Source: Butyrivibrio proteoclasticus (GTDB lineage: Bacteria; Bacillota; Clostridia; Lachnospirales; Lachnospiraceae). From it: 64,000 nt of DNA. Positions 1 through 64,000 of the stretch are shown here, piece after piece. How positions within the stretch are numbered: position 1 is the first letter of the stretch; every line of letters starts with the position of its first letter. The stretch spans positions 1-64,000 of the forward strand of contig NZ_FOXO01000002.1 in NCBI RefSeq assembly GCF_900115735.1, given 5' to 3'. Both the position numbers and the translations under genes were made by a program. The notes below the pieces were generated by a model that saw only the letters and a program-made list of their open reading frames with translations, was not told where the DNA came from and ran no database searches.

Positions 1-95
1 TTTTGAATTAACAAGACAATAATAACATATCTGAGAAGATAAGACTAAAAAATCTGTTAAAAAATAAACAACGTTATTGAAATTAGCATCATTAT
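1..95. repeat. 95-bp direct repeat, left copy
   Basis: This stretch is repeated, apparently without mismatch, at 3039-3133. It is A+T-rich and codes for nothing clear. The left edge of the window lies inside the repeat, so the duplicated unit may be longer. The two copies bracket the transposase/kinase-like unit. Sequence right of the two copies is unrelated (96 onward versus 3134 onward). Confidence 0.9.
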
Positions 96-116
96 CTCAA
101 GTTCAGAAGCAAAACA

Positions 117-155
117 GGCTCAATCCTAGAGCACATCTGGGATTGAGCCTTTTCT
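117..155 (+). terminator. Rho-independent terminator-like hairpin
   Basis: A perfect 10-bp stem (GGCTCAATCC at 117-126 with GGATTGAGCC at 140-149) is followed by TTTTCTT. It points rightward although no rightward gene is visible before it. It may end a transcript that enters from left of the window. Confidence 0.65.
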
Positions 156-312
156 TCTGTATGGCGCAACAGCATTTATTTCATAGCAATCAAGAAAAAT
201 TTGACGGTGTTTTGCAACCCATGTAGAAAGCAAGCCAACTGCCAAGGCAGTTGCCATTGAATATAGAGCGCGGAGCGCTCTTATCCTTAATTCGGGCTTG
301 GTTACTTTCTCC

Positions 313-391
313 AACATATCTATAGGTTTGTCAAGGCTGCCCGCAGGGCACCGCTTCGCGGCTTTGGCCTTGACTAACCTATAGATATGTT
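313..391. repeat. Large branched inverted repeat
   Basis: A 25-bp outer stem (313-337 with 367-391, one mismatch) encloses two small hairpins: TGCCC-gca-GGGCA at 338-350 and CCGC-ttc-GCGG at 351-361. The pairing continues imperfectly outwards (about 282-305 with 400-420). The result is a Y-shaped structure. Confidence 0.75.
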
Positions 392-480
392 AGTACGGTT
401 AGACAAGCCCGAATAAGGATTTTTGTGCATCTTTGATGCACTTGTTTCAGAGAAATCCCATGATTGGGATTTCTTCCATT

Positions 481-2292
481 TCAGTAACGTAACAGGCGCT
501 GAATGTCCTGCTGTTTCCGGTTCTGAAGATTAAGTGTCAACCCAAAGGCTTTGCTGCATTCATCGATGACTTCGTCATAGTAGGTGAATCTCCACAGATT
601 TGTGTGAAGCTTTGTACAGTTGTATTTCTTCAGCGAATCTATGATTCTTCCTGCCTGATATTTTCCGTCAAGTTTTTTCTCTAACAGTCTCACAAGTACC
701 AGTGCAAGGAAGCAGGTGGTAAAGTGAGCGTCGATGTGCTTATTGGTTCTAAGATATACAGGGCGTGATTCAAAGAAAGTCTTTGTTACTTTGAATGAGT
801 CTTCAATCCTTGCAAGCCCCCTGTAGACATTACGCATCTCTTCGTCACTCATGTTTAATTCGCTGGTTACAATAGCGTAGTAACCATCATATTTTTCTTC
901 TTCCCTAATCTTATCGATATCAAGTTCAAGATTTCTGCCTTCGACTATTTCCCCAGTTTTCTTGTCAAACGCTATATTTACTACGTATGACGCGCTGCCT
1001 CTTGCAGTTACCCGTGTATACTTCTTTGGATTTTTTATCAGGTCTTTGGCACGTTTGATCATGGCTTCACGGTCAGCTTTCTGCTTTTTTGCATATTTCT
1101 CTGAGTAGTAGACAAGCTGCTTCTGGTCCACAACGACTTTCTTTTTTACGGGTTCCTTCTGATCTGGCTTTGTTACATTTACATGCAGCTCCTTTGGGAA
1201 GATGCGGGATTTGTGTTTGAAGGTTATTTTATGTCCGTCATCATCAATTACCTTGTCGCTTTTATAATCATCCTTCAGTACCCATTCCTTGAATTCTGCG
1301 TCAGCACCTCTTACAGTCTGACCATAAACATATCCATCCCTAGTGTTGTTGTCGCTTTTGTTATCCCCGTTAAGCCAGTAGATGTTATCTGAAGTATTGA
1401 GACCTCGGTCTGCTACAAAGATAACCCTGCAGTCATCAAACTTCTCTTTGGCTCTGTTTATGATTGGGCGCATATGCACTTTCTCTGACTCGTTACCGGG
1501 GAACATATCAAATGCCATAGGTATCCCGTTCTTATCCATGAGCAGACCCATTTCTACGATTGGGTCAGGACGGTGGTTCTTCTCAGGACCACGCTTACGA
1601 TATTTGGCATCGGTTGGATTGCCGTTCTCATCTATCGGATTTCCTTCATTATCAACTTCATCAACATCAGGACGGCTGATATCAAAGTAATAGTTCGTGC
1701 AGTCAAAGTAAGACACAGACATATCACGAGGAACTATTTTCTGTGATTTTTCATAGATCCATGTCTGAAGGTCGTCCTTGTTATCTGCAATGATATCAAG
1801 GGCATGGTATATGTCATCAAGAGAGCAGTCGTCGAAAGGTTCAAAGAAGAAATCACTGCTGTTGAGAGTGTATCTTTTTGAACCTGGATTAAGCGCCCTT
1901 GAAAAGGTGAGGAGCTTTGTTATCTGATCCGTGCTGAATTTCATCTTACGGCCACGGGTCTTCCAGTTCCAGAACTTATCTATTTCCAGATCCTTGTAGA
2001 GGTTTTTGAGAATGCCATAGCCTACATTTCGGACGTCATTTGTGCCGATTTCCATTGTAGATTTAAGATCAATAGCTATATCGGTACTCTTTTCGATCTT
2101 ATTCTTTTCAGTCAGTTCCCTGGCGTATTCGGTGAAGTAAGCTACAGGGTCGTCATATTGCGTTTTTAGTTTTTCCAGGTATCCAAGGCTTTGTACTGTC
2201 CTCGTGCGGCTCTGCCGCTTTTCCCTGTCATAATAACTTTCCTGGATTGCAAGATATATCCCCTGAGGCCGATTGATTTGTCTAAGATACAT
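481..2292 (-). CDS. IS1634-family transposase
   Basis: Transposase of the DDE type, 603 aa, full length for the IS1634 group of the IS4 superfamily. The acidic triad is visible: an Asp in the FDCTNYYFD block (around residue 196), an Asp in ADRGL (around 294) and a Glu in RIEDSFK (around 496), consistent with the usual D-D-E spacing with a long insertion before the Glu. The frame is intact, so it may be active. Its start ATG lies 6 bp after the stop of the kinase-like gene, and its ribosome site (AAGAGG) is made of that gene's last codons, so the two are translationally linked. No room is left between them for an IS end. I could not assign terminal inverted repeats with confidence. Confidence 0.88.
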   Translation of the reverse strand: MYLRQINRPQGIYLAIQESYYDREKRQSRTRTVQSLGYLEKLKTQYDDPVAYFTEYARELTEKNKIEKSTDIAIDLKSTMEIGTNDVRNVGYGILKNLYKDLEIDKFWNWKTRGRKMKFSTDQITKLLTFSRALNPGSKRYTLNSSDFFFEPFDDCSLDDIYHALDIIADNKDDLQTWIYEKSQKIVPRDMSVSYFDCTNYYFDISRPDVDEVDNEGNPIDENGNPTDAKYRKRGPEKNHRPDPIVEMGLLMDKNGIPMAFDMFPGNESEKVHMRPIINRAKEKFDDCRVIFVADRGLNTSDNIYWLNGDNKSDNNTRDGYVYGQTVRGADAEFKEWVLKDDYKSDKVIDDDGHKITFKHKSRIFPKELHVNVTKPDQKEPVKKKVVVDQKQLVYYSEKYAKKQKADREAMIKRAKDLIKNPKKYTRVTARGSASYVVNIAFDKKTGEIVEGRNLELDIDKIREEEKYDGYYAIVTSELNMSDEEMRNVYRGLARIEDSFKVTKTFFESRPVYLRTNKHIDAHFTTCFLALVLVRLLEKKLDGKYQAGRIIDSLKKYNCTKLHTNLWRFTYYDEVIDECSKAFGLTLNLQNRKQQDIQRLLRY

Positions 2293-2298
2293 GGTGTT

Positions 2299-2844
2299 TT
2301 ACCTCTTTGCTGTGAGATTGAATTCAGATATGATTCTGCTGGCAGATTCTTCAGGTGAATCGCCGTTCATGTCGAAGGTACGGCAGAAACCGGCATAGAT
2401 ACTGCCATACCATTTCTGATCTTCAATGATTTCTTCCATATAGTAGTCTTTATGTTCATTTTTGTATTCATCATCTTTGTAAATGACATCGTTTTCATCA
2501 CTGAATACCAGTCTGTCAAAAATGTTCTCGACAGAATCTTGAAGTTCGATAGATAGAGTGTTGTCATTGCTGACTATATCAGACAAGTGTTCAATATTTG
2601 AGATGGGAGTAACAGCAATGACTTTGCTTCTGTTAGACTTGCTGATTATATCTTTAAGAACACAACAGCGTTTACAGTCGCGCTCTTTAAGATTGCCTGT
2701 GCTGACAAATTCCTCAAGTGTGATTCTAAACGCTTTTTTTACTTCGTCATCAAGATCGTAAAAATCAAACCCAAGGCTTTGAGCAAGTACTTTACCAGTT
2801 GAGCTTTTGCCTACATTTGAAATGCCAAATAAAAGAATATTCAT
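2299..2844 (-). CDS. Shikimate-kinase-like P-loop protein
   Basis: A 181-aa P-loop kinase-like protein. The Walker A motif GISNVGKSS is at residues 7-15, followed by the block YDLDDEVKKAF around residue 30, which resembles the start of shikimate kinase (DLDDEIE type). The remainder, with a CKRCC segment and an acidic Lys-rich C-terminal third, does not match shikimate kinase well, so the substrate is unknown. A genome normally places aroK with other aro genes, and there are none here. Ribosome site AAAGGCGG lies just upstream and an extended -10 promoter at 2866-2874. The gene reads into the transposase, which suggests a passenger gene of the mobile unit. It could instead be a nucleotide or small-molecule kinase unrelated to aromatic synthesis. 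Confidence 0.7.
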   Translation of the reverse strand: MNILLFGISNVGKSSTGKVLAQSLGFDFYDLDDEVKKAFRITLEEFVSTGNLKERDCKRCCVLKDIISKSNRSKVIAVTPISNIEHLSDIVSNDNTLSIELQDSVENIFDRLVFSDENDVIYKDDEYKNEHKDYYMEEIIEDQKWYGSIYAGFCRTFDMNGDSPEESASRIISEFNLTAKR

Positions 2845-2865
2845 AATAACCGCCTTTCTTACAAT

Positions 2866-2874
2866 ATTATACCA
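2866..2874 (-). promoter_or_regulatory. Extended -10 promoter of the kinase-like/transposase pair
   Basis: The leftward strand reads TGGTATAAT, an extended -10 (TGnTATAAT), about 22 bp before the ATG at 2844. No good -35 is seen, as is common for extended -10 promoters. Confidence 0.5.
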
Positions 2875-2916
2875 TATTACATTAGATTACACTATATATA
2901 AAATACATAATATTGA

Positions 2917-2950
2917 CAAAAAAATTCCGCATGCCACAAGGGCTTGCGGA
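2917..2950 (-). terminator. Terminator after the 18-codon ORF
   Basis: On the leftward strand a stem CCGCA-A-GCC / GGC-A-TGCGG with a 5-nt loop is followed by AATTTTTTT. It lies just after the stop of the 18-codon ORF and upstream of the kinase-like gene, so it could end that short transcript or act as an attenuator for the genes beyond. Confidence 0.7.
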
Positions 2951-2961
2951 TGATTTACGCT

Positions 2962-3018
2962 TTATTCAACTTCTGAACTCGGGAGATCGTACATTTTTGA
3001 AATCTTAAATTCTTCCAT
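2962..3018 (-). CDS. Possible 18-codon ORF (leader or small peptide)
   Basis: The leftward strand encodes MEEFKISKMYDLPSSEVE and stop. A strong ribosome site (AGGTGAGG, 8 nt before the ATG) precedes it and a Rho-independent terminator follows 12 nt after the stop. The right-hand 95-bp repeat lies immediately upstream and may carry its promoter. I recognise no family. It could be a leader peptide for attenuation of the kinase/transposase genes, a small secreted or modified peptide, or the truncated start of a longer protein. The strong translation signal is the main support; the ORF is short enough to be chance. Confidence 0.4.
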   Translation of the reverse strand: MEEFKISKMYDLPSSEVE

Positions 3019-3038
3019 GTTTAATACCTCACCTATAT

Positions 3039-3133
3039 TTTTGAATTAACAAGACAATAATAACATATCTGAGAAGATAAGACTAAAAAATCTGTTAAAA
3101 AATAAACAACGTTATTGAAATTAGCATCATTAT
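3039..3133. repeat. 95-bp direct repeat, right copy
   Basis: Copy of 1-95 at an offset of 3038 bp. It ends between the 18-codon ORF (leftward) and the Fe-S scaffold-like gene (rightward). A short rightward open stretch (from about 3144 to 3246) follows before the scaffold gene. It has no clear ribosome site, and I do not call it a gene. Confidence 0.9.
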
Positions 3134-3282
3134 GTGCAAAAATAATGATGGTGTTTTCTGAGGGTATGTTTTCAGAAGGCATTATCTTTGGCCTGATGCT
3201 TGGCATGCATCGAATTATGGCCAGTCTAAAAATAGGTAGCAAGTAATGAAAGTTACTTCACAATACGAAAGGAGATTTTTTC

Positions 3283-3975
3283 ATGATTTACTCTACAGAG
3301 GTAAAAAACATGTGCCCTGTTACACAAGGGGTACACCATGGCGCTGCTCCCATCCCGGAAGAGGCTAAGTGGGTTAAGTCAAAAGAAATAAAGGATATTT
3401 CCGGCTATACACATGGTATCGGCTGGTGTGCTCCACAGCAGGGCTGCTGTAAGCTTTCCTTAAATGTTAAGGATGGTATCATTCAGGAGGCACTCGTTGA
3501 GACTATTGGATGTTCAGGAATGACACATTCAGCAGCTATGGCTTCTGAAATTCTTCCAGGACTTACAGTTCTTGAAGCTCTTAACACAGACCTTGTTTGT
3601 GACGCTATCAACACAGCTATGAGAGAGCTCTTCCTTCAGATCGTTTACGGCAGAACACAGTCTGCATTCTCAGAGGATGGTCTTCAGATCGGTGCTGGTC
3701 TTGAGGATCTTGGTAAGGGTAACCGTTCAATGGTTGGTACAACATACGGTACACTTGAAAAGGGACCTCGTTACCTTGAACTTACAGATGGTTACATCAC
3801 AGACATCGCTCTTGACGAGAACGATGAGATCATCGGATACAAGTATGTTAACTTTGGTAAGATGATGGACTTCATCAAGGCTGGTGATGATGCAAACACA
3901 GCTCTTGAGAAGGCTAAGGGACAGTATGGACGTGTTGCAGATGCAGTTCGTTGCATCGACCCAAGAAACGAGTAA
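3283..3975 (+). CDS. Iron-sulfur cluster assembly scaffold-like protein (GGGtGRT partner)
   Basis: A 230-aa protein of the NifU/IscU-like scaffold type that in Clostridia is encoded beside GGGtGRT proteins. Conserved Cys residues sit in GWCAPQQGCCK (around residues 48-56) and in ETIGCSGMTHSA (around residue 76), positions suited to holding an Fe-S cluster as in IscU, with a further Cys near the C-terminus (RCIDP). The ribosome site GAAAGGAG is 8 nt from the ATG. The next gene starts 22 bp downstream with its own GGAGG, so they form an operon. Codon use is strongly biased (AAG, GGT, CGT, ACA), like that of groEL, which suggests high expression. The biochemical role of the pair is not established as far as I know. 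Confidence 0.82.
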   Translation: MIYSTEVKNMCPVTQGVHHGAAPIPEEAKWVKSKEIKDISGYTHGIGWCAPQQGCCKLSLNVKDGIIQEALVETIGCSGMTHSAAMASEILPGLTVLEALNTDLVCDAINTAMRELFLQIVYGRTQSAFSEDGLQIGAGLEDLGKGNRSMVGTTYGTLEKGPRYLELTDGYITDIALDENDEIIGYKYVNFGKMMDFIKAGDDANTALEKAKGQYGRVADAVRCIDPRNE

Positions 3976-3997
3976 TAGGTAAGGAGGAAAATATACA

Positions 3998-5017
3998 ATG
4001 GCTTTATTTGAATCATATGAAAGAAGAGAGCCCCAGATCCTGGCTTGCCTTAAGGAGTATGGAATTTCTTCTATCGAAGAGTGTAAAGATATTACAATGG
4101 CAGCTGGCATCGATGTTTACAAGCTTATCGAAGGCATCCAGCCAATCTGCTTCGAAAACGCAAAGTGGGCTTACACAGTAGGTGCTGCTATCGCAATCAA
4201 AAAGAACTGCCGCAAGGCTGCTGACGCTGCTGCAGCAATCGGAATTGGTCTTCAGGCTTTCTGTATCCCTGGATCAGTTGCTGACAGACGTAAAGTAGGT
4301 CTTGGACATGGTAACCTTGGAAAGATGCTTCTTGAAGAGGATACAGAGTGTTTCGCATTCCTTGCTGGTCACGAGTCATTCGCAGCTGCTGAGGGTGCTA
4401 TCGGTATCGCAGAGAAGGCTAACAAGGTTCGTCAGAAACCTCTTAGAGTTATTCTTAACGGTCTTGGAAAAGACGCTGCTCAGATCATTTCTCGTATTAA
4501 CGGATTCACATATGTTGAGACAGAGTATGATTATTACACAGGTGAAGTTAAGGAAGTATTCAGAAAGTGCTATTCTAAGGATGCTAATTCACCTCGTGCA
4601 AAGGTTAACTGCTATGGTGCTAACGACGTACAGGAAGGTGTAGCTATCATGTGGAAGGAGAACGTTGACGTATCTATCACAGGTAACTCAACAAATCCTA
4701 CAAGATTCCAGCATCCAGTTGCAGGGACATACAAGAAAGAGCGTATAGAAGCTGGTAAGAAGTACTTCTCAGTAGCATCAGGCGGTGGTACAGGTCGTAC
4801 ACTTCACCCAGATAACATGGCAGCTGGTCCTGCTTCTTATGGTATGACAGATACTATGGGACGTATGCATTCAGATGCTCAGTTCGCTGGTTCTTCATCA
4901 GTTCCTGCTCACGTAGAGATGATGGGTCTCATCGGAGCTGGTAACAACCCTATGGTTGGTATGACAGTTTCAACAGCTGTTTCTATCGAAGAGGCTGCAA
5001 AGGCTGGTAAGTTCTGA
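3998..5017 (+). CDS. GGGtGRT protein
   Basis: A 339-aa protein carrying the family signature GGGTGRT within VASGGGTGRTLHPDN (about residues 261-267), followed by the conserved Gly/Met-rich C-terminus (SYGMTDTMGRMHSD, GLIGAGNNPMVGMT). The family is named for this motif and is found next to the scaffold-like protein just upstream, as here. There is no signal peptide or membrane segment, so it is probably cytoplasmic. Codon use is that of a highly expressed gene. The start is fixed by TAAGGAGG 11 nt upstream. Function is unknown; a link with Fe-S assembly or sulfur chemistry is inferred only from the partner. Confidence 0.85.
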   Translation: MALFESYERREPQILACLKEYGISSIEECKDITMAAGIDVYKLIEGIQPICFENAKWAYTVGAAIAIKKNCRKAADAAAAIGIGLQAFCIPGSVADRRKVGLGHGNLGKMLLEEDTECFAFLAGHESFAAAEGAIGIAEKANKVRQKPLRVILNGLGKDAAQIISRINGFTYVETEYDYYTGEVKEVFRKCYSKDANSPRAKVNCYGANDVQEGVAIMWKENVDVSITGNSTNPTRFQHPVAGTYKKERIEAGKKYFSVASGGGTGRTLHPDNMAAGPASYGMTDTMGRMHSDAQFAGSSSVPAHVEMMGLIGAGNNPMVGMTVSTAVSIEEAAKAGKF

Positions 5018-5025
5018 CCATGATC

Positions 5026-5096
5026 ACTTGACGAGGTTTTTTCGAGTCTAGTGAGCATGGTCGTTCGGGCGAGCGCGAAGTGCGAGAGCCGAACTT
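5026..5096. repeat. 71-bp tandem repeat, copy 1
   Basis: The first of two 71-bp units 78 bp apart. Each starts ACTTGACGAGGTTTTTTCGA and ends with an imperfect hairpin closed by GTTCGG/CCGAAC. The units differ at a few positions (GCATGG versus TAAAGT; GCGAGAG versus GTTAGAG). Confidence 0.85.
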
Positions 5097-5103
5097 CATA
5101 TTA

Positions 5104-5174
5104 ACTTGACGAGGTTTTTTCGAGTCTAGTGAGTAAAGTCGTTCGGGCGAGCGCGAAGTGTTAGAGCCGAACTT
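5104..5174. repeat. 71-bp tandem repeat, copy 2
   Basis: Second unit of the tandem pair. Its left part (ACTTGACGAGGTTTTTTCGA) also resembles, on the opposite strand, the sequence at 17539-17565 downstream of groEL, so it belongs to a dispersed family. Confidence 0.85.
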
Positions 5175-5192
5175 TCTTGTTATAAACTATAT

Positions 5193-5221
5193 AAAAGCGA
5201 GTGCTGAGCACTCGCTTTTTT
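5193..5221. terminator. Bidirectional terminator
   Basis: A near-perfect palindrome (AAAAGCGAGTGCT around one central base) between the convergent GGGtGRT and GGDEF genes. A-run on one side and T-run on the other allow it to act in both directions. It overlaps the stop codon of the leftward GGDEF gene. Confidence 0.85.
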
Positions 5222-6665
5222 AACGCCTTTTATCGGGGTATTGTTCGTAGAATTTGTTTTTGTCTTTGTACATGAGCTCGTCTGCATAGCGCATGGCAAG
5301 GCGAAGATCTCCTAATTCGGCATCGTGATAGTAGCCTATGGCAAAGTGGAGCCAGGTAGGATCTGAAGCTTTTTCCCGAAGGATGTGGATTTTTTCTTCA
5401 AAATTATCTTTAGTATCGAATGATATAATAGTGAATTCATCGCCGCCAGCTCTGTATATTTTATCTGATTCAAATACTTCTTTTAATACATTGGCGGCAT
5501 ATACCAGGAGTTTATCACCCTGATCGTGACCGCCATTATCATTTATTGTCTTAAGACCGTTAAGATCACAAAATGCTACATTGAAAGGCCTTGGATTAAA
5601 CTCAAGTTTAAGTGCCAGTTCATCTACATTTACGTTCATGCAGTTTCTATTGAATACTCCCGTAAGCATATCGACATTACTAAGGTACTCGAGTCTTTGC
5701 AGGAAGAGGTGATTGGCAACTTCAGATGATAAAAAGAATGAGATTAGCTCAACAGTTTCTTTTATCCTAACAAGGTGATTTACGTCAAAGTTTGTAATAT
5801 AAAGATAACCGATAGTTTCACCGCTATGAGAAAAAGGTACAAGGCAAAGACTTTCAACATTATTTATTCTGAGTGTTTTAACCCATTCAGGAGCTTTCTC
5901 TTCAATATAATCTAGATCATGTTCATCCTTTATAATAATGCTGTTTGTTGTCTTTACAAGTTGTTCCCAACTTTCGATAATCTCATAAGGAATTTTGCTA
6001 AAAATACCTCGTATATCGTTAAGCGGATTAGATGATGCAGCACTGATAATGTCGTAAGATCTGAATTCCTTGTCAATTGTGAGGGTGCTGGCGGCATAGG
6101 AGCCTGTATACTCGAGAAGGTCCTTTGTTACTGTTTCCATGCTTTCAAGGAATTTGTGTTCATTTCTAAGCTCAAGGCAGGCTTTTATAACAAAGCTTGC
6201 AATGTCAGGAGAAACGGCTGCAAATTTACCGGTATCCATTTCTTTGTTTAAAGTATAGGAAAACTGGCAGTAGGAAATGGCAGGATCATCGCTTTTCTCT
6301 GTGATGGGGTTAAGTATGTCCTGAGTCCAAAAACCGTAGACCTTTGAGGTATCTACATAAGTGTTTATGAATTCGCCTTTCCATGCAGCTCTGAAGCAAA
6401 CATCCTCAAAATTTGGTTCTTTTGGAAGATGCATGGTATAGAGTTGTCCCTCAAGGTGCTTATCAAATGATTCATAATCAATGTCGGCATCATGTTCTGT
6501 GCCAACAAAAATGTCATAATAGTTTTTCTTTAAAAATTCATTTATGACAGCGAAGCGAACCTCGCCACAACTGCCATCAGGATGTTTTTCAACAGACATG
6601 ATGGCACTTGGGATGGGGAGCAGATTAACGTAGGTTTTCAATTTTAAATAAGTTTCATTTGTCAT
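5220..6665 (-). CDS. GAF-GGDEF protein, probable diguanylate cyclase
   Basis: A 481-aa soluble protein. The N-terminal 170 residues resemble a PAS-like sensor (start LPIPSAIMSVEKHPDG), the middle (about 170-315) a GAF-type domain, and the C-terminus a GGDEF domain (LEYLSNVDMLTGVFNRN, then RAGGDEFTII around residue 408). The intact GGDEF with the upstream FCDLNGLKTIND metal-binding block predicts that it makes cyclic di-GMP from two GTP. No transmembrane helix was seen, so it should sense a cytoplasmic signal. It starts one base after the stop of its paralogue upstream and has no strong ribosome site of its own, so its translation is probably coupled. The two proteins align over their length, and a tandem gene duplication is the likely origin. 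Confidence 0.88.
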   Translation of the reverse strand: MTNETYLKLKTYVNLLPIPSAIMSVEKHPDGSCGEVRFAVINEFLKKNYYDIFVGTEHDADIDYESFDKHLEGQLYTMHLPKEPNFEDVCFRAAWKGEFINTYVDTSKVYGFWTQDILNPITEKSDDPAISYCQFSYTLNKEMDTGKFAAVSPDIASFVIKACLELRNEHKFLESMETVTKDLLEYTGSYAASTLTIDKEFRSYDIISAASSNPLNDIRGIFSKIPYEIIESWEQLVKTTNSIIIKDEHDLDYIEEKAPEWVKTLRINNVESLCLVPFSHSGETIGYLYITNFDVNHLVRIKETVELISFFLSSEVANHLFLQRLEYLSNVDMLTGVFNRNCMNVNVDELALKLEFNPRPFNVAFCDLNGLKTINDNGGHDQGDKLLVYAANVLKEVFESDKIYRAGGDEFTIISFDTKDNFEEKIHILREKASDPTWLHFAIGYYHDAELGDLRLAMRYADELMYKDKNKFYEQYPDKRR

Positions 6666-6666
6666 A

Positions 6667-8055
6667 TTACTTTATCATCTCCGGGTGAGTGTAATAGAAC
6701 TCTTCTTTAAATTCCTGACCGTACTGGTTTGCAAATCTCATAGCTGTATGGAGTGAACCATCTGTGGTGTCGGTATAGTAGCCTACCGTGAAGTATACCC
6801 AATTCGGATCGGAAGCTTTATTTTTTAAGCTTTCTATCTTTTGGCTGAATTCTTTTTCTGAACTGTTGGTGGAAATAATAGCAAATTCATCACCTGCAGA
6901 TCTGTAAATAAAGTCGTCTTCAAATACTTCACGAAGAATCTTCCCGGCATCTCGAAGCAGATTATTTCCTGCGTCATGTCCCTGATTTATATTGATGGTC
7001 TTTAATGTGCTTAAGGTACAGAAAGCTACGCTGTAAGGCGCAGGTGACATTTTAAGCTCCATGGCAAGCTCGTCAACCTTTGTGTTCATGGCATTTCGGT
7101 TTTGCACGCCGGTGCGTAGATCGAGAGAACTTAGACTTCTTAATCTATCAATAAAGATATGGTGTGCCACTTCAGAAGCAAGGAAGAAAGCAACCATCTC
7201 TATGGTGTCTTTGAATCTGGCTAATTGTGATACATCAAAATTGGTAATGAAAAGATATCCTATGACTATGTTCTGGTGGATGAAAGGAGCCAGACAAAGG
7301 CTCTTTACATCATTTTCCCTTAGTGTTTTTACCCATTCAGGAGCTCGCTTTTCAATATCGTACATATCCTGTTCATTTCGGATGATGATGCAGTCTGTGC
7401 CCGAAATAAGGTCTTCCCATGATTCAACTATTTCATATGGAATATCAGTGAAGATGTCATGTATATTAACAAGATTGTTTCTGACGGATTCGCTGATAAT
7501 TTCAAACTGATAAAGGTCTTTTGAGATTGTGACAATAGACGTGGCAAAAGAATTAGTGAATTCACGTATCTCTTTTGTTACAAGATTCATAGTAGTGTAG
7601 AAATCATCATTTTTCCTAAGGTTAAGGCAGGTTCTTATTACAAAGCTTGCGATATCCGGTGAAATGATGGAGTACTTACCAGAATCCATTTCTTTGCTAA
7701 GGATATAGATGAACTGGCAATAGCCTATCTTAGGATCGTTGTCATTGTTTATGGGAATTACAATATCTTCAGTCCAATAGCCATAGAGCCTGGTTGTGTC
7801 AACATAGGCGTGATAGTGTTCATTATTCCAGGCGGCTTTAAACAGTATATCTTCGAATTTAGGATCTCTTGGTATTTTTAAGTCATAGCGCTGACCTTCA
7901 ACGTTTTCTCCAGTCATACTGAATTTATCATTTGTTGCTGCCATGAGTATTTTTCCGCAGGTTCCATCATCATTTTTTTCAACAGACAGAATAGCAGAAG
8001 GCATGTTGCACATGTTTACAATGGTTTTAAGTGTTTCGTAATTGATACCAGGCAT
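6667..8055 (-). CDS. GAF-GGDEF paralogue with altered active-site motif
   Basis: A 462-aa paralogue of the neighbouring GGDEF protein with the same layout. The active-site motif reads SAGDEF (around residue 388) rather than GGDEF, and the metal-binding Asp block is FCTLSTLKTINI, where the partner has FCDLNGLKTIND. Loss of the first Gly and of the Asp suggests reduced or no cyclase activity, perhaps a GTP- or c-di-GMP-binding regulator that pairs with the active copy. The start chosen is the ATG preceded by GGAGG with 5-nt spacing; an in-frame TTG 12 bp upstream has no ribosome site. It is first in the two-gene leftward operon. Confidence 0.85.
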   Translation of the reverse strand: MPGINYETLKTIVNMCNMPSAILSVEKNDDGTCGKILMAATNDKFSMTGENVEGQRYDLKIPRDPKFEDILFKAAWNNEHYHAYVDTTRLYGYWTEDIVIPINNDNDPKIGYCQFIYILSKEMDSGKYSIISPDIASFVIRTCLNLRKNDDFYTTMNLVTKEIREFTNSFATSIVTISKDLYQFEIISESVRNNLVNIHDIFTDIPYEIVESWEDLISGTDCIIIRNEQDMYDIEKRAPEWVKTLRENDVKSLCLAPFIHQNIVIGYLFITNFDVSQLARFKDTIEMVAFFLASEVAHHIFIDRLRSLSSLDLRTGVQNRNAMNTKVDELAMELKMSPAPYSVAFCTLSTLKTININQGHDAGNNLLRDAGKILREVFEDDFIYRSAGDEFAIISTNSSEKEFSQKIESLKNKASDPNWVYFTVGYYTDTTDGSLHTAMRFANQYGQEFKEEFYYTHPEMIK

Positions 8056-8273
8056 TTCATCCTCCAAAGATTAAAAAAAGTAACGGCATCACGATAATAT
8101 ATATACTATTATATAATAGCATATAGGAACTTGATTTTTTTAATATCTCAATGTATAAATTATGAAATTCCTATTAAATATTTGTTGTAATGTAAAGACT
8201 GGAAAAATAATCCATATATATTGTGATTTTGGGCGAGATATAAGTAGTAATGCTTTAAAAAGAGGTTTACTAT

Positions 8274-8282
8274 TGATATAAT
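8274..8282 (+). promoter_or_regulatory. Extended -10 promoter of the ABC exporter operon
   Basis: Reads TGATATAAT, an extended -10. Transcription would start about 8288-8290, immediately before the leader hairpin. Confidence 0.5.
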
Positions 8283-8290
8283 GCTTTTTA

Positions 8291-8320
8291 AGCGGCATGG
8301 CTTAACTGTGCCGCTTTTAA
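8291..8320 (+). promoter_or_regulatory. Leader hairpin before the ABC exporter operon
   Basis: A 7-bp stem (AGCGGCA, 8291-8297, with TGCCGCT, 8309-8315) followed by TTTTAAT. It lies at the predicted 5' end of the transcript, so it could be an attenuator or a 5' stabilising stem. The T-run is short for an efficient terminator. Confidence 0.45.
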
Positions 8321-8357
8321 TATAATTATCATAGTATTGGATCAGGGCTTTTTACTT

Positions 8358-10193
8358 ATGGATAATATTACTGAAAAGACAATAAATCATAAATTTAATA
8401 CAAAATCAGAACTGGTGTGGTTTTTCCTTAGAGGAAGTAAGACTTTCTTTTGCCTTTCAGTCGTTCTTTCCTTTGGGATAACCTTTTTTGAACTCATAAG
8501 TCCCAAGATAGTTCAGTACACTGTGGATTATCTTTTGGTGGATGTGCCTGATGAAGGCGGGAGCATTCCTTTTTATTTGAGACTTTTGTTGGATGCAATT
8601 GGAAACAGAGCTTTCCTCAAGGAGCATATTTACATAATGGCACTGTTAGTTGCTCTTTTTGCTCTTTTATCAGCGATATGCAGGTATTTGTTCAAGGTGT
8701 GCAATGCCCATGCTGCTGAGAAACTTATTCAGAGGATGCGAGATAAGCTTTTTGAACATATTATGCATCTGACTTTTTCCTGGCACAGCGAGAATCATAC
8801 AGGTGATATCATACAAAGATGTACTTCAGACGTTGATACGGTTAAAATGTTCATTTCAGAGCAGCTTCTGTCATTGGTCAGGATTATTATCAGAATCATT
8901 ATAGCCATGTATTTCATGATTCAGATAAATGGCATTCTTTCAATTTTTTCTGCGGTATTTATTCCTATTGTAGTGTTATATTCGTTCATTTTTCATAACA
9001 AGATCAGCAGAAGTTTTGAAAAAGCTGACAATGAAGAAGGAAGGTTATCAGCTACGGCGCAGGAAAACCTCACAGGTGTAAGGGTTGTCAGGGCTTTTGG
9101 CAGAGAACAGTATGAAAAAGAGAGATTTGAAAGACAGAACTTTGAGTACACAAATCTTTGGATAGAAATCATGAGGATACTGTCTTTGTTCTGGTCTTCA
9201 AACGATCTGATCTCGGGTTGTCAGGTCATGCTGGTAACTGTTGTTGGTGCTGTTTTTGCCGTAAAGGGGAATATCACGGTTGGTGAGTATATTGCATTTG
9301 TATCCTACAATGCTATGCTTACATGGCCTGTAAGAGCTCTTGGAAGGATAATCTCAGAGATGAGTAAGGCCGGGGTTTCAATTGAGCGTATCAGATATAT
9401 TATGAATTCTGAAGTTGAGAAGGATAAAGAAGATGCAAAAGAAGTATCAATGAATCAGGATATTAATTTTGAAAATGTTTCTTTTACCTATGGAAATGGT
9501 TCTGAAGAGGTTCTAAATAATGTAAGTTTCAAGATAAAGGCAGGAACAACGGTTGGAATATTAGGCGGAACCGGATCAGGAAAATCGACGCTCATGTATC
9601 TTTTAGACAGGCTCTATGATCTGCCAAAAGGGTGCGGACGAATAATGATCGGAGATACTGATATTAAGGACATTAAGGCAAGCCATTTAAGAAAGAACAT
9701 CGGTCTTGTGCTTCAGGAGCCGTTCTTGTTTTCAAGGACTTTGTCTGAAAATATAGGAATAACCCTTAAGGATAATGACATTAAACAGGTTCGTGATGCG
9801 GCGAAGGTGGCAGCGCTGGACGAAACTATAGAGAGCTTTGGTCAGGGATATGATACTTATGTGGGCGAAAGAGGCGTGACGTTGTCAGGAGGTCAGAAGC
9901 AGAGAACTGCAATCGCTCAGGTTCTTGTTTCCAAGCCGCCTGTAATGATATTTGATGATTCGCTTTCTGCTGTAGATACAGCAACAGATGCCAAGATAAG
10001 GCGAGGCCTTTTGGAATCTACTTATGATACAACAGTAGTCCTTATTTCTCACAGAATAACAACTCTTATGCATGCGGATCACATTATAGTACTTGATCAT
10101 GGTAAAGTGGCGGAAGAGGGACCGCACGATGAGCTTTTAAAGAAAAACGGAATTTATAAAAAAATCTACGATATTCAGATGCAGGGAATATGA
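8358..10193 (+). CDS. ABC exporter half-transporter with degenerate ATP site
   Basis: A 611-aa membrane-NBD fusion, the first half of a heterodimeric type IV ABC exporter. About six transmembrane helices fill residues 20-310. The NBD has Walker A GGTGSGKST (around 403), a canonical signature LSGGQKQR (around 508), Walker B IFDDSLSAVD and the H-loop SHR (around 563). The residue after the Walker B Asp is Asp instead of the catalytic Glu, as in the degenerate-site subunits of BmrCD and TM287/288-type exporters. The partner overlaps it by 4 bp. I chose the ATG with AGGG 10 nt upstream, over an in-frame TTG 21 bp earlier. It probably exports drugs, lipids or peptides; substrate unknown. Confidence 0.9.
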   Translation: MDNITEKTINHKFNTKSELVWFFLRGSKTFFCLSVVLSFGITFFELISPKIVQYTVDYLLVDVPDEGGSIPFYLRLLLDAIGNRAFLKEHIYIMALLVALFALLSAICRYLFKVCNAHAAEKLIQRMRDKLFEHIMHLTFSWHSENHTGDIIQRCTSDVDTVKMFISEQLLSLVRIIIRIIIAMYFMIQINGILSIFSAVFIPIVVLYSFIFHNKISRSFEKADNEEGRLSATAQENLTGVRVVRAFGREQYEKERFERQNFEYTNLWIEIMRILSLFWSSNDLISGCQVMLVTVVGAVFAVKGNITVGEYIAFVSYNAMLTWPVRALGRIISEMSKAGVSIERIRYIMNSEVEKDKEDAKEVSMNQDINFENVSFTYGNGSEEVLNNVSFKIKAGTTVGILGGTGSGKSTLMYLLDRLYDLPKGCGRIMIGDTDIKDIKASHLRKNIGLVLQEPFLFSRTLSENIGITLKDNDIKQVRDAAKVAALDETIESFGQGYDTYVGERGVTLSGGQKQRTAIAQVLVSKPPVMIFDDSLSAVDTATDAKIRRGLLESTYDTTVVLISHRITTLMHADHIIVLDHGKVAEEGPHDELLKKNGIYKKIYDIQMQGI

Positions 10194-12004
10194 AAAACGA
10201 ACAATTAAAAAAACTACCATTTTTTGGAATACCAAAATTATATCCATTTATAAAGCCATATCTTCCAAAGATAGTATTTATGGTATCTTTGGGAGTATTA
10301 AGTTCTCTTATTGACTCAATTTATCCTATCTTTAACAGGTATGCCCTTGATAATTTTGTGGGCAAAAAGACTTTGGAAGGTCTTGGAAGCTTTGTTGTCT
10401 TTTATCTTGTAATCCTTGTTTTGCAGGTAATTGATAATTATATTTCAACTTATGTCTGCGGACAGGTTGAAATGAGTATGGATAGAGATTTAAGGAATGC
10501 CTCTTTTAATCATCTGCAGGAGCTTTCATTTGCATATTTTAATCAGAATAATGTTGGATATATTCATGCGAGAGTCATGAGCGACACAGGTAAGATTGGT
10601 GTAATGGTATCCTGGCGAATGATGGATATTATATGGAATGGCTCATATATTGTATGTGTGCTTATCATGATGATTTTTCTTAATGTCAAATTGGCGCTTT
10701 ATGTAATAATTCTTGTTCCTGTGGCAGCTCTTTTTTCTATGTACTTTCAGAAAAAACTGATTGTTTTTAACAGAAAGATACGTGAGATTAATTCTACTAT
10801 CACTAGCAATTTCAATGAGGGTATTACCGGAGCAAAAGCTATTAAGACACTTGTAGTAGAAGATAAGATTCAAAATGATTTTGAAAAAGACACCGGGAAT
10901 ATGTACAGAACTTCAGTACATACGGCACATTTTTCTGCACTTTTCACATCATCAATAACATTAATGTCGTCACTTGCTCTTTCTTTGGTGTTATGGAGAG
11001 GCGGAATTGCCACAATGGAGGGAGTAATCCAAATTGGCACGCTTTCCGTGTTTCTTTCTTATGCGCTGGGGCTTATGGAACCGGTCCAGAATGTTATAGT
11101 CACAATATCTGAGCTTATCAGTGTACAGGTAAATGTCGAGAGATTTTTTAAGCTTATTGAGACTGAGTCTGACGTCTCAGACAGACCTGATGTCATAGAG
11201 AAATATGGAGACACATTTAATCCAAAGAAGGAGAATTGGGAAGACCTCTATGGTGATGTTGAGTTCGAAGATGTGACTTTTAAGTATCCTGATGGAGATG
11301 AGTATGTTCTTGAGCATTTTAATCTAAAAGTTCCACAGGGAACGAATGTTGCCATTGTGGGTGAAACCGGTGCCGGAAAGTCAACTCTGGTAAATCTTGT
11401 TTGCAGATTTTTTAAGCCTACAAGCGGAAGAGTCCTTATTGATGGAAAAGATGCTGCGGACAGATCTCAGTTATGGCTTCACAGTAACATCGGATATGTT
11501 CTGCAGACGCCACATCTTTTTTCGGGAACAGTAAGGGATAATCTAAAGTATGGAAAGCCTGATGCTACTGAGGATGAAATCTGGGAAGCTTTGCGCCTTG
11601 TATCTGCCGAGACAATTGTAAAGCGCATGGAAAAAGGACTTGATAGTGATGTTGGAGAAGATGGCGGAATGTTATCAACTGGTGAAAAACAGCTTTTGTC
11701 TTTTGCCAGAGCAATTCTTTCTGATCCCAAGATACTTATACTGGATGAGGCCACAGCTTCTATTGATACAGTAACCGAAAAAGCTATTCAGGATGCCATT
11801 GTTACCGTGACTAAGGGAAGAACATCTTTTGTCATAGCACACAGACTATCAACTATTGTAGATGCTGATATCATTTTGGTTGTTCAGGATGGTAAAATAA
11901 TAGAGAGAGGAACACATAAGGAGCTTATGAGGATTAAAGGTTTCTATCATGAGCTCTTTACAAGACAGTTTGCTGATGAGGCTTTTAATCAGACAGCAGG
12001 ATGA
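10190..12004 (+). CDS. ABC exporter half-transporter with catalytic Glu
   Basis: A 604-aa partner of the preceding gene with the same membrane-NBD layout. Walker A is GETGAGKST (around residue 390) and Walker B is LILDEATASID (around 516-526) with the catalytic Glu, then AHR. Its signature is LSTGEKQ, not LSGGQ. The pair is thus complementary: this subunit's Walker motifs and the partner's LSGGQ form the competent ATP site, while the other site is degenerate. This is the known asymmetry of heterodimeric exporters such as BmrCD or EfrCD. The ATGA overlap with the first gene supports equal translation. Confidence 0.9.
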   Translation: MKNEQLKKLPFFGIPKLYPFIKPYLPKIVFMVSLGVLSSLIDSIYPIFNRYALDNFVGKKTLEGLGSFVVFYLVILVLQVIDNYISTYVCGQVEMSMDRDLRNASFNHLQELSFAYFNQNNVGYIHARVMSDTGKIGVMVSWRMMDIIWNGSYIVCVLIMMIFLNVKLALYVIILVPVAALFSMYFQKKLIVFNRKIREINSTITSNFNEGITGAKAIKTLVVEDKIQNDFEKDTGNMYRTSVHTAHFSALFTSSITLMSSLALSLVLWRGGIATMEGVIQIGTLSVFLSYALGLMEPVQNVIVTISELISVQVNVERFFKLIETESDVSDRPDVIEKYGDTFNPKKENWEDLYGDVEFEDVTFKYPDGDEYVLEHFNLKVPQGTNVAIVGETGAGKSTLVNLVCRFFKPTSGRVLIDGKDAADRSQLWLHSNIGYVLQTPHLFSGTVRDNLKYGKPDATEDEIWEALRLVSAETIVKRMEKGLDSDVGEDGGMLSTGEKQLLSFARAILSDPKILILDEATASIDTVTEKAIQDAIVTVTKGRTSFVIAHRLSTIVDADIILVVQDGKIIERGTHKELMRIKGFYHELFTRQFADEAFNQTAG

Positions 12005-12023
12005 GTAAAGGTGGCAGGCTACT

Positions 12024-12929
12024 ATGATGGATATAGCGGTATTTAGTGATATACATGGTAATCATTCGGCGCTTCAGGCGTGCATTGATTATGCGATGGG
12101 GAAGGGCATAACAAGATTTGTCCTTCTTGGCGATTACGTGACAGATTGTCCCAATCCTCAGAGGACCATGGAGCAGATATATGTGCTTAAGCAGTATTTT
12201 GAAACCTATATAATAAGGGGAAACAGGGAGGAGTATCTTCTCAACTATAGGAAAAATGGAGAGGGCAACTGGAAGAAGGGGTCAGCTAGCGGTTCACTTT
12301 TATATACCTATGAGAATCTGACAGAAAAAGACTTTGATTTTTTTGAATCACTTCCCAATTACGGAATATATGAGCAGAAAGGCTTTCCCGGATTTGAGTA
12401 TTGCCATGGATCACCAAGTGATACATCAGAGCTTCTTTTCAGTGAGAAAAGAAATACAAAAAAGGTGTTGTCTCACTTAAAGACGGGAGTTCTTTTGCAT
12501 GGTCATAATCATGTGCAGGAGACATATATTTACAGGGGGAAAAAGGCTGTTAATCCTGGATCAGTAGGAATTCCATGGTATCACGATGGTAAGACTCAGT
12601 TTTGCATTCTTCATGGGAATGGAAAGGTTTGGGAAGAAGAGTATGTGCAGCTTAATTACGACAGGAAAGAAATTCTCAGAGAATTCAAAAACTCTGAATT
12701 AAAGACCTATGCGCCTGCGTGGGCAGCGGTTACTATGCATACCATAAGAACCGGAATTGATCTTAACCAGACAGTTCTTCTGCGAGCGATGAGACTATGT
12801 GAACAGGAGAGGGGGATTGTTAAGTGGCCGGACATTCCGGAGAAATACTGGGCAATTGCGCTTAAGGAAAACTATATTGATCTAAATGGAAAAGAGATAC
12901 CACATCAAAAGGGAAACAGTAAAACTTAA
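12024..12929 (+). CDS. Calcineurin-like metallophosphoesterase
   Basis: A 301-aa protein with the full set of metal-binding motifs of this superfamily: DIHGN (around residue 9), GDYVTDCPN (around 35), GNRE (around 63) and HGHNH (around 156), followed by AVNPGSVG. This set is typical of the YfcE-like branch, which cleaves phosphodiesters. The last 90 residues are an extra domain that I do not recognise. There is no signal peptide. It lies 19 bp after the ABC exporter genes and is probably in their operon; a ribosome-site-like AAAGGTGG precedes the start. Either of the two first ATG codons could be used. Substrate unknown. Confidence 0.85.
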   Translation: MMDIAVFSDIHGNHSALQACIDYAMGKGITRFVLLGDYVTDCPNPQRTMEQIYVLKQYFETYIIRGNREEYLLNYRKNGEGNWKKGSASGSLLYTYENLTEKDFDFFESLPNYGIYEQKGFPGFEYCHGSPSDTSELLFSEKRNTKKVLSHLKTGVLLHGHNHVQETYIYRGKKAVNPGSVGIPWYHDGKTQFCILHGNGKVWEEEYVQLNYDRKEILREFKNSELKTYAPAWAAVTMHTIRTGIDLNQTVLLRAMRLCEQERGIVKWPDIPEKYWAIALKENYIDLNGKEIPHQKGNSKT

Positions 12930-12935
12930 TTGTGT

Positions 12936-12976
12936 GGCTGTAAAAAATGAGAAATCATTTTTTTACAGCCATTTTC
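12936..12976. terminator. Bidirectional terminator
   Basis: A stem of GGCTGTAAAAAATG with CATTTTTTTACAGCC between the convergent phosphoesterase and membrane GGDEF genes. The A/T-rich inner stem carries T-runs in both orientations. Confidence 0.75.
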
Positions 12977-12977
12977 G

Positions 12978-14045
12978 TTATGCAGAAATAACAGTGTTTC
13001 TTCCGTGCTGTTTTGCAGAATAGAGCCTTGTATCAGCTTCTTTTAGCAAATCATATGGCGTCATGTCTTTAGTGTATGTAGCCGTACCGAAAGAAGAGGT
13101 AACTTTTATATCAACGCCTTCATAGGAGAAAACCTGATCAGATATTTCATCGCAAATGATGCTGATAGTATGACAAAAATCTTCGTAATTTAAATCTTTG
13201 TTTGCCAGAAGAAATTCTTCTCCGCCCCATCTTCCTGCGCATATTTCAGTGCGAGAGGATATCATTTTAGCTATTTCGGTCAAAACGTGATCACCCAATA
13301 GATGGCCATATTTGTCATTGATATTTTTGAAATGGTCAACGTCCATTATGGCGATGTTTTTGTAATTATCTTCGTATAATACTTTTTGAATGTGTTGTCT
13401 ATTATAAAGGCCTGTAAGGTAATCTGTATTTGCCATTATATTAAGCTGTTTTGCATTTTGCTTAATGTTCACGCTGTAGATAGTGTTGTAAATAATAAGA
13501 ACAGAAAAAGCGATGAGAGCATTTGTATAAAATAAAAAAGCGGAAATAGAATCAGAAGCCAGAAATCTTGTAGATAGGTAGCCATTTTCATGAAATCCAT
13601 AAAGCGCTATAAAAGTTGCAATATATATGAATACAAGTATATTGGCTGAAAAACTCTGGACTTTTGAATAAAGTGGCATGAAATAAGGCGTTACAACTGA
13701 AAAGACACAAGGAAAAAGCCAAAGCCAAAAGCCACATTTATATCCCATGAAATATGTTGCCAGAACAATTTGAAAATAAATCTCAAAATGAGCAAGCCAC
13801 ACCATAATAATAGTATGTCCTGTGGCATTAAAGTAGTATTCAATCAGATAAATTCCTATGCTGACGAGATTGATGTAGATCATGGGAGTGCAATAGGAAT
13901 ATGCATAAATGCCCTCAAGAATAATGTGCATAAAAAGAAATGATGTTATTGTTTTATTAAATAACTCTTTATCTTCAAAATCATATTGTGTTTTTTCTCT
14001 CTTTATATAATTTGCAAGAAAAAAATTGTTGTATGAATTATCCAT
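12978..14045 (-). CDS. Membrane GGDEF protein, probable diguanylate cyclase
   Basis: A 355-aa protein with about six transmembrane segments in residues 30-200 (an MHYT/MASE-like but unassigned membrane sensor) and a C-terminal GGDEF domain. The domain shows ANTDYLTGLYNR, MDVDHFKNINDKYGH and GRWGGEEFLL, all intact, so cyclic di-GMP synthesis is expected. The start chosen is the ATG of MDNSYNN with GTGGG 7 nt upstream; an in-frame GTG 12 bp earlier lies inside that ribosome site. It is one of three GGDEF genes within 9 kb, and no EAL or HD-GYP phosphodiesterase was seen in the window. Confidence 0.88.
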   Translation of the reverse strand: MDNSYNNFFLANYIKREKTQYDFEDKELFNKTITSFLFMHIILEGIYAYSYCTPMIYINLVSIGIYLIEYYFNATGHTIIMVWLAHFEIYFQIVLATYFMGYKCGFWLWLFPCVFSVVTPYFMPLYSKVQSFSANILVFIYIATFIALYGFHENGYLSTRFLASDSISAFLFYTNALIAFSVLIIYNTIYSVNIKQNAKQLNIMANTDYLTGLYNRQHIQKVLYEDNYKNIAIMDVDHFKNINDKYGHLLGDHVLTEIAKMISSRTEICAGRWGGEEFLLANKDLNYEDFCHTISIICDEISDQVFSYEGVDIKVTSSFGTATYTKDMTPYDLLKEADTRLYSAKQHGRNTVISA

Positions 14046-14160
14046 TTTATTACCCACATTATAATAACTTTTTGTCTTTAAACAGATATATTATATTTGT
14101 TCGAAAGAAATTGTCTAGTTCAATATAGTAAACAACTAAAGAATTTGAAAGAAATTAGCA

Positions 14161-14194
14161 AAAAAAAGCCCTGAAAATATCATTTTCAGAGCTT
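14161..14194 (-). terminator. Terminator of the Ser/Thr-rich gene
   Basis: On the leftward strand AGCTCTGAAAAT pairs with ATTTTCAGGGCT and is followed by seven T residues. It lies about 60 bp after the stop of the gene at 14255-14695. Confidence 0.8.
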
Positions 14195-14254
14195 TAATGT
14201 CATAATTTAATTATTTTTTTATATTGCTGCAAATATGACAGCTGAAGAATTCTG

Positions 14255-14695
14255 CTATATTGTCGTATCCATTGCCACAGATGTATCAGCTGCAGTAGTC
14301 TTGTTTGCATCCTTGTCATAACTCTTTAGCTGATCATCAAGCCATGAAGATTTGTATTTTGCGTATTTGTCAGCGGTGACGGTTGATTCAGAAGACGTGG
14401 AAGATTCGCTTTTTGAGCTGGTTGTTGTTTTGCCTTTTCCCAAACCGTCGATGAAATCAGATTTAGAAGTAGTCTTTTTTGAACTGATGTTTGATGAAGT
14501 AGATTCAGTAGCAACAGCGGTTGAGCCTGTTTCGCGATATGCATTAAGAGCGTTCTGATTGCCAACTTTTTTCACATACGACTTCATAAGTGAGCCATAA
14601 GCACCACTTTTAATACTGGAGTAATCAGTAAGAAGACTAGTCATATCATTTACATAATTATATGAGCCAGAAAGGCTGCTGAATATATTTGCCAT
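14255..14695 (-). CDS. Ser/Thr-rich protein of unknown function
   Basis: A 146-aa protein that I do not recognise. Residues 1-55 form an ordered part (MANIFSSLSGSYNYVNDMTS, Tyr/Leu-rich); the middle (about 55-115) is a low-complexity run of Ser, Thr and Lys (TTSKSDF, TTTSSKSESSTSSES); and the end has a DDQLKSYDKDAN segment. There is no signal peptide and no Cys. The start is set by an excellent ribosome site, AGGAGGTG, 6 nt before the ATG; the in-frame extension upstream runs through the triple-hairpin element and is not likely to be translated. It sits alone between a GGDEF gene and groES with its own terminator. The composition resembles flagellar or secreted structural proteins, but this is only an impression. 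Confidence 0.65.
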   Translation of the reverse strand: MANIFSSLSGSYNYVNDMTSLLTDYSSIKSGAYGSLMKSYVKKVGNQNALNAYRETGSTAVATESTSSNISSKKTTSKSDFIDGLGKGKTTTSSKSESSTSSESTVTADKYAKYKSSWLDDQLKSYDKDANKTTAADTSVAMDTTI

Positions 14696-14746
14696 TTGCA
14701 CACCTCCTTGATAAGAATGCTTCCTTAAGGCCTCCATGCCATAAGT

Positions 14747-14892
14747 ATGACTTCTTGAACTGAATTCCAGAAATCCGCATATACTGCGGATTTCGTGAGA
14801 ATATGAGTGAAGAGTCAACCAAGCCTCATCGACGAAGTCGATTTAAATTGGCTTGGTTGATGCATTCTTGAATTGTTGATTCAAGAATGCAT
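14747..14892. ncRNA. Triple-hairpin element, copy A
   Basis: A structured repeat also present at 51937-52083. Hairpin 1: AAATCCGCA (14771-14779) with TGCGGATTT (14785-14793). Hairpin 2: CAACCAAGCC (14816-14825) with GGCTTGGTTG (14850-14859), with an inner stem ATCGAC/GTCGAT (14828-14842). Hairpin 3: a 13-bp stem (14861-14873 with 14879-14891) and a 5-nt loop. All stems are perfect. Differences from copy B inside stems are paired. It lies upstream of the leftward gene at 14695 and far upstream of groES. Whether it acts as RNA or DNA is not shown; the type label is a guess. Confidence 0.6.
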
Positions 14893-15165
14893 AATATTAC
14901 GCATATTATTAAGGATATTATCACAGAAAAGTGGCACAGTTACAATTTCTTTCAAATTAAATTAGTATAAAAAAATATTAAAGTATTTTTTTTATTCCTC
15001 ATTGAATGTAAATATTTGTTTTCAACACTTCGGCAATATGTTGAATGATCCCATAAATAGTAGGCTTAAACATGCTCAAAAGAAACAAAATATAGAAAAA
15101 GCAAGAAAAAAAGAGAAATGAAGAGATAAAAGGAGTATAGAGTAAAAAATAGAGCTTTTTACAGC
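14893..15165. other. A+T-rich intergenic stretch before groES
   Basis: Between the triple-hairpin element and the groESL promoter I see no gene, strong hairpin or recognised site. It is A+T-rich, with a GGAG-like run at 15131-15134 that is not followed by a start codon of any open frame. Confidence 0.5.
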
Positions 15166-15194
15166 TTGCGCAAGTCAAATTAAACTACTAATAT
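15166..15194 (+). promoter_or_regulatory. groESL promoter
   Basis: A vegetative-type promoter: -35 TTGCGC (15166-15171), a 17-bp spacer and -10 TAATAT (15189-15194). The CIRCE operator follows immediately. Confidence 0.7.
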
Positions 15195-15207
15195 ATGTTC
15201 TTAGAGA

Positions 15208-15234
15208 TTAGCACTCGAATCAAACGAGTGCTAA
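15208..15234 (+). promoter_or_regulatory. CIRCE operator (HrcA binding site)
   Basis: A perfect match to the CIRCE consensus TTAGCACTC-N9-GAGTGCTAA, placed 13 bp after the -10 of the groESL promoter. HrcA binding here would repress groESL until heat stress. hrcA itself is not in the window. Confidence 0.97.
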
Positions 15235-15281
15235 CAACTAATTAAATAATAATCACATATTATATAAAGGAGGCATTTACA

Positions 15282-15566
15282 ATGAAGTTAGAACCACTTT
15301 CAGACAGAGTTGTTTTAAAGCAGCTTGAGGCAGAAGAAACCACAAAGTCAGGTATCGTTCTTCCCGGAGCAGAAAAAGAAAAGCCACAGCAGGCAGAGGT
15401 TATTGCAGTAGGTCCTGGCGGAATCGTTGATGGCAAGGAAGTTAAAATGCAGGTTAAGGTAGGTGACAATGTCATCTATTCTAAGTATTCAGGAACAGAA
15501 GTTAAGCTTGATGATGTGACATACATCATTGTTAAGCAGAATGATATTCTTGCAATCATTAAGTAA
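15282..15566 (+). CDS. groES: Co-chaperonin GroES
   Basis: A 94-aa co-chaperonin of normal length. It forms the heptameric lid of the GroEL folding chamber in the cytoplasm. It begins MKLEPLSDRVVLKQLEAEE, shows the mobile-loop region (TKSGIVLPGAEKEKPQ, around residues 21-36) that contacts GroEL, and ends with the usual DDVTYIIVKQNDILAII strand. The ribosome site AAAGGAGG is 9 nt before the ATG. It is the first gene of the operon under the CIRCE operator and lies 64 bp before groEL. Confidence 0.98.
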   Translation: MKLEPLSDRVVLKQLEAEETTKSGIVLPGAEKEKPQQAEVIAVGPGGIVDGKEVKMQVKVGDNVIYSKYSGTEVKLDDVTYIIVKQNDILAIIK

Positions 15567-15582
15567 TCCAGAGACTTTTTAA

Positions 15583-17256
<1,674 letters not shown>

Positions 17257-17267
17257 GCGATAACGAA

Positions 17268-17404
17268 CCAAGCTCCAATACATAATCAAAACCGCTTTAG
17301 CGGTAACAATAGAGAAAACCACGGAACCAAGTTTACTTGGTGTTCCGTGGTTTTTCTATTGTTATATGTGCGATAGCACATTATGATTATGTATTGGAGC
17401 TTGG
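17268..17404. repeat. Cloverleaf-shaped palindrome after groEL
   Basis: A perfect 21-bp outer stem (17268-17288 with 17384-17404) encloses three hairpins: ACCGC-ttta-GCGGT (17291-17304), a long arm (17305-17327 with about 17341-17363, almost perfect), and ATGTGC-gata-GCACAT (17366-17381). It starts 11 bp after the groEL stop. The 21-bp ends could also be read as terminal inverted repeats of a small non-coding mobile element. Confidence 0.75.
17317..17356 (+). terminator. groEL terminator
   Basis: Within the central arm of the cloverleaf, CCACGGAAC...GTTCCGTGG with an inner CAAG-ttta-CTTG is followed by TTTTTC. It could end groESL transcription. Confidence 0.65.
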
Positions 17405-17410
17405 CGACAA

Positions 17411-17470
17411 CGGACGACAGGGAAATTGCGAAGCAATTTCGCTGTATAAGCGATAAACCGCCTCGCCAAC
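17411..17470. repeat. 60-bp repeat, copy 1
   Basis: A 60-bp unit that contains the hairpin GAAATTGC-gaa-GCAATTTC and ends CGCCTCGCCAAC. Repeated at 17578-17637 with a single mismatch. Confidence 0.9.
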
Positions 17471-17538
17471 AAAGTTTGGCGACTGGGATGCTGCACTAAA
17501 TTCGGTAAAACCTCATTAAGTGCCCACCCATGGCTCGT

Positions 17539-17565
17539 ACTAAGCTCGAAAAAACCTCGCTAAGT
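17539..17565. repeat. Fragment of the repeat family seen at 5026-5174
   Basis: Reverse-complement similarity to the start of the 71-bp repeats: both share the core TCGAAAAAACCTCG with flanking ACT and AAGT. It lies between the two 60-bp repeats. Confidence 0.6.
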
Positions 17566-17577
17566 ACTCTGCACAAA

Positions 17578-17637
17578 CGGACGACAGGGAAATTGCGAAG
17601 CAATTTCGCTGTATGAGCGATAAACCGCCTCGCCAAC
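17578..17637. repeat. 60-bp repeat, copy 2
   Basis: Second copy of the 60-bp unit, 167 bp from the first, in the same orientation. The rest of 17257-17744 holds no gene that I can support. Confidence 0.9.
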
Positions 17638-17744
17638 TTATCTCAATCTTTGCAAAAAACATCCCTGTATTTTGCATATTTATTGTATATAAAACCATTA
17701 AAAATCTGCTATACTCATCTTATAAAACATAAAGGAGGGGAGTT

Positions 17745-18194
17745 ATGGATATATCTATGCAAATTGTCTGGCTTATAGCAGCGGTTGTTTTTGGTGTGCT
17801 AGAGCTTGTTACAACTAGCCTTACAAGCATATGGTTTGTGTTTGGAGCAGTTGTTTCTATGATTGCCGCACTATTTAGTGCTCCAATGCTGATTCAAATT
17901 ATTATCTTTATTATTGTATCTGCGGTTTCCCTTTGGTTTACAAGACCTTTAGCAATGAAATATTTGAATAGTAGAACAGTTAAGACTAATGTTGATTCAC
18001 TTGTTGGAAGAATACTTATTGCTAAGACTGAAATAGATAACCTGAAGATGAGTGGGAAGGCAGATCTTGATGGATCAACGTGGATTGCAGTAAGCAGTGA
18101 TGATTCAATCATTGCTGCGGGCGAAGAGATTGAAGTGGTAAAAGTTGAAGGAGCTAAGCTCATAGTTAAGAAAAAGGAAGCAGGAGGTAAATGA
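17745..18194 (+). CDS. NfeD-like membrane protein
   Basis: A 149-aa short NfeD (NfeD1b type). Two to three transmembrane segments occupy residues 8-66, followed by a soluble OB-fold-like domain (about 80-145) with the typical SLVGRILIAKTEI and GSTWIAVSSDDSIIAAGEEIEVV strands. NfeD proteins pair with SPFH/stomatin-like proteins in membrane microdomains. The SPFH partner here is two genes downstream, with a DUF362 gene between. The ribosome site AGGAGGGG is strong. The stop is 1 bp from the next start, so the genes form an operon. Confidence 0.88.
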   Translation: MDISMQIVWLIAAVVFGVLELVTTSLTSIWFVFGAVVSMIAALFSAPMLIQIIIFIIVSAVSLWFTRPLAMKYLNSRTVKTNVDSLVGRILIAKTEIDNLKMSGKADLDGSTWIAVSSDDSIIAAGEEIEVVKVEGAKLIVKKKEAGGK

Positions 18195-18195
18195 T

Positions 18196-19092
18196 ATGGG
18201 TTCAGTATCAAAAGTGTATTTTACCAGGAATATAACTCCTGAGCAGGTTGTTAAGATGTATGATACTCTTGGCAAAAAGCTTACCGGTAAGATTGCTGTT
18301 AAGGTCCATTCCGGTGAAGATGGCAATCAGAACTATTTAAAGCCTGAGTTTTGGAAACCTATGGTTGAGCATGTAGGTGGTACCGTTGTTGAGTGCAACA
18401 CAGCTTATGATGGCGAACGTAACAGCACCGAGAAACATGTAAAACTTATAAAAAAACATGGTTGGAATGATTTCTTTGTGGTTGATCTAATGGATGCAGA
18501 GGGGCCGGATGCTATACTACCTATCACTCATGCAAACCATTTAAAAAATGATATTGTTGGTAAGAATCTTCTTAATTATGATTCGATGCTCGTTTTGTCG
18601 CATTTTAAGGGACATCCAATGGGCGGATATGGTGGAGCATTAAAACAGCTTTCTATAGGCTGCGCATCTACTGCCGGAAAAGTAAATATTCATTCAGGTG
18701 GAAAGCTTACAAAGACTGATGAACAGGCTATTGTCTGGGATAATCATGCTGCCCAGGATGATTTTCTTGAGTCTATGGCCGAGGCTGCATCTGCAGTTGT
18801 GGAGCATTTTAAAGGAAATATGGTATTTGTTAATGTAATGAAGAATATGTCGGTTGACTGTGACTGTTGTGCAGTTGCTGAAGATCCTTATATGGCTGAT
18901 GTTGGAATCCTCATTTCTACTGATCCCATCGCTATTGACAGGGCTTGCATGGATCTTGTTTATCAATCAGACGATCCGGGAAAAGAGCATTTCCTTGAGA
19001 GAGTACAAACGAGAAATGGAGAACATACTATTGATGCTGCTGCAGAAATGGGATTTGGCGTAAAAGAGTATGAGCTCATTTCTATAGATTAA
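18196..19092 (+). CDS. DUF362 protein
   Basis: A 298-aa protein of the DUF362 family, related to iron-sulfur proteins but here without a ferredoxin domain. It has the family blocks KIAVKVHSGEDGN, LVLSHFKGHPMGGYGGALKQLSIGCAS and GILISTDPIAIDRACMDLV, and a Cys cluster DCDCCAV around residue 217 that could bind a metal. Function is not known. It lies inside the NfeD-SPFH pair: its ribosome site GGAGG lies in the last codons of nfeD, and the SPFH gene begins 51 bp after its stop. Confidence 0.83.
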   Translation: MGSVSKVYFTRNITPEQVVKMYDTLGKKLTGKIAVKVHSGEDGNQNYLKPEFWKPMVEHVGGTVVECNTAYDGERNSTEKHVKLIKKHGWNDFFVVDLMDAEGPDAILPITHANHLKNDIVGKNLLNYDSMLVLSHFKGHPMGGYGGALKQLSIGCASTAGKVNIHSGGKLTKTDEQAIVWDNHAAQDDFLESMAEAASAVVEHFKGNMVFVNVMKNMSVDCDCCAVAEDPYMADVGILISTDPIAIDRACMDLVYQSDDPGKEHFLERVQTRNGEHTIDAAAEMGFGVKEYELISID

Positions 19093-19143
19093 AATAATAA
19101 AAAGTTGGGGCATGTTTTTTTAAACATGACAAAAGGAGGAAAA

Positions 19144-20055
19144 ATGGTAGCAGCAATTATTTTAGTCGTTCTTATTATCGCGCTTATCGCAACTAATATC
19201 AGAGTTGTTCCGCAGGCGCATTCTTTCGTAATTGAAAGGCTTGGAGCATATAAGGAGACATGGGATGTTGGACTTCATATCAAAGTTCCATTTATCGACA
19301 GAGTTGCTCGTCAGGTTGATTTAAAAGAGCAGTATTGTGATTTCCCACCTCAGCCTGTTATTACACAGGACAACGTAACAATGCAGATTGATTCAATTGT
19401 CTTCTTTAGAATTTCAGATCCTATGGCCTATGCTTATGGCGTAAGAAATCCTATCGGGGCTATTGAAAATCTTACAGCAACAACTCTTCGTAATGTTATC
19501 GGATCACTTACACTTGATGAAACGCTTACTTCCCGTGATCAGATTAATGCGCAGATGCAGGATGCACTTGATATTGCAACAGATCCTTGGGGGATAAAGA
19601 TCACAAGAGTAGAGCTTAAGAACATCAATCCACCAGAGCAGATCAGAGATGCGATGGAGAAACAGATGAAGGCTGAACGTGAGAAGAGAGAGAAGATTCT
19701 TTTTGCTGAAGGTGAAAAGCAGTCTCAGATCACAGTTGCAGAAGGTGAGAAACAGAGTAAGATTCTTCAGGCAGAAGCTGATAAGCAGGCTACAATCCTT
19801 AGAGCTGAAGCTGAGAAGGAAAAGAAGATCAGAGAAGCTGAGGGTCAGGCAGAAGCTATTAGAAATATTCAGAAGGCTAATGCAGACGGAATCAGTATGC
19901 TTAAGTCCGCAGGAGCAGATGAATCAGTTCTTACACTTAAGAGTCTTGAGGCGTTTGAAAAGGCTGCAGACGGCCAGGCTACAAAGATCATTGTACCTTC
20001 AAATATTCAAGGACTGGCAGGACTTGCAGGCTCTCTAAAAGAAATTGTGAAATAA
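19144..20055 (+). CDS. SPFH/band 7 (stomatin-like) protein
   Basis: A 303-aa SPFH-domain protein. One N-terminal membrane anchor (VAAIILVVLIIALIATNI) is followed by the SPFH domain (about residues 25-180: RVVPQAHSFVIERLGAY, QPVITQDNVTMQID) and a long Ala/Glu/Lys coiled coil (about 180-250; AEGEKQ repeats). It closely resembles the QmcA/stomatin group that forms oligomeric cages or microdomains with NfeD. The start chosen is the ATG 5 nt after AAAGGAGG; an earlier in-frame TTG has no ribosome site and would add 13 residues. Confidence 0.92.
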   Translation: MVAAIILVVLIIALIATNIRVVPQAHSFVIERLGAYKETWDVGLHIKVPFIDRVARQVDLKEQYCDFPPQPVITQDNVTMQIDSIVFFRISDPMAYAYGVRNPIGAIENLTATTLRNVIGSLTLDETLTSRDQINAQMQDALDIATDPWGIKITRVELKNINPPEQIRDAMEKQMKAEREKREKILFAEGEKQSQITVAEGEKQSKILQAEADKQATILRAEAEKEKKIREAEGQAEAIRNIQKANADGISMLKSAGADESVLTLKSLEAFEKAADGQATKIIVPSNIQGLAGLAGSLKEIVK

Positions 20056-20131
20056 TTTAAAAAATATAGCGAAAATCGGCATTATATAGTATTATTACAT
20101 TACTGTGTAATTTGATAAAACAAGGGGTTGT

Positions 20132-20148
20132 ACGTTCCTTTGGAACGT
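20132..20148 (+). promoter_or_regulatory. Hairpin in the speA leader
   Basis: A 7-bp stem ACGTTCC/GGAACGT with a 3-nt loop, about 50 bp before the speA start. A following ACTCCTTTT could pair with the ribosome site GGGAGGG. A role in translation control is possible but unproven. Confidence 0.35.
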
Positions 20149-20193
20149 GCTACTCCTTTTCGCATGTTTAAGATATTTTGGGAGGGTATGTAG

Positions 20194-21642
20194 TTGGATC
20201 TTGAGAGGCAGAAAAGAGCGCCTATATACGAAGCGCTTGAGAGATTTAGAAAGCAGCGTGTGGTTCCATTTGATGTTCCGGGACACAAAAGGGGAAGAGG
20301 AAACGCTGAGCTGGTTAGTTTTCTTGGTGAGAGGTGCGTTGGAATCGATGTAAACTCCATGAAACCTCTGGATAATCTTTGTCATCCGGTATCTGTTATT
20401 AAGGAAGCCGAAGAGCTTATGGCTGACGCATTCGGCGCTGCACATGCATTTATGATGGTTAATGGGACTACAAGCGCAGTTCAGGCAATGGTTCTTTCTA
20501 ATGTGAAAATGGGCGAAAAAATAATCATGCCCAGAAACGTTCACAAAAGCGCGATCAATGCCCTTATACTTTGTGGTGCAGTTCCTGTATATATTGATCC
20601 TAAGGTTGATACTAAACTCGGTATTCCTTTGGGAATGGAAATAGCAGATGTTAAAAGAGCTGTAAAAGAGAATCCTGATGCAAAGGCAATTCTTATCAAT
20701 AACCCTTCTTATTATGGAATTTGCTCAGACCTTAAGGCAATTGTAGAATTGGCACATGAAAATGGCATGAAGGCTCTTGTAGATGAAGCTCATGGAACAC
20801 ATCTATATTTTGGCCCCGGACTTCCTCTGAATGCAATGGCTGCAGGTGCTGATATGGCGGCCATCAGTATGCATAAGTCAGGTGGTAGCCTTACGCAGAG
20901 TTCTATTCTTTTATGCGGAAAGGATGCTAATATAGGATATATAAGCCGAATAGTTAATCTGACTCAGACTACAAGTGCCAGCTACCTTCTTCTTGGAAGT
21001 CTTGATATTTCCAGAAGAAACCTTGCACTAAACGGATACAATAGCTTTGAAAAAGTAACAAAGATGGCTCAGTATGCAAGAGAAGAGATCAATGATATTG
21101 GTGGCTATTATGCATATGGGAACGAGCTTAAAAACGGCGGAAGTATTTTTGATTTTGATGAGACTAAACTGGTTGTAAATACGAGAAGCATAGGACTTAC
21201 CGGTATTGAGGTTTACGACCTTTTAAGAGATGAGTATGACATTCAGATGGAATTTGGGGATCTTTCCAATGTCATGGCATATATTTCAATAGGTGACAGA
21301 CTGCAGGATATTGAGCGTCTTGCCGGAGCTTTGGCAGATATAAGACGTCTTTATGCTAAAACAGAACAGAGCTTCTTCTCTGCAGAGTATGTAACTCCTA
21401 TTGTTAAGGCAACTCCTCAGGAAGCATTCTATGCAGAAAAAGAGCAGCTTCCAATCGACAACTGCGTTGGCAGGATAAGCGCAGAGTCTGTTATGTGTTA
21501 CCCGCCGGGAATCCCAATTCTTTCTCCGGGAGAAGTAATAACAGCAGATATTTTGGATTATATTAAGACAGCAAGAGAAAAGGGATGCTCAATGCAGGGA
21601 CCTGAAAGTGAAGATATATCTGAACTTTTTGTGCTGAAATAA
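20194..21642 (+). CDS. speA: Arginine decarboxylase (PLP, Orn/Lys/Arg family)
   Basis: A 482-aa fold-type I PLP decarboxylase of the Bacillus SpeA length. It probably removes CO2 from arginine to give agmatine. The PLP-binding Lys is in SMHKSGGSLTQSS (around residue 228), with VDEAHGTH (around 190) carrying the PLP Asp and His. Lysine or ornithine as substrate cannot be excluded from sequence, but the agmatine-using aguA and aguB genes downstream argue for arginine. The start is a TTG, supported by GGGAGGG 7 nt upstream; no better ATG exists nearby. It is the first gene of the polyamine cluster. Confidence 0.88.
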   Translation: MDLERQKRAPIYEALERFRKQRVVPFDVPGHKRGRGNAELVSFLGERCVGIDVNSMKPLDNLCHPVSVIKEAEELMADAFGAAHAFMMVNGTTSAVQAMVLSNVKMGEKIIMPRNVHKSAINALILCGAVPVYIDPKVDTKLGIPLGMEIADVKRAVKENPDAKAILINNPSYYGICSDLKAIVELAHENGMKALVDEAHGTHLYFGPGLPLNAMAAGADMAAISMHKSGGSLTQSSILLCGKDANIGYISRIVNLTQTTSASYLLLGSLDISRRNLALNGYNSFEKVTKMAQYAREEINDIGGYYAYGNELKNGGSIFDFDETKLVVNTRSIGLTGIEVYDLLRDEYDIQMEFGDLSNVMAYISIGDRLQDIERLAGALADIRRLYAKTEQSFFSAEYVTPIVKATPQEAFYAEKEQLPIDNCVGRISAESVMCYPPGIPILSPGEVITADILDYIKTAREKGCSMQGPESEDISELFVLK

Positions 21643-21679
21643 CCTTTTGATAAGAACTGAAGTATATAGGAGGAAAATC

Positions 21680-22552
21680 ATGGCCGAAATGGATTATTGG
21701 TTTAGTGATATGCATACAGGCAATGTCAAAATAAGCATAAGACTTGCCAAGCAGCTTTTTTCAGGAACAAGTGAGTTTCAGAGAATTGATGTTTTTGATT
21801 CTCCGGAGTTCGGTAAATTCCTGACCTCAGATGGAAATATTATCTTTTCAGAGAAGGATGAGTTTACTTATGACGAGATGATCGTTCATGTGCCTATGGC
21901 AGTTCATCCTAAAGTCCAGAGAGTCCTTGTACTTGGTGGAGGAGACGGCGGTGTTGCCAGAGAGCTTTGCCATTATGATGAGATAAAGGTTATAGATGTA
22001 GTTGAGCCAGACAACATGTTTGTGGATGTTTGCAAGCAGTATTTCCCTGACAATGCTATAGGTCTTGAGGATGACAGAGTTCATATTTTCTATCAGGATG
22101 GCCTTAAATATCTCAGAAAATGTGAGGACATGTATGACCTCATAATAAATGATGCCACAGAGCCTTTGGGACATGAGGCAGGTCTTTTCACAAAAGAGTT
22201 TTATGGAAGCTGCTACAAGGCGCTTCATGATGATGGAATCATGGTTTATCAGCACGGAAGTCCTTTCTATGATGAGGATGAGGAAAGCTGCAGAGCCATG
22301 CATAGAAAGGCTTACAGAGTATTCCCTATAAACAGAGTTTATCAGGCGCACATTCCTACATGTCCTGCTGGATACTGGCTCTTTGGATTTGCCAGCAAAA
22401 AATATCATCCTCTAAAGGATTTTAATCCTGACAGATGGGATGAAAGAGGTATTAAGACCTGGTACTATACAACTCACTTACATAAGGGAGCCTTCATGCT
22501 TCCCAAATATGTAGAGGATCTTCTTCAGGAAGAAGAGGATATGAGCAGGTAA
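21680..22552 (+). CDS. speE: Spermidine synthase-like aminopropyltransferase
   Basis: A 290-aa aminopropyltransferase-like protein with the N-terminal beta domain and the Rossmann methyltransferase-like core (VLVLGGGDGGVARE around residues 85-98, VEPDNMFVDVCKQYFP). SpeE proteins move an aminopropyl group from decarboxylated SAM to putrescine. The active-site loop normally reads DSxDP; here it reads NDATEP, so the second Asp is a Glu. No speD gene to supply decarboxylated SAM is in this window. It sits between speA and the carboxyspermidine genes, whose pathway does not need SAM. It may be a second spermidine route, or an enzyme with changed specificity. Start fixed by AGGAGG 6 nt before the ATG. 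Confidence 0.82.
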   Translation: MAEMDYWFSDMHTGNVKISIRLAKQLFSGTSEFQRIDVFDSPEFGKFLTSDGNIIFSEKDEFTYDEMIVHVPMAVHPKVQRVLVLGGGDGGVARELCHYDEIKVIDVVEPDNMFVDVCKQYFPDNAIGLEDDRVHIFYQDGLKYLRKCEDMYDLIINDATEPLGHEAGLFTKEFYGSCYKALHDDGIMVYQHGSPFYDEDEESCRAMHRKAYRVFPINRVYQAHIPTCPAGYWLFGFASKKYHPLKDFNPDRWDERGIKTWYYTTHLHKGAFMLPKYVEDLLQEEEDMSR

Positions 22553-22607
22553 ATTTGATTTTATTATTTTTTTGTGATTTCAAGCGAAGAAAACGGAGGA
22601 TATATAG

Positions 22608-23870
22608 ATGAGTAGATTATTGGTTATCGGATGTGGCGGTGTTGCACAGGTTGCAATCCAGAAATGTTGCCAGAACAGCAAGGTGTTCACAGAGATGTGC
22701 CTTGCCAGCAGAACTGTTTCTAAATGTGATGCTCTTAAGGAAAAAATTGAGAAGCAGGGTACAAGTGTAAAGATTACTACAGCAACTGTAAATGCTGATG
22801 ATGTTAATGATGTTATAAAACTTATTAAGGAGTACAAGCCTGAAGCGGTGCTCAATGTTGCACTTCCTTATCAGGATCTTGTTATCATGGATGCCTGCCT
22901 TGAGTGCAAGGTTGATTACATTGATACAGCAAACTATGAGCCTGAGGATACAGACGAGCCTGTATGGCGTGCTGCATATGAGAAGAGATGTAAGGAAAAG
23001 GGCTTTACAGCTTACTTTGATTACAGCTACCAGTGGGCTTATATGGACAAGTTCAAAGAAGCCGGAATCACAGGACTTCTTGGAACTGGCTTTGACCCAG
23101 GTGTAACAAGTGTATTTACAGCATATGCTAAAAAGCATTATTTTGATGAGATTCACACTATTGATATTTTGGACTGCAACGGCGGTGATCATGGCTATGC
23201 TTTTGCTACAAACTTCAATCCTGAGATCAACCTTCGTGAAGTAAGTGCAAACGGAAGCTATTGGGAGGATGGTCACTGGGTTGAGACAAAGCCTATGGAG
23301 ATCAAGAGAGTATACGACTTCCCACAGGTTGGACAGAAAGACATGTATCTTCTTCACCATGAAGAGATAGAGGCTCTTGGTAAGAACTTCCCTGAGGTTA
23401 AGAGAATTCGTTTCTTTATGACATTTGGCCAGAGCTATCTTGACCATATGCGTTGCCTTGAGGATGTAGGAATGCTTTCAACAAGCCCCATCAATTTCGA
23501 AGGAAAAGAGATTGTGCCTATTCAGTTCCTTAAAGCTCTTTTACCTGATCCTGCAAGCCTTGGACCAAGAACAGTCGGAAAGACTAACATTGGATGTATA
23601 TTCCGCGGTGTTAAGGATGGAAAAGAGAGAACAATCTATATTTACAATGTATGTGATCATCAAGATTGCTACAAGGAACTTGGCAGCCAGGCAATCAGCT
23701 ATACAACGGGTGTTCCTGCCATGATCGGAACTGCACTTGTTCTTAGCGGTCAGTGGAAGAAGCCTGGCGTATATACAACTGATGAGTTTGATCCTGATCC
23801 ATATATGGATATGCTGGGTGAATTTGGTCTTCCATGGGTTGTTGATGAAAATCCACAGCTTGTTGACTGA
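22608..23870 (+). CDS. Carboxyspermidine/carboxynorspermidine dehydrogenase
   Basis: A 420-aa saccharopine-dehydrogenase-family protein. It should join putrescine with aspartate semialdehyde by reductive condensation to form carboxyspermidine, using NADPH. The N-terminal Rossmann motif VIGCGGVAQVAIQKC (residues 5-19) and the family block YIDTANYEPED (around 103) are present. The next gene encodes the matching decarboxylase, which decides this assignment over lysine metabolism. Ribosome site ACGGAGGA lies just upstream. Codon use is biased towards preferred codons, more so than in nspC. Confidence 0.9.
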   Translation: MSRLLVIGCGGVAQVAIQKCCQNSKVFTEMCLASRTVSKCDALKEKIEKQGTSVKITTATVNADDVNDVIKLIKEYKPEAVLNVALPYQDLVIMDACLECKVDYIDTANYEPEDTDEPVWRAAYEKRCKEKGFTAYFDYSYQWAYMDKFKEAGITGLLGTGFDPGVTSVFTAYAKKHYFDEIHTIDILDCNGGDHGYAFATNFNPEINLREVSANGSYWEDGHWVETKPMEIKRVYDFPQVGQKDMYLLHHEEIEALGKNFPEVKRIRFFMTFGQSYLDHMRCLEDVGMLSTSPINFEGKEIVPIQFLKALLPDPASLGPRTVGKTNIGCIFRGVKDGKERTIYIYNVCDHQDCYKELGSQAISYTTGVPAMIGTALVLSGQWKKPGVYTTDEFDPDPYMDMLGEFGLPWVVDENPQLVD

Positions 23871-23912
23871 TATAAGATTAATAATTTTTAGTTGCATTGA
23901 TGAGGGGGAATT

Positions 23913-25100
23913 ATGAATCTATCTGAAATACGTACGCCGGCGTATGTTATTGATGAAAAGAAATTACGCGAGAATCTTGAAATTCTTGAAAGAGTACAAA
24001 GAGAGTCAGGGGCTAAAATACTCCTGGCTCAAAAAGCGTACTCTATCTATCAGACGTATCCATTGATATCAAAATATTTAACAGGCGCGACTGCTTCAGG
24101 ACTTTTTGAGGCAAGGCTTGCTCACGAAGAGATGCATGGTGAGAACCATGTTTTTGAACCTGCATTTGGCGATGAGGAGATGAATGAGTTATGTGATATT
24201 TGTGATCATATTGTCTTTAATTCTCTTAATCAGCTAGAGCATCATAGACCAGTGTGGGAGAAAAGAGTCATTGATGGAAAACTCTCTGTCGGTCTTAGGA
24301 TAAACCCTGAGTTTAGTACTCAGGATGGAAATGATATCTATGATCCCTGTGCAAAAGGCTCTAGACTTGGTATAAGGTTAAAGGATATGCCTGAAAGTCT
24401 TCCGGCGGGGGTTGAGGGGTTTCATTTCCATACTCTGTGTGAGCAGGGGTTTGAACCTTTAGAGACCACATTTTTAAAGGTGGAGGAAGAATTTAAGAGA
24501 TTCTTTCCAAATCCGGCACAGGAAAATCTTGAGGGATTTGATGAAGATACACGAGGTAAGATCAAATGGATCAATCTTGGTGGAGGTCATCATATAACAA
24601 GGGAAGATTACGATGTTGACGGCCTTATCAGACTTGTAAAAAGAATCAGACAGACCTATGGTATTGAGGTTTATCTTGAGCCGGGTGAGGCAATTGCTCT
24701 TGATGCCGGATATCTTGTGACCACAGTCATGGATATTGTAGAAACTGATAGAATTCCTGTCCTTATTCTTGATACTTCTGCAGCATGTCATATGCCTGAT
24801 GTTTTGGAAATGCCATACAGACCACCTCTTAAAGATGGTGAGGAGCCTGGCGAGATGAATTATACATACAGATTATCTTCCAGAACCTGCCTTGCAGGTG
24901 ATGTTATCGGAGACTATAGCTTTGAGACCGAAAAGAACATTGGAGACAGGCTTGTATTTGAAGATATGGCAATATACAGCATGGTTAAAAACAATACATT
25001 TAACGGAATGCCACTTCCTGATATAGATATTCTTCATGAGGATGGAAGTGTCGACATTATTAGAAGATTTGGCTATGAAGATTTCAAGTGCAGACTTTGA
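23913..25100 (+). CDS. nspC: Carboxynorspermidine/carboxyspermidine decarboxylase
   Basis: A 395-aa fold-type III PLP decarboxylase of the NspC/LysA-like family. It removes CO2 from carboxyspermidine to give spermidine. The PLP Lys is in ILLAQKAYS (around residue 41), the phosphate-binding Gly-rich run is WINLGGGHH, and the dimer-partner Cys is in SRTCLAGDVIGDY (around 330), replacing the CESGD of diaminopimelate decarboxylase. It lies 42 bp after the dehydrogenase gene in the same orientation. Confidence 0.92.
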   Translation: MNLSEIRTPAYVIDEKKLRENLEILERVQRESGAKILLAQKAYSIYQTYPLISKYLTGATASGLFEARLAHEEMHGENHVFEPAFGDEEMNELCDICDHIVFNSLNQLEHHRPVWEKRVIDGKLSVGLRINPEFSTQDGNDIYDPCAKGSRLGIRLKDMPESLPAGVEGFHFHTLCEQGFEPLETTFLKVEEEFKRFFPNPAQENLEGFDEDTRGKIKWINLGGGHHITREDYDVDGLIRLVKRIRQTYGIEVYLEPGEAIALDAGYLVTTVMDIVETDRIPVLILDTSAACHMPDVLEMPYRPPLKDGEEPGEMNYTYRLSSRTCLAGDVIGDYSFETEKNIGDRLVFEDMAIYSMVKNNTFNGMPLPDIDILHEDGSVDIIRRFGYEDFKCRL

Positions 25101-25126
25101 TTTTTATCAACAGGCAGGAATTTGTA

Positions 25127-26356
25127 ATGGAAATAATTAGTAATAGAAAGCCTTGTGAAGATGCTTTCTTTATGCCGGCAGAGTACGATGCCCATGAAGG
25201 AACGCTTATGATATATCCGGTTCGCCCGGGAAGTTGGGGTAAGGATAGAAAAGGCGCTTTAAACAGTTTTAAAAAGATATTTATAGAGATTATTAAAAGG
25301 GAAAGCTTATTTCTTCTGGTAGATGAGGAGCATTTCAAAGAAGCAGAGAACCTCATTTATGGAGCGATAAATGAGTACTGCGATGAGCTTAAGGTCTCAG
25401 GAAAATATAATGAAGTCTTTGAAAAATATATTGGTGCTTATGGTGACGATGAGCTGATCCTTGAGGATATTCTTGAAGAGAGATGCTTTATTTTGAAAAT
25501 TGACTCAGATGATTCCTGGGCAAGAGATGTAGGTCCTACTTTTATTGTTAATAAAAGTAAGGATTTACGCGGAATTAATTGGAAGTTTAATGCCTGGGGC
25601 GGTGAATTTGATGGCCTTTACGCTTCATGGGATAAGGATGATGCTGTAGCTGTGGCTTTTTGCAAGGCCCTAGATGTGGACATGTATGATGCAGCACCTT
25701 TTGTTTTAGAAGGTGGTTCAATACATACTGACGGAGAAGGCACTTTGATGGTTACAGAGAGTTGTCTTTTAAGTCAGGGAAGAAATCCTTCCATGAGCAG
25801 GGAACAGATTGAAAACACCTTAAAAGAGTACCTTGGCGTTTCAAAAGTTCTTTGGCTTCCAAGAGGAATCTACAATGACGAGACTAATGAACATGTAGAT
25901 AATGTTTGCGCTTTTATTGCACCTTCAGAAGTAGTACTTGCATGGACTGACGATGAAAATGATCCTCAGTATGAGCTTTCTAAAGCTTGTCTTGATTATC
26001 TGGAAAAAGAAACGGATGCTAAGGGAAGAAAGATAAAGGTTCATAAGCTGCCTATCCCTAAGCATGCTGTATTGGTAACATCTTCAGACCTTCAAAACTA
26101 TGAGTTTGAAGAGGGCGAAGATATGAGAGATGAAGGGGAGCGTCTTGCGGCCAGCTATGTGAATTTTTACTTTATAAACGGAGCAGCTCTTGTTCCTCAG
26201 TTCGGTGATGATAATGATGAGAGCGATAAGAAAGCTTTGGAAATACTAAAAAAGATCTGCCCTGATAGGGAGATAATCGGTATTCCTGCCAGAGATATTC
26301 TTTTAGGCGGCGGAAATATTCATTGTATTACACAACAGGTTCCTGCCAGGAAATAA
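25127..26356 (+). CDS. aguA: Agmatine deiminase
   Basis: A 409-aa enzyme of the guanidino-modifying superfamily that converts agmatine to N-carbamoylputrescine plus ammonia. The catalytic Cys is in GGGNIHCITQQ near the C-terminus (around residue 400), the acid pair is in SWARDVGPTF and the His in EHVDNVCAF. It is longer than the usual 365-370 residues, mainly in an insertion around residues 85-115. The start chosen is the ATG after CAGGAA; an in-frame GTG 39 bp earlier overlaps nspC. It is followed directly by aguB. Confidence 0.9.
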   Translation: MEIISNRKPCEDAFFMPAEYDAHEGTLMIYPVRPGSWGKDRKGALNSFKKIFIEIIKRESLFLLVDEEHFKEAENLIYGAINEYCDELKVSGKYNEVFEKYIGAYGDDELILEDILEERCFILKIDSDDSWARDVGPTFIVNKSKDLRGINWKFNAWGGEFDGLYASWDKDDAVAVAFCKALDVDMYDAAPFVLEGGSIHTDGEGTLMVTESCLLSQGRNPSMSREQIENTLKEYLGVSKVLWLPRGIYNDETNEHVDNVCAFIAPSEVVLAWTDDENDPQYELSKACLDYLEKETDAKGRKIKVHKLPIPKHAVLVTSSDLQNYEFEEGEDMRDEGERLAASYVNFYFINGAALVPQFGDDNDESDKKALEILKKICPDREIIGIPARDILLGGGNIHCITQQVPARK

Positions 26357-26379
26357 GTAAAAAGGAATGCGGTAAAAAT

Positions 26380-27279
26380 ATGGTTAATAAGATAAAGGTT
26401 GCCTGTGTTCAGTTTGCCTGCGGTGCAGTTTCAGCAAGTGATGAGGAACAGGTAAAAAGAAACATAGAGAAAGCAGGGCAGCTTACAAGAGAAGCTGCAG
26501 CAAATGGCGCAAAGATAATTCTTTTGTCAGAGCTTTTTGAGAGAAAGTATTTCTGTCAGGAGAGGCGCTATGACTATTATGAGCTTGCAAAGCCTGTAAT
26601 GGAGAATCCTGCAGTTATTTACTTTAAGGAGCTTTGCAAAGAACTTAAGGTTGTTATGCCTATAAGCATTTTTGAAAAAGATGGCAATGTTTTTTATAAT
26701 TCGGTAGCAATGATAGATGCGGACGGAGAGGTTTTGGATGTGTACCGCAAAACTCATATACCCGATGACCATTACTATCAGGAAAAATTCTACTTCACTC
26801 CCGGAAATACAGGCTTTAAGGTGTTTGAGACTGTATATGGAAATGTTGGAGTTGGAATATGCTGGGATCAATGGTTCCCCGAAACAGCAAGATGCCTTGC
26901 GTTAAAAGGTGCTGATATTATACTTTATCCTACTGCCATTGGCTCAGAACCTATATTGGAAGTTGACAGTTCGGGGCATTGGATGAGAACAATGCAGGGG
27001 CATTCTGCAGCTAATATTATTCCTGTGGCGGCTGCCAACAGAATAGGAAGAGAGGATGTTGAACCGACAGAAGAAAATGGCGGACAAAAATCAAGTCTTA
27101 CTTTTTATGGATGCAGCTTTTTGACTGATGAAACAGGGGATATTGTTTCAAGGGCAGGTCGCGATACAGAAGAAATAATATATGCAGAGTATGATTTTGA
27201 AGAAAATAGAAAAATGAGAGCTTCCTGGGGACTTTTTAGAGACAGAAGACCCGAGTGTTATAAAACTATTACAGACTAA
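26380..27279 (+). CDS. aguB: N-carbamoylputrescine amidase
   Basis: A 299-aa nitrilase-superfamily amidase that hydrolyses N-carbamoylputrescine to putrescine, CO2 and ammonia. The Glu-Lys-Cys triad is visible: LLSELFE (around residue 50), YRKTHIPD (around 123) and GVGICWDQWFPE (around 160). The block PDDHYYQEKFYFTPG is typical of AguB. It follows aguA by 23 bp and completes the arginine-to-putrescine branch of the cluster. Start: the ATG of MVNKIKVACVQF, because the family begins with this beta strand. Confidence 0.93.
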   Translation: MVNKIKVACVQFACGAVSASDEEQVKRNIEKAGQLTREAAANGAKIILLSELFERKYFCQERRYDYYELAKPVMENPAVIYFKELCKELKVVMPISIFEKDGNVFYNSVAMIDADGEVLDVYRKTHIPDDHYYQEKFYFTPGNTGFKVFETVYGNVGVGICWDQWFPETARCLALKGADIILYPTAIGSEPILEVDSSGHWMRTMQGHSAANIIPVAAANRIGREDVEPTEENGGQKSSLTFYGCSFLTDETGDIVSRAGRDTEEIIYAEYDFEENRKMRASWGLFRDRRPECYKTITD

Positions 27280-27312
27280 TAAATAACTTGTTATGAATTG
27301 TTGGGGGAAATT

Positions 27313-28128
27313 ATGACAGTTGATGCTTACTTGAATCCGAATTTTACTATAACAAAGAAACTGATTTTTTTATTATTATCATTTGCAGGGATGCTTGTTT
27401 GCGGTCTTGGCATATTCATCTATTCAAAAATATATGCCCGGAAATATCCATCAGATAAAAGAGAAGAGTATCTCAGCATAGATTTTGAGATAAGACTTCA
27501 GAAATTTTTTGAGATGCTCATTGCAGGAACAGCCGTAATGTCTTTTTCCTGCGCGTATGTGATCATCAATCATGTATACGGTCTTGTTGCCTCAGGAAAG
27601 GCAACAAATCTTACGAGAATTGAGCGGTATCTTACAAGTACCTGGGCAGATGGTAAAGATTTTATCCTACTGTTTCTGATTCTTTTTTCATGTGTCATAA
27701 ATACAGTGCTTGATGGCTTTATTATAAGGCTAAAGATCCTGACAAGTGAAGAAAAAGCAACAATGCGTATGCTGGCGATGTTCTATGTTATTCTGATACT
27801 TATGTATTTAAACAACATAGGCGATGAAAGTGAATATGGTCCTGTAATGATGTATTATTTTGGTCTTATGATAGGACGTTTTGTTTACTTTGATGCTTCT
27901 TTCAAGGATTTTGTAACAAACATAAAAAACGTTATCATAAACCTTCCATACATGCTTATTGATATAGCGCTCACAGGACTTTTGTGCTATATAGGTTTTG
28001 TATCGGGGTACTTCCTTGAAAGGAACTACTATATTGTAGGCCTGTTTCATACACAGATATTTATTCTTGCCTGTACTTTTATTGTTTACCATGCAATGCG
28101 TCTGTTATACTTTAATAAAAAGCATTGA
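27313..28128 (+). CDS. Seven-helix membrane protein of unknown function
   Basis: A 271-aa integral membrane protein with seven predicted helices (for example LIFLLLSFAGMLVCGLGIF near residue 20 and IFILACTFIVYHAMRLLYF at the end). I do not recognise a family. The start is set by TTGGGGGAAATTATG. It lies 33 bp after aguB, on the same strand and before the cluster terminator, so it may be in the polyamine operon. A transport or signalling role would be a guess. Confidence 0.7.
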   Translation: MTVDAYLNPNFTITKKLIFLLLSFAGMLVCGLGIFIYSKIYARKYPSDKREEYLSIDFEIRLQKFFEMLIAGTAVMSFSCAYVIINHVYGLVASGKATNLTRIERYLTSTWADGKDFILLFLILFSCVINTVLDGFIIRLKILTSEEKATMRMLAMFYVILILMYLNNIGDESEYGPVMMYYFGLMIGRFVYFDASFKDFVTNIKNVIINLPYMLIDIALTGLLCYIGFVSGYFLERNYYIVGLFHTQIFILACTFIVYHAMRLLYFNKKH

Positions 28129-28137
28129 TATTGATAT

Positions 28138-28171
28138 AAAAAAGCCTCTTCCGCAATGGAAGGGGCTTTTG
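28138..28171. terminator. Bidirectional terminator
   Basis: An AAAAGCC-CTTCC stem with GGAAG-GGCTTTT between the convergent seven-helix protein and Hsp33 genes. Confidence 0.85.
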
Positions 28172-28187
28172 CTATAAAGAAAAGAGT

Positions 28188-29075
28188 TTATTTTGCTTTT
28201 TCTTTGATGGCCTTGAGGTCGTCTACTGAGAATGTGTAGGCTTTATTGCAGAAGTGGCAGCGAAGCTCAACATCCTTGCCATCGTCTATCATTTCCTGAA
28301 TTTCCTTTTTGCCGATGAGCATGAGAGCTCTTTCTACTCGGTCTTTGTCGCAGTTGCAATAAAAGTTAAGATCAACCTTGTCTGTAAATTCAATATCAAA
28401 GCCATCGAGAACAATTTTTAGGAGTTCTTCAGGTGTCTTGCCGGCTTTTAAGATATCTGTGACTGATGAAAACTTCTGAAGATTGAATTCAAGGTGAGTG
28501 ATAGTCTGTTCATCAGCAAAAGGAAGCAGCTGAATGATAAAACCACCTGCTGCTATAACTGAGAGACTTTCTCTTTCTACAAGAACACCAAGTCCAACAG
28601 AAGAAGGAGTCTGTTCGGACTTTGTAAAATAGTATGTGAGGTCTTCGGCAACTTCACCGGAATAGAGGGGAACCTGACCAACATAAGGCTCTTTGAGCCC
28701 CATATCTCTTATTACAGTAAGAGTTCCTTCGCCAATACCTCCGCCAACATTTAAGTGCCCGGATGCATTGGGCTCCATGATAACATATGGATTAACTGCG
28801 TATCCCTTTACATTACCGTGCCTGTCTGCTGTGGCAAGAACTCCTTTTAAAGGACCATCGCCGTCCATTTTTACGGTGATAAGGTCATCGTCGTTATCCA
28901 TCATTGTTCCCATCATAGCGGTACCTGTCATGAGTCTGCCAAGAGCAGCAGCTGCTATTGGGGAGAGATTATGCGCTTTCCTTGCATATTCTGCCAAATC
29001 TCTGGTAGTTGCTGCAAAAGCTCTTATCTGTGCATTTCCTGCTGTTGCACGTACCATGTAATCTTTATATGACAT
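28188..29075 (-). CDS. hslO: Redox-regulated chaperone Hsp33
   Basis: A 295-aa Hsp33. It is a cytoplasmic holdase that is switched on by oxidation of its zinc-bound Cys residues. The C-terminal zinc centre is complete: CNC (around residue 240) and CHFC (around 272). The N-terminal domain shows TRDLAEYARKAHNLSPIAAAALGR. I chose the second ATG (MSYKDYMVRAT) because GAGG lies 9 nt before it; the first in-frame ATG, 15 bp earlier, has no ribosome site. It is a single gene. Confidence 0.95.
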   Translation of the reverse strand: MSYKDYMVRATAGNAQIRAFAATTRDLAEYARKAHNLSPIAAAALGRLMTGTAMMGTMMDNDDDLITVKMDGDGPLKGVLATADRHGNVKGYAVNPYVIMEPNASGHLNVGGGIGEGTLTVIRDMGLKEPYVGQVPLYSGEVAEDLTYYFTKSEQTPSSVGLGVLVERESLSVIAAGGFIIQLLPFADEQTITHLEFNLQKFSSVTDILKAGKTPEELLKIVLDGFDIEFTDKVDLNFYCNCDKDRVERALMLIGKKEIQEMIDDGKDVELRCHFCNKAYTFSVDDLKAIKEKAK

Positions 29076-29270
29076 AAGTTTATACCTCATCTTTCAAGTA
29101 TTAAGCTTTTCCATGATAATTTATTTTACTGGATATGTAAACAGTAAAGCTTAATCAAAATTTAATAAAAATAATATCGATATTACAGGAATTATAATTC
29201 GGTTTGCAATATAATAATAAATAGTAGTCAGTATTTTATATATTAGTGTTCGATGAAGCAGGAGGGATAA

Positions 29271-30992
29271 ATGGAAGTCAAAGAAAGAAATGGTAAGCTT
29301 GTCTTAAAGCTCATTATTGCAGCAGTGCTGGCTATTATTTTTGTGGCAACTGTTTTGACTATTATAAGTGGTATTGAGATTAACAGAATATATAGTGATA
29401 TGGTTCAGGAAGAACTCAGGGTTGCTGCTGAACAGCTTAACAGTGAAATGAGCAATGTCTGGGATGGCGATTGGAGCCTACGTGATGGTAACCTGTATAA
29501 GGGCGATGAAAATATCATGGAAGAATATAATGAGATCGTGGAAGAAATGAAATCTCTTACCGGAATCGAATATTCTGTTTTCTATGGCAAGACAAGACAA
29601 ATCACAACCCTTCTTGATGGCAACGGGAATAAAGCTGTAGGTTATGATGTATCTGATGCTGTATATAATCAGGTTGTTGGGAATAAGTCAGAATATTATG
29701 CAAAGAGTATTCCGGCAGGGACCAATGAACATTATTATTTGTACTACCTTCCGCTCATGAATGATGACGGTACAGCCATCGGTATGGTATTTGCAGGAAG
29801 AGAGAGCGATTCAGTAGATGGCAAGGTCAGAGGTATCATTATCACGATGACCGTTATTTCAATCATTCTTGCTCTTGCTACTTCAGCAGTTGGTTATTTT
29901 GTAGCGAATACTGTATCGGTCAAGATGAAAGCAATTGCAGATGAACTTGGAAAGCTTTCAAGAGGTGAACTAAAGCTTAATATTGACGAGAAATCTTTAC
30001 AGAGAACTGATGAGATAGGTCTTTTGGCTGATGGGGCAAAGACACTTAGCGATAAGCTTGGTGATGTCATTACAAGAACCATGGACATGTCCAATGAGCT
30101 TAAAAAATCAGGCGCGGAGCTTGCAGATTCTGCTAATCAGGCGTCAACAGCTTCAGGTCAGGTGAGTCAGGCTGTGGACGATATTTCAAAGGGCGCTGTA
30201 AATCAGGCTGAGAGCGTTGAAACGGCCGCCGGAAACACCCAGGATATCGGCAGAGATATTGATGAAGTTTCAGAGAATGTTGAACAGCTCAATTCTTATT
30301 CAGAACAGATGAAGGCTTCCTGTGAGGCGGCAATGGAAGCTCTTACCAAGTTGATAGATCAAAGCAGAGAGGTTCAGGACTCTGTGAAGGATATTGGAGC
30401 AACTATAGATTCTACAAATGAATCGGCAAAAGAAATATCGAAGTTTTCAGAGGCTATCACTGAAATTGCCAGCCAGACAAATCTATTGTCGCTCAATGCT
30501 TCTATTGAAGCAGCAAGAGCTGGCGATGCCGGGAAAGGTTTTGCAGTAGTTGCAACTGAGATTGGAAAGCTTGCAGTGCAAAGTAGCAATAGTGCTGAAG
30601 AAATAAAGAAGATTGTTGAAAAACTTGTGGCTGATTCAGAGGCTTCCGTAGAAGTAATGCAGAGACTCAACAGCAGCTTTGAGCAACAATCTGAGCAACT
30701 TGATGATACAAAGTCGAACATGCAGAGCATGGCTGAAAATGTTGACAATGTGGCAGACAGTACAGGAAATATTGCAGGCTATGTTGATCAGCTTAATTCA
30801 GCTAAGGATAAGCTTGTTGCAATTATATCTGACCTTTCGGCTATTTCTCAGGAAAATGCTGCATCTACTGAAGAGACAAATGCCTCTATGCAGGAACTGA
30901 ATGCAACCTTCGCTATTATTACGGAATCAGCTGATAAGCTCCAGAAACTTGCAACAAATATGTCCGATGTAATTAGCTATTTTAAGCCATAA
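29271..30992 (+). CDS. Methyl-accepting chemotaxis protein
   Basis: A 573-aa transmembrane chemoreceptor. TM1 (about residues 13-35) and TM2 (about 186-210) flank an extracytoplasmic sensor of 150 residues, probably of the single-Cache type ([18 protein letters not shown]). A HAMP domain (about 211-265) leads into the signalling coiled coil, whose hairpin tip is [21 protein letters not shown] (CheA/CheW contact, split here only by listing). The ligand is unknown. No other chemotaxis gene is nearby. The leader holds a GAATTATAATTC palindrome (29189-29200) and a TATAAT (29210-29215). Ribosome site AGGAGGG. Confidence 0.93.
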
Positions 30993-31008
30993 CAGGCCGC
31001 TTTTTCAA

Positions 31009-31037
31009 TTGACATATATTTAACGTGTGGCTATAAT
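31009..31037 (+). promoter_or_regulatory. rex promoter
   Basis: A consensus vegetative promoter: TTGACA (31009-31014), a 17-bp spacer and TATAAT (31032-31037). Confidence 0.88.
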
Positions 31038-31040
31038 AAA

Positions 31041-31058
31041 TTGTAGAATTATTAACAA
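31041..31058 (+). promoter_or_regulatory. Rex operator at its own promoter
   Basis: TTGTAGAATTATTAACAA resembles the Rex consensus TTGTTAA-N4-TTAACAA with two mismatches in the left half. It begins 3 bp after the -10, over the start of transcription. This suggests that Rex represses itself when NADH is low. Confidence 0.75.
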
Positions 31059-31096
31059 ACACACATATATATATATGTATTAGATAGGAGCAGCAT

Positions 31097-31735
31097 ATGG
31101 CAGAAAAAGAGATTTCTCAAGCGGTTATCGCTAGACTTCCGAGATATTTCAGATACTTGGGAGACCTTAAGGAGAAAGGCGTTGAGAGAATTTCTTCTCA
31201 AGATCTTTCAGGCATCATGAAGGTTACTGCTTCTCAGATAAGACAGGACTTTAATAATTTTGGCGGCTTTGGGCAACAAGGATATGGGTATAATGTGAGT
31301 TACCTCTATGAAGAAATAAGTAAGATTCTTGGTATCGATAAACAGCACAGCCTTGTGATTATTGGTGCAGGTCATCTGGGAAAAGCAATAGCAGGTTATA
31401 CCAATTTTACCAGAAGAGGCTTTGTGTTCAAGGGGGCATTCGATTGCAATCCTGCGCTTTATGGAACTAAGATACGTGACGTAGAAGTAAGACCTATAGA
31501 GGAAATGGAACAGTTTGTAAAGGATAACAAAATTGAGATAGCGGTTTTGACTATTCCTAAAGATCAGGCAGTTCCGATGGCTCATAAACTGGCACAGTGC
31601 GGAATCAAGGCTATATGGAATTTTGCCCATGTCGATCTTGAAGTTCCTGACAATATTCAGGTAGAAAATGTACATTTATCTGACAGTTTAATGAAATTGT
31701 CATATAATATAAATAGGTATGAAAATAATTTTTGA
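31097..31735 (+). CDS. rex: Redox-sensing transcriptional repressor Rex
   Basis: A 212-aa repressor that senses the NADH/NAD+ ratio. The winged-helix DNA-binding domain covers about residues 8-75 (ISSQDLSGIMKVTASQIRQDF, then the wing FGGFGQQGYGYNV), and a Rossmann domain follows with GAGHLGKAI (around 91-99). The C-terminal domain-swapped helix is present. In Clostridia Rex controls fermentation genes and binds TTGTTAA-type palindromes; one lies at its own promoter and another before the decarboxylase operon at 53.5 kb. Ribosome site AGGAG. Confidence 0.96.
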   Translation: MAEKEISQAVIARLPRYFRYLGDLKEKGVERISSQDLSGIMKVTASQIRQDFNNFGGFGQQGYGYNVSYLYEEISKILGIDKQHSLVIIGAGHLGKAIAGYTNFTRRGFVFKGAFDCNPALYGTKIRDVEVRPIEEMEQFVKDNKIEIAVLTIPKDQAVPMAHKLAQCGIKAIWNFAHVDLEVPDNIQVENVHLSDSLMKLSYNINRYENNF

Positions 31736-31748
31736 CGGTGAGAGACTG

Positions 31749-32411
31749 ATGGCAAAGAGTGATGAAGTGTATATGTCTGCTCTTGAAGGGAAAAGAGTTC
31801 CCATACTGACGCTGGATAATAAATGGCATCAGCTTTTTACGCAGACAGATATGACACCTGAAATAGAACAACTTGCAGATCAACTTAATGCGCTAGTTAG
31901 ACGTGATGGTCAAATCCGAAGTGAGACCAAAGATATCAAGAAGCTTAAGAAAAAGCTGCTTGGTGAAATTGTGCCGCTTAGAGATATGGCTAATATGACA
32001 GGTGATTCTTCGACCATTGAAAAAGAAATTCAGGATAGAACCAGGCTTATAAATGATTGCAATGAGAGACTGGACTCGCATCAGGGCGAGCTTCTTGATC
32101 TATCCAGACAGATTTATGATATTGATTATAAGTTGATGATTGAGACTATGAAGGTTTGCTATGAGAGACTTCATGAGAATACCGACTATATCAAGACCAT
32201 GGATGAGTGGATATCCAAGGTTAGGGTAGAGCTGAAGAAAAATGTTATACGTCTGCAGGAAACTGAGATGGAGAATTACAATCTATATACGTATATGCAT
32301 CAGATTTTTGGACCGGAGGTTATAGAGATTTTTGACATGAAGTATGATCCGGACAGAAGACATCCAATAAGACGACCTCTAGCAGGTGATGAGTCGGAAT
32401 ATGTTGAATAA
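31749..32411 (+). CDS. Coiled-coil protein of unknown function
   Basis: A 220-aa soluble protein that I do not recognise. Residues 40-180 are helical with heptad-like runs (KDIKKLKKKLLGEI, RLINDCNERLDSHQGELLDL), so a coiled coil is likely; the end is a short basic-acidic tail (DPDRRHPIRRP). No signal or membrane segment. The start chosen is the ATG of MAKSDEVYMSALEGK, with GGTGAG 6 nt upstream; an earlier in-frame ATG overlaps the rex stop. It follows rex by 13 bp and is probably cotranscribed. A terminator follows. Confidence 0.7.
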   Translation: MAKSDEVYMSALEGKRVPILTLDNKWHQLFTQTDMTPEIEQLADQLNALVRRDGQIRSETKDIKKLKKKLLGEIVPLRDMANMTGDSSTIEKEIQDRTRLINDCNERLDSHQGELLDLSRQIYDIDYKLMIETMKVCYERLHENTDYIKTMDEWISKVRVELKKNVIRLQETEMENYNLYTYMHQIFGPEVIEIFDMKYDPDRRHPIRRPLAGDESEYVE

Positions 32412-32416
32412 GAATC

Positions 32417-32443
32417 AGGCTGCCTAAGGGCAGCCTGTTTTGG
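32417..32443 (+). terminator. Terminator after the rex operon
   Basis: A perfect 8-bp stem AGGCTGCC/GGCAGCCT with loop TAAG, followed by GTTTTGG. The T-run is short. Confidence 0.65.
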
Positions 32444-32471
32444 TATATTTTATATGTTGGGGAGGGCGGAT

Positions 32472-34028
32472 ATGAAGTATGCAGTTACAAGTCAGGAAAT
32501 GAAAATCTATGACAGAAATACTTCTGAAGTGTTTGGTGTTTCCAGTGAAGTATTGATGGAAAGAGCATCGCTTAAGGTTGTAGAAAAAATAGATCTTTGG
32601 GCAAAGGAAAGAAAGTGCGAGCGCAGATATAGAGCACTTGTTTTTGCCGGGGTAGGAAATAATGGCGGTGACGGCGCTGTTATTGCAAGACTTCTCAAAC
32701 AAAAGGGCTACCTTGTTACTTTGGTGGTCATAGGGGATCCCACCAAAATGAGCGACCTTCTGCTTAAGCAACTTAAGACCTGTGAAAAATATGGAATTAT
32801 AACTGACACATTTTCCAATGTGACGGGCAACCTTTACTCTTTGGAATGGGATATCATTATAGATGCATTATTTGGCATCGGATTATCCAGAAATATTACC
32901 GGTAGTTTTTTGAAGGCAATTGAATATATAAATTCATGTAAAGAAGAAAAAAAGAGCGATCTGCTTGTTATATCAGTTGATATACCTTCCGGTGTAAATG
33001 CTGATAATGGCAAGGTTATGGGTACTGCAGTAAGAGCAGATATTACAGTTACTTTTAATCAGATCAAACTTGGTGAAATCCTTTATCCGGGATGTGAGTA
33101 TTGCGGTAATCTTTATGTCGAAGATGTTGGTATAACAGATGACAGCTTTTTAGGAAGAGAGCCGTCAGCGTTTTATTTTGATGAAAAGATAGCAGGCCTT
33201 CTCCCTAAAAGACGCAAGGATTCCAATAAGGGAACTAATGGGAAAGTGCTTATTGTTGCCGGCTCAAAGAATGTCAGCGGAGCATGCATACTGGCTGCAA
33301 GTGCGTGCATCCGTTCGGGGGCAGGAATGGTCAAGGTCATGACAGCTATCGAGAATGCTGAAATCGTTAAGTCACTGCTTCCTGAAGCGCTTATTGACGT
33401 ATATGAAGATTTTGAGCCTGTGGCTGATAAACTCATGAAAGATATTGAATGGGCTGATACTGTGGTCATTGGACCCGGAATAGGGATTGATATAAAGGGC
33501 GACGAGCTTCTAAACATTGTTCTGAATAATTGTGATAAGCACCTTGTAATGGACGCGGATGCTCTTAATCTTGTGGCCATGAACAGTGAGTACAGAAGGC
33601 TTTTGGCTCATTATTCGGTTGGTGGAAGGAAACTTGTTTTAACGCCCCATTTGGCAGAATTTTCAAGGCTCTTTGGGAAGTCTGTCAGTGAATGCAAGGA
33701 TAATATACTTTTTTATCCAAAAGAACTTGCAAAAGAACTTAGATGTACTGTCGTTTGCAAAGATGCCAGAACTATAGTAAGTGACAGTAACGAGAAAAAG
33801 ATATATATTAATGTGAGCGGTAATGATGGTATGGCGACTGCCGGATCGGGAGATGTATTATCCGGTATAATAGGAGCACTTTTGTGCCTTGAAAACACTA
33901 GCTTTGAAGCTGCGTGTCTTGGTACATATATCCATGGAGCCTGTGGTGATAATGCCGCTGCCAAGCATGGTAAATATGCTATGGTCGCATCTGATATTGC
34001 GGCCGAACTTGAAGATATATTGAGGTGA
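32472..34028 (+). CDS. nnr: Bifunctional NAD(P)H-hydrate repair enzyme
   Basis: A 518-aa fusion. The N-terminal half (about residues 1-215, with AGVGNNGGDGAVIARLL around 62) is the NAD(P)HX epimerase, and the C-terminal half (about 225-518, with NGKVLIVAGS and AGSGDVLSGIIGALL) the ADP/ATP-dependent dehydratase. Together they restore hydrated NADH and NADPH. The fused form is the normal Firmicute and E. coli YjeF arrangement. The start chosen is the ATG after GGGAGGGCGG. The alanine racemase gene follows by 9 bp, a common pairing. Confidence 0.94.
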   Translation: MKYAVTSQEMKIYDRNTSEVFGVSSEVLMERASLKVVEKIDLWAKERKCERRYRALVFAGVGNNGGDGAVIARLLKQKGYLVTLVVIGDPTKMSDLLLKQLKTCEKYGIITDTFSNVTGNLYSLEWDIIIDALFGIGLSRNITGSFLKAIEYINSCKEEKKSDLLVISVDIPSGVNADNGKVMGTAVRADITVTFNQIKLGEILYPGCEYCGNLYVEDVGITDDSFLGREPSAFYFDEKIAGLLPKRRKDSNKGTNGKVLIVAGSKNVSGACILAASACIRSGAGMVKVMTAIENAEIVKSLLPEALIDVYEDFEPVADKLMKDIEWADTVVIGPGIGIDIKGDELLNIVLNNCDKHLVMDADALNLVAMNSEYRRLLAHYSVGGRKLVLTPHLAEFSRLFGKSVSECKDNILFYPKELAKELRCTVVCKDARTIVSDSNEKKIYINVSGNDGMATAGSGDVLSGIIGALLCLENTSFEAACLGTYIHGACGDNAAAKHGKYAMVASDIAAELEDILR

Positions 34029-34037
34029 AGTTTAGAA

Positions 34038-35195
34038 ATGTTAGAAGAATTTTCCAGAGTTTATGCCAAGATTGACTTAAAGGCAATTGATTACAATTTG
34101 GAGAGTATGAGAAAGAATATTCCTGCCGGAACCAAAATAATGGCGGTTGTTAAGACAGATGCCTATGGTCATGGAGCAGTTAGAATAGCTAAGGAGCTGG
34201 AAAACAAGGATTATATCTGGGGATATGCTGTAGCTACAGCAGAGGAAGCTTTTGAACTTAGAGATAATGCTATCAAAAAGCCTATTCTTATTTTAGGATA
34301 CACTTTTTCATATGCTTATGAGAGGCTTTTGATAGAAGGTATAAGACCTGCAGTATTTAGAATAGATATGGCAAAAGAGCTTGATGCCTGTGCCAAAAAG
34401 CTACTTGAAAGAGGCGATATCAGTAAAAAGCCTGAGATTCATATAGCTATTGATACAGGAATGTCACGTATAGGAATTACTCCGGATGAAGAGGGAGTAG
34501 AGTTTATAAGGGAAGTAGCTGCTCTTAAAAATCTGGATATTGAAGGTGTGTTCACACATTTTGCAAGGGCCGATGAAAAAGATCTTACAAATGCAAAAGA
34601 GAGAGAACTTGTATTTAAAGAGTTTGTTGACAGGGCTGAGGCTGAGTGCGGAATAAAGATAGAATTACGACACTGCGCAAATAGTGCAAGCATAATATCT
34701 ATTCCGGAAAGTTCAATGGATATGGTGCGTGCAGGGGTGACTATGTATGGAATGTGGCCATCAGAGGATGTTCCAAAGACAATAGTTGATCTTAAACCTA
34801 CACTTGAACTTATCAGCCACATAGTAATGATAAAGACTGTTCCCACTGGTACACCGGTAAGCTATGGCGGAACATATGTGACTGGAAGGGAGACTAAGAT
34901 AGCAACGATTCCTGTCGGATATGGTGATGGCTATCCAAGAAGTCTTTCAAACAAAGGCTATGTTCTTATCGATGGCGAAAGAGCCAATATCATTGGCAGA
35001 GTATGTATGGATCAGTTTATGGTTGATGTAACACATATAGACAATGTTAAAGAGGGAGATGAGGTTATTCTCATTGGAACAGATGAAAAATCAGGAGATG
35101 AGATAACTGCTGAAATGCTCGGAGAAATAAGCGGAAGATTTAACTACGAGCTTACCTGCAATATAAACAAAAGAGTTCCAAGGGTATTTGTATAA
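34038..35195 (+). CDS. alr: Alanine racemase
   Basis: A 385-aa fold-type III PLP enzyme that interconverts L- and D-alanine for peptidoglycan. The PLP Lys is in AVVKTDAYGHG (around residue 39), and the catalytic Tyr is in the TPVSYGGTYVTGR block (around 275). The TIPVGYGDGYPR motif is intact. Length is normal. It ends in a terminator and closes the nnr-alr operon. Confidence 0.96.
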   Translation: MLEEFSRVYAKIDLKAIDYNLESMRKNIPAGTKIMAVVKTDAYGHGAVRIAKELENKDYIWGYAVATAEEAFELRDNAIKKPILILGYTFSYAYERLLIEGIRPAVFRIDMAKELDACAKKLLERGDISKKPEIHIAIDTGMSRIGITPDEEGVEFIREVAALKNLDIEGVFTHFARADEKDLTNAKERELVFKEFVDRAEAECGIKIELRHCANSASIISIPESSMDMVRAGVTMYGMWPSEDVPKTIVDLKPTLELISHIVMIKTVPTGTPVSYGGTYVTGRETKIATIPVGYGDGYPRSLSNKGYVLIDGERANIIGRVCMDQFMVDVTHIDNVKEGDEVILIGTDEKSGDEITAEMLGEISGRFNYELTCNINKRVPRVFV

Positions 35196-35219
35196 AGGGA
35201 AAGTTTTGGAAAATGTGGT

Positions 35220-35262
35220 GTAGGATAGATTGCTCTCAATAGGGGAATCTATCCTACTTTTT
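35220..35262 (+). terminator. Terminator after alr
   Basis: A 12-bp stem GTAGGATAGATT/AATCTATCCTAC followed by TTTTTAC. Confidence 0.88.
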
Positions 35263-35282
35263 ACATTTATTATGCTACGACA

Positions 35283-36485
35283 TTAGGAAAAGCGTCGCTT
35301 TGATTTATCATACTGAACGTTAATTTCCTGAAGTGCAGCAGTGTCACCGTCCATGTTGTCGGGGTGGTAGAGCTTTACGAGTGATTTATATTTCTTATCA
35401 ACACTTTCTTTGGTTGTACATCCGGCAAAGAAGTCAAAAGAACTTGATGTAGCTTGTTTAGCGCTACCATTAGTGTTCTTATTGTATTTTGAATTATTGT
35501 ATCTTTTGCCATTGCCTGAGTTGTTATAGTCATACTCGTCATTATCTATATCATCGTAATTATCATCAGACTCGTCATCGTAGTCTACATCATCTTCTTC
35601 ATATATATCACTTTCATCATAGTCTTCATCGTAATCTTCATCATATTCATCATCATATTCTTCGGCGTAGTCTTCATCATAATCTTCATCGTATTCTTCG
35701 CTATAATCCTCATCCTCATCCTCGTATTCGTAGTTCTCATCTTCATAATCATCATCTTCATAGAAGGAGGCTCTTTTACTGCGGCGATGATCGTGTTCAT
35801 CCTCGGAATCGGCATAGGATCTGTTCTTGAGCCATTTTTCATAGTCTTTTTCATAATGTCTTTTGCCTGCATCCGGGAAAAGATGGTAATAGCGGTCAAG
35901 GGCCTGAGTCACAAAACCTTTACCGATAAAGGCTCTTAAAACGTATATTACAGCATCTGCAATGATACAGAAGAAAATTATCTTGCTAAATGACATGAAT
36001 ACCGAGATTGATAGAAGAATAGTTCCAACAGGGATTATCATTATGATGGTCAGTATCAAAAGGAAAATATAAAGTGGAGCACCTTTGTATGAGTAAACCG
36101 CTTCAATCCACCAGGTCCTGATATCGTTGTAAAAGGAAGTAACAAAATAGTTATTTTTGGTAATACTGTTGTTGGCCTCTTTTACCATCTCCTCAGGAAT
36201 ATTTAGGTCACTGCCCTGGATATCTAAAGAGTGAGGCGCCTGAATCTGAGAATCCGGCCCGCTTCCTATAGATAATAGACCGAAGTTTCCTCCAAAGAGC
36301 AGAAACACATTTATACATAATAAAAGAAAAAAAGAAATCGATGTAATAGGAAGAATACAGAAAAACAGCTTAAGAAATCTGACATAAGCTCTTATAAACC
36401 AGGAAAGCATTGAGAAAAATGCTTTTAAAACCGAAACAACGATACTTGAGATGGCGCCGACGGCCATCGTTAAAACAGAAATCAT
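35283..36485 (-). CDS. Membrane protein with acidic linker and J-domain-like C-terminus
   Basis: A 400-aa protein in three parts. Residues 1-205 contain three or four membrane segments, including IYIFLLILTIIMIIPVGTILL. Residues 215-320 are an extreme low-complexity acidic run of Asp, Glu and Tyr (EDYDEEYDE-type repeats). Residues 348-400 look like a short J-domain: ESVDKKYKSLVKLYHPDN with the diagnostic His-Pro-Asp at about 373-375. J-domains stimulate DnaK, so this may bring DnaK to the membrane, with the acidic arm as a flexible or cation-rich spacer. No dnaK is in the window. It is divergent from the CorC-like gene. The family is unknown to me. Confidence 0.7.
   Translation of the reverse strand: MISVLTMAVGAISSIVVSVLKAFFSMLSWFIRAYVRFLKLFFCILPITSISFFLLLCINVFLLFGGNFGLLSIGSGPDSQIQAPHSLDIQGSDLNIPEEMVKEANNSITKNNYFVTSFYNDIRTWWIEAVYSYKGAPLYIFLLILTIIMIIPVGTILLSISVFMSFSKIIFFCIIADAVIYVLRAFIGKGFVTQALDRYYHLFPDAGKRHYEKDYEKWLKNRSYADSEDEHDHRRSKRASFYEDDDYEDENYEYEDEDEDYSEEYDEDYDEDYAEEYDDEYDEDYDEDYDESDIYEEDDVDYDDESDDNYDDIDNDEYDYNNSGNGKRYNNSKYNKNTNGSAKQATSSSFDFFAGCTTKESVDKKYKSLVKLYHPDNMDGDTAALQEINVQYDKSKRRFS
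35540..35770 (-). repeat. Low-complexity Asp/Glu/Tyr-coding repeat
   Basis: A degenerate GAT/GAA/TAT repeat tract inside the J-domain-like gene (about residues 238-315). In-frame length change by slippage is likely between strains. Confidence 0.8.
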
Positions 36486-36560
36486 ACTTACAAAAACTCC
36501 TTAACCTAAATCCCCACACAAAGAAAATTTTATATGAAAAATGAAAAGGTGTCGAGAGGC

Positions 36561-36590
36561 TTGATAGAGAAAACAAAAATGTGTTATAGT
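36561..36590 (+). promoter_or_regulatory. Promoter of the CorC-like gene
   Basis: TTGATA (36561-36566) and TATAGT (36585-36590) with an 18-bp spacer, 45 bp before the start codon. Confidence 0.5.
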
Positions 36591-36634
36591 TAAATTTGAT
36601 ATTATGCGTCTTTTGGCGGATAGGAGGATTGATT

Positions 36635-37705
36635 ATGGACGAAGGCTTGCCTTCTGTCATTCTTATTACAGTATTTATAGTTTTTTTTATTGATGTACTT
36701 ATACATTCCATTTTTCGTGCTGTTTGGCATTTCAAGGGCGATGAGATGGAAAAAGAAGAGAATATCAGGATATTTAAGTTTTTTAATGATGATGGCACAA
36801 GTATTGAAGGCTTTTTTATCAATATATTTTACAAAGCTATATTATATTTGTGCGGCGATCGAGGTGATGCCAATCTTTCAGATGTGACTGAGGAAGAAAT
36901 TAAGTCCATGGTTACAGAAGGTCAGGAGCATGGTGTTATCCTTGAGTCAGAAGCTGATATGATTTCCAATATTTTTGAGTTTTCAGATAAGGAAGCTCAG
37001 GATATCATGACCAATAGAAATGCTATGGTGGCTATCGATGCCAACATGACACTTAAGGAAGCTGTTAATTTCATGATGGAGACCAATAACAGCAGATTTC
37101 CGGTGTATCTTGATGATATTGACCATATAATTGGCATAATGCATATAAGAGATGCCATGAAAAAACTCTCAGAGGAAACAGATGAGGAACTTCCGATAAG
37201 GAAAATAAAGGGCCTTCTTCGTCAGCCTAAGTTTGTTCCTGAGACAAGGAATATTGATTCTCTTTTTCATAGCATGCAGTCATCTAAAACTCAGATGGTT
37301 ATAGTAATTGATGAGTATGGTCAGACTGCAGGTCTCGTATCTATGGAGGATATTTTAGAAGAAATAGTAGGAAACATCCTTGATGAATATGATGAGGATG
37401 AGAACTATGTCAAACCTACTAAGAACAGAGGCGAGTTTATCGTTGATGGAATGACTCCAATAGAAGTTCTTGAAAAGAAATTTGAGATTTCTTTTGATAA
37501 ATCTGAGTTTGAAACTCTAAACGGTTATCTTATTTCAAAATTGGACAGGATACCGGAAAGTGACGAAGAATTTGATACTTCAGTTGAAGGCTATAATTTC
37601 AAGATCCTCTCTGTACAGAACCATATGATCCAGAGCGTTCTTATGACAAAGCTCCCGGAGAAGGAAACAGGCAGTGAGGAAAAAGAATTAGAAATAGCAA
37701 AATAG
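36635..37705 (+). CDS. CBS-domain CorC/HlyC-like protein, short form
   Basis: A 356-aa protein of the CNNM/CorC group. It has only one N-terminal transmembrane helix (VILITVFIVFFIDVLI) instead of the four-helix DUF21 domain. A pair of CBS domains follows (about residues 105-230: DIMTNRNAMVAID, SRFPVYLDDIDHIIGIMHIRD, MVIVIDEYGQTAGLVSMEDILEEIVG), then the CorC_HlyC domain (about 250-345). The family deals with magnesium or cobalt efflux and binds adenine nucleotides at the CBS pair. Without DUF21 it is unlikely to transport by itself and may regulate another protein. The start chosen is the ATG 7 nt after AGGAGG. Confidence 0.87.
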   Translation: MDEGLPSVILITVFIVFFIDVLIHSIFRAVWHFKGDEMEKEENIRIFKFFNDDGTSIEGFFINIFYKAILYLCGDRGDANLSDVTEEEIKSMVTEGQEHGVILESEADMISNIFEFSDKEAQDIMTNRNAMVAIDANMTLKEAVNFMMETNNSRFPVYLDDIDHIIGIMHIRDAMKKLSEETDEELPIRKIKGLLRQPKFVPETRNIDSLFHSMQSSKTQMVIVIDEYGQTAGLVSMEDILEEIVGNILDEYDEDENYVKPTKNRGEFIVDGMTPIEVLEKKFEISFDKSEFETLNGYLISKLDRIPESDEEFDTSVEGYNFKILSVQNHMIQSVLMTKLPEKETGSEEKELEIAK

Positions 37706-37730
37706 TTAATTATTATGAAAGGAAGTTTTT

Positions 37731-38468
37731 ATGTCAGGACATTCAAAATTTGCTAACATCAAGCACAAAAAAGAAAAGAATGATGCAGCAAAGGGAAAGA
37801 TTTTTACTATTATCGGTAGAGAAATTGCCGTTGCAGTAAAGGAAGGCGGACCAGATCCGGCTAACAACTTTAAGCTTGCACAGGTTATTGCAAAGGCTAA
37901 GGCAAATAACATGCCTAACGATACAATTGATCGTGGAATCAAGAAGGCATCAGGTGCTGACGGAGCAGTTGATTACAAGAATATTACTTATGAAGGATAT
38001 GGCCCTGGCGGAACAGCTATCATTGTAGAGGCACTTACAGACAACCAGAACAGAACAGCTTCAAACGTTAAGAGCGCATTCACTAAGGGAAATGGTAACG
38101 TTGGAACACCTGGATGTGTATCTTACATGTTCGATAAGAAAGGTCAGATCATTATCGATAAGGAAGAGTGCAAAATGTCTTCTGATGACCTTATGATGCT
38201 TGTTCTTGATGCAGGGGCTGATGATTTCAATGAGGAAGAGGACAGCTATGAGATCCTTACTACTCCTGAGAATTTCCAGCCTGTAGTAGAGGCACTTGGC
38301 AGAGAGAATGTTGAGTCTGTTTCAGCAGAAGTAACAATGATTCCTCAGAACTACGTATCTGTAACAGATGCTGATACAGTTAAGTATCTTCAGAGAATCC
38401 TTGATCTTCTTGATGAGGACGATGATGTTCAGGCTGTTTACCATAACTGGGAAGAGGCAGACGAATAA
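37731..38468 (+). CDS. yebC: YebC/TACO1-family protein
   Basis: A 245-aa protein of normal length. It begins MSGHSKFANIKHKKEK and shows the family blocks KANNMPNDTIDRGIKKA and TDNQNRTASNVKSAFTKGNGNVG. YebC proteins act in translation or as regulators (PmpR). Codon use is biased as in translation genes. Ribosome site AAAGGAAG. It lies 25 bp after the CorC-like gene. Confidence 0.95.
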   Translation: MSGHSKFANIKHKKEKNDAAKGKIFTIIGREIAVAVKEGGPDPANNFKLAQVIAKAKANNMPNDTIDRGIKKASGADGAVDYKNITYEGYGPGGTAIIVEALTDNQNRTASNVKSAFTKGNGNVGTPGCVSYMFDKKGQIIIDKEECKMSSDDLMMLVLDAGADDFNEEEDSYEILTTPENFQPVVEALGRENVESVSAEVTMIPQNYVSVTDADTVKYLQRILDLLDEDDDVQAVYHNWEEADE

Positions 38469-38508
38469 TTATTATTTTTAATATTTGATAGGCGGGGGGA
38501 GTCCTAAA

Positions 38509-40113
38509 ATGAAACTGAAACGTGTGTGGCCAGCGTATTGCATCTGGGCTTTGTTTATTATTTTTGATGTGGTGATGGTAGCAAGTTCCAGCTTCTTTTT
38601 AGGACTTTTTCCGTCTGATAAAAAAATTATGTATACAGCAGTTCTGACGGTTCTGGGAATTCTTTTGATGTCAGTTCTGATGGTGTTTTTTGGAAAGCTA
38701 TATGACAGCATTGAAGAGGGGGTTGCTTCAAGAGAAAAACTTTTTGATATTCTATACGGGCTTTTGCTGGGTATCATTGTTGCCAGTGCATTTATTTTAA
38801 GAATGAAGGTCTGTGCCAATGGAATCCTTGAAGTTTCAGGTAAGCTTTCTCTTTATGAAAATGCTGTGATCGGTGGAACAAATGTAACTCCCGAAAATGA
38901 TCTGTTGTCTATTGTATACATCTTTATTCTTAGAGGTATCCTTTTTCTTACAGGTAATGACATAAACGTTGCACTGGTCTTTGAGATTGTTTCATTTTGC
39001 ATTTTTATCCTGTTTTCATCGGCTTCGGTAAAAATGTTATTGGGAAGCCTTCCATCTATTGTTTTTGCTTCCTTTGTTTCATTTATGCCGATATTTGTCG
39101 ACAGGTTCAGAATACCTTCTCTTGGTACAGACAATCTTTTTTATGCAATGTTTTCAGTAGAGTTATTTTTGATAGCAACACTTTTGAGAGGAACATACCT
39201 TGGGCGATTCAAATCGAAGGTATGGATTATTTGGTATTTGGTTGTTGGTGCTGTGATTGGCTTTATGGGCTATACAGATGCCGGAACTCTTTTTACTGTT
39301 GCACCACTTGTTTTTTCTGTTCTGTTTATTGCCGGACAGGAGATAAAGAGTGGGCTAATTAAATTAGCATTTATTATGCTTGGTGGTTTATGCAGCTTTT
39401 TTGGAATGATAATTCAGGAACTGGGACCAGAAAATACACTTAATACACTTGTAAAATGGGCTGCATATTATTTTAAGAATCTTAATACATTTAGCCTTTT
39501 CATGATCTATACGGATTATAAAATCATATATCTTATCACTGTTATTGCCATGTCTGGGGTTATTATCGGATTTTGGAAGAACAGAAAGATAGACAGAGTT
39601 TCTCCATGGCTTTTATCTATGCTCATCATTTATGTGACTGTTCCTTTCATGGGAGCTACTCAGATGAACTCACAGATAATGGTTACTATATTTTATGGCT
39701 TCGTGCTTGCCTGCGTAGCCAGTCTTATTACAGTATCTCCTGATGATGATGGCCTTATTGTGATAGAGGATATGGAACAGGGAGAAGCACAAGCTGATAC
39801 AGCTGATGTAAACGCTGTTGAAGTTACTGATGGCAAGGAAGAAATTGAGGAAATTGCAAAAGAAATTGTGAATAAAAAAGTCAGTGAAGTTATAACAAAG
39901 GAAAAAGAAGTCAAAGAAGAGCAGCGCTTTGTTCCGGAGGGGATGGTGCTTCCTATGGAAACTGAGGCGGATTTTAGGGAAAGAGATGAGGCGCCAAGGA
40001 TGAAAATGCCTAAATTTGAGGGAACCATTTCTCTTGATAGAAAGGCAATAGAACAGGCACTTAAGGATGATTTTGATATCCCGTTTCAACCAGGCGATGA
40101 TTTTGACTTTTAA
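38509..40113 (+). CDS. Polytopic membrane protein of unknown function
   Basis: A 534-aa protein with about 11 to 12 transmembrane segments in residues 1-410, and an acidic cytoplasmic tail of about 120 residues rich in Glu and Lys (EEIAKEIVNKKVSEVITKE). A short extracytoplasmic loop with GGTNVTPENDL after the third helix, and the overall layout, are reminiscent of GT39-like or other lipid-linked glycosyltransferases, but I see no diagnostic motif. Ribosome site GGGGGAG, 7 nt before the chosen ATG. It is 40 bp after yebC and 24 bp before the M16C protease gene, so probably in one operon. Confidence 0.65.
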   Translation: MKLKRVWPAYCIWALFIIFDVVMVASSSFFLGLFPSDKKIMYTAVLTVLGILLMSVLMVFFGKLYDSIEEGVASREKLFDILYGLLLGIIVASAFILRMKVCANGILEVSGKLSLYENAVIGGTNVTPENDLLSIVYIFILRGILFLTGNDINVALVFEIVSFCIFILFSSASVKMLLGSLPSIVFASFVSFMPIFVDRFRIPSLGTDNLFYAMFSVELFLIATLLRGTYLGRFKSKVWIIWYLVVGAVIGFMGYTDAGTLFTVAPLVFSVLFIAGQEIKSGLIKLAFIMLGGLCSFFGMIIQELGPENTLNTLVKWAAYYFKNLNTFSLFMIYTDYKIIYLITVIAMSGVIIGFWKNRKIDRVSPWLLSMLIIYVTVPFMGATQMNSQIMVTIFYGFVLACVASLITVSPDDDGLIVIEDMEQGEAQADTADVNAVEVTDGKEEIEEIAKEIVNKKVSEVITKEKEVKEEQRFVPEGMVLPMETEADFRERDEAPRMKMPKFEGTISLDRKAIEQALKDDFDIPFQPGDDFDF

Positions 40114-40137
40114 AATATATTATTTGAAGGGAAAAAT

Positions 40138-43068
40138 ATGAGAATAGAAGATTTGGACGCTTATGAGATAGTTGAAAAGAGAAGAATAGAAGATCTCAAC
40201 TCTGAAAGCTATCTTCTTAGCCACAAGAAGACAAAGGCAAGAATAGCTCTTTTGTCTAATGATGAAGAGAATAAAGTTTTTTCTATTGGATTTAGAACAC
40301 CACCAAAGGATTCTACGGGGGTTGCTCATATTATCGAGCATACAGTTCTTTGTGGTTCAAGAGAATTTCCTATTAAGGATCCTTTTGTAGAGCTTGTTAA
40401 GGGATCTCTTAATACATTTTTGAATGCTATGACTTATCCGGATAAAACTGTGTATCCTATTGCAAGTTGTAATGATGCTGATTTTCAGAATCTGATGCAT
40501 GTTTATCTGGATGCAGTTTTTTATCCGAATATTTATAAGACAGATAAGATTTTTAAGCAGGAAGGTTGGCACTATGAGATGGAGGATGAGTCCTCTGATC
40601 TTACAATTAATGGTGTTGTATATAATGAGATGAAGGGTGCATTTTCTTCTGCTGATGATGTCTTGTCAAGAGAAATACAGAACTCTCTGTATCCTGACAC
40701 TACTTATGGATTTGAGTCAGGCGGAGATCCTGATCATATCTACGAGCTTACTTATGAAGATTATCTTGATTTCCACAGGAAATATTATCATCCTTCAAAC
40801 AGCTATATTTATTTGTACGGAAATATGGATATGGCTGAAAAACTTGATTATATCGATAAAAACTATCTTTCAAAGTTTGATTACCTTGAAGTTGATTCTG
40901 AGATTGCCACGCAGGAAGGATTTACATCTCCAAAAGAAGTTAGAAAACCATATTCAATCCTTGAATCAGACAGCGAGTTAAAGAATACATATCTTTCTTA
41001 TAACTGCAGCATAGGTTCAACTTTAGACAGAAAGACATATATTGCATTTGATATTCTGGATTATGCCCTTTGCTCAGCTCCCGGAGCTCCTATAAAAAAG
41101 GCACTTATTGATAAGGGAATCGGGCAGGATGTCTACAGTGAGTATGATAATGGCATCAAACAGCCTGTATTTTCAATCATTGCTAAGAATGCAGACAGCT
41201 TTCAGAAGGATGAGTTTGTAAAAACTATTGTTGAAGTCCTTGAAAAGCAGGTAAAGGAAGGCATTGACAAGAAAGCTCTCATGGCAGGCCTTAGCTATGA
41301 TGAGTTTAAGTATAGAGAAGCTGATTTTGGAAGATTTCCAAAGGGACTCTTGTATGGACTTCAGATCTATGATAGCTGGCTTTATGATGACAAGCTGCCT
41401 TGGATACACGTTGAGGCAAATAATACTTTTGCTGAACTGAAAAAAGAAGTTGATGGAGATTATTTTGAAAAGCTTATCGTTAAGTATCTTCTTGATAACA
41501 CTCACAAGACAGTTCTTTTGCTTGAGCCTGAAAAAGGTCTCACAGAGAAAAAAGATGCGGAGCTTGCAGATAAGCTTGCTGTTTACAAGGCTTCATTGTC
41601 TAAAGATGAAATAAAGAAAATAGTAAGGGAAACAAAAGAGCTTAAGGAATATCAGGAAACACCTGATGATCCTGAGGATCTAAAAAAGATTCCGCTTCTT
41701 AAGCTATCAGATCTCAAAAAAGAAGCCGAACAGTTTAAATTTGAAGAAAGAGAAATGGATGGTGTTAAGATTCTTTTCCATGATATTTTTACCAATGGAA
41801 TTGATTATCTGACATTTGTCTTTGACCTTAAGAATATAGATGCAGAGGACCTTCCATATGCTGCTGTACTTAAAAAAGTGCTTGGCATGATGGATACTAA
41901 ACACTATACATATGGAGATCTTTACAACGAGATCAACATACGAACAGGTGGAATCAGCGGATCTATCAGCACTTATACGGATTCTTCTGATGTTAAGAAG
42001 TTCGAAACTGCCTTTGAGATTAGCGTGAAGGTGCTCCATGATAACCTTTTATACGCTTTTGAACTGGTAAAAGAGATCCTTACATGCACTAAGTTTGATG
42101 ATACAAAGAGATTAAAAGAGATATTTGGTGAGCAGTATGCAAGACTTTCATCAGATCTTTCATCTGCAGGACATCAGACTGCGGCTCTTAGAGCTATGTC
42201 CTATGTTTCACCGGCAGCCTTCGTTTCTGATCAGGTAAGTGGTATCGGATACTTCAGAACCCTTGAGGAGCTTTCGAAAAAGGTTGAAACAGATGAAGGG
42301 GCTAAAGAAATATCTGAGCATCTCTATAGGCTTTGCAGACTTATTTTCAGACCTGAAAATCTTTTAGTAGATATAACTGGAACAGAAAAAGAATATGAGA
42401 ATGTTCCAAATGAGAGTGTTAAGTTTGCAAAAGCTCTTTTTACAGATGAATGTCAAAAAGGCAACTTGGAAATCACAACTACCAAGAAAAATGAGGCATT
42501 TGTTACTGCGGGACAGGTTCAGTATGTGTGCAGAGCAGGTAATTACGCGGATAAAGGTCTTAAGTACAACGGAGCTCTTAGAGTATTAAAGGTAATGATG
42601 GGGTACGATTACCTTTGGAGAAATATCAGAGTGCTTGGTGGTGCTTACGGGTGCATGAGCAGTTATGCTAAAAATGGTGACAGCGCATTTGTGACTTATA
42701 GAGATCCTAATCTTCAGAACAGTATTGATGTATTTGAGAAGGCCTCGGATTATCTTAGGAATTTTGAGGCGGATGACAGAGTTATTCTTCAGTATATTAT
42801 TGGAGCGATTTCTGACCTTGATACTCCTAAGACTCCTTCCGGCAAGGGAACTTATGGCCTTACTGCTTATATGTGTCACGCAAAAATGGAGAACATTCAG
42901 AAAAACCGTGAGGAACTTTTGGGAACAACCAAAGAGACTATTAGAAGCCTTGCTGCGTATGTGGACGCATTTATGGAAGATAACTGCGTTTGCGTAATCG
43001 GAACAGCAGACAAGATAGAAGAAAGCAGGAGTTTGTTCAACGTTGTTGAGCAGCTTGTAAAAGCATAA
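40138..43068 (+). CDS. M16C-family zinc metalloprotease (presequence protease-like)
   Basis: A 976-aa insulinase-family protease of the PreP/falcilysin (M16C) type. The inverted zinc motif HIIEH is at about residues 64-68, with the downstream Glu in the GVVYNEMKGAFSSADDVL block (around 163-170). Two homologous halves are joined by a hairpin linker (around residues 500-530), as in PreP. These enzymes degrade short unfolded peptides inside a closed chamber. There is no signal peptide, so it acts in the cytoplasm. The start is supported by GAAGGGAAAAATATG. Confidence 0.92.
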   Translation: MRIEDLDAYEIVEKRRIEDLNSESYLLSHKKTKARIALLSNDEENKVFSIGFRTPPKDSTGVAHIIEHTVLCGSREFPIKDPFVELVKGSLNTFLNAMTYPDKTVYPIASCNDADFQNLMHVYLDAVFYPNIYKTDKIFKQEGWHYEMEDESSDLTINGVVYNEMKGAFSSADDVLSREIQNSLYPDTTYGFESGGDPDHIYELTYEDYLDFHRKYYHPSNSYIYLYGNMDMAEKLDYIDKNYLSKFDYLEVDSEIATQEGFTSPKEVRKPYSILESDSELKNTYLSYNCSIGSTLDRKTYIAFDILDYALCSAPGAPIKKALIDKGIGQDVYSEYDNGIKQPVFSIIAKNADSFQKDEFVKTIVEVLEKQVKEGIDKKALMAGLSYDEFKYREADFGRFPKGLLYGLQIYDSWLYDDKLPWIHVEANNTFAELKKEVDGDYFEKLIVKYLLDNTHKTVLLLEPEKGLTEKKDAELADKLAVYKASLSKDEIKKIVRETKELKEYQETPDDPEDLKKIPLLKLSDLKKEAEQFKFEEREMDGVKILFHDIFTNGIDYLTFVFDLKNIDAEDLPYAAVLKKVLGMMDTKHYTYGDLYNEINIRTGGISGSISTYTDSSDVKKFETAFEISVKVLHDNLLYAFELVKEILTCTKFDDTKRLKEIFGEQYARLSSDLSSAGHQTAALRAMSYVSPAAFVSDQVSGIGYFRTLEELSKKVETDEGAKEISEHLYRLCRLIFRPENLLVDITGTEKEYENVPNESVKFAKALFTDECQKGNLEITTTKKNEAFVTAGQVQYVCRAGNYADKGLKYNGALRVLKVMMGYDYLWRNIRVLGGAYGCMSSYAKNGDSAFVTYRDPNLQNSIDVFEKASDYLRNFEADDRVILQYIIGAISDLDTPKTPSGKGTYGLTAYMCHAKMENIQKNREELLGTTKETIRSLAAYVDAFMEDNCVCVIGTADKIEESRSLFNVVEQLVKA

Positions 43069-43083
43069 TTGGAGGATTGGGTT

Positions 43084-44109
43084 ATGAAAAGGTGTAGCGT
43101 GAAAGCTTTGTTGTTAGGGAGTACAATCGGATTATCATTAGTTCTTTCTGCGTGCGGTGGTAGCGGTTATACAGCTTCAAATTATGCAGAAGAATCTGTT
43201 GCAGAGTCTGCGTATGATGCTAAGAGCTACAACGCTTATGAGACAATGGATGCAGAGGCTGTTGAGGCTCCGGGGGAATCTGTTCAGGTTCCGGAAAAGT
43301 CAGACAGAAAGCTCATTACAACCGTAAACTTAAGCACTGAAACAGAAGATCTTGATAAGACAATGGCACAGGTTGAGAACAAGACCAAGGAGCTTGGTGG
43401 TTACATTGAGAACAGCAGCATCTATAACGGAAGCACTTATTCCTCATACAAAGAAAGCAGAAGTGCCAGCTACACCATCAGGGTTCCGGTTGATAAGCTT
43501 GATTTTTTTATAGAATCTGTTGAAGAGGGAACCAACATTACTAACAAGTCAGTTAGTGTTGATGATGTCACACTTCAGTATGTTGATATAGAAAGCAAGA
43601 AGAAAGCATTAAAGACAGAGGAGCAAAGACTTTTAGAGATACTTGAAAAGGCTGAGACAGTTGAAGACATTATAAAGGTTGAGGAAAGACTTTCTGATGT
43701 AAGGTATGAGCTTGAAAGTATTGAATCACAGCTACGGACCTATGACAACAAGGTTGATTACAGCACAGTTTATATGGATGTCTCAGAAGTTGAGCAGTAT
43801 ACGCCGGCTGAGAAAAAAGGCGTGATCGAGAGAATTGCTGAAGGATTTGTATACAACTTTAAAGAAGTGATCAATGCGCTTGTTGAGCTCTTTATATGGA
43901 TAGTGATACATATCCCTCAGATAATAATTCTTTTGCTCCTATGCTTGGCAGCCATATTTGGTTGCAGAGCATATGCTTCTTCCAGAAAAAAGAAGCGCGA
44001 AATGAAAATGAGAGCATATATGCAGGCTCAGGGACAGGCCCAGCCACAGGCTCAGCCATCGGCAGGCCAGATAAATACACAAGGAAATGATAATGGAAAT
44101 AAACAATAG
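43084..44109 (+). CDS. DUF4349 lipoprotein with C-terminal membrane helix
   Basis: A 341-aa lipoprotein. The signal peptide ends in a lipobox, LSACGG, with the Cys at about residue 24. The DUF4349 domain spans about residues 75-295 and includes a coiled coil (YVDIESKKKALKTEEQRLLEILEKAE-like, positions 170-220), followed by one membrane helix (IIILLLLCLAAIFGCRAY) and a Gln/Pro-rich tail (QAQGQAQPQAQP). Function is unknown. The start is the ATG after TTGGAGGA. Its last codons overlap the start of era by 17 bp. Confidence 0.88.
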   Translation: MKRCSVKALLLGSTIGLSLVLSACGGSGYTASNYAEESVAESAYDAKSYNAYETMDAEAVEAPGESVQVPEKSDRKLITTVNLSTETEDLDKTMAQVENKTKELGGYIENSSIYNGSTYSSYKESRSASYTIRVPVDKLDFFIESVEEGTNITNKSVSVDDVTLQYVDIESKKKALKTEEQRLLEILEKAETVEDIIKVEERLSDVRYELESIESQLRTYDNKVDYSTVYMDVSEVEQYTPAEKKGVIERIAEGFVYNFKEVINALVELFIWIVIHIPQIIILLLLCLAAIFGCRAYASSRKKKREMKMRAYMQAQGQAQPQAQPSAGQINTQGNDNGNKQ

Positions 44110-45115
44110 TTTTAAAACAGGCTTTATAACTTTAATTGGTCGCCCTAATGTAGGGAAGTCTACACTTATGAACCATCTTATTGGACAAAAAATTGCGATA
44201 ACTTCCAATAAGCCACAGACCACAAGAAACAGGATCATGACTGTTTATACAGATGATGATGCACAGATGATATTTCTTGATACGCCGGGCATTAATGAAA
44301 CCAAGAATGCTCTTGGCGAATATATGTCAAAGGTTGCCAAAAGCGCAATAGAAGAAGTAGATATGGTACTTTGGCTTGTAGAGCCCAGCACTTATATCGG
44401 CGAAGTAGAGAGATCAATTATTGAAGAATTAAAGACATTAAAAAAGCCTGTGATCCTTGTAATAAATAAGATAGATACTGTTCCGGCTGAAAAGCTTGAG
44501 CTTTTTGAAAATGCCTATAAGAAAGAAATGTCTTTTTCTAAGATAGTTCATGTAGCAGCCCTTAAGGGACAGAATATTGACGGTGTGATGAATGTCATCA
44601 AGGAATTCTTACCTGTGGGACCTCCATTTTATGACGAGGATACAATTACAGATCAGCCGGAACGTGATATTGTAGCTGAAATAATCAGAGAAAAGGCTCT
44701 TAGACTTTTAAAGGATGAGGTTCCTCATGGAATAGCAGTAACTATTGAAAGCATGAAGATGCGTGAGAAAAAGGCTGTAGAGGAAAAGAGTAAGAAAAAA
44801 AGGCATTATCATCCTCCAAAACAGGCAGCTTTAGACCTTGATGCAATGCTTAAGGATGCAGCTATTGATTCATCGAGCGGAATGATAGATATAGATGCGA
44901 CCATTATTTGCGAAAAGGATTCTCATAAAGGAATTGTTATAGGTAAAGGCGGAGCAATGCTAAAAAAAATTGGCACTGCAGCCAGAAAAGATATTGAGGA
45001 TCTCTTGCAGTGTCAGGTTAATCTTCAGATATGGGTTAAAGTCAGAAAAGACTGGAGAGATGACAAGACTCAGATGAAGAGTTTTGGATATGATGTGAAT
45101 AGCTTTAAAAAGTAA
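44093..45115 (+). CDS. era: GTPase Era
   Basis: A 340-aa Ras-like GTPase that binds 16S rRNA during 30S assembly. G1 is GRPNVGKS (around residues 16-23), G3 DTPG, G4 NKID. The C-terminal KH domain is present with GIVIGKGGAMLKKIG. It is about 40 residues longer than usual because of a Lys/Ala-rich insertion between the first KH strand and MIDIDATIICEKDSHKG (about residues 225-262, including KKKRHYHPPKQ). The start chosen is the ATG 7 nt after AAGGA; an ATG 6 bp earlier is too close to the ribosome site. It is followed by recO, the usual order. Confidence 0.95.
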   Translation: MEINNSFKTGFITLIGRPNVGKSTLMNHLIGQKIAITSNKPQTTRNRIMTVYTDDDAQMIFLDTPGINETKNALGEYMSKVAKSAIEEVDMVLWLVEPSTYIGEVERSIIEELKTLKKPVILVINKIDTVPAEKLELFENAYKKEMSFSKIVHVAALKGQNIDGVMNVIKEFLPVGPPFYDEDTITDQPERDIVAEIIREKALRLLKDEVPHGIAVTIESMKMREKKAVEEKSKKKRHYHPPKQAALDLDAMLKDAAIDSSSGMIDIDATIICEKDSHKGIVIGKGGAMLKKIGTAARKDIEDLLQCQVNLQIWVKVRKDWRDDKTQMKSFGYDVNSFKK

Positions 45116-45123
45116 GGATTTTT

Positions 45124-45771
45124 ATGGAAGAACTTGTCTATGTACGTGGAATTATAATAAAGCATTCACCTGTAGGCGATTACGACCTTGTGGCAACTAT
45201 TTTTACAGCTGAAAGAGGTAAGATAACAGCTTTTGCCAGAAATGCCAGAAAGCCTGGAAACAGGCTTTCCGGTAACGTTGAGCCATTTAGTTTTGGTACA
45301 TTTAAGCTGTATGAAGGAAGAAATTCCTATACTATTGTTGAAGCAAATATAGAAAACTACTTCGAGGGATTCAGACAGAATTTTGAAAGTGCCTGTTATG
45401 GCTCTTATTTTTTGGAAATTGTCAGTTTCTATACGAGAGAGAATAATGAGGATAAAGAACTCCTAAATCTATTGTATGTTTCATTGAAAGCTCTTTTGAA
45501 AAACAATATTCCCAACAAGCTGGTAAAATGTGTATTCGAACTAAGAACATTAAAGACTCAGGGAGAATATCCGGGAATTCCGGAGAATATGAATCTTCTT
45601 GATTCCACCAGGTATGCAATGAATTATATTGCGACAAGTAATCTTGAAAAGCTTTATACTTTCACGGTTACGGATGAAGTTCTTTCAGAACTTGAAAAAA
45701 TATCGAGTCGCTATATAGGAGATAGTATAGACAGACCACTTAAGAGTCTTGAAATGCTTAATATGATATAA
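45124..45771 (+). CDS. recO: DNA repair protein RecO
   Basis: A 215-aa RecO. It loads RecA on SSB-coated DNA in the RecFOR pathway. The N-terminal OB fold is clear (VRGIIIKHSPVGDYDLVATIFTAERGKITAFARNARKP-like, about residues 5-45). The helical C-terminal part is shorter than in the usual 240-250 residue proteins, and the zinc-binding Cys cluster of some RecO is missing; RecO without zinc also occurs elsewhere. It follows era by 8 bp and has AAGGA as ribosome site. Confidence 0.88.
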   Translation: MEELVYVRGIIIKHSPVGDYDLVATIFTAERGKITAFARNARKPGNRLSGNVEPFSFGTFKLYEGRNSYTIVEANIENYFEGFRQNFESACYGSYFLEIVSFYTRENNEDKELLNLLYVSLKALLKNNIPNKLVKCVFELRTLKTQGEYPGIPENMNLLDSTRYAMNYIATSNLEKLYTFTVTDEVLSELEKISSRYIGDSIDRPLKSLEMLNMI

Positions 45772-45839
45772 CAATATGTTCTATTGAAAAAGAAAAACTA
45801 TTTGGATATAATTACTTTGTTTGTTTTGAGGAAAAATCT

Positions 45840-46445
45840 ATGAACGGGTTTATTATGAAAAGATTTGTCGGAGTTATCAGCGCGTTCATGTTGCTGTCAT
45901 GTCTGTTTGGATGTGGAAGTGATGAAGGACAGCTTACAACTGTAGCACTAGATAAAAATGGGAAGATCACCAATACAATTTATGAAGACTTCGGAGAAGA
46001 GTACTATGATGTCACTGAACTGACTCAAATGACAGAGGATGAGATATCTTCTTTCAACGCAGAAAGACTTACTGAAAAGATCACATTGGATGCAGTTGAT
46101 AAGATATCTGATGGAAATGCTGTTAAAATGGTCTTAAAATTTGCAACACCGACAGATTATGCCGAGTTTAACAACACAGTTCTTTATTATGGAACTGTAC
46201 AGGATGCGCTTGACAGAGGTTATTCTATATCATCAGATCTTATTGATGAAAATGGCCTTAAGATAAACTCAGATGCTTTAGAAGATAATAAGGACAACCA
46301 TATTATTATTACTAAAGACAGATCGGTATTTATTACACCTTACAATATAGTATATTCTTCAAACGGAGTTTCTTTAAAAGGAAAAAAAGAAGCTGTTTTG
46401 TCTTCATCAACAAGTGAAGAAATACAGCTCATTCTTTCAAAATAA
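45840..46445 (+). CDS. Putative lipoprotein of unknown function
   Basis: A 201-aa secreted lipoprotein. The signal peptide (FVGVISAFMLLSCLFGCGS) has a lipobox LFGC with the Cys at about residue 25. The mature part is hydrophilic, with no family that I recognise, and ends in a beta-rich segment (HIIITKDRSVFITPYNIVYSSNG). Ribosome site GAGG, 8 nt from the first ATG. It lies alone between recO and the glycyl-tRNA synthetase gene. Confidence 0.72.
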   Translation: MNGFIMKRFVGVISAFMLLSCLFGCGSDEGQLTTVALDKNGKITNTIYEDFGEEYYDVTELTQMTEDEISSFNAERLTEKITLDAVDKISDGNAVKMVLKFATPTDYAEFNNTVLYYGTVQDALDRGYSISSDLIDENGLKINSDALEDNKDNHIIITKDRSVFITPYNIVYSSNGVSLKGKKEAVLSSSTSEEIQLILSK

Positions 46446-46489
46446 TTTTTTTATATTAAAATCACTTGCTTGTGATTGATTGGAGGAAC

Positions 46490-47899
46490 ATGGAAGCAAA
46501 AGCAAAATCAATGGAAAAGATCATAGCACTGGCCAAGGGAAGAGGATTTGTTTACCCTGGTTCTGAGATTTATGGAGGTCTTGCCAATACCTGGGATTAC
46601 GGTAACCTTGGTGTTGAGCTTAAGAATAACGTAAAAAAGGCTTGGTGGCAGAAGTTTGTACAGGAGAACCCTTACAACGTCGGCGTTGATTGTGCGATTT
46701 TGATGAATCCTAAGACATGGATTGCATCAGGTCATTTAGGAGGCTTTTCTGATCCTCTTATGGATTGTAAGGAATGCCATGAAAGATTTAGAGCAGACAA
46801 GATCATAGAAGATTTTGCTTCTGAGAATGGAATTACTCTTGAATCTTCAGTTGATGGCTGGAGCCATGAAGAAATGGAGAACTTCATTAAAGAGCATAGC
46901 GTTCCATGTCCAACATGTGGTAAGCATAACTTTACAAGCATCAGAGAGTTCAACCTTATGTTCAAGACATTCCAGGGTGTAACAGAAGATGCTAAGGATA
47001 CAGTTTATCTTCGTCCTGAGACAGCACAGGGTATTTTCGTAAACTTCAAGAATGTTCAGCGTTCTTCACGTAAAAAAGTGCCTTTTGGTATCTGTCAGAT
47101 TGGCAAGAGCTTCAGAAATGAGATCACACCTGGTAACTTCACTTTCAGAACAAGAGAGTTTGAGCAGATGGAGCTTGAGTTCTTCTGCAAGCCTGGTACA
47201 CAGACAGAATGGTTTGAGTATTGGAGAAAGACATGTTATGAATGGCTTCTTTCTCTTGGTATCGACAAAGAGCACATCAGACTTCGAGACCATGATCCTG
47301 AGGAACTTTCATTCTATAGTGATCACACAACTGATATTGAGTATGCATTCCCATTCACAGATTGGGGCGAGCTTTGGGGCATTGCTTCAAGAACAGATTA
47401 CGACCTTACAAGACATCAGGAGACATCTGGTGAGCCTATGGAATACTTCGATGATGAGACTAATGAGAAGTACATCCCATATGTAGTTGAGCCTTCTCTT
47501 GGAGCTGACAGAGTAACACTTGCATTCCTTTGCGAAGCATATGATGAAGAGAATATTGGAACAGAAGAGAAGCCAGATATGCGTACAGTTCTTCACTTCC
47601 ATCCGGCAATTGCACCTGTTAAGATCGGTGTTCTTCCTCTTTCAAAGAAACTCAATGAGGGTGCTGAGAAGATTTATGCTCAGCTTTCAAAGAAATATAA
47701 CTGCGAGTTTGATGATCGTGGAAACATCGGTAAGAGATATCGTCGTCAGGATGAGATCGGAACACCATTCTGCATCACATACGATTTTGATTCAGAAGAG
47801 GACCACAAGGTTACAGTTAGATTTAGAGACAGCATGGAGCAGGAGCGTATCGCTATCGATGAGCTTGATGCTTATTTCGCTGATAAGTTTACATTTTAA
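46490..47899 (+). CDS. glyQS: Glycyl-tRNA synthetase (single-chain, dimeric type)
   Basis: A 469-aa class II synthetase that charges tRNA-Gly. It is the alpha2 form of Gram-positive bacteria and eukaryotes, not the E. coli alpha/beta form. It shows [19 protein letters not shown] at the N-terminus, [15 protein letters not shown] (motif 2 region) and [14 protein letters not shown] (motif 3 region). Cys residues in [11 protein letters not shown] and [10 protein letters not shown] may bind zinc. The start is the ATG after TTGGAGGA. No T-box leader fits in the 44-bp gap upstream. Confidence 0.96.
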
Positions 47900-47914
47900 G
47901 GAGTTTGTTTGATT

Positions 47915-50569
47915 ATGAAGCAATATACTGCTAACGAGCTTAGAAAAGCTTGGAAAGATTTTTATATTAAAAGAGGCCACGTTGACTGTGGTGCTGTATC
48001 TCTTGTTTCTGACGGTTCAACAGGTGTTATGTTCAACGTTGCAGGAATGCAGCCACTTATGCCTTATCTTTTAGGTAAAAAGCATCCTCTTGGAACAAGA
48101 CTTTGCAATGTTCAGGGATGTGTTCGTACTAACGATATTGATTCTGTTGGTGATAAGAGCCATGGAACATTTTTTGAAATGATGGGAAGCTGGTCTCTTG
48201 GAGACTATTTCAAAAAAGAGCGTTGCCAGTGGAGTTTTGAACTTCTTACTGAGCTCTTTGGCTTTGACGCTGATCATCTTGCAGCTACTGTATTTGCAGG
48301 TGATGAGAATGCACCAAGAGATGAAGAAGGTGCTAAATACCGTATTGAGTCAGGTTTCAAGCCTGAGAACATTTATTATCTTCCTGCTGAGGACAACTGG
48401 TGGGGACTTGAATATGGTCCATGCGGTCCTGACAGTGAGATGTTCTATGTAAAGGATATTCCTGATTGCGGTCCTAACTGCGGTCCTGGGTGCCATTGCG
48501 GTAAATATACTGAAATTGGTAATGATGTTTTCATGCAGTATGAGAAACACCATGACGGATATCTTACACCACTTGCTCAGAAGAACGTTGATACAGGTTG
48601 GGGACTTGAGCGTATTCTTGCTTTCCTTAACGGTACTGATGACGTTTATAAGATCGATCTTCATGCTCCTGTAATTTCTTACATAGAAAAAGAGAGCGGA
48701 ATTAAATACGATACTGATGAGAAGAGCACAAGATCAATGAGAATCCTCGCTGATCACACACGTACTTCTGTTATGCTCATTGGTGACGAAGCTAAGCTTT
48801 TACCATCTAACACAGGCGCAGGATATATCCTTAGAAGACTTATACGTCGTGCAGTCAGACATGCAAGAGCTCTTGGACTTAAGAAGGAGCATATTCTTGG
48901 AGTGGCTTCAATTTATCTTGATGAGTATTCTGAGAGCTATGAGAACCTTGTTAAGAATCGCAGCTTCGTTCTTCAGGAACTTGGAAGAGAAATTGACCGT
49001 TTTGAATCTACTCTTGAAAACGGTATGAAAGAGTTTAAGAAGATCCTTGATAAGACAACTTCTGAAGGAAAGAAAGAAATCGAAGGAAAAGATGCATTCT
49101 TCCTTTATGATACATTTGGATTCCCTGTAGAGCTTACTGTAGAGCTCGCAGAGGAAGAGGGCTTTACTGTTGATGAGAAGGGCTTTGCCGCTGCTATGGA
49201 AGAGCAGAAGCAGAAAGCCAGAGATAATCAGAATTTCGCTGCAAATCTTACAACAGGCGCTGGTTTATTTGATGAACTTGCAGAGGATGTTAAGTGTGAA
49301 TTTGTAGGATATGATTCACTTTCATGCGAAGGTAGTGTTGTTGCTATGGCAGATGCAGAGGCACTTACAGAAAGCCTCTCAGAGGGCCAGCAGGGAACAA
49401 TCATTACTGATAAGACATCTTTCTATGGCACAATGGGTGGCCAGGTTGGAGATATCGGTGAGATAACCGGGAAAGATGGTGCTAAGTTCAAAGTATCAGA
49501 AACTGTTAAAGTTGCCGGTGGAAGAACAGCTCATGTTGGAACTGTTGTAAAGGGAAGCTTTAAAGTATCTGATAAGGTGACTTTGGACGTTGACGCTGAA
49601 AACAGAGCTAAAACATGCAGAAACCATTCAGCTACACACCTTCTTCAGAAAGCTCTTCAGGAAGTTCTTGGCGATGGTGTTGAGCAGGCCGGTTCTTACC
49701 AGGATCCTGACAAGACAAGATTTGATTTTAGCTATCATCAGGCTATGACTGCTGAAGAAATCAAGAAAGTTGAAGATATAGTTAATGCCAAGATTTTGGA
49801 AGCACTTCCAGTTGTTACAAAGGAAATGACTTTGGAAGAGGCCAAGAAGACAGGAGCTATGGCTCTGTTTGGTGAAAAGTATGGCGATACAGTAAGAGTT
49901 GTAAATATGGGAGACTTCTCTATTGAACTTTGTGGTGGTACACATGTATCTAATACCAGCCATATCGGTCTCTTCAAGATCGTAGCAGAGAGCGGTGTCG
50001 CAGCAGGCGTACGTCGTATTGAAGCACTTACCGGAAGCAACGCAAGAGATTACTATCTGAATGTAGAGCAGACACTTAATGCATCAGCAAAGCTTGTTAA
50101 AGCAAATGCCTCTGATCTTGCTGAGCATATCAAAAAGCTTCAGGACGAGCTTAAGGCACTTAGAAGTGAGAATGAATCACTTAAGAGCAAAGAGGCACAG
50201 GCTGCACTTGGTGATGTTACAGATCAGGTTAAGGAAGTTGCAGGAGTTAAGCTTCTTGCTACATCAGTTAAGGGTGTAGATATGAATGGTCTCCGTGATC
50301 TTGGAGATCAGATGAAGACAAAACTTGGTGAAGGCGTTGTAGTTCTTATTTCTGAAACTGATGGCAAGGTTAACCTTATTACAATGGCTACAGATGAAGC
50401 TATTGCAAAGGGGGCTCATGCAGGTAATCTTATAAAAGCAATTGCGCCAATAGTAGGAGGAGGCGGTGGTGGCCGTCCTAATATGGCTCAGGCAGGTGGT
50501 AAGAATCCTGCTGGAATTAAGGATGCTCTTACAGAGGCAGAAAAAGTTCTTGCAAATCAGATAAAATAA
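47915..50569 (+). CDS. alaS: Alanyl-tRNA synthetase
   Basis: A class II synthetase of 884 aa, the usual length. The catalytic domain (residues 1-250) starts MKQYTANELRKAWKDF; the editing domain has HSATHLLQKAL (His-x3-His) and the zinc Cys/His block ELCGGTHVSNTSHIG; and the C-terminal oligomerisation domain ends with the Gly-rich GGGGGGRPNMAQAGG. The inserted GPNCGPGCHCGKYTEIGN around residue 190 is typical of Clostridia AlaRS. It follows glyQS by 15 bp. An in-frame TTG 6 bp earlier is possible as start. Confidence 0.97.
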   Translation: MKQYTANELRKAWKDFYIKRGHVDCGAVSLVSDGSTGVMFNVAGMQPLMPYLLGKKHPLGTRLCNVQGCVRTNDIDSVGDKSHGTFFEMMGSWSLGDYFKKERCQWSFELLTELFGFDADHLAATVFAGDENAPRDEEGAKYRIESGFKPENIYYLPAEDNWWGLEYGPCGPDSEMFYVKDIPDCGPNCGPGCHCGKYTEIGNDVFMQYEKHHDGYLTPLAQKNVDTGWGLERILAFLNGTDDVYKIDLHAPVISYIEKESGIKYDTDEKSTRSMRILADHTRTSVMLIGDEAKLLPSNTGAGYILRRLIRRAVRHARALGLKKEHILGVASIYLDEYSESYENLVKNRSFVLQELGREIDRFESTLENGMKEFKKILDKTTSEGKKEIEGKDAFFLYDTFGFPVELTVELAEEEGFTVDEKGFAAAMEEQKQKARDNQNFAANLTTGAGLFDELAEDVKCEFVGYDSLSCEGSVVAMADAEALTESLSEGQQGTIITDKTSFYGTMGGQVGDIGEITGKDGAKFKVSETVKVAGGRTAHVGTVVKGSFKVSDKVTLDVDAENRAKTCRNHSATHLLQKALQEVLGDGVEQAGSYQDPDKTRFDFSYHQAMTAEEIKKVEDIVNAKILEALPVVTKEMTLEEAKKTGAMALFGEKYGDTVRVVNMGDFSIELCGGTHVSNTSHIGLFKIVAESGVAAGVRRIEALTGSNARDYYLNVEQTLNASAKLVKANASDLAEHIKKLQDELKALRSENESLKSKEAQAALGDVTDQVKEVAGVKLLATSVKGVDMNGLRDLGDQMKTKLGEGVVVLISETDGKVNLITMATDEAIAKGAHAGNLIKAIAPIVGGGGGGRPNMAQAGGKNPAGIKDALTEAEKVLANQIK

Positions 50570-50572
50570 TGC

Positions 50573-50600
50573 TTGACGCATATATTTTTTGTGTTATAAT
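50573..50600 (+). promoter_or_regulatory. rpsU promoter
   Basis: TTGACG (50573-50578), a 16-bp spacer, and TATAAT (50595-50600), just after the alaS stop. The leader then carries a small stem ATTATGCT/AAGCATAAT at about 50621-50643. Confidence 0.75.
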
Positions 50601-50697
50601 TGATAATGTTATGTGAGCTATTATGCTCAGTATAAGCATAATAAATAACCCAATCAGTCATGTACTTGAAGGGACTGAAGGGAGGGTAAGAGTAGAG

Positions 50698-50874
50698 ATG
50701 TCAACTGTAGTAGTAAAAGAAAACGAGACTTTGGATAGCGCACTGCGTCGTTTTAAGAGAAGTTGCGCAAAGGCTGGTATCCAGCAGGAGATTCGTAAGA
50801 GAGAACACTACGAGAAGCCTAGCGTTAGACGCAAGAAAAAGTCTGAAGCAGCAAGAAAGCGCAAATATAACTAA
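50698..50874 (+). CDS. rpsU: Ribosomal protein S21
   Basis: A 58-aa S21 of standard length, a small basic 30S protein near the anti-Shine-Dalgarno region. It starts [21 protein letters not shown] and ends in a Lys/Arg-rich tail ([15 protein letters not shown]). The start is fixed by the family N-terminus; GGAGGG lies 11 nt upstream. It has its own promoter and terminator. Confidence 0.97.
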
Positions 50875-50881
50875 ATCTAAT

Positions 50882-50914
50882 AAAAAGCCTTTGGCGTATG
50901 CCAAAGGCTTTTTT
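50882..50914 (+). terminator. Terminator after rpsU
   Basis: A stem AAAAGCCTTTGGC/GCCAAAGGCTTTT with loop GTAT and a TTTTTT run. Confidence 0.93.
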
Positions 50915-51031
50915 GTTGGAATTTTACTATAAGTAGGCAATACTAATGAGAATATGTTTTTTGACCTTTGGGTTTTATCTATGATAAAATAAACATCGTA
51001 TGTCGTTTATGCTAAGAGAGAAAGAAAAAGT

Positions 51032-51907
51032 ATGGCAATATATTTGGTAATAGCACTGATTGTGCTGATAATATTATGCGTTCTGGTAATTTATCATGAC
51101 ACGCACAGTTTTGTTGTGAGAAATTATGAGATAAAGTCAAACAAAGTAACTGAAGATTTTAAGTTTGTTTTTCTTTCGGATCTTCATGGGTACGTTTTTG
51201 GGAATAATAATGATAAGCTTATTAAAGCGATTGATGAGATAAATCCTGATGCTATAATTTGCGGCGGAGATATGTTTACAGCCCATGCTAAGGACGGGAA
51301 AATAAAATACGAGCCCGGATTTGACCTTATCAGAAATCTTTCCGGCAAGTATAAGGTCTATTATGCAAATGGTAACCACGAGTATAAGGTGAAATTTTTT
51401 ACAAAAGAATTTGGTAATTTCTATGATAGATACAGGAGCAGACTGAAAAAAGAAGGGGTTGTCTTTTTGGAGAATGACTCTGTTTGGCTTGAAGATAAAA
51501 ACATAAGGATCACAGGTCTTGATCTAAATCTTGAGTACTTTAGAAAAGTAGTAAAAAGAAAAATGGATCCTTCACTGATGGGAAGGCTTGTCGGGAATAT
51601 TAATGACAAAGAAAAAGAGAGGTTTCAGCTTCTTATTGCGCATAATCCCCAGTATTTTGAAAATTATGCATCCTGGGGTGCCGATCTTACAATGTCAGGG
51701 CATGTTCATGGCGGAATCGTAAGACTTCCGATACTTGGAGGCGTTATCTCTCCATCAATAGCTCTTTTTCCGAAATATGATGGAGGCTTTTATAAAAAGG
51801 GCGAGAAGACAATGATCCTGGGAAGAGGACTTGGAACTCATACAGTACATGTGAGATTTTTAAATCCCGGAGAAATTTGCGTGGTAAACATCAAGTGCGG
51901 GATTTGA
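51032..51907 (+). CDS. Membrane-anchored metallophosphoesterase (YkuE-like)
   Basis: A 291-aa protein with one N-terminal membrane helix (IYLVIALIVLIILCVLVIY) and an outward or inward phosphoesterase domain. All metal motifs are present: SDLHG (around residue 50), CGGDMF (around 81), NGNHE (around 116), AHNP (around 209) and SGHVHGG (around 230). This layout fits the YkuE/LpxH-like group of cell-envelope phosphoesterases. Its TGA stop lies within the hairpin repeat that begins the triple-hairpin copy B. Confidence 0.9.
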   Translation: MAIYLVIALIVLIILCVLVIYHDTHSFVVRNYEIKSNKVTEDFKFVFLSDLHGYVFGNNNDKLIKAIDEINPDAIICGGDMFTAHAKDGKIKYEPGFDLIRNLSGKYKVYYANGNHEYKVKFFTKEFGNFYDRYRSRLKKEGVVFLENDSVWLEDKNIRITGLDLNLEYFRKVVKRKMDPSLMGRLVGNINDKEKERFQLLIAHNPQYFENYASWGADLTMSGHVHGGIVRLPILGGVISPSIALFPKYDGGFYKKGEKTMILGRGLGTHTVHVRFLNPGEICVVNIKCGI

Positions 51908-51939
51908 TGCATTCTTGAATTGTTGATTCAAGAATGCAT
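51904..51939. repeat. 36-bp hairpin identical to hairpin 3 of copy A
   Basis: Identical over 36 bp to 14857-14892. The 13-bp stem (51908-51920 with 51926-51938) begins at the stop codon of the phosphoesterase gene, so the repeat supplies that stop. It could act as a transcript 3' end, although no T-run follows. Confidence 0.85.
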
Positions 51940-52083
51940 GACTTATTAAATGAAATTACAGAAACCCGCACTTGCTGCGGGTTTCGTGAGAAGGTGATAC
52001 AAGGGTCAACCATGCCTCATCGACGTAGTCGATTCAATTTGGCATGGTTGATATATTCTTGAACTTTATGTTCAAGAATATAT
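51937..52083. ncRNA. Triple-hairpin element, copy B
   Basis: Hairpin 1: AAACCCGCA (51962-51970) with TGCGGGTTT (51976-51984). Hairpin 2: CAACCATGCC (52007-52016) with GGCATGGTTG (52041-52050), with inner ATCGAC/GTCGAT (52019-52033). Hairpin 3: a 13-bp stem (52052-52064 with 52070-52082). The linker TTTCGTGAGAA after hairpin 1 matches copy A. It ends 25 bp before scpA, so in this copy it is in the scpA leader if transcribed from upstream. Confidence 0.6.
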
Positions 52084-52107
52084 GATTTGTTTTTATGAGG
52101 AGATTTT

Positions 52108-52857
52108 ATGTCACTAGAGATTAAACTTCAGGTCTTTGAGGGCCCGATGGACCTTTTGATGCACCTGATAGATAAAAACCAGATAGATATCTATGATATT
52201 CCTATTGTAACCATTACGGAACAGTACATGGAATACATCAATGCCATGCAAAAAGAGGATATGGAAGTTACCAGTGAATTTTTGGTAATGGCAGCAACTC
52301 TTATTGATATCAAATGCAAGATGCTTCTTCCTAAGGAAGTCAATGAGGATGGAGAAGAAGAGGATCCAAGAGCTGAGCTTGTTGAAAAACTGCTTGAATA
52401 TAAAATGTACAAATATATGGCATATGAACTTAAAGACAGGCAAATGGATGCAGGCTTGTCCTGGTTTAGACACAAGGATATTCCCAAAGAGGTAAAAGAA
52501 TACGAGGTTCCAATAGATTTTAGTGACCTTATCGGTGACGCAACTCTCACAAAACTTAATGAGATATTTCAGGACTTGCTTAAAAGGCAGGAAGATAAGG
52601 TGGATCCAATCCGTAGTAAGTTTGGAAATATTGAGAAAGAAACTGTGGATATGGATGCTAAGACACTTTATATCAAGGCATATATTAGAGAACATAAAAC
52701 TTTTAGTTTTAGACAACTCTTGGAAAAGCAGCATAGTAAGACGGAGGTTATCGTTACATTTCTTATAGTTCTTGAGGAAATGAAACTTGGAGAAATTGAG
52801 ATACAGCAGGACGGGACCTTTGCAGATATAATAATTACTTCCAGAAAGGCAAGCTGA
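52108..52857 (+). CDS. scpA: Segregation and condensation protein ScpA
   Basis: A 249-aa kleisin that bridges the SMC dimer in bacterial condensin. It begins LEIKLQVFEGPMDLLMHLIDKNQIDIYDIPI (family N-terminus, residues 3-33, binds the SMC neck) and ends with a winged-helix part (KTEVIVTFLIVLEEMKLGEI). The start is the ATG after GAGGAG. It is followed by scpB after 4 bp, the standard pair. smc is not in the window. Confidence 0.96.
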   Translation: MSLEIKLQVFEGPMDLLMHLIDKNQIDIYDIPIVTITEQYMEYINAMQKEDMEVTSEFLVMAATLIDIKCKMLLPKEVNEDGEEEDPRAELVEKLLEYKMYKYMAYELKDRQMDAGLSWFRHKDIPKEVKEYEVPIDFSDLIGDATLTKLNEIFQDLLKRQEDKVDPIRSKFGNIEKETVDMDAKTLYIKAYIREHKTFSFRQLLEKQHSKTEVIVTFLIVLEEMKLGEIEIQQDGTFADIIITSRKAS

Positions 52858-52861
52858 TATT

Positions 52862-53431
52862 ATGACAAAAGAAGAAGGCGCAGGAATAGTAGAGGCTATT
52901 CTTTTTACAATGGGCGATTCTGTTGAAATTAGTGCTTTAGCTAAGGCGATGGAGACTGAATCAAAAGAGATAAAGAAATATATTGAGTATTTAAAAGGGA
53001 AATATGAGAAAAAAGACAGCGGTATAGGAATCATAGAACTTGAAAATTCTGTACAGCTGTGTACCAAGAAAGAGATGTACGAATACTTGGTGAAAATAGC
53101 AAAAACCCCTAAGAAGGCTGTTTTGACTGACTCACTTATGGAGACTCTTTCCATAATAGCTTACAAGCAGCCAATCACAAGGCTTGAAGTTGAAAAGATC
53201 AGAGGTGTAAACAGTGATCATGCTGTTAACAGACTTGTAGAATTCGGACTTGTTCAGGAACTTGGCAGATTGGATGCTCCGGGAAGGCCGCTTCTTTTCG
53301 GAACAACAGAAGAGTTCCTTAGAAGCTTCGGAGTGAGAAGTCTTGATGATCTTCCAACAATAGGCCCTGTTCAGGTTGAAGAATTTAAGGCACAGGCTGA
53401 AGAAGAAGTAAATGTAAAATTGGATATCTAA
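52862..53431 (+). CDS. scpB: Segregation and condensation protein ScpB
   Basis: A 189-aa winged-helix protein that binds ScpA as a dimer in the SMC complex. The block SIIAYKQPITRLEVEKIRGVNSDHAV (around residues 98-123) and GRLDAPGRPLLFGTT are family signatures. Length is normal. It is followed by a terminator. Confidence 0.96.
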   Translation: MTKEEGAGIVEAILFTMGDSVEISALAKAMETESKEIKKYIEYLKGKYEKKDSGIGIIELENSVQLCTKKEMYEYLVKIAKTPKKAVLTDSLMETLSIIAYKQPITRLEVEKIRGVNSDHAVNRLVEFGLVQELGRLDAPGRPLLFGTTEEFLRSFGVRSLDDLPTIGPVQVEEFKAQAEEEVNVKLDI

Positions 53432-53445
53432 TTTATTAAAAGATA

Positions 53446-53484
53446 GGGAAAATACTGAATTTTTATGTATTTTCTCTTTTTTTT
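53446..53484 (+). terminator. Terminator after scpAB
   Basis: GAAAATAC (53448-53455) pairs with GTATTTTC (53467-53474), followed by eight T residues. Confidence 0.78.
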
Positions 53485-53495
53485 GGTTTTTTTTA

Positions 53496-53504
53496 TGATA
53501 TACT
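53496..53504 (+). promoter_or_regulatory. Extended -10 promoter of the decarboxylase operon
   Basis: TGATATACT, an extended -10, about 110 bp before the first gene of the operon. Confidence 0.45.
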
Positions 53505-53542
53505 ATATTCTGACTTAAGTTGCGGGTTTATGCGATTTGAGA

Positions 53543-53560
53543 TTGTGAAAAAATGCACAA
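53543..53560 (+). promoter_or_regulatory. Rex operator before the decarboxylase operon
   Basis: TTGTGAAAAAATGCACAA matches the Rex consensus TTGTGAA-N4-TTCACAA with one mismatch. It lies about 39 bp after the putative -10, so Rex may block transcription there. It links the operon to the NADH/NAD+ state. Confidence 0.75.
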
Positions 53561-53615
53561 TAATCAAATAACATAGTTGCACACATTCACATAAAATTTA
53601 TTGGAGGTTAAACAC

Positions 53616-55046
53616 ATGAGTAGTTCTTCACAAGCGAGTCAAAGAATAAATGCTTTGCTCGACGAAAACAGTTTCGTTGAAATTGGCGGCCTTGTGACAG
53701 CCAGAAACACAGATTTCAATCTGAAACAGGAAGAAACACCATCTGATGGAGTAGTTACCGGATATGGTGTTATCGATGGCAATCTTGTATATGTTTATAG
53801 TCAGGATGCGTCAGTACTTGGCGGTTCTATTGGCGAGATGCATGCTAAGAAGATTGTTCGCCTGTATGAACTGGCAATCAAGACAGGTTCACCTGTGATC
53901 GGCCTTATCGATTCAGCAGGACTTCGTCTTCAGGAGGCAACAGATGCACTTAATGCATTTGGAGAAATTTATCTTAAGCAGGTGGAGGCTTCCGGAGTTG
54001 TTCCACAGATAACAGCCATCTTCGGTACATGTGGTGGAGGGCTTGCACTTATTCCTTCTATCACAGACTTTACATTCATGGAAGCTGATAAGGCTAAACT
54101 TTTTGTTAATTCTCCTAATGTACTTGCAGGAAATTACAAAGAAAAATGCGATACATCAGCTGCTAAATGGCAGGCTTCAGAGGTAGGTAATGTTGATGTT
54201 GTAACAGATGAGGCATCTATCTACACTCAGATCAGAGAGCTTGTTTCAATCCTTCCTTCAAATAATGAGGACAGTGATTCATATCAGGAATGCACAGATG
54301 ACCTTAACAGAGCATGCGAGAATCTTGATGGCGCAGCTGCAGATCCTGCACTTGTTGCTGCACAGGTTTCTGATAATGGTCTTTTCTTTGAGACAAAGAG
54401 AGATTATGCAAAAGAAATGGTTACAGGATTTATCAGACTTAATGGTGCGACAGTAGGTCTTGTTGGCAACCGTACAGCTATTTTCGATGAGAATGGCAAG
54501 GAGGCAGAGAAGTTTGAAGACAAGCTTACTGCACATGCTTGTGAGAAGGCTGCAGATTTCGTTAACTTCTGCGATGCTTTTGATATCCCTGTTCTTACAC
54601 TTACAAATGCAACAGGCTTTGGCTCATCAAAGTGTGATGAGAGACATGTAGCAAAAGCTGCCGGAAAGCTTGTTTATGCACTTGCAAATGCTACAGTTCC
54701 TAAGGTTAACCTTGTAACTGGTAAGGCTTTTGGTAGTGCTTACGTTATCATGAACTCTAAGGCAATCGGTGCAGATGTAACTATCAGCTGGCCTGATACA
54801 CAGATTGGTACAATGGATGCAAATCTTGCTGCCAGGATCATGTGCGATGGAAAAGATGCTGAGACAGTAGCAAAGGCTGCATCTGATTATGCACAGCTTC
54901 AGAATAATGTTAAGAGTGCTGCTGCAAGAGGCTATGTTGATGAAATCATCGAGCCTGCTGATACAAGAAAGTATGTTATAGGCGCATTCGAGATGCTTTT
55001 TACAAAGAGGGATGAGCGTCCTGCTAAGAAACACGGCACAGTTTAA
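53616..55046 (+). CDS. Carboxyltransferase subunit (acyl-CoA carboxylase beta/12S-like)
   Basis: A 476-aa protein with the two crotonase-like halves of acyl-CoA carboxyltransferases, as in MmdA or the 12S subunit of transcarboxylase. Visible blocks are GGSIGEMHAKKIVRLYELA, IGLIDSAGLRLQEA, IFGTCGGGLALIPSITDF and, in the second half, VLTLTNATGFGSS and VNLVTGKAFGSAYVIM. It would move carboxyl between an acyl-CoA (methylmalonyl-CoA or similar) and the biotin carrier. Its 5S-type partner is at the end of the operon. The start is the ATG after TTGGAGG. The sequence is somewhat divergent, so the acyl group is not certain. Confidence 0.85.
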   Translation: MSSSSQASQRINALLDENSFVEIGGLVTARNTDFNLKQEETPSDGVVTGYGVIDGNLVYVYSQDASVLGGSIGEMHAKKIVRLYELAIKTGSPVIGLIDSAGLRLQEATDALNAFGEIYLKQVEASGVVPQITAIFGTCGGGLALIPSITDFTFMEADKAKLFVNSPNVLAGNYKEKCDTSAAKWQASEVGNVDVVTDEASIYTQIRELVSILPSNNEDSDSYQECTDDLNRACENLDGAAADPALVAAQVSDNGLFFETKRDYAKEMVTGFIRLNGATVGLVGNRTAIFDENGKEAEKFEDKLTAHACEKAADFVNFCDAFDIPVLTLTNATGFGSSKCDERHVAKAAGKLVYALANATVPKVNLVTGKAFGSAYVIMNSKAIGADVTISWPDTQIGTMDANLAARIMCDGKDAETVAKAASDYAQLQNNVKSAAARGYVDEIIEPADTRKYVIGAFEMLFTKRDERPAKKHGTV

Positions 55047-55063
55047 TGAAGGGAGCACTCAAA

Positions 55064-55936
55064 ATGAAGAGTAAATTTTTAGTTTTGGGAGTTGTTCTTA
55101 GCTGCTTCCTAAGTCTGAGTGCTTGTGGACAGGAAACAAAGACAAAGACAATCGACAGCAGCAAGTACCCGGCTGAAATGTTCAACGAGTCTTCTATTGT
55201 TTCTTACATGAATAACTTAGAGGATCAGAATTTCGAAGCATGGTACGCGGACGGAATTACTCCTGACAATTTCGAAGAAAAACTTTATGTTGCACTTGCC
55301 ATGAAGTTTAGAACTGAAACTTCAAATGGAATGGAGAGAACTGTACTTGATGGCGTTGATGAAGATTTTTACAATGCTATAAAGTCTGGTTACACAAGCT
55401 GGTATAAAGCCCTTGATGAGATAGGTTATACCAGTGATGCAACACTTGCTGATGAGCTTTATATCTCAGATGTTAATTACTACACTAACGATGATGAGCA
55501 GCTTGTAATTGATGCTACACTTCAGGGCACAAAGCATTCCGCATTGTTCCAGGTATATATGAACAATGAGACAATGGCTACTGATATGGGTGTCACAGTT
55601 AATAAGTCAAGCGCTGAGAAACTTGAGAATGCCGGCCTTAATACACTTCTTGGTATGGGAATGGCTTTCGCAGTTCTTATAATCATTTCACTTATTATTT
55701 CTCTGTTCCCTATCTTTATTAGTGGAAACAAGAAAAAGAAAGTTAATGATAAAGAGCTTGCTAAAGAGGCTATGGACAACACAATCACCCAGATTGAAGA
55801 AAAAGAAGATCTTGTTGGTGATTCTGAACTTGTTGCAGTTATAGCAGCAGCTATTGCAGCTTATGAAGGAAGTGCAAGCACAGATGGCTTCCAGGTTAGA
55901 TCAATCAGAAAAGTAAATAAAAATTGGAAAAGATAA
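55064..55936 (+). CDS. OadG-like lipoprotein subunit of the decarboxylase
   Basis: A 290-aa protein with a signal peptide and lipobox (LSLSACGQ, Cys around residue 21), an extracytoplasmic part of 160 residues, one membrane helix (FAVLIIISLIISLFPIFIS, around 205-225) and a cytoplasmic tail ending in EGSASTDGFQVRSIRKVNKNWKR-like sequence (listed by position only, about 268-290). The helix plus tail resembles OadG/MmdD small subunits, which hold the pump together; the large secreted N-terminal part is an addition. AAGGGAG is 9 nt upstream of the chosen ATG. Confidence 0.75.
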   Translation: MKSKFLVLGVVLSCFLSLSACGQETKTKTIDSSKYPAEMFNESSIVSYMNNLEDQNFEAWYADGITPDNFEEKLYVALAMKFRTETSNGMERTVLDGVDEDFYNAIKSGYTSWYKALDEIGYTSDATLADELYISDVNYYTNDDEQLVIDATLQGTKHSALFQVYMNNETMATDMGVTVNKSSAEKLENAGLNTLLGMGMAFAVLIIISLIISLFPIFISGNKKKKVNDKELAKEAMDNTITQIEEKEDLVGDSELVAVIAAAIAAYEGSASTDGFQVRSIRKVNKNWKR

Positions 55937-55948
55937 GGAGTATACACA

Positions 55949-56311
55949 ATGAAGAACTATACAATAACCGTTAACGGAAACGTATATGATGTAACAGTAG
56001 AAGAAGGCGCAGGTTCAGGAGCAGCTCCTGTAGCAGCTGCAGCTCCTGCAGTTAAGGCTCCAGCAGCTCCTGCAAAGAAGGCAAGCGCTGGCGCAGGTTC
56101 AATCAAGGTTGAAGCTGGTGCAGCAGGAAAAGTACTTAAGATCAATGCAAATGTTGGCCAGGCTGTAAAGAAAGGTGATACAGTTGTAACTATCGAGTCA
56201 ATGAAGATGGAGATCCCTATGGTTGCTCCTGCAGATGGAACTGTAGCAAGTGTTGATGTTGCTGCTGGCGATTCTGTTGAGGCAGGAACTGTTCTTGCAA
56301 CTCTTAACTAA
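55949..56311 (+). CDS. Biotin carrier protein of the decarboxylase
   Basis: A 120-aa biotinyl protein. An N-terminal strand (KNYTITVNGNVYDVTVEE) is followed by an Ala/Pro/Lys linker (about residues 24-48) and a biotinyl domain with the biotin-accepting Lys in ESMKMEIPM (around residue 86, 35 from the end, the normal distance). It carries CO2 as carboxybiotin between the carboxyltransferase and the membrane beta subunit. Ribosome site AAGGAG. Similar to MmdC and the 1.3S subunit. Confidence 0.95.
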   Translation: MKNYTITVNGNVYDVTVEEGAGSGAAPVAAAAPAVKAPAAPAKKASAGAGSIKVEAGAAGKVLKINANVGQAVKKGDTVVTIESMKMEIPMVAPADGTVASVDVAAGDSVEAGTVLATLN

Positions 56312-56367
56312 TTAAATTGTCAGAGAATATTATTGTTGTTTTATTAAAACAGAAATGAGGATAAAAA

Positions 56368-57510
56368 ATGGATTACGTTGTTAATACATTATCTAATCTC
56401 TGGCAGCAAACTGCATTTACAACCATGACTCCTGGTAACTATATCATGGTAGTTGTTGCTCTTGTATTTATGTATCTTGCTATAGCTAAGGGATTTGAGC
56501 CTTTACTTTTGGTACCAATTTCATTTGGTATGCTTCTTGTAAATATCTATCCGGATATTATGGCAGAGCCTGTAGGTGGAGCAGCCGGCGGACTTTTGCA
56601 TTATTTCTATATCCTGGATGAATATGCAATTCTTCCTTCACTGATATTCCTTGGTGTTGGAGCGATGACAGACTTTGGACCACTTATTGCAAACCCTATC
56701 AGTTTTCTTATGGGAGCAGGAGCTCAGTTTGGTATTTTTTCTGCTTATTTCATGGCTATTTTCTTTGGCTTTAATGATCAGCAGGCTGCAGCAGTATCAA
56801 TTATCGGTGGTGCAGATGGTCCTACTTCAATCTTCCTTGCAAGTAAGCTTCATCAGACTTCAATCTTAGGACCTATTGCCGTTGCTGCTTATTCATACAT
56901 GGCTTTGGTTCCTATGATCCAGCCACCTATCATGAAGGCTCTTACTACAGATAAAGAGAGAAAAATAAGAATGTCTCAGCTTCGTGAAGTATCAAAGCTT
57001 GAGAAGATTCTTTTCCCTATAATTGTTACTATCGTAGTAAGTATGATCCTTCCTACAACAGCGCCACTTATTGGTATGTTGATGCTGGGAAATCTCTTTA
57101 GAGAGTCAGGAGTTGTTCGTCAGCTTCAGGAAACAGCTTCTAATGCACTTATGTACATTGTAGTTATCCTTCTTGGTACATCAGTTGGTGCTACAACAAG
57201 TGCTGAGGCATTCCTTAACACAACAACTCTTATCATAGTAGTACTTGGACTTATAGCATTCGCATTTGGTACAGCATCCGGATGCCTTTTAGGAAAGCTC
57301 CTTTGCTTTGTTACAAAGGGTAAGATCAATCCTCTTATCGGCTCAGCAGGTGTATCTGCTGTTCCTATGGCAGCCCGTGTATCACAAAAGGTTGGTGCAG
57401 AGTATGATCCTTCAAACTTCCTGCTCATGCATGCTATGGGACCTAACGTAGCCGGTGTTATTGGTACAGCCGTTGTTGCTGGAACATTCATGGCTGTCTT
57501 CGGTGTATAA
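56368..57510 (+). CDS. oadB: Sodium-pumping decarboxylase beta subunit
   Basis: A 380-aa membrane protein with about nine to eleven helices. It decarboxylates carboxybiotin and exports Na+. The key block GGADGPTSIFLASKL (around residues 148-162) carries the conserved Asp of region IIIa, and the Asn/Ser-rich C-terminal block (FLLMHAMGPNVAGVIGTAVVAG, around 350-371) matches the region VIII. Length is normal for OadB/MmdB. Confidence 0.95.
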   Translation: MDYVVNTLSNLWQQTAFTTMTPGNYIMVVVALVFMYLAIAKGFEPLLLVPISFGMLLVNIYPDIMAEPVGGAAGGLLHYFYILDEYAILPSLIFLGVGAMTDFGPLIANPISFLMGAGAQFGIFSAYFMAIFFGFNDQQAAAVSIIGGADGPTSIFLASKLHQTSILGPIAVAAYSYMALVPMIQPPIMKALTTDKERKIRMSQLREVSKLEKILFPIIVTIVVSMILPTTAPLIGMLMLGNLFRESGVVRQLQETASNALMYIVVILLGTSVGATTSAEAFLNTTTLIIVVLGLIAFAFGTASGCLLGKLLCFVTKGKINPLIGSAGVSAVPMAARVSQKVGAEYDPSNFLLMHAMGPNVAGVIGTAVVAGTFMAVFGV

Positions 57511-57545
57511 AAGACTTTTTATAACTTAGAAAGGATGTAATAGAT

Positions 57546-58958
57546 ATGGCAGAATTAGAGAGAAAACCAGTTCGTATCAATGAGACTGTTCTGCGTGATG
57601 CTCATCAGTCACTTATTGCAACAAGAATGCCTACAGAGGTTATGTTGCCTATCATTGATACAATGGATAAGGTTGGATATAACGCAGTAGAGTGCTGGGG
57701 CGGTGCTACATTTGACGCTTGCATGAGATTCCTTAAGGAAGACCCATGGGAGAGACTTAGAAAACTCCGTGACGGCTTTAAGAACACAAAACTTCAGATG
57801 CTTTTAAGAGGACAGAATATCCTTGGTTACAAGCATTATCCGGATGACGTAGTAGAGTATTTCGTACAGAAGTCTATTGCAAATGGTATTGATATCATCA
57901 GAATCTTTGACTGTCTTAACGATCTTAGAAACCTTGAGGCTTCAGTTAAGGCTTGTAAGAAAGAGGGCGGTCATGCACAGATAGCTCTTGCTTATACACT
58001 TGGTGATGCTTATACAGAAGAATACTGGATGAACATTGCAAAAGACATTGAGTCAATGGGTGCAGATTCTATTTGTATCAAGGATATGGCAGGCCTTCTC
58101 CTTCCTTATGAGGCAGAGAAGCTTGTTAAGGCACTTAAGAGTGCTACAAAACTTCCTATCGACCTTCACACACATTACACTTCAGGTGTTGCCAGCATGA
58201 CTTACATGAAGGCTGCTGAAGCAGGTGTTGATATTATTGACTGTGCTATTTCTCCATTTGCACTTGGAACATCACAGCCAGCTACAGAAGTTATGGTAGA
58301 AGCATTCAAGGGACAGCCTTTCGAGACTGGTCTTGATCAGAAACTTCTTGCTAAGATCGCAGATCACTTCAGACCATACAGAGAAGAGTGCCTTGCTAGC
58401 GGACTTATGGACCCTAAGGTTCTTGGTGTTAATATCAAGACTCTTATGTATCAGGTTCCTGGTGGAATGCTTTCAAACATGGTTTCACAGCTTAAAGAGC
58501 AGAACGCAAGCGATAAGTATGATACAGTTCTTGAGGAAATCCCACGTGTTCGTAAGGACTTTGGTGAGCCACCTCTTGTTACACCATCATCACAGATCGT
58601 TGGTACTCAGGCCGTTATGAATGTACTTATGGGTGAGAGATACAAGGTTGCTACTGACCAGACTAAGGACCTTCTTGCCGGTGAGTATGGTAAGACAATT
58701 AAGCCATTCAACCCGGAAGTTCAGAAGAAGATCATTGGCGACAGAGAGGTTATCACATGCAGACCTGCAGATAAGCTCGAGCCAGGACTTCAGAAGTTTG
58801 AGAAAGAAGTTGCGCAGTGGAAACAGCAGGATGAGGATACTCTTTCTTATGCATTGTTCCCACAGGTTGCTACAGATTTCTTTAAGTATCGTCTTGCACA
58901 GCAGGAAAAGGTTGATGTTACAGCCGCAGATACAAAGAATGGTGCATATCCAGTGTGA
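57546..58958 (+). CDS. oadA: Oxaloacetate decarboxylase alpha / transcarboxylase 5S-like subunit
   Basis: A 470-aa biotin-dependent carboxyltransferase of the HMGL-like fold. RDAHQSLIATRM (around residues 18-29) and DLHTHYTSG (around 206-214) hold the metal, and CIKDMAGLL (around 178) holds the catalytic Lys. A conserved PYC/OadA domain follows (about 290-450). The biotin domain of longer OadA proteins is absent; the free carrier at 55949 replaces it. It transfers carboxyl between oxaloacetate/pyruvate and biotin. Confidence 0.94.
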   Translation: MAELERKPVRINETVLRDAHQSLIATRMPTEVMLPIIDTMDKVGYNAVECWGGATFDACMRFLKEDPWERLRKLRDGFKNTKLQMLLRGQNILGYKHYPDDVVEYFVQKSIANGIDIIRIFDCLNDLRNLEASVKACKKEGGHAQIALAYTLGDAYTEEYWMNIAKDIESMGADSICIKDMAGLLLPYEAEKLVKALKSATKLPIDLHTHYTSGVASMTYMKAAEAGVDIIDCAISPFALGTSQPATEVMVEAFKGQPFETGLDQKLLAKIADHFRPYREECLASGLMDPKVLGVNIKTLMYQVPGGMLSNMVSQLKEQNASDKYDTVLEEIPRVRKDFGEPPLVTPSSQIVGTQAVMNVLMGERYKVATDQTKDLLAGEYGKTIKPFNPEVQKKIIGDREVITCRPADKLEPGLQKFEKEVAQWKQQDEDTLSYALFPQVATDFFKYRLAQQEKVDVTAADTKNGAYPV

Positions 58959-58989
58959 TTTGTCGCAAATGAGATTTAGATAAAAATAA

Positions 58990-59038
58990 AAAGATGGAAT
59001 TTTGTTATATTAAATACAAAATTCCATCTTTTTTTATT
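58990..59038 (+). terminator. Terminator after the decarboxylase operon
   Basis: A perfect 16-bp stem AAAGATGGAATTTTGT/ACAAAATTCCATCTTT followed by TTTTT. Confidence 0.93.
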
Positions 59039-59067
59039 TTTATAAATGATTAATTTGAACAAGCATA

Positions 59068-59076
59068 TGGTAAAAT
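59068..59076 (+). promoter_or_regulatory. Extended -10 directly before glgX
   Basis: TGGTAAAAT ends only 6 bp before the ATG at 59083. If used, transcription would begin at or next to the ATG, giving a leaderless mRNA. No ribosome site is seen. Confidence 0.4.
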
Positions 59077-59082
59077 ATTTGT

Positions 59083-61260
59083 ATGAATGAGTATAGACGT
59101 CATAGACAAAACAGAAAACTGGTTGAAATAGGCGAGCGTCAGGTAAGGGAGCTGAGGAAAACAGATCTCAACAGACAAATGCTGGCTTTAGATGAATGCA
59201 ATGGATTCAGAATCAGACCGGGCTTTTACAATATGAATGGCGCTACGATGTTAGCGGATGGTGTAAACTTCACTGCTTATTCAAAGGGAGCAACTGCAAT
59301 AACACTTCTTTTGTATAAACGAGGGGAGTCTACTCCTTTTGCGCATCTTCCTTTCCCTGAAAGTTACAGGATTGGAAATGTATATTCAATGATTGTTTTC
59401 GGCCTTGATATTGAAAATATAGAATACTGTTATAGTGTTGACGGTCCATGGGATCCTGATAAAGGTCTTTTGTTTAATAAAAATCATCTGCTCCTTGATC
59501 CATATGCAAAGGCAGTATCAGGACAGAGAATTTGGGGGCAAAATCCCAATAAAGATGGCGCATATAGGGCCAGAATAGTAAGAGATAATTTTGAATGGAA
59601 TGATACCAACAGCCTTTGTACACCGATGAACGATACAGTGATTTATGAAATGCATGTTCGCGGTTTTACTATGGATCCTTCTTCAGGTGTTAAATGCAGG
59701 GGCACATTTGAAGGCATTAAAGAAAAGACTGAATACCTCAGAAAACTCGGTATTACAGCTGTTGAACTCATGCCTATATTTGAGTTTGATGAAACCAGAG
59801 ATAAGAGAATTGTAAACGGCAAAACTTTACTTGACTACTGGGGATATAACACAATTAGCTTTTTTGCTCCTAATACAAGCTATGCGTCAGAGAGTGAATA
59901 CAACAAAGAAGGCGTTGAATTAAAACGAATGATAAAAGAGCTTAAGGATAACGGAATTGAGGTTATCCTTGATGTTGTGTTCAACCATACTGCTGAAGGC
60001 AATGAGAATGGTCCGTTTATTTCATTTAAAGGTTTTGATAATAATATCTATTATCTTTTGACACCTTATGGTCAGTATTATAATTTTAGCGGCTGCGGAA
60101 ATACTATGAACTGTAATCATCCAATGGTGCAGGAGCTTATCGTTGAGTGCCTTAGATATTGGGCTATTGAATACAGGGTTGATGGTTTTAGATTTGATCT
60201 TGCAAGTATCCTTGGAAGAGACCAGGACGGTTCTCCGATGGAAAGGCCTCCGCTTATTCAGAGACTTGCTTATGACCCGATTCTTGGTAATGTCAAACTG
60301 ATCGCTGAGGCATGGGATGCCGGAGGAATGTATCAGGTTGGCAATTTCCCTGCGTGGAAGAGGTGGGCAGAGTGGAATGGTAAGTATAGGGATGACATAA
60401 GATCGTATTTAAAGGGTGATATATGGGCAGCTCCTGAAGCTGTAAAGAGAATTACAGGTTCAATGGATATGTATGGCGGTTCATATCTTGGATATGACTC
60501 TTCTGTTAATTTTATTACCTGTCATGATGGTTTTACTCTTTATGATCTTTATTCATATAATGGCAAGCATAATGAGGACAATGGCTGGAACAATACGGAT
60601 GGAGCCAACGATAACAGGAGTTGGAATTGTGGCGCTGAAGGCGAGACTACAGATCCAAAAATTCTTGATCTTAGGTTTAGGATGATGAGAAACGCTATAA
60701 CTGTGCTTATGTGCAGTCGTGGCACTCCAATGGTCTATGCCGGAGATGAATTTGGAAATACGCAGTTTGGTAATAATAATGCCTATTGCCAGGATAATGA
60801 GATTTCCTGGCTTAACTGGAATCTGTTAAAAAAGAATAAAAACTATTTTGACTTTTATAGGAATATGATCCAGTTTAGAAGAAAACATCCGGCTATCAGG
60901 AAGGATTTACAGCCATCCAAGTGCGGATATCCTCATATAAGCGTTCATACAGAAAATCCTGATAATGGTAACATTACCAAGGACTCGAAGGTAATCTGCG
61001 TAAGATATGCCGGATTTATAGAAAAAAAGAATCATGATGATATTGTTTATATAGCAATCAATGCTTACTGGGAGGATATACAGATTATGCTTCCTAATCC
61101 TCCGGAGGGAGCTTACTGGTCACTTTGTGTTGACACAGGTGACGAGAGCGGTAAATATTTCTATAACAGACCTAAACCTCTCACCTGGAGAAATAGGACT
61201 TTGAAAGCCAGAAGTGTAAGCGTATTTATTGTTTCTTTTGGAGCGGAGTATGGCGTCTAA
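59083..61260 (+). CDS. glgX: Glycogen debranching enzyme (GH13, GlgX/isoamylase type)
   Basis: A 725-aa alpha-1,6-glucosidase-like enzyme of family GH13. It has an N-terminal CBM48 domain (about residues 45-165) and a (beta/alpha)8 barrel. Catalytic residues: Asp in YRVDGFRFDLAS (around 375), Glu in LIAEAWD (around 408) and Asp in FITCHDG (around 484). Substrate is branched alpha-glucan such as glycogen or starch limit dextrin. It lacks a signal peptide, so it is intracellular and probably serves glycogen use. An N-terminal Arg/Lys-rich extension of about 30 residues (EYRRHRQNRKLVE) precedes the usual start; the true start could be a little later. Confidence 0.92.
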   Translation: MNEYRRHRQNRKLVEIGERQVRELRKTDLNRQMLALDECNGFRIRPGFYNMNGATMLADGVNFTAYSKGATAITLLLYKRGESTPFAHLPFPESYRIGNVYSMIVFGLDIENIEYCYSVDGPWDPDKGLLFNKNHLLLDPYAKAVSGQRIWGQNPNKDGAYRARIVRDNFEWNDTNSLCTPMNDTVIYEMHVRGFTMDPSSGVKCRGTFEGIKEKTEYLRKLGITAVELMPIFEFDETRDKRIVNGKTLLDYWGYNTISFFAPNTSYASESEYNKEGVELKRMIKELKDNGIEVILDVVFNHTAEGNENGPFISFKGFDNNIYYLLTPYGQYYNFSGCGNTMNCNHPMVQELIVECLRYWAIEYRVDGFRFDLASILGRDQDGSPMERPPLIQRLAYDPILGNVKLIAEAWDAGGMYQVGNFPAWKRWAEWNGKYRDDIRSYLKGDIWAAPEAVKRITGSMDMYGGSYLGYDSSVNFITCHDGFTLYDLYSYNGKHNEDNGWNNTDGANDNRSWNCGAEGETTDPKILDLRFRMMRNAITVLMCSRGTPMVYAGDEFGNTQFGNNNAYCQDNEISWLNWNLLKKNKNYFDFYRNMIQFRRKHPAIRKDLQPSKCGYPHISVHTENPDNGNITKDSKVICVRYAGFIEKKNHDDIVYIAINAYWEDIQIMLPNPPEGAYWSLCVDTGDESGKYFYNRPKPLTWRNRTLKARSVSVFIVSFGAEYGV

Positions 61261-61846
61261 TGAAGAAAATAAAGGAAAGTGCATAATTGGCGGCTATGAG
61301 TTTTTGACAGAAAAAGATGCTGAAAAAGGTTCGTTGGATCTTTCAAAAATAAAAGTTTTGGAGACCAGAGTTAAAGTCAGCAAAGCAGAGGATATGTTGA
61401 CGTTATATGAAAAAGCGATTCAAAGCAGGATTTTTAAAACTCCACTCGGCTGGAGATATCTGACGGATCTAAGAGAAAAGCTTTTATCAAGTGGCTATAA
61501 GGAAAAAGATCTTATCCCGATACCGCTTGAGATTCCTATGACAAGGCAATCCTCTCTTGAAAAACTTACACCTGAAAAAGATCGTCCCACACAAAAAAAA
61601 GTTCAGTTCAGAGGAATTTTATCAATTGTGCTTAACGTAGTGCTTATAATTGTGGTAATCTTAATGTTTGTAATTGCTTCTACCAGTGAAAATGATAATA
61701 TCATTAATTACAAAAGAAATATCACAAATCGTTATTCAGCTTGGGATGAAGAACTGAAAGAACGAGAAAAAGCTGTGCGTGAAGCAGAAAAAAGGCTTGG
61801 CATCACTGATTCTAAAGGGTATGATGAGGGGGATGAAAGTTACTGA
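61250..61846 (+). CDS. Single-pass membrane protein of unknown function
   Basis: A 198-aa protein overlapping glgX by 11 bp. It has a soluble N-terminal region (residues 1-120), a membrane helix (ILSIVLNVVLIIVVILMFVI, around 125-144) and a short charged coiled-coil tail (ELKEREKAVREAEKRLG). I do not recognise a family. The start is the ATG 6 nt after GGAG. It stands between glgX and a two-component system and is probably cotranscribed with one or both. Confidence 0.72.
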   Translation: MASNEENKGKCIIGGYEFLTEKDAEKGSLDLSKIKVLETRVKVSKAEDMLTLYEKAIQSRIFKTPLGWRYLTDLREKLLSSGYKEKDLIPIPLEIPMTRQSSLEKLTPEKDRPTQKKVQFRGILSIVLNVVLIIVVILMFVIASTSENDNIINYKRNITNRYSAWDEELKEREKAVREAEKRLGITDSKGYDEGDESY

Positions 61847-61864
61847 TTTAGGAGGACAGAATTA

Positions 61865-62542
61865 ATGGATGATCTTAAGATACTGGTTGTTGATGACGAG
61901 AGCAGGATGAGAAAGCTCGTCAAAGACTTTTTGATAAAAGACGGATATATAGTTCTTGAAGCAGGCGATGGTCAGCAGGCATTGGATATGTTTTATGAAG
62001 ATAAAGATATTGCACTGATCATTTTGGATGTAATGATGCCAAAGCGTGATGGCTGGGAAGTGTGCAGAGAAATAAGAACAAATTCAAAAGTGCCTATCAT
62101 CATGCTTACTGCAAAGGCAGAAGAAAGGGATGAGCTCCTTGGTTTTGAACTTGGTGTAGACGAATATATTTCAAAACCTTTTAGTCCCAAAATACTTGCG
62201 GCTAGAGTTTCGGCTATTCTTAGACGAACAAATCAGGCTGCTAATAACCAGGTTATGGAACTTGGCGGTATTGTTGTGAATAAGGTTGCGCATAGTGTTT
62301 TTGTTGATGGCAAAGAAATTGAACTTAGCTATAAGGAGTTCGAGCTTTTGTCTTTCTTTTTTGAGAATAAGGGCGTTGCACTTTCAAGAGAAAAAATACT
62401 TAACAATGTATGGAATTATGACTACTTCGGAGATGCCCGTACTATTGATACTCATGTTAAAAAGCTTCGCGGAAAGCTCGGTTCTAAAGGCGATATGATT
62501 AAGACTATTTGGGGAATGGGGTATAAATTTGAAGAAAATTGA
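61865..62542 (+). CDS. OmpR/PhoB-family response regulator
   Basis: A 225-aa regulator. The receiver domain shows the acidic pocket (VVDDES), the phosphoacceptor Asp in LDVMMP (around residue 54) and the Lys in YISKPFSP (around 105). The C-terminal winged helix of the OmpR type is at about 130-225 (YKEFELLSFFFENKG, DARTIDTHVKKLRGKLG). It is expressed with the histidine kinase that overlaps its end. Target genes are unknown. Ribosome site AGGAGG. Confidence 0.95.
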   Translation: MDDLKILVVDDESRMRKLVKDFLIKDGYIVLEAGDGQQALDMFYEDKDIALIILDVMMPKRDGWEVCREIRTNSKVPIIMLTAKAEERDELLGFELGVDEYISKPFSPKILAARVSAILRRTNQAANNQVMELGGIVVNKVAHSVFVDGKEIELSYKEFELLSFFFENKGVALSREKILNNVWNYDYFGDARTIDTHVKKLRGKLGSKGDMIKTIWGMGYKFEEN

Positions 62543-64000
62543 GGCTCCTATTGATAAAACCAAAACTCATTCCATTAGATTTGAAATCAGTTCAGCATTT
62601 ATTTTTACCTTGATAATGGCGTTTGGTTTTTGCCTTGTTATAAATCTTTTCTTCATGGAACAATTTTATGTTCAAAATAAAAGAGAAGCGATTATCCAGG
62701 CTTATAGAAGCATTGCTCAGGCCATAAGTGATGGCGATATTACTTCAGAAGAATTTGATGTTGAAATCACTCACATTTGTGAGCGATACAACATTGAAAT
62801 GATAGTTCTTGATGCTGATTCTCTGACAATAAAATCTTCTGCTAACAATGCTGAACAGCTTACAAAAATATTATGGGACAATATTCTTAATCCGGAAAAT
62901 ATCGACGATAAAGAGATTATTGATATTGGCGAAGGATATACTCTTCAGATTGAAAAAGACCGTGCTACAGGAAGAAAATATCTTGAAATGTGGGGAGTTG
63001 TCGGAGCAGGTAACCTTATCCTTGTTCGCTCCACAATGGAAAGCATAAAAGATAGCGTATCAATTTCAAATACCTTTATGGCGTATGTAGGAGTTATTGC
63101 TATAGTTGTAGGTTCTGTTGTTATCCTCTATATTTCAAAGAAGATAACTGATCCTATAAAGCGTCTATATCTTATTTCTGATGAGATGAAGAATCTGAAT
63201 TTTGAAGCCAAGTATGAGAATTCAGAGAATTACAATAACGAGATTGATATCCTTGGACATAACATGAATGAGCTTTCTGAGACACTTGAGCAGACAATTA
63301 AAGAGCTCAAAAATGCGAATATTGCATTGAAACAGGATATTGCTCAAAAGGAAGAAATTGATGAAATGAGAAAAGAATTTCTTTCGAACGTATCCCATGA
63401 GCTAAAGACTCCTATTGCTCTCATTCAAGGCTATGCGGAGGGCCTTAGGGAGGGTATCAATGATGACCCTGAAAGTAGGAATTTTTACTGTGATGTTATC
63501 ATGGATGAAGCTTCTAAGATGAATATCATGGTAAAAAAACTTCTTACTTTGAATCAGCTTGAGTTTGGAAATGAAAAAGCCAATATGGATAGATTTGATA
63601 TTGTTGAAATGGTTCGCAACTACATTAAATCTGCTGAACTTTTGGCGAAACAGAAAGAAGTTACAATTCAATTTGATGCAGAAGAACCTATTTTTGTCTG
63701 GGGTGATGAATTTAAGATAGAAGAGGTTCTGCAGAATTATTATAGTAATGCCCTTAACCATATTGATGGAGAAAGAATTATTGAGATTAAGGTGGTTAAG
63801 CTTGATAATCATGCCAGAGTTTCAGTGTTTAATACGGGTAATCCAATTCCAAAGGAAAGTATTGGACATATCTGGGAAAAATTTTATAAGGTTGATAAGG
63901 CCAGGACCAGAGAGTATGGGGGAAGCGGTGTTGGTCTTTCAATTGTTAAGGCTATAATGGAAAGCATGAATCAGGCCTATGGGGTGATAAATTATGACAA
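62529..64000 (+). CDS. Sensor histidine kinase, incomplete at window edge
   Basis: A membrane histidine kinase of at least 490 residues that is open at the right edge. Order: TM1 (around residues 22-45), an extracytoplasmic sensor of about 130 residues, TM2 (around 180-200), HAMP (about 200-255), HisKA with the phosphoacceptor His in NVSHELKTP (around 289), and an ATPase domain with the N box (YYSNALNH) and G box (GGSGVGLSIVKAI). The start is probably a TTG that overlaps the response regulator by 14 bp, with GGGG 7 nt upstream; the first in-frame ATG lies inside TM1. It partners the response regulator. Confidence 0.92.
   Translation, partial: MKKIEAPIDKTKTHSIRFEISSAFIFTLIMAFGFCLVINLFFMEQFYVQNKREAIIQAYRSIAQAISDGDITSEEFDVEITHICERYNIEMIVLDADSLTIKSSANNAEQLTKILWDNILNPENIDDKEIIDIGEGYTLQIEKDRATGRKYLEMWGVVGAGNLILVRSTMESIKDSVSISNTFMAYVGVIAIVVGSVVILYISKKITDPIKRLYLISDEMKNLNFEAKYENSENYNNEIDILGHNMNELSETLEQTIKELKNANIALKQDIAQKEEIDEMRKEFLSNVSHELKTPIALIQGYAEGLREGINDDPESRNFYCDVIMDEASKMNIMVKKLLTLNQLEFGNEKANMDRFDIVEMVRNYIKSAELLAKQKEVTIQFDAEEPIFVWGDEFKIEEVLQNYYSNALNHIDGERIIEIKVVKLDNHARVSVFNTGNPIPKESIGHIWEKFYKVDKARTREYGGSGVGLSIVKAIMESMNQAYGVINYD

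Follow-up and report, generated by a model that had tools for sequence, protein, structure and literature searches.

A mobile miniature element with a conserved three-hairpin core and two kinds of ends in Butyrivibrio and other Lachnospiraceae

MITE-like elements are usually regarded as deletion products of a single insertion sequence (IS), in which the ends alone are under selection. Correia, ERIC and RUP elements are non-autonomous intergenic elements of 100-160 bp with terminal inverted repeats and a TA duplication, Rickettsia palindromic elements are dispersed, hairpin-forming sequences of ~150 bp that are inserted in frame in genes, and the IS66 group has ends beginning GTAA and an 8-bp duplication. 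The bcr1-bcr3 elements of the Bacillus cereus group are described, in the cited parts of PMC3446304 and PMC6542083, as short, intergenic, high-copy elements that are likened to MITEs and often lie within transcripts, and the cited part of PMC6542083 ties their mobility to a TTTAT motif. REPINs and the REP-RAYT system comprise dispersed palindromes that occur as lone hairpins and in composite forms (PMC3116915 and PMC3733652, in the parts cited).

The element described here is a real, widespread, mobile and structure-conserved miniature with the size, inverted repeats and target duplication of a MITE. It resembles the bcr elements in its shortness, intergenic position, high copy number and MITE-like character, but occurs in another bacterial family and shows AT or 8-bp duplications instead of the TTTAT motif, a distinction based on description and not on sequence comparison. 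Dispersed palindromes in lone and composite forms are common to it and REPINs, whereas terminal inverted repeats and target duplications distinguish the present element; the GTAG/CGTC tag was absent beside four lone hairpins that were read, and no fixed tag was seen in the flanks of 106 AT-type copies. It differs from Correia, ERIC and RUP elements in duplicating AT or 8 bp instead of TA and in the structure of its core. IS66-related MITEs are similar to one of its two types, designated GTWAC, in 8-bp duplications and, in some genera, GTAA-type ends, but the three-hairpin core sets the element apart, and its other type, designated AT, has neither IS66 feature. No description of it in Butyrivibrio or Lachnospiraceae was found in the literature searched, which covered few subscription journals.

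The window, that is, the whole 64,000-nucleotide stretch of Butyrivibrio proteoclasticus DNA analyzed here, contains two complete copies on the plus strand, which an earlier note had described as two elements of the same layout with three hairpins each; both are present and both fold so. The first, of type A, is 146 bp long with AT at either end and occupies 14747..14892, as had been proposed, its limits being defined by comparison of 30 own-genome copies and by one empty site. Its left end ATGACTTCTTGAA (14747..14759) reads as an imperfect inverted repeat of the right end TTCAAGAATGCAT. Hairpin 1 (14770..14794) has arms at 14770-14779 and 14785-14794 and the loop TATAC at 14780-14784, in which a T-A pair encloses 2 nt and is followed by an unpaired C. 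The 20-nt linker GTGAGAATATGAGTGAAGAG (14795..14814), related in most subfamilies, leads to hairpin 2 (14815..14860), whose outer arms (14815-14825 and 14850-14860) enclose an inner stem-loop at 14829-14841 with a stem of 14829-14833 and 14837-14841 and a GAA triloop at 14834-14836. Hairpin 3 (14860..14892) is the right end, a 33-bp palindrome that elsewhere also occurs alone.

The second copy, of type B, starts at 51938, not at 51937 as previously given, and ends at 52083, with a metallophosphoesterase gene (51032-51907) on one side and scpA (52108-52857) on the other. Its hairpins lie at 51961..51985 (hairpin 1, loop CTTGC), 52006..52051 (hairpin 2) and 52051..52083 (hairpin 3), and a lone 33-bp type-A right hairpin (51907..51939, plus strand) is found directly 5' of it, the AT at 51938-51939 being common to both. 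The two complete copies are 79% identical over 149 nt, an agreement not due to chance. The five paired stem differences reported between them were all recovered, and a sixth compensatory change was recognized in the hairpin 1 loop, where TATAC is replaced by CTTGC and loop positions 1 and 4 change from T-A to C-G. The shared linker motif TTTCGTGAGAA is also present, but alone it is not significant in the window (three matches at up to one mismatch, with as many in 17 of 100 shuffles).

A minus-strand ORF with no Pfam match starts at 14695, 51 bp from the type A copy, which lies upstream of it, and groES-groEL begins 389 bp past the copy. At 146 bp the element could hold at most 48 codons and has no transposase gene inside; a mechanically called 187-aa ORF with a TTG start (14255-14818, minus strand) enters it from outside. 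A small peptide gene was rejected, as the frame is open in some copies but is shifted by the 5- or 6-nt hairpin 1 loops and contains stops in others. The window also carries other repeats: a 95-bp perfect direct repeat (1-95 and 3039-3133, 3 kb apart); a second dispersed repeat, ACTTGACGAGGTTTTTTCGAGTCTAGT, with inverted relatives (5026-5052, 5104-5130 and 17539-17565; also near the middle of locus L086), the first two belonging to a 78-bp tandem pair (5019-5174) with a similar stretch on contig C61; and a 62-bp repeat of 98% identity (17409-17470 and 17576-17637) beside inverted arms at 17268-17291 and 17381-17404.

At least 42 full copies were identified in the 4.17-Mb genome of this organism, 39 by blastn and three by a covariance model. 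With the first copy as query, blastn yielded 34 copies at 88-100% identity, a number that includes the query and one copy truncated at a contig end, and five more at 80%, the type B window copy among them; the covariance model, built from 23 copies of 15 genomes, added C62:9199, C66:11453 and C63:123584. Such a search of the own genome and its relatives had been suggested as a check, and it indeed produced further copies whose stem changes are paired. When the best 40 matches per genome were scored, matches were obtained in 62 of 79 Butyrivibrio genomes, and a sample of the family Lachnospiraceae gave matches in 53 of 397 genomes and 45 of 334 genera (E up to 1e-4, most matches uninspected). 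Hairpin 2 was predicted in all ten family loci that were inspected; minimum-energy folds with flanks disrupt another hairpin in some of them (L315, L316 and L320), whereas L317 and L318 have a diverged linker. No copies were detected by blastn, which is far less sensitive than the covariance model, in 24 genomes from the same order but outside the family.

As had been surmised, the element corresponds to no known Rfam family: the whole window gave no Rfam 15 match at the gathering threshold, permissive hits for 14700-14950 were all far below it, and none of seven Rfam 15 matches in ten loci of other subfamilies fell on the element. Among plasmids, B. fibrisolvens pNP243 was the sole match to a type A query, and a query from L316 found none. 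Unannotated human faecal contigs filed as phage (MT836459, MT837311, MT839789, MT836432 and MT839453) contain relatives of the GTWAC type at 80-84% identity, in three of the five as a match that spans most of the query; an exact search of viral contigs for a 17-base linker variant gave seven matches, none with three hairpins by eye.

Type A, type B and similar copies start with a ATGnnnTCTTGAA-like sequence and carry it at the other end as a 33-bp palindrome, with imperfect terminal inverted repeats (ATGACWTCTTGAA / TTCAAGAATGCAT). The sole AT-type empty site seen, in genome G088 (contig C82), reads GACTAATG-AT-AATAAGTC, and the corresponding own-genome site (C60:56506) reads GACTAATG-[AT...AT]-AATAAGTC; thus AT is present once when the site is empty and twice when it is filled. 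The palindrome of the empty site, GGACGGTTAATTTGACTAATG-AT-AATAAGTCAAATTAACCGTCC, is intact in G088 only among the 79 genomes searched. For the flanks, 106 sites with AT at both ends and a length of 138-150 nt were kept from 232 aligned, after removal of copies with GTWAC or other non-AT ends, copies too near a locus end, repeats, and copies outside this length range. Y-AT-R was found at 90 of the 106, A-rich before and T-rich after; 8-bp flanks that match at seven or more positions occurred in none, and individual flanks had no inverted symmetry beyond Y-AT-R (1892 of 2000 shuffles were equal or higher). This type is mainly confined to Butyrivibrio, although L312, of another genus, looks alike.

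Abutting copies have exactly the AT in common at at least 13 junctions, a count that leaves out one 3-base overlap (G101:C201), and 12 of 13 are in the same orientation. Right hairpins also occur alone: six were inspected in the own genome (C36:21835, C45:151049, C46:51907, C57:4223, C57:33656 and C66:30936), and C52:2796 is a possible, uninspected seventh. Since C36:21835 and C57:4223 have the same hybrid sequence, lone hairpins may move alone, or may be left behind when a deletion joins the left end to a like-oriented hairpin 3 arm. At L189 (5225-5303, minus strand), a ATGACATCTTGAA left end is immediately followed by a GTTACTGTTCA left end, which may reflect insertion of one type into the other.

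The second end type has GTWACnRTTCA at both termini and the same core. Among the Butyrivibrio copies in which it was first seen, nine had full flanks, with 8-bp duplications that were perfect in eight and matched at 7 of 8 positions in the ninth; among 36 copies chosen by end motifs and linker, other genera included, 21 had a perfect 8-bp duplication, six matched at 7 of 8 and nine were lower. These copies are 131-146 bp long without the duplication and start with GTTA in Butyrivibrio and GTAA in other genera. The core common to both end types suggests that ends have been exchanged on a conserved core, and nothing else in this study is as unusual as the finding of two end kinds, each with its own duplication length, on a single core.

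Covariation in the stems is strong. In 23 aligned copies, 94.0% of cells were paired and 23 of 40 pairs had changed on both sides, which none of 500 shuffles reached; when partners were slid by 1-3 columns, pairing fell to 29-44%, a control that leans in favour of the structure because the structure was drawn from the same sequences. Distant members have a different hairpin 1 sequence, for example GCAGCCAGCA in place of GAAATCCGCA, with unchanged stem length, and the linker GTGAGAAnATGATnCAAGAG is common to many but not all, one subfamily having GTGATTCRATGAATCGGTTG instead. A scripted rule that requires a 5- or 6-nt hairpin 1 loop gave 136 distinct cores, 134 of which were used for that loop: the first and penultimate positions could pair around 2-3 nt in 128 (T-A 85, C-G 42 and A-T 1), and the last base was C in 127. 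Of the 22 distinct 5-nt loops 20 pair, and none of 10000 shuffles did as well. The inner loop of hairpin 2, readable in 128 of the 136 cores, comprised 108 triloops (GNA in 96 and AAA in eight, with a C-G closing pair in 107) and 20 tetraloops (GNNA in eight, CCTA in six, TTTA in four and others in two). GNA and GNNA loops with G-C closing pairs are reported, in the cited part of PMC4686876, to form extraordinarily stable mini-hairpins in DNA. ViennaRNA gives no bonus for GNA triloops with either DNA or RNA parameters.

Mismatches in hairpin 1 were counted over 164 distinct hairpin-plus-linker stretches, which are related and not independent: 25 were G.T, eight A.C and 20 other, and the excess of G.T over A.C suggests that one strand seems to fold. 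This count was used in place of that from model alignments of 44 representatives (34 G.U, 12 A.C and 1639 Watson-Crick cells), which was set aside because the filter favours G.U. The loop details and the mismatch bias together lean towards a folded single strand, perhaps of DNA rather than RNA. The RNA CUUG tetraloop has a C-G Watson-Crick pair around two bases, and because it likewise pairs around 2 nt, the loops are also compatible with a folded RNA.

Genomic context was analyzed for 142 distinct copies, 22 of which were too near a locus end, with ORFs called by length alone. Only two of the 120 placed copies lie inside a called ORF, unlike the in-gene Rickettsia palindromic elements, and 18 of the 120 overlap one partly. 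An upstream called ORF ends 4 bp into the element in seven of the 120, the ATGA of the element providing the stop codon. Between non-overlapping genes of the same direction, the element runs along the genes in 56 cases and against them in 23. In genome G061, among the 36 sites of the matches listed, it runs along the genes in 17 of 23 same-direction sites and in seven of 13 elsewhere. With the replication terminus of that genome set at half the length, 84 of 110 flanking ORFs are on the leading strand, 25 of the 36 listed elements are co-directional with the fork, and there is one lagging-strand gene site among the matches listed; transcription and replication biases are inseparable in G061, because genes and forks run together.

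Two other explanations of the paired stems should be weighed. It is possible, although on balance doubtful, that the core is a structured RNA, either regulatory or trans-acting as cargo of a MITE, or cis-acting in host mRNAs. The excess of G.T over A.C, which implies the folding of one strand, is consistent with this, as is the preference for the direction of flanking genes (56 versus 23, and 17 of 23 versus seven of 13 elsewhere in G061), but gene direction is confounded with replication in G061, the loops are DNA-like, Rfam has no match, and G.U pairs are rare beside Watson-Crick pairs even under a filter that favours them. Template switching during replication can equalize the arms of DNA palindromes and is known in bacteria, and the almost uniformly perfect Watson-Crick stems would fit an origin of the compensatory changes by such quasi-palindrome correction in the absence of structural selection. 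This appears quite unlikely, as the 25:8 imbalance of G.T and A.C would be unexpected if the strands were equal, and while stem sequences vary, the lengths of stems and loops, the pair in the loop and the class of triloop stay constant; the kinship of the copies makes these points not decisive. The earlier note had taken the paired changes as the mark of selection on structure, a reading that covariation and the mismatch excess support without proving it, given template switching and the fact that changes in related sequences are not independent events.

The possibility of a non-coding mobile repeat, one of several that the earlier note had raised, is borne out by the empty site, the target duplications and the dispersed and tandem copies. 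A non-exhaustive search of IS200, IS1182 and IS66 loci and of 277 loci (1.26 Mb) yielded no autonomous partner with the same ends. These 277 loci contained no GTWAC end pairs 200-4000 bp apart, and their ATG-end pairs were three matches of 288-437 bp, all beginning at known copies and with contents unread. IS1182 targets palindromes, but was rejected as mobilizer: its ends, where found, are GGGGCTGTCGC or CAGACTGTAGACAAAGT, and matches to the element ends were scattered, one-mismatch and unpaired. Some Butyrivibrio IS1182-type elements (L232, L234, L237 and L238) themselves lie within palindromes, their inverted repeats continuing past the IS ends. For IS66, 12 genomes and five long copies were used. 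The copies scanned with 1.5 kb on either side had no end pair matching the element; in wider regions, ends were recognized in two of five (GTAAACGTCAAACC and GTAAGCGTCAAATC, with 8-bp duplications TAACATCG and GTCTTTAG) and not found for the other three. These ends are close but not identical to the GTWAC ends of the element, and because of the similar ends and the 8-bp duplications, it is a reasonable guess from sequence that an IS66-like enzyme may move the GTWAC type. No comparable candidate was found for the AT type.

Movement by a HUH (Y1) transposase of the IS200/IS605 or RAYT kind through the hairpins, as in REPINs, would agree with hairpins that carry an unpaired base and with the 12 PF01797 (Y1) matches, some of them fragments, in the own genome; this seems very improbable, since the GTWAC type has 8-bp duplications, which to our knowledge Y1 enzymes do not make, own-genome IS200 loci lack paired ends like those of the element, and AT-type flanks are loosely A-rich/GY with no fixed tetranucleotide. 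A scan of eight IS200/IS605 loci gave one isolated one-error match (L078) and no paired ends, and a Y1 gene ~190 bp from the C62:9199 copy appears to belong to an independent insertion whose ends differ. The AT type might alternatively be moved by a site-specific recombinase with AT as crossover dinucleotide, a circular form giving rise to same-orientation tandem arrays. The 2-bp AT, the Y-AT-R target and the common orientation of abutting pairs all point this way, but slippage can also produce tandem copies and the GTWAC type duplicates 8 bp on the same core, so that we consider it unlikely.

The best explanation, which we regard as probable, is a non-autonomous MITE-like element of ~145 bp that is mobilized in trans and whose core is kept as a folded single strand. 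Its dispersal, ends and target duplications are direct observations; because no cognate transposase was found, we infer the mobilization in trans. According to this explanation, transposases recognizing its ends would move the element, whose layout is a left end, then hairpin 1, the 20-nt linker and hairpin 2 with its inner mini-hairpin, and then a right end that is a palindrome of the end sequence. Elements with GTWACnRTTCA ends and 8-bp duplications occur in a number of lachnospiraceous genera and may be IS66-like in those respects, and elements with ATGnnnTCTTGAA-like ends, mostly in Butyrivibrio, would enter Y-AT-R, with A-rich sequence before and T-rich sequence after, and double the AT alone. 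A folded single strand of the core, more likely DNA (on the lagging strand or as an extruded hairpin) than RNA, would keep the stems paired, and one possible role of the core is to be recognized by a protein that aids transposition or replication of the element. More tentatively, and only as a speculative possibility, the hairpin core could be a selfish module, a folded single-stranded DNA signal read by a host or element protein, that has survived changes in its transposition machinery by refitting its ends (8-bp and AT) and spreading through Lachnospiraceae.

These findings offer annotators an explanation for the dozens of intergenic repeats that have gone unexplained in some genomes, and they also caution that covariation can flag mobile DNA instead of a new RNA. 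Unlike in the usual view of MITEs, the inside is conserved and the ends are variable, in an element matched in 45 of 334 genera sampled from a major gut family, and this raises the testable question of what service the folded core performs for the element or its host.
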